Source: a bacterium
Lineage (GTDB): Bacteria > CSSED10-310 > JAJRTK01
Direction: 5' to 3'
DNA length: 23,865 bases
NCBI GenBank assembly: GCA_024278345.1
Contig: JAJRTK010000380.1
Location: 1-23,865 of the forward strand
This document shows positions 1 through 23,865 of the stretch, piece by piece. Position 1 is the first letter of the stretch. Each line of letters starts with the position of its first letter. The notes under the pieces were generated by a model, which was given only the letters and a program-made list of their open reading frames with translations, was not told the DNA's origin and did no database searches. The position numbers were made by a program, and so were the translations under genes.

Positions 1-93
1 GGAGCTGGCTCCCTGGCGTGGGTCTGGGAGCGGCGCTCCCAGCGGAGGTCCGGAGGCAGAGCCTCCGCCGGGTTCCAGGGCTGGAAGCCCTGG
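1..93 (+). repeat. Tandem hairpin array, copy 1 (cut by window edge)
   Basis: Four consecutive short-loop hairpins are visible. Stem 1-5/8-12 is truncated by the window edge. The others are CTGGGAGC 24-31 with 35-42 (loop GGC), CGGAGGC 51-57 with 61-67 (loop AGA) and CCAGGGCT 75-82 with 86-93 (loop GGA). All three complete stems are perfect. The linker GTGGGT between the first two stems recurs in the reverse-oriented array at 18389-18455. No T-tract follows, so a classical intrinsic terminator is not supported. The array could be a 3' end structure of a gene to the left of the window, or a dispersed repeat. Confidence 0.75.
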
Positions 94-245
94 GGCGGCG
101 TCTGAAATCTGCACCGTGGCCGGTACCATGACCGAGGCCCTATCCGAACTTTGCCTTTCAGACGTCTCACCATCCAGGATCATGCACCGCAGGCGTGACA
201 CCACAGATGGATCAGCACCAGATTCATAGGGAACTTTGGGCTAGA
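94..245. other. Spacer without a recognisable gene
   Basis: No convincing reading frame is seen. The only structure noticed is a perfect 9-bp inverted repeat, CGTCTGAAA at 99-107 and TTTCAGACG at 156-164, separated by 48 bases. Its function is unknown. Confidence 0.5.
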
Positions 246-420
246 CCCGGATTTCTTATCAAATCCCGTCGCGAGGCGGCGCGGGCACGCAGCCGTCGAG
301 TCCGACGACAGGCAGGCACCGGAGGCGTAGTAGAACTACGTTGAGGATGCCGGACCGGGGAGGGCGCTGTTGACTGCGATGATTGCGTTGACGCAGCAGG
401 GATTTGATGAGATTTTCGGG
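246..420. mobile_element. 175-bp MITE-like inverted-repeat element, copy 1
   Basis: This 175-bp segment recurs at 17259-17433 with 12 mismatches and no indels. The ends are 22-bp imperfect inverted repeats (246-267 against 399-420, 18 of 22 matching). The middle is a hairpin, CGTAGT 326-331 with ACTACG 335-340 and loop AGA, whose apex (333) is the centre of the element. The 5-bp direct repeat CTAGA lies at 241-245 and 421-425, as expected for a target-site duplication. The right-hand duplication contains the mglA stop codon (TAG, read on the minus strand at 423-421). No transposase is encoded, so it would need one supplied from elsewhere. Confidence 0.85.
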
Positions 421-1023
421 CTAGAGACGGCTCCCGCTGTGCTGTTTGCGCAGCTCGTTAAGAACCATCTTGGCACAGGCTTTGAGTGTGTCGAAAATAC
501 CGACCCCGCTCAAGGCTACCGCTTCGAACCAGGGCACGTACATGGGATTGAGCATCCGTTGCATCTTCTCCGCCGAGACGATGTTCTTCAGATCCCTCTT
601 GTTGTACTGCATGACATAAGGAACGGTATTGATGTTGTAGCCCTGTTCTTTGAGGTTAACCCGGAGATTTTCCAGAGACTCGATATTCGATTCCATTCTT
701 TCGAGCTGGGAGTCTGCGACAAAGATGATCCCATCGACCCCTTTGAGGATCAGCTTGCGGCTGGCGTTGTAAAAAACCTGCCCGGGAACCGTATAGAGAT
801 GGAATCGAGTTCGGAAACCCCGGATCTGACCAAGCTCCAGCGGCAAGAAATCAAAAAAGAGGGTTCGGTCAGTTTCTGTAGCCAGGGAGATCAACTGCCC
901 CTTCGACTCTGCGGCTGTACGCTCGAAGATGTACTGGAGATTCGTCGTCTTACCGCAGAGGCCGGGGCCATAGTAGACGATTTTACAGTTGATCTCGCGG
1001 GTGGAGTAGTTGATGAACGACAC
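421..1023 (-). CDS. mglA: MglA, Ras-like polarity GTPase
   Basis: Small Ras-like GTPase that in Myxococcus marks the leading pole and drives gliding and type IV pilus motility, switched off by MglB. The 200 residues match the family length (195 in M. xanthus, from memory) and the sequence is very similar along its whole length. The P-loop is GPGLCGKTT at 19-27. The switch II segment is TVPGQ at 78-82, where Thr78 replaces the usual Asp of DxxG, a hallmark of MglA. The base-recognition motif NKRD is at 141-144. The start is GTG, with a GAGGTGG Shine-Dalgarno about 10 bases upstream that overlaps the mglB stop. Only 15 bases separate it from mglB, so the two are one operon. The stop codon lies inside a 5-bp target duplication of the adjacent repeat element. 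The function is confident; motility in this organism is inference. Confidence 0.96.
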   Translation of the reverse strand: MSFINYSTREINCKIVYYGPGLCGKTTNLQYIFERTAAESKGQLISLATETDRTLFFDFLPLELGQIRGFRTRFHLYTVPGQVFYNASRKLILKGVDGIIFVADSQLERMESNIESLENLRVNLKEQGYNINTVPYVMQYNKRDLKNIVSAEKMQRMLNPMYVPWFEAVALSGVGIFDTLKACAKMVLNELRKQHSGSRL

Positions 1024-1038
1024 GACTCTAAGACCACC

Positions 1039-1521
1039 TCAGGTGAACAGACGATCGATATCGTCGTCAGTGATCTCAACAAAGGGAGAGCTATCTTCCC
1101 CAATGGCTCTCTCACTTCTCTGCTGAACGCGTTCAAAGACATCGGCGAGTTGCTCGGAAACCTTTTTGACGCGCAGTCGCACGAGACCAAGAGACGTACG
1201 GTCGTCAAAGACGACCACGAGAATGCCTCTGCCTCCCACGAGAGAAATGTGAAGCTTATCGTTAGCGCCTTCGTGGAAGAGGACAGTAAATTCCTGCTCT
1301 CCAAGTAATTTGGCTAGCCCACCGGTTGCTGCGATGTTCCCAGCGGTGAGGGAAGCCAAAGATGTGGTATCCACCTTGTGCGTGTCACCCTGAGCGGCGA
1401 TGAGCTGCCCATTCTTATCGACGAGAAACACACTCTTGGCGTTGGCATCTGCCTGAAGCTTGGCGATGATGCCTGTGATGGATTCGATATCCTCAGGATA
1501 CATGACCAGGTCACCGGCCAC
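1039..1521 (-). CDS. mglB: MglB, roadblock/LC7 GTPase-activating partner of MglA
   Basis: Roadblock/LC7-domain protein. In Myxococcus a homodimer of MglB binds MglA-GTP, stimulates hydrolysis and keeps MglA away from the lagging pole. The 160 residues show the characteristic core: DANAKSVFLVDKNGQ at about 25-39, the DTTSLASLTAGN helix near 51-62, then DRTSLGLVRLR in the last strand and helix. The C-terminal tail, FVEITDDDIDRLF, resembles the MglB tail implicated in MglA contact. Start GTG at 1521 has a G-rich AGGGGG eight bases upstream; an internal ATG seven codons in (1503) is the alternative. It is the first gene of a two-gene operon with mglA and is divergent from the TPR gene at 1800. 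Confidence 0.95.
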   Translation of the reverse strand: MAGDLVMYPEDIESITGIIAKLQADANAKSVFLVDKNGQLIAAQGDTHKVDTTSLASLTAGNIAATGGLAKLLGEQEFTVLFHEGANDKLHISLVGGRGILVVVFDDRTSLGLVRLRVKKVSEQLADVFERVQQRSERAIGEDSSPFVEITDDDIDRLFT

Positions 1522-1799
1522 GGTTATATCCCCCTATTAAAGGAGTTCCCGAAGAGTGCAGAGCGCCCACCACCGTTCCCGAGGTCAAGACTCTCCCGCG
1601 ACAGGAAGGACATCTACCGGAACGATCTGTAATCTCAAACACCTACGGTTCTGCGCATGGACCCCTCTTGGAGTCCAGGTCTTGGAGAGGTTTGACAACG
1701 ACCCGATACTAGCCCAAAGGAGTCTTGGGGTCAAACTCCTTGCATTCTTTCGCGAGGTTGCTTAGCCTAGGTGACGAGTTGAGCAGGGAGTATGACCCC
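1522..1799. promoter_or_regulatory. Divergent intergenic region between mglB and the TPR membrane gene
   Basis: Both flanking genes must be transcribed from this 278-base spacer. A stem of AAGGAGT 1717-1723 with ACTCCTT 1735-1741 is present. TTGACA occurs at 1692-1697, but no -10 element stands at a proper distance, so I do not name a promoter. An AGGGAG Shine-Dalgarno at 1785-1790 precedes the ATG at 1800. Confidence 0.4.
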
Positions 1800-3707
1800 A
1801 TGAAACGAGCCTTATTCGCATCATCGATTCTGATCGTCTGGTTGTCTGGACTCGCTTGTGCCCAGCCTCTGTCCGAGGTTAGCCGGAGCTGTCCCCCGGA
1901 GAACCAACCGAGCACACTCGAACGAGTGAAGCTCATGGAAATCTATAATTCAATGGTCGGTCTTGGTACAGGTGCCGAAGTCGAGCAATCGCTTCGCAAC
2001 AAGCTCGACGAGCTTTCGGCAAGCTACCGGAAAAGCAAGCTCAGCGATTTGCAGTTTCTTTCGTCGGCGCTTGTGCGTCTGGCAAACGATTTGAGGTTGC
2101 AGGAGCGGGAGGAGCTAGCCCGAGAGACGTTGGACGTGGCGCTTGAGCTTTGGAATCGCAATGTCGATGCCTATGAACTCTTGGGTCAGCTCTACATGGA
2201 TGTCGGTCTTATAGGGGTACCATCGGCCATACTGACGTGGGTGCAAGGGTATATCGCGGCCCTTGGAGACTTCTGGCACGTTTACTTCACCGCCATCAAG
2301 CTTTTTGTCTGGTTTTTAATTGCGGTGCTCGGAATCCAACTCATTTGGATGCTTGGATGGTCTTTCGCTTTTTTCAGATTGTGGTGCCACGATTTGTCCG
2401 AGTTGCTCGGGAACCTGCCGGCCCCTTTGAGCCTGTTTCTCGGGGCTTTGATCCCCTTGGCTCCCCTTCTTTTGGGTTTCGGTGTTTTTTGGACTGGCGC
2501 CATCGTCCTGGTCCTTAGCTGGCCCTACGCCAATCGGTTTGCAAAGGGAGCCATGGTGGCTTCCGTTCTGCTTGTGGCATGCCTGCCGTTACTCTTTTCA
2601 AGAGCCTCCGCCCTCGCGAGCCTTTACGAAGACGACATGGTGCATGTGCTCCTTTACCTCGAGGAGGGAGAGGACTGGAATGAGCAACTTTGGGCCGTGC
2701 TGAACAAAATGACCATCGATCAGCCAAAAAACCCATTGCCGGCCTTTTTACTGGGAAACCTCTACTATGAGAACCGATGCTATTTTGACGCCGAGCAGAT
2801 CTACCGGGATGCTCTGAGGGCCAGGAAAAACGCCAAAATTCTTAACAACTTGGCATGCACACTCTACCTCCTGAACAACCCGGACGGAGCCATTGTCAAG
2901 TTCATCGACGCGGAAAAAACCAATGCTGGAATGGTTTCGGCGCCCATCAACCTGAATCTTCTCTACAATGAGAAGCTTGAATACGATGCTGCTTCCAAGG
3001 CCATGGAAAGAGCCAAGTCTATTGATTCCGATGCCGTAAGCAAGCAAATCGAACGGGACATGAAGATGGAAGATCGCCATGACGCCGTCGTCTTGGAAGA
3101 AGTTGATCGCTGGGGAATTATTTGGCGGCGGTACCAAAAGGCCATTGGACGAGCAGACCTCTTCCAAGACCTTTGGCCTGTGAGAATTCTTAGGCCCAAG
3201 CTTTCCCAAGTCTCCGTGGTGGCACTCATCCTCCTTGCCATTTTTGCCTTGCGTTCGACCGTGATTCCGATCTCCCGAAAAACCCGCTATTGCATTAAAT
3301 GCACGCGGCCCACCTGTCCGAAATGCCAGTTGGTGGAGCAGAGCACGGCACTCTATTGCGCCAAGTGCGTTCATCTTTTTTTGCTCCGAAAGGGGATCGA
3401 CGCGCAGGTGCAGAAAGATCGGATCGCAGAGACAAACCAAATCGTTAGAAATACTTTCCTGCGGGCAAGGATCGCGAATCTTCTGCTCCCCGGAGTTGGG
3501 CAGCTTTTGATGGGCCGATGGCTCATTGGCCATCTATTTCTCGGTCTTTGGGGGCTTGTTTGGGCTCTTTATCTGTGCCCATCGCTTCCCGTGTTTTCCT
3601 ATCTCGACGTTCTCATGCTTCCCAGCCAGCTTTGGAGTTCGGCGCTCATCGTGTGTGGCACCTTGTGCTGGATCTTGCCAAATCTGTTGATCCCCATCCA
3701 AGAGTGA
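1800..3707 (+). CDS. TPR-containing polytopic membrane protein with a zinc-ribbon-like cluster
   Basis: No named family is recognised. Starting at the ATG at 1800 (AGGGAG nine bases upstream) gives 635 residues with a clean signal peptide or first membrane anchor at 1-21. An upstream in-frame ATG at 1725 would hide this signal. A helical region at 40-140 is followed by three hydrophobic segments (about 163-190, 208-240, 249-268). TPR-like helices follow at about 310-410 (FLLGNLYYENRCYFDAEQIY, then ILNNLACTLYLLNNPDGAI). Another membrane segment lies at 470-487, then six cysteines at 498, 501, 506, 509, 520 and 523 spaced C-x2-C-x4-C-x2-C-x10-C-x2-C, and a hydrophobic C-terminus (557-590, 608-630). 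It probably scaffolds proteins at the inner membrane. The DUF4388 gene starts 10 bases after the stop, so they form an operon. Confidence 0.85.
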   Translation: MKRALFASSILIVWLSGLACAQPLSEVSRSCPPENQPSTLERVKLMEIYNSMVGLGTGAEVEQSLRNKLDELSASYRKSKLSDLQFLSSALVRLANDLRLQEREELARETLDVALELWNRNVDAYELLGQLYMDVGLIGVPSAILTWVQGYIAALGDFWHVYFTAIKLFVWFLIAVLGIQLIWMLGWSFAFFRLWCHDLSELLGNLPAPLSLFLGALIPLAPLLLGFGVFWTGAIVLVLSWPYANRFAKGAMVASVLLVACLPLLFSRASALASLYEDDMVHVLLYLEEGEDWNEQLWAVLNKMTIDQPKNPLPAFLLGNLYYENRCYFDAEQIYRDALRARKNAKILNNLACTLYLLNNPDGAIVKFIDAEKTNAGMVSAPINLNLLYNEKLEYDAASKAMERAKSIDSDAVSKQIERDMKMEDRHDAVVLEEVDRWGIIWRRYQKAIGRADLFQDLWPVRILRPKLSQVSVVALILLAIFALRSTVIPISRKTRYCIKCTRPTCPKCQLVEQSTALYCAKCVHLFLLRKGIDAQVQKDRIAETNQIVRNTFLRARIANLLLPGVGQLLMGRWLIGHLFLGLWGLVWALYLCPSLPVFSYLDVLMLPSQLWSSALIVCGTLCWILPNLLIPIQE

Positions 3708-3717
3708 GGCCCCTTTC

Positions 3718-5025
3718 ATGGCTCTCGAAGGCACCCTCAAGGACTTCAGTCTAGCCGACATCTTCCAACTCATTGGTTTGCAGCGGAAGACCGGCATTCT
3801 GACCCTTCAAAGCGACGAAGATACGGTGACCATAACCTTCAACCAAGGGATGGTTGTTGGCGCCGAGTCTGTCGAAAAGAGGCTCGAAGACCGTTTGGGA
3901 CGCGTACTTGTCAAGAGGGGTACGATTACGGATGAGCAGCTTGAAGGTGCGCTGGAGATCCAGAAAGAGACTCTCCAGAGGTTGGGCTATGTTTTGGTCA
4001 AGAGTCACTTCATTTTGCCCGAAGAGCTGCGCGATGCTCTTGTTCAGCAAATTCAGCAGATTATCTATCGACTTTTCCGCTGGCATGAAGGCTATTACCA
4101 TTTCCGGCAAGAGAAGACCGTCCACTTCGATCGAGAAAACATCACGCCACTGAGTGCCGAAACCATTCTGATGGAAGGAGTCAGAATGCTCGATGAGTGG
4201 CCTCATATCGAGCGCCTCATCGGCTCCTTCCACACCGTCTATGCGCCCACCGACAAAGCAACTGATCTCCAAGTGATGGATATCGACGAAGAGCTTCAGA
4301 TCGGTGGATCAGGGAAAAATCGTGCACCAAACCAAATCACACGCCACCAAGCGGTAGCTCTCGAACAGCTCGATGGCACCCGCGATGTGCAGGGACTCAT
4401 AGAAGCGTCGAAGATTCTGGAATTCGAGCTTTGCAAGGCCCTGGCTGGACTCGTTCAGAAGGGCATCGTTGCCCCAGCCCACCAAAAAGTCACTGACGCC
4501 GAAGTACTTTCCAAGCCTGGGATTTCTTTCGACTTCAAACGGATCGTGACCAATATCGCGGCTTTTGCAGTTGTCGTCGTCGTATTGGCTTATGTCGTCC
4601 CTAGGGCCGCCGACCAGTTTGCTTCCTTTGGCGCATACTCCACTCCAAGATGGGATCACCACCAGGATCAAGTGAGGAGAGACAGGCTGCGCTATGCTCT
4701 TGTTATCTACCACCTGATCAATCTGAGCTACCCGGAAGACCTTGGTGTGCTGATTCGCGAGGGGTACTTGCCCGAAGAAATCGTTTTCGATCACCGGGGC
4801 CAACTCTTCCGATATACGAAGGATCGACAAGGGTTTACGCTGCGACCCGCTGGGAGGGATGGCGACCATGGAACAGAGGACGATGTTGTCATTCGGATCA
4901 ACGACCAGGGGTTGAGAACTCCGGCACGTTTCTTTCGCCCCTTATTCGATCAAAGCTCGGAAATAACAGCGATCGTTGGCTCCAGCCACAAAACCGCGGC
5001 TCAGACGGATCGTCTTCCACAATAA
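3718..5025 (+). CDS. DUF4388 (PATAN-like) domain membrane protein
   Basis: The first 130 residues fit the DUF4388 family: MALEGTLKDFSLADIFQLIG, then KTGILTL at 24-30, and a second half with GRVLVKRG at 61-68 and repeated GYVLVKS at 90-96. Such domains accompany two-component and small-GTPase signalling in deltaproteobacteria and relatives. A helical segment at 205-255 resembles a winged-helix fold (weak). One membrane helix lies at about 276-295. The rest (310-435) has a pattern seen in periplasmic parts of pseudopilin-like or lipoprotein-like domains (YHLINLSYPEDLGVLIREGY and GDHGTEDDVV), so the C-terminus probably lies outside the cytoplasmic membrane. The Shine-Dalgarno GAGG overlaps the end of the upstream gene. 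Role inferred: signalling or scaffolding next to MglAB. Confidence 0.88.
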   Translation: MALEGTLKDFSLADIFQLIGLQRKTGILTLQSDEDTVTITFNQGMVVGAESVEKRLEDRLGRVLVKRGTITDEQLEGALEIQKETLQRLGYVLVKSHFILPEELRDALVQQIQQIIYRLFRWHEGYYHFRQEKTVHFDRENITPLSAETILMEGVRMLDEWPHIERLIGSFHTVYAPTDKATDLQVMDIDEELQIGGSGKNRAPNQITRHQAVALEQLDGTRDVQGLIEASKILEFELCKALAGLVQKGIVAPAHQKVTDAEVLSKPGISFDFKRIVTNIAAFAVVVVVLAYVVPRAADQFASFGAYSTPRWDHHQDQVRRDRLRYALVIYHLINLSYPEDLGVLIREGYLPEEIVFDHRGQLFRYTKDRQGFTLRPAGRDGDHGTEDDVVIRINDQGLRTPARFFRPLFDQSSEITAIVGSSHKTAAQTDRLPQ

Positions 5026-5069
5026 CAGCCACGTCTCCATGCGTTCAGCCAAGTACCGAAGGTGTTACG

Positions 5070-5492
5070 ATGGCCACGAAAGACAAACCTGTCTACATGA
5101 TCAGCATCGTCGCCAAAATGCTCGAAGTGCATCCTCAGACCCTTCGCCTCTACGAACGGGAAGGTTTGGTAATGCCCTCCAGAACTGACGGAAACACTAG
5201 GCTCTATTCACAGCATGATGTCGAACGGGTGGAAAAGGTCCTGAATCTTACGCGCGATCTTGGAGTCAACCTGGCCGGAGTCGATATTATCTTGCGCCTC
5301 AAAGAACGGATCCAGGACCTCGAGCAATCAAAAAACGCTTGTATCTCGGCTTTTATCCAGTTTCTGGAAAAGAAAATCGCGCTGAAAGACTTCGAATTGC
5401 GGAATTACTTTCTCGAACTCGTGCAGGAAGCAGTCGAACAAGGCATCCTCGATACCACCGAACCCAGTGACGGGGAGCCCCGTGCCGGATGA
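5070..5492 (+). CDS. MerR-family regulator, HspR-like
   Basis: A 140-residue DNA-binding protein. The N-terminal winged helix-turn-helix is clear: YMISIVAKMLEVHPQTLRLY at 9-28, EGLVMPSRT at 31-39 and the wing NTRLYSQHDVERV at 42-54. This is the HspR branch of MerR, which represses chaperone genes and senses heat through DnaK. A coiled-coil segment follows (about 72-105). No metal-binding cysteines of the metal-sensing branch are seen. The frame stays open upstream to 4650, but the ATG at 5070 has GAAGG seven bases before it and starts exactly at the conserved domain. The sigma-factor gene begins inside its 3' end, so the two are likely translationally coupled. HspR usually sits with dnaK; pairing with a sigma factor is the unusual part. 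Confidence 0.9.
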   Translation: MATKDKPVYMISIVAKMLEVHPQTLRLYEREGLVMPSRTDGNTRLYSQHDVERVEKVLNLTRDLGVNLAGVDIILRLKERIQDLEQSKNACISAFIQFLEKKIALKDFELRNYFLELVQEAVEQGILDTTEPSDGEPRAG

Positions 5493-6342
5493 GAAGGACA
5501 ACCCACCTGGCGGCAGCTTTGCCGATTCTCTCAAGCTTTACTTGAAAGAGATTGGACGCATCCCGATGCTTTCCAGGGACGAGGAAAGTGATCTCGCCGC
5601 CCGGATCCAGAATGGCGATTTCGATGCCCTCCAACGGCTTGTAGAAGCCAACTTACGATTCGTGGTTTCCATCGCGAAGCGCTACAATAGCCAACGGATG
5701 GGACTTCTCGATATCATCAACGAAGGCAATGTTGGCTTAATGGAAGCCGCAAAACGCTTCGATCCAAATCGGAACGTCAAGTTCATCAGCTATGCCGTCT
5801 GGTGGATACGGCAGGCGATTGTTCAAGCTCTTGCCGATCAAGGACATATTGTCCGGCTTCCCCTCAAGCAGGCCGGACTCATTTACAGAATCAATGAAAA
5901 ATTCAACCAACTCACCTTCGAGTATGATCGTGAGCCCACCATGGATGAGTTAGCAACCGCTCTGCGCCTCCGGCGCGAAGACCTCGAGCGGATCCTCATG
6001 GCAACCCGGCAGTCCATTCCTATCGAAAACCCCTCTGAAACCTACGATCCCAGCCGTCGGCCTCTCACTCTCAAAGACAACAATCTGGTGGATGCCGAGC
6101 AAGAGCTCCTGAAGGCAGCTCGCTCCAAAGCTGTCCAAGAACTGATGAACCACCTCGATAGCCGAGCGCGGGAAATCCTCAAACTCAGGTTTGGGTTTGG
6201 TGGCCAAGAGCCGCTCTCACTGGAGAAGATCGGAAGGAAGATAGGGCTGACCCGAGAACGCATTCGGCAAATCGAAAAGAAGGCCAAGAAGGATCTCCAA
6301 AGACTGGCAGGACAGCGGCGGCTCAAGGACTTTCTGAATTGA
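5467..6342 (+). CDS. Sigma-70 family RNA polymerase sigma factor
   Basis: Gives promoter specificity to RNA polymerase. At 291 residues it lacks region 1.1 and is shorter than a full RpoD, like an alternative or group 2 sigma factor. Region 1.2 begins at about 18 (SFADSLKLYLKEIGRIPMLS). Region 2 runs through VEANLRFVVSIAKRY at 59-73, GLLDIINEGNVGLMEAAKRF at 79-98 and YAVWWIRQAI at 109-118. Region 3 is at 129-180, and region 4.2 at 250-275 with LTRERIRQIEKKA. It overlaps the MerR gene by 26 bases from GTG 5467, or by 11 bases from an in-frame GTG at 5482. The second start has GGGGAG four bases upstream while the first has no visible Shine-Dalgarno, so either is possible. The heat-shock or stress role is inferred from the neighbour. 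Confidence 0.94.
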   Translation: MTGSPVPDEKDNPPGGSFADSLKLYLKEIGRIPMLSRDEESDLAARIQNGDFDALQRLVEANLRFVVSIAKRYNSQRMGLLDIINEGNVGLMEAAKRFDPNRNVKFISYAVWWIRQAIVQALADQGHIVRLPLKQAGLIYRINEKFNQLTFEYDREPTMDELATALRLRREDLERILMATRQSIPIENPSETYDPSRRPLTLKDNNLVDAEQELLKAARSKAVQELMNHLDSRAREILKLRFGFGGQEPLSLEKIGRKIGLTRERIRQIEKKAKKDLQRLAGQRRLKDFLN

Positions 6343-6377
6343 CTGGCAACGGGGTTCCGGGACGTGAAACGCCCGAA

Positions 6378-6392
6378 GGCGGGATTCCCGCC
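6378..6392. terminator. GC hairpin between convergent genes
   Basis: GGCGGG at 6378-6383 and CCCGCC at 6387-6392 form a perfect 6-bp stem with loop ATT in the 80-base gap between the convergent sigma-factor and SbcC-like genes. No T-tract follows on either strand, so it is only a candidate for ending transcription. Confidence 0.35.
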
Positions 6393-6422
6393 AAGCGCTC
6401 CCGTTCTCCATACCCAAGCTCT

Positions 6423-9400
6423 TCACCATTGGAGCGTCTCCAGATCGATCCTCCGGGCAGCTTCCCCAAGTCCCGCGTAATGCTCCTGATGGCAGGTACA
6501 GATAAGGATTTGCACCTGCTTGGCGGTTTCCTTCAGGAGCTGGAGAAGTTTCCGTCGCCGGCTCGAATCCGCGTGGACCAGAACATCGTCAAGAACCACC
6601 AGATGCCGCTCCTCCTTGGAAATCTGAACCGCCATGCCCAGCCTGACCAGTAATCCAAGTTGATCCCGTGCGCCCCGCGACAGCATCTGGATATCCACTT
6701 TGGTCTTGGAGACTCTGTCCTTCACCTGGTGAATCCGGAGATCCTTGTCGAAGCGGACTTCGGAAATCTGTTCACCCAGCACTTCCCTGGCCCGGATGGA
6801 GACCCATTCCCGGATCGGTCCCCCCAGCTCTCGTTGGAACTCTTCCCGGGCGATGTCGATGAGTCCCTTGAGGCGGCGAATTGCGCTCTGTTTGAGGCGT
6901 TCGGTTTGGATCTCTTGCTGGCGGAGCTTTAGTTTTTCCTCCACTTCGGCCAGGCGCTGGTAGAGGCCTTGGTGATTCAGTTGGTTCAGTTCGCCTTCCA
7001 AAACCGTCTGCTTCCGGAGTCGCTCGTCGCGGAATCCTTGGAGCTCCCGATACTCTTCCTCGAGTTCTTGGAGCTCCGATGCGGGATTGCGCGGGAGCTC
7101 TGGCAGCCGGTGCAACTTTTTGAGGGCCTTTTCCTCTTTGGATTCCGCGTCGTAGAGATCGCGGCGCAGCTCCTCTTTTCCTTTGCCGGCCATGTGCAGT
7201 AATCGTTTCCTTTGAGCCTGTCTTTCGCTGTCTCGATGGTTCTCGAGACTCGCCTTCGTTCCCAGTTTTTCGTCTTTCACGTGCCGGAGCTTTTGTTCCG
7301 CCGCTGCGCAAAGTCCTTGAGCCCGGTGGTGGGATCGCTTTTCTTCTTCCAAGCGGATTCTTGCATCCTGGAGGGCCAGGGAGCTTTTGAGGATGGTTTG
7401 TTCGAGCTTCTCGAGATTGGTGTCAGAAATAGCGGCGAACTTGGATTTAGCCTCAAGCTGTTCCTCAAGGATTTGGAGGCGTCCCCGGATTCCGTTGAGG
7501 TGCTCGCGCCTTTTTTGCAGGTGGTTCCGAGCCCGGAGAACCTCTTTCCGAAGCGCCTCAAGCTGTTTTTTGGCTTTTGCGCTCTGTTGTCGCCGCGCCG
7601 CTTGTTCTTCCTTCGCGACGATCAAATTTTGTTCCGCTGTCTCGACGCTGGGGCCCTGATGAGGAAGATGCTTCAATTCTTCTTCGATTTGGTTCTCATT
7701 GCGATGCTGCTTCCGCACTTTGCGAAGAAGACCGATTTCTTGGTCCAGGGCACGGCATTTTCGACTTGCCTCGCGAAGCTGCTCCAGGCTTTCGGCGCCG
7801 TAGTTTGCGAGCTTTTGTCTGTATTCCATGTCCAGTGCCGCCAGCTCCTGTGAAGCGCGGCGGCTTTTGGCTGGCCGTTCCACCCGGATCTTGCCGAGTC
7901 CGGGCAGCTCAAGCTCCAGGCGGATCCCTTCAAAGGTCTGTTCCATACCAGGTTCTAATCTAATGTGGAAAGAGTCTTCATCGGCACGGATGGTTGCCTC
8001 AAGGGATCGTGTTGCCAGGAAGGTGAGGACGACCCGCTCCGCCTCCAGCTTGGCCTTGGCGCTCACTCTTTTCTTCTCGATCTTCCGCAAATCGTCCAGG
8101 ACTGACTCTGGTGCCGCCCGAATTTGACGGCGTCGAGCCAGGTGTCCTTCAATGGCATGGTCCGCCTCGCGAATCTTGGCCAGCTCATCCAGGAGATTTC
8201 GCCGCTTTTCCAAGAGATTCGCCGTGTCGAGTTGGCGCTGGGCTTCCTCGGCGGCAAGTTGGCTCTGGTGGGCATCCGCGTCCGCTTGCTCGGCTATCTT
8301 CTCCGTTGTTTCTTCTTTTCCGAGGTGTTCGCTGTACGTAGCTTCTGCCAGGCGGACGCGCTCTTCGGCCTTCTTTTCTTTCGATCTGGTTTCGCGGAGT
8401 TGCTTGGAAAGAGCAAGGAGATCGCTCAGCTTCTCGTGTTGTCGTTTGCCTTGGTCGAGTTTCTGGGAGCATTCGTCAAAACGGCGTTTGGCTTCGAGCT
8501 CCAGTTTTCGGCACGTTTCTGCTTCTTGACTGAGCTCAGCCTCCCGTTCCTCCAATTCTGCAAGGTGTTGCCGGGTCTGTTTCCCAAGCTCGCGGGCGAT
8601 TTCCTCTTCAGCGGCGGCATCCTGGATCTGTTGAAGAAGGGCTTTCTTTTTCGTTACCTGAGATTCGAGGGAGCTGACCTTTTCCTGGGCGATGGAGCGC
8701 TGGATCTCCAACTCCCGATAGTTGTCCCGCTTCTGCCGAAGTTCGCGGAGTTTCTCTTCGAGCTCTTGGAAGCGAAGGGAGTCTTCTTCTTGTTCCGCGA
8801 TCTCATCCTGGATCCGTTCCGACAGATGTCGGCTCTGTTCGAGCTGATTCCGAAGATTGCCGGCTTCTTCCAGAAGTTTCTTTTCTTGCTCTTCCAGCTT
8901 GAGAAGCGGGTTGCCCCGTCGAAGTGTTTGACGCTCTTTCGTGTAGTACAGGTCGAAGCGCCTTTCGACCTCTTCCACGATCCGTTGGGTCTCCGCGGGA
9001 ATCGAGTGGGATCGGCTACCCAGGACAGGTTCGAGACGGCGATGGAGATCGAGATCGAGGCCGTCCGGAACAACGGCGTGATCCTGCAAAGCCCATAGCA
9101 GGCGGAGAAGTCCCCACTGTGTCAAGCTGCTGGAGCCGTGCCGTGCGGTCGTGCCTCCCACCAATTTGTGGACCAGCTCGTGGATCTCCTCTTCGTCGTC
9201 TGTTTTGTCGAACCAGTGGTCTTCTTTCCATAGTTGTAATGTCGAGTGTCCCCGGGTGGGATGGAACAGTTTTTCGATGCGGTACCGCCGGCCCTTCGTT
9301 TCGAAGACCAGGGCGCCGATTGGGGCGACGTTGGAGCCCCATGGCTGGATCTCCATGGCCGTCCTGCTTCTGCTCCTACTTCGGTCGAAAAGCAGACGTC

Positions 9401-9536
9401 CCATGGCGGCGATAAGAGTGCTCTTGCCGGCTTCATTCGGGCCGTGGATGATATTCAAGCGTGAAGACAAATCCGCGACTTTTACCCGATTCCGAAACCG
9501 GCGCCACTTGTGCAGTTCTATCTGCCGGACCCACAT
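6423..9536 (-). CDS. SbcC/YhaN-like AAA ATPase with long coiled coils
   Basis: ATPase partner of the adjacent SbcD-like nuclease, expected to hold and process DNA ends. The N-terminus is MWVRQIELHKWRRF, and Walker A is GPNEAGKST at 32-40. Long Glu/Lys/Arg-rich coiled coils surround a central globular, strand-rich stretch at about 500-565 (RSLEATIRADEDSFHIRLEP). The C-terminus has the ABC signature-like LSRGARDQLGLLVRL, Walker B with HLVVLDDVLVHAD, and a closing CTCHQEHY (H-loop). No CxxC zinc hook is visible at the coiled-coil apex, unlike Rad50/SbcC; this is closer to YhaN. The ATG at 9536 has AAGGAG upstream and gives 1037 residues; the open frame reaches back to 9908 but overlaps the nuclease gene. 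It overlaps that gene by 19 bases, so translation is coupled. Confidence 0.88.
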   Translation of the reverse strand: MWVRQIELHKWRRFRNRVKVADLSSRLNIIHGPNEAGKSTLIAAMGRLLFDRSRSRSRTAMEIQPWGSNVAPIGALVFETKGRRYRIEKLFHPTRGHSTLQLWKEDHWFDKTDDEEEIHELVHKLVGGTTARHGSSSLTQWGLLRLLWALQDHAVVPDGLDLDLHRRLEPVLGSRSHSIPAETQRIVEEVERRFDLYYTKERQTLRRGNPLLKLEEQEKKLLEEAGNLRNQLEQSRHLSERIQDEIAEQEEDSLRFQELEEKLRELRQKRDNYRELEIQRSIAQEKVSSLESQVTKKKALLQQIQDAAAEEEIARELGKQTRQHLAELEEREAELSQEAETCRKLELEAKRRFDECSQKLDQGKRQHEKLSDLLALSKQLRETRSKEKKAEERVRLAEATYSEHLGKEETTEKIAEQADADAHQSQLAAEEAQRQLDTANLLEKRRNLLDELAKIREADHAIEGHLARRRQIRAAPESVLDDLRKIEKKRVSAKAKLEAERVVLTFLATRSLEATIRADEDSFHIRLEPGMEQTFEGIRLELELPGLGKIRVERPAKSRRASQELAALDMEYRQKLANYGAESLEQLREASRKCRALDQEIGLLRKVRKQHRNENQIEEELKHLPHQGPSVETAEQNLIVAKEEQAARRQQSAKAKKQLEALRKEVLRARNHLQKRREHLNGIRGRLQILEEQLEAKSKFAAISDTNLEKLEQTILKSSLALQDARIRLEEEKRSHHRAQGLCAAAEQKLRHVKDEKLGTKASLENHRDSERQAQRKRLLHMAGKGKEELRRDLYDAESKEEKALKKLHRLPELPRNPASELQELEEEYRELQGFRDERLRKQTVLEGELNQLNHQGLYQRLAEVEEKLKLRQQEIQTERLKQSAIRRLKGLIDIAREEFQRELGGPIREWVSIRAREVLGEQISEVRFDKDLRIHQVKDRVSKTKVDIQMLSRGARDQLGLLVRLGMAVQISKEERHLVVLDDVLVHADSSRRRKLLQLLKETAKQVQILICTCHQEHYAGLGEAARRIDLETLQW

Positions 9537-10648
9537 GAGAGCTTCTCCTTGATGGACCAGAGGGTGCGGAGTGCCTGACGGGCGACTTCTGCTTTGGGGC
9601 CTCCCAGTTCCAGGTCGGCCTGGAGATCGGAAACGATTCGGCCCAGGAGAGGGCTTTTCGCCATGGCCTCGAGTTCTTCGGGCGTGGCTTCTTCCTTGAT
9701 CTCTCCCTCGAACCTGAGGTGGAGGAAGCCCAGTTCTGGAGCGACTTCTTCCCGGAAGTGGCGGAGGGATTCGAGGAGGGCCAGGGAAGTCGCCCCGGCA
9801 AGCTCGATGGAGACCAGGGTCTTTTCTGGAGTCGGCAACCCCCGGAGCTGCCGTTCCAGCCGTTCCAGATCCCCAGCCTGCTCGATGGGAGCGGCGATCT
9901 TCTTCCATCTCAGGGTGCCAGTGGGAAAAATGTCGATTTTTACCGGTTCATTGGGTTCGATCTGGAGAAGAGATGCTTGGCCTGCTTTTTTCTCCGCGAA
10001 TTTGGTCTGTTCGTGGGTGCCGGGGTAGAGGATCGTCGGTGCCTCGGTCGACGGGTAGGGATAGTAGGAGTGCCAGTGGCCTAGGATCAGGAAGTCGAGG
10101 TCTCTCCGCTTCGGTGCATCGAGGGGGATGGGGAAGTCATCGTCTTGGTATTTGCCCTCGATCTTGAGGGACCCGTGGGCGACACCAATACGAACTCCCT
10201 GTTCCGGCGTTCGTGGCGGAATCGCTTCGGTGGGGTCCTGCCGGGATCTTCTGGAAGTCACGGGGCAGGGTAAGAGTGTGGCGTGGGCATCTGGGAGGGG
10301 TACGGGTCCCGGTTCCTTGAGCAGGTGAACATGCGAGGGCAGGCGGTTTTCCAGCCTCCGGAGGATCGAATCGTGGCCCCAGGGATCGTGGTTTCCCGGT
10401 AAAATGTAAACAGGCACTTGACTCAATCGCAGGATTTCGATGACTTTCTGGGCTAGCCGATCCGGCACCTGGTTGTCTTCGAAGGTGTCGCCGGCAAGGA
10501 TCAACGCGTCGGGCTGAAGCCGGTTTGCAAGTTTGACAACTTCCCCGGCGGCTTCGATACGCGCCTTGCGCACGCGGGCAGCCGCATCGGCCACGCTGGC
10601 GGCCTTCATACCGATTTGCCAATCCGCCGTTGCCAGAATCTGTACCAC
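9518..10648 (-). CDS. SbcD/YhaO-like metallophosphoesterase nuclease
   Basis: Calcineurin-like phosphoesterase of the Mre11/SbcD/YhaO group, expected to be a Mn-dependent DNA nuclease acting with the overlapping SbcC-like ATPase. Motifs in order: ILATADWQIG near the N-terminus (standing where DxH usually is, with Gln-Ile for the His position), GDTFED, GNHDPWG, VAHGS and GHWHS. About 376 residues are predicted. The start is chosen as GTG at 10648, because GGAGGAG stands five bases upstream (10654-10660 on the plus strand); an in-frame ATG at 10663 would use up this site as coding sequence. A 152-bp repeat element ends 22 bases from this start, so the original promoter has been displaced. Confidence 0.9.
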   Translation of the reverse strand: MVQILATADWQIGMKAASVADAAARVRKARIEAAGEVVKLANRLQPDALILAGDTFEDNQVPDRLAQKVIEILRLSQVPVYILPGNHDPWGHDSILRRLENRLPSHVHLLKEPGPVPLPDAHATLLPCPVTSRRSRQDPTEAIPPRTPEQGVRIGVAHGSLKIEGKYQDDDFPIPLDAPKRRDLDFLILGHWHSYYPYPSTEAPTILYPGTHEQTKFAEKKAGQASLLQIEPNEPVKIDIFPTGTLRWKKIAAPIEQAGDLERLERQLRGLPTPEKTLVSIELAGATSLALLESLRHFREEVAPELGFLHLRFEGEIKEEATPEELEAMAKSPLLGRIVSDLQADLELGGPKAEVARQALRTLWSIKEKLSCGSGR

Positions 10649-10653
10649 GAAAA

Positions 10654-10660
10654 CTCCTCC
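10654..10660 (-). promoter_or_regulatory. Shine-Dalgarno that decides the nuclease start
   Basis: On the minus strand GGAGGAG lies here, five bases before GTG 10648. This supports the GTG start over the ATG at 10663, which would place the site inside the coding region. Confidence 0.7.
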
Positions 10661-10669
10661 CATTTTTTG

Positions 10670-10821
10670 GGACCTATCAAATTGTCGTGTTTTTGCTTTA
10701 CAATTTTCTTCGCCGAAACGGTGGCACCGGCATCTTGCCGGTGTAGCGCCCTCCGGGTTGCACGGAGCCGGGAAGGAGGCCCGCCCCAGCGGTGAAGTTG
10801 TCAACCGAATCTGATAGGTCT
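10670..10821 (+). mobile_element. 152-bp MITE-like element, copy 1
   Basis: The ends are inverted repeats: GACCTATCAAATT from 10671 and its near-complement ending TGATAGGTC at 10820. The exact direct repeat CCATTTTTTG flanks the element (10660-10669 and 10822-10831), a 10-bp target-site duplication. Inside are CACCGGCATCTTGCCGGTG, a perfect 8-bp hairpin (10725-10743), and a second inverted pair, AAATTGT 10679-10685 with ACAATTT 10700-10706. A related copy in inverse orientation begins at 23726. No transposase is encoded. It lies directly in front of the SbcD-like gene. Confidence 0.85.
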
Positions 10822-11042
10822 CCATTTTTTGTGGGGCCGCCGGTTGTGCCACGTGACAGGTAACCGGAACTACCATACACGATCCCGGTGCGGGATGGTG
10901 AGCAAGGATACAGGTCGCCGCGACCTTAGCCTGCCTCGTCCCGATCCGTCATGAGAGTTCCGTGCCCTGGATGCAGCAGCCCCAAAAATTTAGCTCGTGG
11001 TGCGTCTTGAGGGTTCTTTGCATGGGTTCAGGGCGATGAAAG
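10822..11042. other. Spacer, displaced upstream region of the nuclease operon
   Basis: No gene is supported. CCGGTT 10840-10845 pairs with AACCGG 10862-10867 around a CACGTG palindrome (10850-10855). ATCCCGGTGCGGGAT near 10882 is a short hairpin. The 13-mer CGACCTTAGCCTG at 10921-10933 recurs at 12916-12928. Before the element inserted at 10670, this region probably carried the promoter of the nuclease operon. Confidence 0.4.
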
Positions 11043-11104
11043 GCGAGTGGCGGCGGACGGATTGCCGCCGACGCGAGCGGACCGCAACACTAAGAGAATA
11101 AAGC
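11043..11104 (+). repeat. 62-bp repeat, copy A
   Basis: This segment matches the reverse complement of 12847-12908 at 58 of 62 positions. The first 39 bases are identical. Its core is a hairpin, GGCGGC, nine bases, then GCCGCC. It stands on one side of the M20 peptidase gene, its partner on the other. Confidence 0.88.
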
Positions 11105-11320
11105 TATCGATAACCATCATCTATTCGACATCGAAACCTGTTCGCCAGACGCTCCGTTGCATTTGAAAGGCAAAATCGGCTACTTACGTTGGCCACTAGA
11201 GTGGGTTTCGGATTCCGGGGAGTGGTCAATGTGGAACACGCTCCTAGAGCCTTGTTTTCTTGTGGGGTTGGCTAAACGTTTTCTAGGCTCAGCCGGCGGC
11301 TGACGAAGGAGGTCAGATTC
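11105..11320. other. Upstream region of the M20 peptidase gene
   Basis: No gene is supported. The promoter of the peptidase should lie here, but I see no clear -35/-10 pair. A frame reading FDIET near 11120 has no start codon and ends within about 65 codons. A strong AAGGAGG Shine-Dalgarno at 11307-11313 serves the peptidase. Confidence 0.4.
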
Positions 11321-12736
11321 ATGGATGCGGCCAAGACACGAAACTTCGTCGAAACAACCTGGGATCGGAGCATTCTACCGGCTTTGGAAGAATATATCCG
11401 CATCGAGAATCTCTCTCCGGATTTTGATTCCGGCTGGGATGCTCGGGGCGAAATGGAACGGGCGGTTCAGCTTGCCGCCCGCTGGATCGATTCAAGGGGA
11501 GTGAAGGGCTTGACCTGGGAGGTCGTGCGGCTGGCGGGCAGGACGCCTCTATTGTTCATCGAAATCGCAGGCGACTCGGAAGAGACGGTGCTCTTGTACG
11601 GCCATCTGGACAAGCAGCCGCCCATGGAGGGTTGGTCCGAGGGGTTGGGTCCCTTCACGCCGGTGGTCCGGGAGGGGAAGCTCTACGGTCGAGGCGGCGC
11701 CGACGATGGTTATGCGGTGTTCGCGGCCGTTACGGCGGTCCAGGCGCTTCAGAAACAGGGGATACCTCACGGCAGATGCGTCATTTTGGTGGAATGCTGC
11801 GAGGAAAGTGGTAGTGTCGATTTACCTGATTACATAGAAAAATTGGCGGATCGCATTGGCCAACCGGAGCTGATTGTTTGCCTCGACTCAGGCTGTGGCA
11901 ACTACGAGCAACTTTGGCTCACCACCTCTCTTCGAGGAATGGCGGCGGGAACTCTCCGCGTACGGATTCTGAAAGAGGGTGTTCATTCGGGGGATGCCAG
12001 CGGCGTGGTGCCCTCCAGTTTCCGGATTCTTCGCCAACTTCTCCAGCGGCTCGAGGATGCGGCGACGGGGCGGATTCTCCCCATGGACCTTCACGTGGAG
12101 GTTCCGGCCGAGCGTCTGGAACAGGCTCACCGGTCCGCGGGGATTTTAGGGGGAACCACTTGGACGAAGTTTCCCTTCGTGGAAGGTGCGTGCCCCGTGG
12201 TGGAGGATTTCAAAGAACTCATCCTGAACCGCACTTGGCGGCCCCAGCTCGCGGTGACCGGTGCCGATGGGATGCCTTCCGTGGCGGATGCCGGGAACGT
12301 GCTAAGGCCAGATACGGCCGTCAAACTCTCGCTTCGGCTGCCTCCAACGCTAGACGCCAAGGCCGCGACGGTTTTCGTCAAACGCCTTCTAGAGGAAGAG
12401 CCTCCCTACGGGTCGTCCGTGGAGTTTCGCACGGAGACCGAAGCCAACGGCTGGAATTCACCCCCGCTGAAACGTTGGCTCGAGAGCTCCCTTGAGTCCG
12501 CTTCCATCGAATTCTTCGGAAAAGGGCTTTGCACCATGGGCGAAGGTGGCTCCATCCCCTTCATGGCGATGCTCGGCCAGAAATTTCCGCGGGCTCAGTT
12601 TCTGATCACCGGCGTCCTGGGGCCCAACGCAAATGCACATGGGCCCAATGAGTTTTTGGAGATCGCCACCGTGAAGAAGTTGACCTGCTGCGTGGCCGCC
12701 GTGTTGGCGGACCATTTGTCCCCATCCATCCCGTGA
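11321..12736 (+). CDS. M20 family zinc metallopeptidase (dipeptidase/carboxypeptidase type)
   Basis: Cytoplasmic two-zinc peptidase or amidohydrolase of the M20 family. At 471 residues it has the length of dipeptidase-like M20 members. Metal and catalytic residues are all present: YGHLDKQP with His95, GRGGADDGY with bridging Asp128, ECCEESGS with the catalytic Glu pair at 161-162, CLDSG with Asp189, and AHGPNEF with His440. The dimerisation lid domain occupies about 205-330 (EGVHSGDASG begins it). There is no signal peptide. The start has a near-perfect AAGGAGG seven bases upstream. It stands alone as a transcription unit and is flanked by inverted copies of a 62-bp repeat, so the whole gene could invert by recombination. 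The exact substrate cannot be read from sequence. Confidence 0.94.
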   Translation: MDAAKTRNFVETTWDRSILPALEEYIRIENLSPDFDSGWDARGEMERAVQLAARWIDSRGVKGLTWEVVRLAGRTPLLFIEIAGDSEETVLLYGHLDKQPPMEGWSEGLGPFTPVVREGKLYGRGGADDGYAVFAAVTAVQALQKQGIPHGRCVILVECCEESGSVDLPDYIEKLADRIGQPELIVCLDSGCGNYEQLWLTTSLRGMAAGTLRVRILKEGVHSGDASGVVPSSFRILRQLLQRLEDAATGRILPMDLHVEVPAERLEQAHRSAGILGGTTWTKFPFVEGACPVVEDFKELILNRTWRPQLAVTGADGMPSVADAGNVLRPDTAVKLSLRLPPTLDAKAATVFVKRLLEEEPPYGSSVEFRTETEANGWNSPPLKRWLESSLESASIEFFGKGLCTMGEGGSIPFMAMLGQKFPRAQFLITGVLGPNANAHGPNEFLEIATVKKLTCCVAAVLADHLSPSIP

Positions 12737-12846
12737 GCATGGAGATGCCAATAAGCTCTGGATTCGAGTGTGACCCCACCGCCCGAGGCCCCGAATGTCG
12801 CCGAAATCTGGGTTGGGACTCCCGCAGGGCAAAATTCGAGTAAATC
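12737..12846. other. Spacer downstream of the M20 gene
   Basis: No gene is supported and no hairpin with a T-tract is seen, so where the peptidase transcript ends is unclear. The 62-bp repeat follows directly. Confidence 0.4.
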
Positions 12847-12908
12847 GCTTTATTTTCTTTGGGTTGCGTTCCGCTCGCGTCGGCGGCAATCCGTCCGCCG
12901 CCACTCGC
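12847..12908 (-). repeat. 62-bp repeat, copy B (inverted)
   Basis: Reverse complement of 11043-11104 with four mismatches and no indels. The hairpin core GGCGGC/GCCGCC is unchanged. The 13-mer CGACCTTAGCCTG follows at 12916-12928, as it precedes copy A at 10921-10933. Confidence 0.88.
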
Positions 12909-13042
12909 TTTTTAACGACCTTAGCCTGTTTGCGGTGCCCCAATAGCATCTCATGAGCTAGATTTAGTGTCCATTTGGATTTCGTGACTTGACGTGTTGA
13001 ATTTTAGATGGGAAAGATTGAGCAATATGGGGTTGTTGGAGT

Positions 13043-13058
13043 CCCAAAAAATTTTGGG
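13043..13058. promoter_or_regulatory. 16-bp palindrome upstream of the surface-protein gene
   Basis: CCCAAAAAATTTTGGG is symmetric except for the two central bases and lies 40 bases before the ATG at 13098. This is a reasonable place for an operator, or for a hairpin in the leader. No -35/-10 pair is certain. The partial TTGACG at about 12989 could be a -35. Confidence 0.35.
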
Positions 13059-13097
13059 CGAATTGGTGAAAAATATCCTCTTTAAGGAATAGCCAAG

Positions 13098-16000
13098 ATG
13101 AATTTTGTCTTGTATGAAAATCAGTTGGGGCGTGGTCTTGGGGAGTGCTACACCAGAACCCGCGTAACTTCTCTGAAGAGTGGCCTCGGAAAACGGATTC
13201 CATGGGGATTGACGTCCTGTTTGCCGCCGCGGTTCATGGCGGTCATGCTCTTTCTGGTGGCGTCCGTCTCGACGCCCCTGGGATTGGGCAACGCCATGGC
13301 CCAGTTTATTGGTATCACGGGGCATAGTCCATCGGGGTGTCAGTACAGTTCTCTTCAGGTTGCCATCGATCACCTAGAGACGACCCATCCCGGTGCGACG
13401 ATTTACATTTATGATGGAGTGGGGAACAGGATCATTGACGAGAGATTGGTGATCGACGCCGGTGCCACGATGACCATCGCTCGAGGAGATTCCACCTGTC
13501 TGGCTTCAGGTGGTGGCTCTGTCACCATCCAAAACAGCTCCACGGATCCAGGTAGCCTTGGAGGGACCGTGTATGTTTCCAATGGCTCCACCGTCACCTT
13601 TCAGAACCTCAATATCACCCAATCGACCTATACAGTTCTTGCAGGTGGCGTTATTCTCGTTTTCGAGGCCACAACAACTCTGGATGGAACGCTGGTTCGC
13701 GGCGGGACGGCCTCGAATTGGGGCGGTGCCGCCGAAGTATGGGGCACAGGCGCTACACTCACTCTAATCGGCAACGAGACCAGCAAAGCGATCATCGAGG
13801 GCGGCTACACCCAAGGGGCCTCGGGTGGTGGCGGTGGAGTCTTGGTTGGGGCCGGAGGCGTGTTGGTCCTGGGCGATCCGGCGGGAACAGGCTCGGGCTA
13901 CATAGGCAACAGCAAGTACCCCAACTACTCCGACACCGATGGTGGCGGCGTCTACGTGATAGGCTCCACAAGCCGGGTCGAGATGCACAACAGCTCCGCC
14001 ATCTACTACAATGGCTTCACGCTCAGCGGTACGACGCCGACGGTGAATGGCGGGGGCGTCTATTTGGCCGATGGCACGTTGGAGCTGTTCGATTCCTCCT
14101 ACATAGCTTTGAACAAGGCTTCGGCGAATGGAGGGGGAATCTATCAAGCCGCGGGCAGCGTTCGAATGAACAACAATGCTACGATCGGTGGCGCACTGTT
14201 CGCACCAAGGCCCAACACGGCTGACGGCTGGGGCGGAGGCGTTTTTGTTAGCAGCGGTACCTTTGAGATGCTGGATGAGCCTGATGGCGCCACGAGAACC
14301 GAGGTGAGCTACAATTCCGCAGCCGTAGGTGGCGGTATTGCGGCCCAGGGTTCCACGGCGACCATTACCGTTGATGGCGGGGACATTGCGAACAACACTG
14401 CGACTTCCGCGGGTGGTGGAATTGCTGTCTGGGGTTCCGTTGGGAGTCCCCTGTCGATTATCCTTCAATCTGGAAGTACCATAAATAACAACACATCCAC
14501 GCCTGGTGCCGGAGGAGTTTACCTTGTGGGGGCCGACGTAACCTTGGATATCCTTGCCAGCACGGTGGATGGAAATCAGGGGAAGTTGGGAGCGGGAATT
14601 TTTGCATGGGGCGTGGATCCGAATGCACCGTCGTTTCTGAACATCCAGGGAGTCGATCCCGGGACCGGCTATCAGTTTTCCAACGTAACAAACAATATAG
14701 GAAGCGCTGGCGTCGCTGGTGAGACAGCCTGGGGCGGCGGGCTTTACCTCGGATCTAGCGTCACGACCACCATCGATCACGCCGTTTTTTCTGGAAACCA
14801 GGTGAATGCCCTGACGTTTGACAATGCCCGTGGAGGGGCGATTGCCATGGCCGGGGATTCAATCTTGAACATCACCGATTCGGCTTTTGCCTCGAATACG
14901 GCCGGCGATTTTGGCGGCGCCATCTACCACGCCGATGGCGATCTCACGTTGACGGCATTGACCGGGGCTTTTAGCGGCAATCTAAGCACCAATTTCCAAA
15001 CCAACCAGTCGCGGTTGGGAGGGGCAATTTATTTTACGGCCTTGGATGTGGCACCCAGGACGCTTGTCATGAAAGCCCTGAGCTCCCCGGTTCTCTATTT
15101 TGTTGGGAACATTGCTGGACAAGACAATGGCACGTTCGGGAAAGGTGGGGCCATCTACGTAGACAACGGCAGTACCATCGATTCCACGGGGCGGGTTTGG
15201 GCTTACGGAAACAAGGCCGCAATGCATGGGGGCTTTGTGTACGCGGAAAACTCCACCGTGGCGTTCAGAGGCTGGGAGAGCTTCCATCCGTTTGCTGGAG
15301 CCAACGAAGCGGGCGCCGGCGATCCTGGTGATGGCGGTGCCTTCTACGCTCTCAACAGCAGCCTGCAAATCTTGGACGGACTCATCGGGACTCTTTCGGG
15401 CGCAAGCTATCCGAACCTTGCTCAGGACGTCAACGGAACGGGTCTCGGCAATGGAGGCGGTATCTTTGCCGACAATAGCGTGGTCGTGGCCTATAATACC
15501 CTGATTGAGAACAACGAAGCCGACAGGAGTGGCGGCGGGATCTACCTTTCTAACGGCTCCACTCTTCGGATGCGGAGTGATTTCGATGGTTCATTCGGTG
15601 CATTGGTCTGCAATCCGGCGGGCTTGGCGGCCGACCAATACTGTTCCGAGCTTCGTTCGAATGTCACGGATCCCAACAGCCCAACTCGTCTGTACGGTGG
15701 AGGACTTTTTGCCACTGGCGCCACGACGAGCGCCGAGTTTTTTCACACGGCTTTCATGAATAACGAAGCCGAATGGGGCGGGGCCATCGAGGTTCAGGAC
15801 GGAGCCAAAGTACTTGTACGCAACAGCCGTTTTACGGGTAACTTCGGCGGTTTGAACAACAGCACTGTTCATGTCTATCAAAACGGCTCCATCTTCAATG
15901 CGTACCAGAGTACCTTCGCGGGGAACCCCTCCACAGCGATTTCTTATGTGAGTGCCGGACTGGCCGAGCTAACCAATAATATCGTGTGGGGGAATAATAC

Positions 16001-17258
16001 CGGCATCAGTTTCAGCGGAACCTCGTACAACGCGGCGTGCAACGATACTCAAGGCTTTGTCCTGGCCGGAGCAGGGAACGTGAGCATCGATCCGCTGTTC
16101 ACGACAACGGCCCGCGGCGACTTTCATCTCTTGGCAAGTTCCCCAGCGGTGGATGCTTGTTCCACCGGCGAATCCCCCGATCTCGATAATGTCATCCGCC
16201 CTGTCCAGAATTACGACATGGGCGCATTCGAGAATCAAGCGCCCTTGACCTTTACGCCGACGCCGACAAACACGCCGACGTTTACGAATACGCCGACATT
16301 TACCCCGACATTTACCCCGACGTTTACGCCGACGTTCACGAACACGCCGACGTTTACGCCGACGTTCACGAATACTCCGACGAATACGCCGACGTTCACG
16401 CCGACGTTTACGCCGACGTTCACGAACACTCCGACGAATACTCCGACGAATACTCCGACGAATACGCCGACGAACACGCCGACGAACACGCCGACGAACA
16501 CGCCGACGAACACGCCGACGAATACGCCGACGAATACTCCGACGAACACGCCGACGAACACGCCGACGAACACGCCGACGAACACGCCGACGAACACGCC
16601 GACCATTACGAATACGCCGACAAATACACCTACGGGGACTTTGCCTCCGACGAGTACTCCGACGAACACGCCGACGTTTACGAATACGCCGTCATTTACC
16701 CCGACGTTTACGAACACGCCGACGTTTACCCCGACGTTTACGAATACGCCGACGTTTACCCCGACGTTTACAAACACGCCGACGTTTACGAATACGCCGA
16801 CGTTTACCCCGACGTTTACGAACACGCCGACGTTTACCCCGACGATTACGAATACCCCGACAAACACACCAACGGGGACTTTGCCCCCGACGAGTACTCC
16901 GACGAACACGCCGACGAATACCCCAACGGGCACACTGTTGCCGACGAATACGCCGACGTTGACGAATACGCCGACGAATACGCCGACCGGTACTCTTTCT
17001 CCGAGTCAAACGCCGACTATGACGAGTACGGAGACTTCGACAGCCACAGAAACGTCAACGCCAACGAATACGGCAACGCCCACGGCCACAGGGACACCAA
17101 CGCCAACGAGTACGGCAACGCCCACAGCGACAAGCTCATCGACTCCTACAGCACCGAGAACGATACCGGCTCCCCGAGGTAATAGTTTTGTCCTCATGTT
17201 GCTGTTGGCCGGTTTATTCCTTGTGATTCGGCGTCGCCGAGCTCAGAGGAGCCAATAA
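13098..17258 (+). CDS. Pmp-like beta-helix surface protein with Thr/Pro stalk and C-terminal anchor
   Basis: A large (1386 residues) exported protein. The long N-terminus has an extended signal peptide: Arg/Lys-rich 20-46, hydrophobic 47-65, AMA-Q cleavage site at 66-69. The passenger (about 69-1045) carries some seventeen G-G-[AG]-[IVLF] motifs, such as GGAIYHADG and GGGVYLADG, with FSGN or FTGN motifs. This is the pattern of chlamydial polymorphic outer-membrane proteins and right-handed beta-helices. A low-complexity Thr/Pro/Asn region (about 1046-1357) is followed by IPAPRGNS, a hydrophobic helix [14 protein letters not shown] and the basic tail RRRRAQRSQ. No C-terminal beta-barrel is present, so this is not a classical autotransporter. 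Likely a surface adhesin or filament anchored through a CTERM-like signal. A weak TAAGGA lies about 10 bases before the ATG. The stop lies in a target duplication of the downstream element. Confidence 0.88.
16245..17160 (+). repeat. Thr/Pro coding tandem repeat (12-bp NTPT and 30-bp variants)
   Basis: Within the surface-protein gene, ACGCCGACGAACACG-type units of 12 bp encode NTPT. About fifteen stand in a row between roughly 16425 and 16600. Longer [10 protein letters not shown] units lie on both sides. A block encoding [20 protein letters not shown] occurs twice (near 16609 and 16849). Synonymous third positions vary (AAC/AAT, ACG/ACT) while residues stay fixed, so the protein sequence is maintained. 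Tandem structure makes it prone to length change. Confidence 0.93.
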
Positions 17259-17433
17259 CCCGGATTTCTCATCAAATCCCGTCGCGAGGCGGCGCAGGCG
17301 CGCAGCCGGCGAGTCCGACGACAGGCAGGCGCCGGAGGCGTAGTAGAACTACGTTGAGGACGCCTGACCGGGGAGGACGCTGTTGGCTGCGATGATTGCG
17401 TTGACGCAGCAGGGATTTGGTGAGATTTCCTGG
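17259..17433. mobile_element. 175-bp MITE-like inverted-repeat element, copy 2
   Basis: This is the same length as copy 1 at 246-420, with 12 substitutions and no indels. The terminal inverted repeats are 17259-17280 and 17412-17433 (18 of 22). The central hairpin is CGTAGT 17339-17344 with ACTACG 17348-17353. The flanking direct repeat AATAA lies at 17254-17258 and 17434-17438. The left repeat holds the TAA stop codon of the surface protein, so the element starts one base after the coding region. Relative to the neighbouring stop, its orientation is opposite to that of copy 1. Confidence 0.87.
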
Positions 17434-17459
17434 AATAAAGGCTTTCCCCAGAGTGGTTT

Positions 17460-17696
17460 CTACCCATCGCGATGGCCACGCCATTCATAGTGGTGGTAGC
17501 CATCGTGATCCACTTCGCAGTAGACTTCGTCGTAGCCACTTTCAAGCTGATGATAGTGGTAGTACTGGAGGTCTTCCAGTGCTATGTAGAGCGCGGTTGC
17601 GGCGACGGCGGTGACGACTTGGCCAACAATCCGGTGACATCCTGAGCTGCCGAATAGAGCCAGCACGAGTAAGATCATCGCTAGTGTTCGTTTCAT
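17460..17696 (-). CDS. Small His/Tyr/Asp-rich lipoprotein
   Basis: No family is recognised. The protein has 78 residues. Residues 1-19 form a lipoprotein signal peptide (MKRTLAMILLVLALFGSSG) with Cys20 as the expected lipidation site; Ser at -3 is not the commonest residue there. A short hydrophobic helix (about 24-40) and a tail rich in His, Tyr, Asp and Glu follow (YYHYHQLESGYDEVYCEVDH, then GYHHYEWRGHRDG). The tail could bind metal, but this is inference. The ATG at 17696 has GGAGGAG about five bases upstream; an upstream frame reaching 17810 is less likely. It lies convergent to the surface-protein gene, with the 175-bp element between. Confidence 0.78.
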   Translation of the reverse strand: MKRTLAMILLVLALFGSSGCHRIVGQVVTAVAATALYIALEDLQYYHYHQLESGYDEVYCEVDHDGYHHYEWRGHRDG

Positions 17697-17865
17697 GGTT
17701 CTCCTCCAGTGCCGTTGTTTCCGCAGATTGCAGGCGCAATAGGCGTGCCATGATGGAGGAACCATGTTTTTATGGGCGCGTTTGTGGATCCCGGGGTGGG
17801 ATTTTCCCAAAAAGGCTGTCCATCCAAATGTACAGCATGCCCTCCAAGGGAGAAACTCAATTCCC

Positions 17866-17874
17866 GGGGGGGGG
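17866..17874. repeat. Nine-G homopolymer next to the DUF4282 stop
   Basis: A run of nine G on the plus strand ends one base before the stop codon of the minus-strand gene (17876-17878). It lies downstream of the coding region, so length change would not alter the protein. Confidence 0.8.
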
Positions 17875-17875
17875 C

Positions 17876-18265
17876 TTAGCCCTTCCTGGCGGCTTGCGCC
17901 TTTCGCGGGGAGCCTGAACTTCTGGGACCGGCAGGTCGTTTTGGCCGGGCCATTCTCTTGCCGAGCTTCACCAATTCGGCGGTGTTGTCGGCAATCCGGA
18001 AGATGACAATGAGGATTTCCATCCAGACCCGGGCGCTGATGATGGCCAGGAAGGTTCCAACTCCGATGACTACGATGCTCATGATGCCAGAGATGAAACT
18101 GATTCGAATCATGGTCATCACTGCACCGCCAAGACTTATCAGCGTGCCCAAGCCAATGAGGGCAAGCATCAGACCATAGATAAGCTTCAGAAGCCTGATG
18201 GTGATGATTTCCGAAAAGCTAAAGTCGAAAAGGCTTGAGATGAATCCGCTTGGTTCCGGTTCCAT
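17876..18265 (-). CDS. DUF4282 family inner-membrane protein
   Basis: A 129-residue membrane protein. The N-terminal SLFDFSFSEIITIRLLKLIY (11-30) and the later ARVWMEILIVIFRIADNTAE (78-97) match the DUF4282 family pattern. Two hydrophobic helices lie at about 26-50 and 58-76. The C-terminus (100-129) is a Lys/Arg/Pro-rich cytoplasmic tail. The role of the family is unknown to me. The ATG at 18265 has AAGGAG about nine bases upstream. The same frame remains open to 18463, but that part runs through the hairpin array and is not believable as protein. Its 3' end carries a nine-C run in the sense strand just after the stop. Confidence 0.85.
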   Translation of the reverse strand: MEPEPSGFISSLFDFSFSEIITIRLLKLIYGLMLALIGLGTLISLGGAVMTMIRISFISGIMSIVVIGVGTFLAIISARVWMEILIVIFRIADNTAELVKLGKRMARPKRPAGPRSSGSPRKAQAARKG

Positions 18266-18307
18266 ACTAGGCTCTCCTTGGAAGATGGGAAGCAACAGGC
18301 ATTTCGG

Positions 18308-18555
18308 GCCACCCACGTAAGGCGGGACATTTCGAGGATTGTGGAATTGCCGGCGTCCGGGCAACGCCTCGCTCCGCTTGGCGGTTGTCCGGGGACTCCG
18401 GCCCCGGTCCCCGGCAGGGCTTTGCCCTGCACCCACCAGGGAGCTCGCTCCCTGGACCCACATTCATGTACGACGCGTTGCGTCTTTGTTTTGGCGGGTG
18501 TCCCGGCTTACGTTGATACCCTCCTTTTTCTCTGTCCCGCCTTAGGTGGATACCC
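18308..18555. repeat. Repeat-dense spacer with a thrice-used 23-base motif
   Basis: No gene is supported between 18266 and 18628. A 23-base motif beginning TGTCCCGCCTTA and followed by a GT-G-TACCC-like end occurs at 18499-18521 and 18533-18555 on the plus strand, and at 18308-18330 on the minus strand. The inverted and direct copies enclose the hairpin array. It may be a composite repeat element about 250 bp long. Confidence 0.6.
18389..18455 (-). repeat. Tandem hairpin array, copy 2
   Basis: Three neighbouring stems are present: CCGGGGAC 18389-18396 with 18407-18414, GCAGGGC 18414-18420 with 18424-18430 (loop TTT), and CCAGGGAGC 18436-18444 with 18447-18455 (loop TC). Read on the minus strand it has the same order of a GGAGC stem, GTGGGT linker and further stems as the array at 1-93. 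It stands downstream of the SPOR gene in that gene's reading direction. Confidence 0.75.
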
Positions 18556-18628
18556 GCATTTCGGAGAGCAGTATAGGGTGGCTCCCAAGATGTTCCAACT
18601 TCGGAGTGGCGGCGGCCATTTTTTGCGA

Positions 18629-19399
18629 TTACTTCACCTTCCGGACCAGGGCTCCTTTGCCGAGTTCCTTCTGGAGCATGGCGGCAACTTGCTTGGCTCG
18701 CTCCCGGGAGCTGTAGGTCCCGATTTGCACTCGAAAAACCAGTTTACCGTTTGCCAGTCGCGCCCGTTCGATAAAGGAAGGGTACCCTTTTTTTCTCAAT
18801 CGCTTGAGAGATTCAAGGGCTTTTTCCCTGCTGGACAAGGAGGAGATTTGAAGAGCAAAATCTCCTTGTTTATCGGGTTGGAGGGAGAGGCGAACAGGGC
18901 GTTTGGCCGGAGATGTTTTCGTTGCCGGTTTCGGGGGCGTGGTGGTGTTTTGCGAAGTTTTTGGAGCTAAACCACGGTCGTCCCGCCGAGCGGGTTTTCC
19001 AGAGTTCGACGAACTGGCTGCGGCAACCAAGACGGATGGTTGGTTGCCGGAATGAGGGGATGTCGATTTGCTGGTTCGGGTCGAGCCACGGCCATTACCG
19101 GGAGATTCCTTCGGTTCCCGTTTCTTTTTACCGGTCAGCTCGTCATAGAAGCCGAATTCGCCTTTTTCGATATTGGGCGATGTGGATCGGTCTGGGAAAA
19201 GCCTGGGAGGATCCGGACTTTTGACTTCCTCGACGCTCGCCAAGCCCGGAGGTGGACCGTACCAGGAGCGCTGGGCCATCATCCCCAGGAAAAAAGCCCC
19301 CGCCACGACGACGGTTGCGGCGACTCCCAGAAAGGCCAGATGCCATTTTTCCAGGACAATTTCCAGCGATTCGTGGTTTCTTTGTCCATGTCGTGCCAT
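18629..19399 (-). CDS. SPOR-domain membrane protein
   Basis: A 256-residue bitopic inner-membrane protein expected to bind denuded peptidoglycan at the division septum. One transmembrane helix lies at about 20-41 after a short cytoplasmic end. A Pro/Ser/Thr/Lys-rich linker (about 50-170) contains FYDEL at 84-88, a motif commonly found before SPOR domains. The SPOR domain covers about 178-256, with two related halves: FALQISSLSSREKALESLKR and VFRVQIGTYSSRERAKQVAA. The ATG at 19399 has GAGGG eight bases upstream. The next gene upstream on the same strand starts at 20812 and ends at 19523, so both may be co-transcribed. Dedicated divisome role inferred from domain only. Confidence 0.93.
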   Translation of the reverse strand: MARHGQRNHESLEIVLEKWHLAFLGVAATVVVAGAFFLGMMAQRSWYGPPPGLASVEEVKSPDPPRLFPDRSTSPNIEKGEFGFYDELTGKKKREPKESPGNGRGSTRTSKSTSPHSGNQPSVLVAAASSSNSGKPARRDDRGLAPKTSQNTTTPPKPATKTSPAKRPVRLSLQPDKQGDFALQISSLSSREKALESLKRLRKKGYPSFIERARLANGKLVFRVQIGTYSSRERAKQVAAMLQKELGKGALVRKVK

Positions 19400-19522
19400 G
19401 AGAAATCCCTCTTGGGTGGGGACTCAGACTTGGGGTTCATTGGTCCCCGGGAATGTGCCCCTCTTCATTGGCCAGGGACGCCTGTGGAGTGAAAGGTCTT
19501 ACACCCCACAAATAGCATCGAT

Positions 19523-20812
19523 TCAACTCCTATTCTTGTCAAGGTTCCTTGACTGTTCGATGTGGGCAACGATCTCCGGTGCGGTCCTTTCCGCGGAGAT
19601 CGAGGTGAAGAATCGCGCCATGGGTTGCTGGAGAGTCGGCCAGTTCAGGCATCGATCAATCCAGATCGAGATTCCGGTTCTGTCCAAAAGATCGGCTTTG
19701 GGGAGGGCTCGGAAGAAGGGTTCTTCTTCAAGGCTGGCCAGGTCCAGGGGAAAGAGATTCCACGGGCCAAAGCTGTCTGGCCTTGTGGCAAGCCAAAGTT
19801 CCAGCAGAGCTTGTGTTTGAGAATCCATAGGGAAGCGTGGTCGATGTCGGTCATCCCAACGAAGGGTTTGCCGTAGCAATAGAGTTGGTTTCGCCCGGGC
19901 AATCCTACGAACCAGAGAAAGCTGCAAGGCATGGTCCGTGACCAACAGATCGGCTCCGAACAGGATCTCGTCGTATTGGAAAGGGGAGAGTGTGCCAAGG
20001 GGCACGATCTCGACATCGCCCCCGTGCAGCTCGGAAAAGAAGCGGGCTGGCCCTCCGGCGACCAAGATTCGCCACCTTCGTCCAGTGGCGGCCAAGGCGT
20101 GGAAGATCTGTTTTTCCAGGATCGGATAGTAGAGCCCCAATCCCTGTTCCAGAGCAAGGTGGGCCGACCATTGAGAAAGCGTCAAAAGAAGTGTCTGACG
20201 CGACTTTGAAGCTCGCTTTGGGCCGGCGCCTGGCAAAATAAACTTCGGACTTGGGGTTTTCAGGCGGTTCGATTCGGATGGCTGGGGGCATTTTTCCTGC
20301 CAATTTGGATTCCAACAATGGATGGAGGCGTTTAGCTTCCGGAGGCAAACTGGATCCAGGGGGGGCGTGGGAGTGATGACAGAAATTCCCGAGGCCAGAA
20401 CCTGCCGGCCGGCATGATCCCAAGGCAGGTTGTCGAATGTGGCCAGCCTGGGCCCCAGGTTGATGATGGAGCTCCATTCCAGGTTGGGAACGAATGGCTC
20501 TTCCTTGGAGTGAGTGCCCATGGAGCCGATTTGGTCCAAGAAGTTCCGAGCTTCCGCCAAGATTATGAGGGTGGGTTTGTGTTGGAGGCAAAGTTGTTGG
20601 AGCAGCAGAATGTTCTCTTCCGCCTGCGGTAGGAGACGCCAGCATCGGATTCCAAGGCAGGCCAAGTGCGCAGCCGCCAGAGGTTGTCCCACCATCACCG
20701 TCCCGATTCCCGCAGCGCCGAGTTGCGTAGAAAAACGCGCTGCCAGAGTCGAATCTCCCCAGACCCAGGGATTTGACAGCAGGATCAAGATGTTTTGTGA
20801 TGGTGCTACCAT
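19523..20812 (-). CDS. Putative GT-B-fold protein (glycosyltransferase-like)
   Basis: No family is recognised with certainty; 429 residues, no signal peptide or membrane helix. The N-terminus ILILLSNPWVWGDSTLAARF followed by LGAAGIGTVMVG resembles the first Rossmann-like half of GT-B enzymes such as glycosyltransferases or UDP-sugar epimerases. The second half has ALAATGRRWRILVAGGPARF, then VEIVPLGTLSPFQYDEILFGADLLVTDHALQLSL, like the nucleotide-sugar binding half of a GT-B fold. Late segments are less typical. The ATG at 20812 has no good Shine-Dalgarno. It is divergent from the Gly/Ala-rich protein at 20958. Glycan synthesis is inference. Confidence 0.65.
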   Translation of the reverse strand: MVAPSQNILILLSNPWVWGDSTLAARFSTQLGAAGIGTVMVGQPLAAAHLACLGIRCWRLLPQAEENILLLQQLCLQHKPTLIILAEARNFLDQIGSMGTHSKEEPFVPNLEWSSIINLGPRLATFDNLPWDHAGRQVLASGISVITPTPPLDPVCLRKLNASIHCWNPNWQEKCPQPSESNRLKTPSPKFILPGAGPKRASKSRQTLLLTLSQWSAHLALEQGLGLYYPILEKQIFHALAATGRRWRILVAGGPARFFSELHGGDVEIVPLGTLSPFQYDEILFGADLLVTDHALQLSLVRRIARAKPTLLLRQTLRWDDRHRPRFPMDSQTQALLELWLATRPDSFGPWNLFPLDLASLEEEPFFRALPKADLLDRTGISIWIDRCLNWPTLQQPMARFFTSISAERTAPEIVAHIEQSRNLDKNRS

Positions 20813-20957
20813 GGTCGTTCGATTCTGACCAAGTGGTTTGGCTGTTGCGTTTTTCGAAAAGTACCCACAAGGTAAGCAACATTTCTATTGGTTTATCCGA
20901 TAATGGATCTATGTAGGGTATGAAATGTCTCGTGAATCTCCAACTAGGAGCTGAAAG
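20813..20957. promoter_or_regulatory. Divergent promoter region with a perfect palindrome
   Basis: TTTTCGAAAA at 20851-20860 is a perfect 10-bp palindrome midway between two divergent starts. ATCCGATAATGGAT near 20899 is a shorter symmetric site. The AGGAG at 20946-20950 serves the ATG at 20958. No promoter hexamers are certain. Confidence 0.35.
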
Positions 20958-22370
20958 ATGTCCGTATCTTGGGGCGGTGGTAAACAGGTGAGCACCCGCC
21001 AGAACTGGAAGGTTTCAGGCAGCAAGGAGTGGCAAGTTCAGGAGCCGGCAAGCAAGAAGGATCTTGAGATCCGTGCGCGCTCGGACCGCACCGGCAAGAC
21101 CATCGCCGATGGGTTTTCGAACATGGGCCTGAACGTTTTCGGGGCGGCGACCCATCTATTGAATGCCGCGGCGACGGGCCAAAGGGTCGATATGGCGCAG
21201 TTGATGGAGGCTGCGAAGTTTGATCCCAAGCAGCTTACGAGCGATTTGCGAAAGATTGCCACCGATCTCCAGAAAAATCCCATGGACACGGCTCAGAACC
21301 TGATTTTGGGTGCGCCGACGGATGCGATTCAAGGTGGGCTGGAGAGCTTGGAGAAGCAAACGGGACTCCGAAAGGATTTTCAGGGCCAGTTTAGCACTCA
21401 GGCCGGGGATTTTTCCGAGTACCGATTCCGCCAACAAATGGGCGTCCTTGGTGAGCACACCAACAGGACTCGCACCATGGTGGGCGGCAGTGCCCAGGGT
21501 CAGGGCAACCTGACGGTGGGTTTGGCGGGAGTCCGTGGTCAGGGTTCCGTAGAGGCCCGGGCGGGAGCCGCGGTAGAGACCGATGGCAAGTTGCAGGGCG
21601 CCTGGGGTCAGGCCAGCTACAACGCCAAGGCCGGTGTCGAAGTCTATGGCAAAGCGCAGGGTGATTTTTCTTTGAATGCCCGTGGGCTTCAGGGAAAGGC
21701 CCGTGCCGAGGTGGGTGTCATGGCCTCCGCGGAGGCGAGCGCCAGTTTTCAGACGGCCGGTATCAATATTGGCGGCGAGCGTCTGGATCTGCGAGGGCAG
21801 GGTACGGTTCGAGTGGAGGCAGGCGCGAAGGCGGAGGCGAACCTCGAAGTCAACGCCACGATTTCTCCGCCCCGTGCCAACGTAGACATCGGCGGCCGCG
21901 CTTTTGCAGGCGCCAAGGCAGAGGCTCGGGGCCAGATCGGGATTGGCGGGTTTGCCACGTTGAAGGGGCAAGCCGGAGTCTGGGCAGGCGCTGGTGCCGA
22001 GGCAGGGGTGAAGCTTGGCTACAAAGATGGCAAAATCAGTTTTGGCTTCAATGCCGGTGCCGCGGCTGGTTACGGCTTTGGAGCGGGCTGGGGTGTAGAG
22101 GTCGATGTCAAGAAGCTTGCCAATGCAGCAGTTGGTGCGGGAGTCCAGGCGGCTGTCAAGGGGATCGACTACGCGCTTCATCCGGAAAAAGCGGTCTTGG
22201 ACGCGGTAAAAACGGTTACCACCATTGAAAAGACGGTGGACAAGGTCACCGATGCCGTGGACAAGGGCGTGACCAGCGTGGTGAAGAGTGCGGCGAAGGC
22301 GGCGAGTTCCATGGTTCGGGGTGCCGCAAAGGCGATCAACAATGTCATCAAGAAGTTCCGCCTCTGGTAG
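20958..22370 (+). CDS. Cysteine-free Gly/Ala-rich protein with an amphipathic strand region
   Basis: No family is recognised. The 470-residue protein has no cysteine and no signal peptide. It has three parts. An N-terminal helical region (1-175) carries a short hydrophobic helix at about 55-72. A central Gly/Ala-rich region (176-380) alternates small and charged residues with repeated AGA.xE and GKARAEVGV-like segments, ending in GFNAGAAAGYGFGAGWGVEV. A basic helical C-terminus (383-470) is rich in Lys, Val and Ala, with KTVDKVTDAVDKGVTSVVKS. The alternation suggests strands of a beta-solenoid, fibre or pore. AGGAG is seven bases before the ATG. A TPR gene starts 24 bases after the stop and probably belongs to the same operon. 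Possible secreted effector or surface protein, but nothing proves it. Confidence 0.6.
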   Translation: MSVSWGGGKQVSTRQNWKVSGSKEWQVQEPASKKDLEIRARSDRTGKTIADGFSNMGLNVFGAATHLLNAAATGQRVDMAQLMEAAKFDPKQLTSDLRKIATDLQKNPMDTAQNLILGAPTDAIQGGLESLEKQTGLRKDFQGQFSTQAGDFSEYRFRQQMGVLGEHTNRTRTMVGGSAQGQGNLTVGLAGVRGQGSVEARAGAAVETDGKLQGAWGQASYNAKAGVEVYGKAQGDFSLNARGLQGKARAEVGVMASAEASASFQTAGINIGGERLDLRGQGTVRVEAGAKAEANLEVNATISPPRANVDIGGRAFAGAKAEARGQIGIGGFATLKGQAGVWAGAGAEAGVKLGYKDGKISFGFNAGAAAGYGFGAGWGVEVDVKKLANAAVGAGVQAAVKGIDYALHPEKAVLDAVKTVTTIEKTVDKVTDAVDKGVTSVVKSAAKAASSMVRGAAKAINNVIKKFRLW

Positions 22371-22394
22371 GAAGCGGGGAACGACGGAGAAGCC

Positions 22395-23597
22395 ATGGCA
22401 ACGGTGGAAGAACAGATTATTCTTGCCGAGGAACAGCTCCGGCAAGGGCAACTTGACAGAGCCGCGGAGTCTTTTGCCGAAGCGCTGGAGGCGGACCACC
22501 AAAATTTGCCGGCGAGCCTGGGTCTGGCTAGGATTTCCATGGCGCTGTCCATGGCGGAGCAGGCGGAGACGATCCTTGACCGGACCTTGGGTTTTGCGCC
22601 GGAAAACATCGATGTTCTCTTGCTCCGCGCTCTCTGCGACGAGGGCCGGGGCCGTCTTCAGGATGCATTGGTCTATTTCCAGAAGGCAGCCAAGCTTGCC
22701 CCTCGTTCCTATCCGGCACGGTACCAATACGGACGCGCCTTGGTTACGGCCCGCCGGTACAGAGCGGCAATTCGCGAGCTTTCCGCGGCGACGACACTGG
22801 GCCCGAATTTGCCCGATCCACACTATGTGCTGGGGATCGCCTACAAGGAGCTTGGTCAACTGGGGCAAGCCGTTACGGCATTCACCAGGATCATCGAACT
22901 TGATCCGACACACCTTGACGGTTATGTCACCCTTGCCGATGTACTTTGTGAAGCCGGGAAGCTCGATGCGGCCTTGAAGGTTCTGGAACAGGCCCAATCG
23001 ATCTATCCGGACGTTGGGGCGGTATACGACAAATTGGCGGCGATTCACGTCAAGCGGAATGATCTTCCCTCGGCGGTGGAGGCGCTCCGGAACCAAGCTC
23101 GCGTGGAGCCGGCCAACGAAATCGCCCACGTCAATCTGATCACGGTCGCGTTGGCCGCCAGTGACGGCAAGACCGCGGCGGAGGCTGTGGAGACGCTCAT
23201 CGATCTTGCACCGGAGAGTTGGCGGGGTTACTACCTGAGAGCCAAGCTGTTCGACATGGGTGATCGGGTTGATCGGGCGCTGGAGGATCTTGCGCGGGCT
23301 CATGAGTTGGCGCCTCATCGATGGGAGCCGCTCAATGATCGCGGGACGCTTTTGAATGCTCTGGCCCAAGACGATTCTGCTCGTGCGGAGGAGGCCGTGG
23401 AGTGTCTGAAAAAGGCGGCTCACTTGGCTCCGGACGAACCCTCGCCTCGGTTCAACCTGGCATTGGCTTACTGGAATGCCGGTAGGCGGGAGGAGTCCCG
23501 CGGATTGGCCCAGGAGCTCGTGGAGACTTTGCCGGAGACCCATTCTCTCTGGGGTCGTGCCCGGGAGATTCTGGAAGCCATGGGGGAAGTGGCGTGA
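22395..23597 (+). CDS. TPR-repeat protein
   Basis: A soluble 400-residue protein made of about ten tetratricopeptide repeats, for example ALVYFQKAAKLAPRSYPARY, PHYVLGIAYKELGQLGQAVT and SPRFNLALAYWNAGRREESR, with the usual Ala, Gly, Tyr and Pro positions. No signal peptide or membrane segment is visible, so it is likely cytoplasmic. TPRs act as protein-binding scaffolds or chaperones. GGAG lies about seven bases before the ATG. Being 24 bases downstream of the Gly/Ala-rich protein suggests that it binds, folds or delivers that protein, which is inference from position. The stop is followed after about 130 bases by the second 152-bp-type element. Confidence 0.88.
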   Translation: MATVEEQIILAEEQLRQGQLDRAAESFAEALEADHQNLPASLGLARISMALSMAEQAETILDRTLGFAPENIDVLLLRALCDEGRGRLQDALVYFQKAAKLAPRSYPARYQYGRALVTARRYRAAIRELSAATTLGPNLPDPHYVLGIAYKELGQLGQAVTAFTRIIELDPTHLDGYVTLADVLCEAGKLDAALKVLEQAQSIYPDVGAVYDKLAAIHVKRNDLPSAVEALRNQARVEPANEIAHVNLITVALAASDGKTAAEAVETLIDLAPESWRGYYLRAKLFDMGDRVDRALEDLARAHELAPHRWEPLNDRGTLLNALAQDDSARAEEAVECLKKAAHLAPDEPSPRFNLALAYWNAGRREESRGLAQELVETLPETHSLWGRAREILEAMGEVA

Positions 23598-23725
23598 GGT
23601 TTGGCTTCGGTCGACCCTTCAAAGGATATTCAGGCGGTTCCGTTGAATTGCGGTGCGGGTGAAAGTCTGGGCTGGCGGTGTTGAGGAGGAGGCCAGGGGG
23701 TAGAGTTTTCCTGGTGGTTCGGAAA

Positions 23726-23865
23726 GGACCTATCAGATCCGGTTGACAAGTCCACGCACGAAAGGAACCCACCGTTCAATTCCGTGAATCCCGTCCAGCC
23801 CGCCACCGGCAAGATGCCGGTGCCACCAGGGCGGCGCCGCGGAGTGTAAAGCAAAAACGCGGGGA
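23726..23865 (-). mobile_element. MITE-like element, copy 2 (cut by window end)
   Basis: This copy begins with GGACCTATCAGATCCGGTTG, the outer end seen in reverse at 10798-10821. It holds the same CACCGGCA hairpin (23804-23811 with 23815-23822) and TGTAAAGCAAAAA near the end, in the same order as the reverse complement of copy 1. Central stretches have diverged. The left flank is 23716-23725 and the right edge lies just outside the window, so the target duplication cannot be read. Confidence 0.75.

Follow-up and report, generated by a model that had tools for sequence, protein, structure and literature searches.

RUP of Streptococcus pneumoniae, a high-copy intergenic MITE of 107 bp, is moved by IS630-Spn1 (PMC2229807). 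MITEAba12 is derived from ISAba12, is flanked by 9-bp duplications, folds with a predicted energy of about -24 to -27 kcal/mol and is active in the laboratory (PMC6382973). Among IS1380-family ISs, IS1247 gives a 5-bp duplication (PMC3281130). For ISPsp10, the insertion lies before a TAA, and this stop completes the transposase gene (PMC4133298).

The stretch of DNA analysed here, referred to throughout as the window (23,865 nt), carries two copies of an element that shares features with each of these systems. It is best explained, with a probability of roughly 80%, as a non-autonomous palindromic MITE of IS1380 type, whose adjacency to stop codons is a by-product of target preference and purifying selection.

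Copies of the element in the window and in its genome

Copy 2 of the MITE (17259–17433, plus strand) is a 175 bp member of subfamily A with terminal inverted repeats (TIRs) at both ends, and the whole element forms one hairpin. The TIRs, CCCGGATTTCTCATCAAATCCC (left) and CCAGGAAATCTCACCAAATCCC, are imperfect inverted repeats. The left target duplication, AATAA, is at 17254–17258 (plus strand) and holds the TAA stop (17256–17258) of a surface-type protein gene; the right one (17434–17438, plus strand) repeats it perfectly. This arrangement was correctly described, in both letters and positions, by the first-pass annotation. Copy 1 (246–420, plus strand) also belongs to subfamily A, is likewise 175 bp long and is 93% identical to copy 2. 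Its target duplications, CTAGA, are found at 241–245 and 421–425 (both plus strand), with nt 421–423 forming, on the minus strand, the TAG that ends an MglA-like gene. The two copies share an orientation, and the genes whose stops they share sit on opposite sides, confirming the earlier remark that the copies are opposite in orientation relative to the gene.

The surface-type gene (13098–17258, plus strand) encodes a long, beta-helix-like protein with NTPT repeats and has no Pfam match. Its low-complexity NTPT/FTPT-type repeats are built of 12-bp units (window positions 16230–17009) and precede a C-terminal hydrophobic and basic tail. A small convergent gene (17460–17678, minus strand), with an N terminus that looks lipoprotein-like by eye and no Pfam match, has its stop 21 bp past the right duplication of copy 2. 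The gene ending at copy 1 (421–1023, minus strand) specifies an MglA/Arf-Ras-like small GTPase and adjoins a Roadblock/LC7 gene (the two covering 421–1521), a pairing characteristic of polarity or motility systems in bacteria. Four further high-copy interspersed repeat families occur in the window, each matching 33–49 of about 100 fetched loci. Copies of these other repeats are at 1–141; 10665–10828 and 23722–23865; 11007–11113 and 12814–12922; and 18303–18524, and several contigs terminate at such copies.

The window's own assembly (6.06 Mb in 550 contigs, 87.9% complete) was surveyed for further copies. A DNA search returned roughly 24 close copies and another 15 or so at approximately 70% identity. 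The TIR pattern CCCGGANNTCTCATCAC, allowing up to two mismatches, gave 208 matches compared to 5 for the reversed control, equivalent to about 100 or more elements in several subfamilies. Clustering of paired elements gave subfamily A (n = 14, mostly 175 bp), subfamily B (n = 15, mostly 173–178 bp), and a set of smaller groups and singletons. The element has the properties of a MITE: it is well under the usual limit of about 500 bp, has no assigned gene, transposase or otherwise, carries both terminal inverted repeats and a target-site duplication, and is present in high copy number with homogeneous lengths (classes of 175 bp and 176–178 bp). No convincing copy was found in the 60 relatives searched, the nearest of which belong only to the same phylum, and the two-ended element pattern gave no match in the named genome collection or in viral contigs. 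Rfam returned no known RNA family for the element.

IS1380-type ends and target duplications

An IS1380-family transposase is represented in the same genome by a fragment (PF13701, E 4e-23; C239:223-522), which is followed by the TIR CCCGAATATCTCATGAA and then by CTAAA. L162, a complete PF13701 element of a different genome, has the TIRs CCCGGATATTTCATAAA, and relatives of the fragment, from many phyla, have ends of the form CCCG(G/C)ATTTCTCA(T/C)C. In three complete elements (L190, L202 and L242), 15–16 of 18 positions match the MITE end. Both features expected of an IS1380-derived element are present, i.e., shared terminal repeats and a TA-rich target duplication of 4–5 bp, which in the window's genome takes the form of a 5-bp TYNRA. 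The assignment of the element to the IS1380 type is well supported, and an IS1380-family transposase probably mobilised it.

The assembly, at 87.9% completeness and in 550 contigs, yielded no intact autonomous partner, only the transposase fragment. A PF01609-type transposase was considered as a partner and rejected, being a single fragment without a link to the element. The sequence at C275:8706, considered as a candidate for the other end of the IS1380 remnant, has about 40 bp in common with the C239 end before running into another repeat.

In 14 complete IS1380-type elements the exact 4-bp duplications are all YTAR (CTAG, TTAG, CTAA or TTAA). These elements (L187, L190, L191, L193, L202, L203, L211, L235, L236, L241-L244 and L162) come from many phyla. 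A YTAR duplication places TAA or TAG against the TIR, and in 5 of the 19 IS1380-type elements checked the TIR-adjacent stop closes an open frame longer than 100 codons. Duplications of 5 bp were also seen in two elements (L166 and L201). It counts against the IS1380 account that the closest complete elements mostly have 4-bp duplications, whereas those of the MITEs are 5 bp.

In the window's genome, 19 two-ended copies sit between exact 5-bp duplications, indicating transposition rather than chance. A palindromic, mostly intergenic, high-copy repeat might also be a REP/BIME-type or other palindromic sequence that is not moved by a cut-and-paste transposase. These 19 copies contradict that interpretation, as do the terminal repeats matching IS1380 elements and the length of 175 bp, compared to 20–40 bp for REPs (PMC3733652), making it highly improbable.

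Stop codons, gene ends and the hairpin

The symmetrised consensus of the 19 exact duplications, T-Y-N-R-A, is palindromic, and 16 of them contain a stop word on one or other strand. A position-weight matrix alone predicts stop words in 69% of duplications, compared to 18% from base composition, so that sequence preference accounts for most of their stop-like appearance. In this GC-rich genome, YTAR words occur at 5.1 per kb outside genes and at 1.8 per kb inside, a roughly threefold difference in density. Approximately 79% of equivalent 5-mers fall inside genes, but only 10 of 28 rebuilt empty sites lie within a called ORF (several of these with low scores, or close to a gene end or the edge of a contig), which shows that gene bodies are avoided. 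This avoidance would arise most simply from selection.

Genes were called with a simple home-made coding-model caller, trained on fetched contigs totalling about 1.12 Mb. Among 102 insertions, nine (both window copies among them) have the stop of a called gene fully inside the duplication, compared to 0.9 expected from uniform non-disrupting placement and 3.6 from motif-weighted placement. The strictest null, which used identical 5-mers at non-disrupting positions, left 85 usable insertions, with 7 overlaps observed and 4.05 expected (P 0.12). When the two window copies were left out, because they had been picked for their stop adjacency, 5 were observed against 3.7 expected (P 0.31). Elements neighbour gene 3′ and 5′ ends about equally: of the gene ends within 150 bp, 36 are 3′ and 38 are 5′, a 3′ share of 49% (null 47%), and a preference for gene 3′ ends was rejected for lack of an excess.

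An alternative is stop-codon targeting, in which the transposition machinery spares genes by recognising their ends, e.g., through 3′-end DNA structure, terminating ribosomes or a stop word in its context. Both window copies do lie on stops, the genome-wide count exceeds the motif-weighted expectation, and 7 of 45 two-sided insertions overlap a stop (binomial P 0.006, with the ascertained window copies still included). However, more than 90% of copies are off stops, 5′ ends are as frequent beside elements as 3′ ends, and the excess under the same-5-mer null is small with or without the window copies, so this explanation appears unlikely. As a general rule, stop-codon targeting was dropped on the basis of the copy survey and the nulls. 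The first-pass annotation had noted that two of two copies abut stops and had proposed stop-adjacent insertion as a way of sparing genes. The MITE, its duplication and the sparing of the gene at the stop hold up, and the adjacency is true of the window; it does not extend to the genome, and a preference for insertion at stops is not supported by the survey. The point estimate nevertheless exceeds expectation under each null, which counts against the by-product reading, and stops may be favoured modestly beyond the target motif. With YTAR/TYNRA targets, a TAA or TAG adjoins the TIR at most insertions of the IS1380-family transposases and MITEs that use them, and it is conceivable, but unlikely, that this stop-word specificity is an evolved safe-harbour strategy, placing elements on host stop codons more often than base composition and selection against gene damage would explain. 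A literature search returned nothing relevant on a CTAG/YTAR rule for IS1380 or on insertions overlapping stop codons.

A second suggestion of the annotation was that the element acts as a 3′-end structure. In its fuller form, this would make it a domesticated element, kept because it serves as a putative transcription end or mRNA stabiliser for adjacent genes. The plus strand is predicted to fold as a single long, very strong hairpin (-104 kcal/mol, z -9.5), and copy 2 is flanked by a convergent pair of genes. The two strands of the hairpin are unequal, with 12 G-U pairs compared to one A-C mismatch on the plus strand of the subfamily A consensus. The palindrome is common to both subfamilies, which differ by 10 double compensatory changes, 5 one-sided changes and 8 broken pairs. 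Several observations run the other way. The minus strand folds less strongly (-79 kcal/mol, z -5.9), and it is this strand of copy 1 that the MglA-like transcript receives. There is no terminator-like tail, as a search for intrinsic terminators (a hairpin plus a T run) found none between 16900 and 18000, and placement is without a 3′ bias. Substitutions at paired positions within subfamily A led to G-U in 17 cases and to A-C in 18, and two changes were compensatory, so that copies decay regardless of pairing. With no bias to retained pairs, selected RNA structure in individual copies was rejected, and the failure to keep pairs argues against a selected 3′-end role. The palindrome kept between subfamilies would then reflect a constraint on the amplifying source element and not on resident copies. 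The suggested 3′-end role is not upheld by these indirect data, which give no evidence of a selected function of this kind in resident copies, and domestication is improbable.

The preferred reading, an IS1380-type MITE with a simple target preference, suggests the following course. An IS1380-family transposase would join the element to a short TA-rich palindromic target, with repair duplicating 5 bp. On one strand, such targets would frequently read TAA, TAG or TGA, and copies that break genes would be lost. As the related YTAR words are also denser outside genes, the surviving copies would be mostly intergenic and would at times coincide with the stop of a gene. In such cases the gene keeps both stop and protein because the duplication includes the stop.

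Comparison with known systems

The findings link IS1380-type transposases to a large radiation of MITEs, apparently not described before, in a bacterial phylum that has been poorly sampled, and they show how the appearance of stop-codon targeting can arise from a short TA-rich target motif alone. They also provide a testable rule for a broad group of IS1380 elements, i.e., that a YTAR target leaves a stop word adjoining the TIR.

The closest known systems are the IS1380-family ISs (PF13701), such as IS1247 and ISEcp1. They have a CCCGGAT-NTCTCATC-like TIR and short TA-rich duplications, and a transposase fragment with such a TIR is present in the same genome. The window element differs from them in being 175 bp long and geneless, with an interior that has no match to theirs, and in having 5-bp duplications where most of the complete relatives found have 4 bp. 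RUP is similar in being tied to an IS by its TIRs and in having TA-containing targets, as well as in its copy number and intergenic location, but it belongs with another IS family and has another sequence, whereas the window element is GC-rich and forms one long hairpin. MITEAba12 is likewise a MITE that arose from an IS, and it duplicates target sites that are AT-rich; its longer duplications, weak fold and laboratory activity set it apart. ISPsp10 resembles the window copies in that the target supplies a stop codon beside the element. There, the stop serves the transposase gene, whereas the window element is geneless and the stop is that of the host gene.
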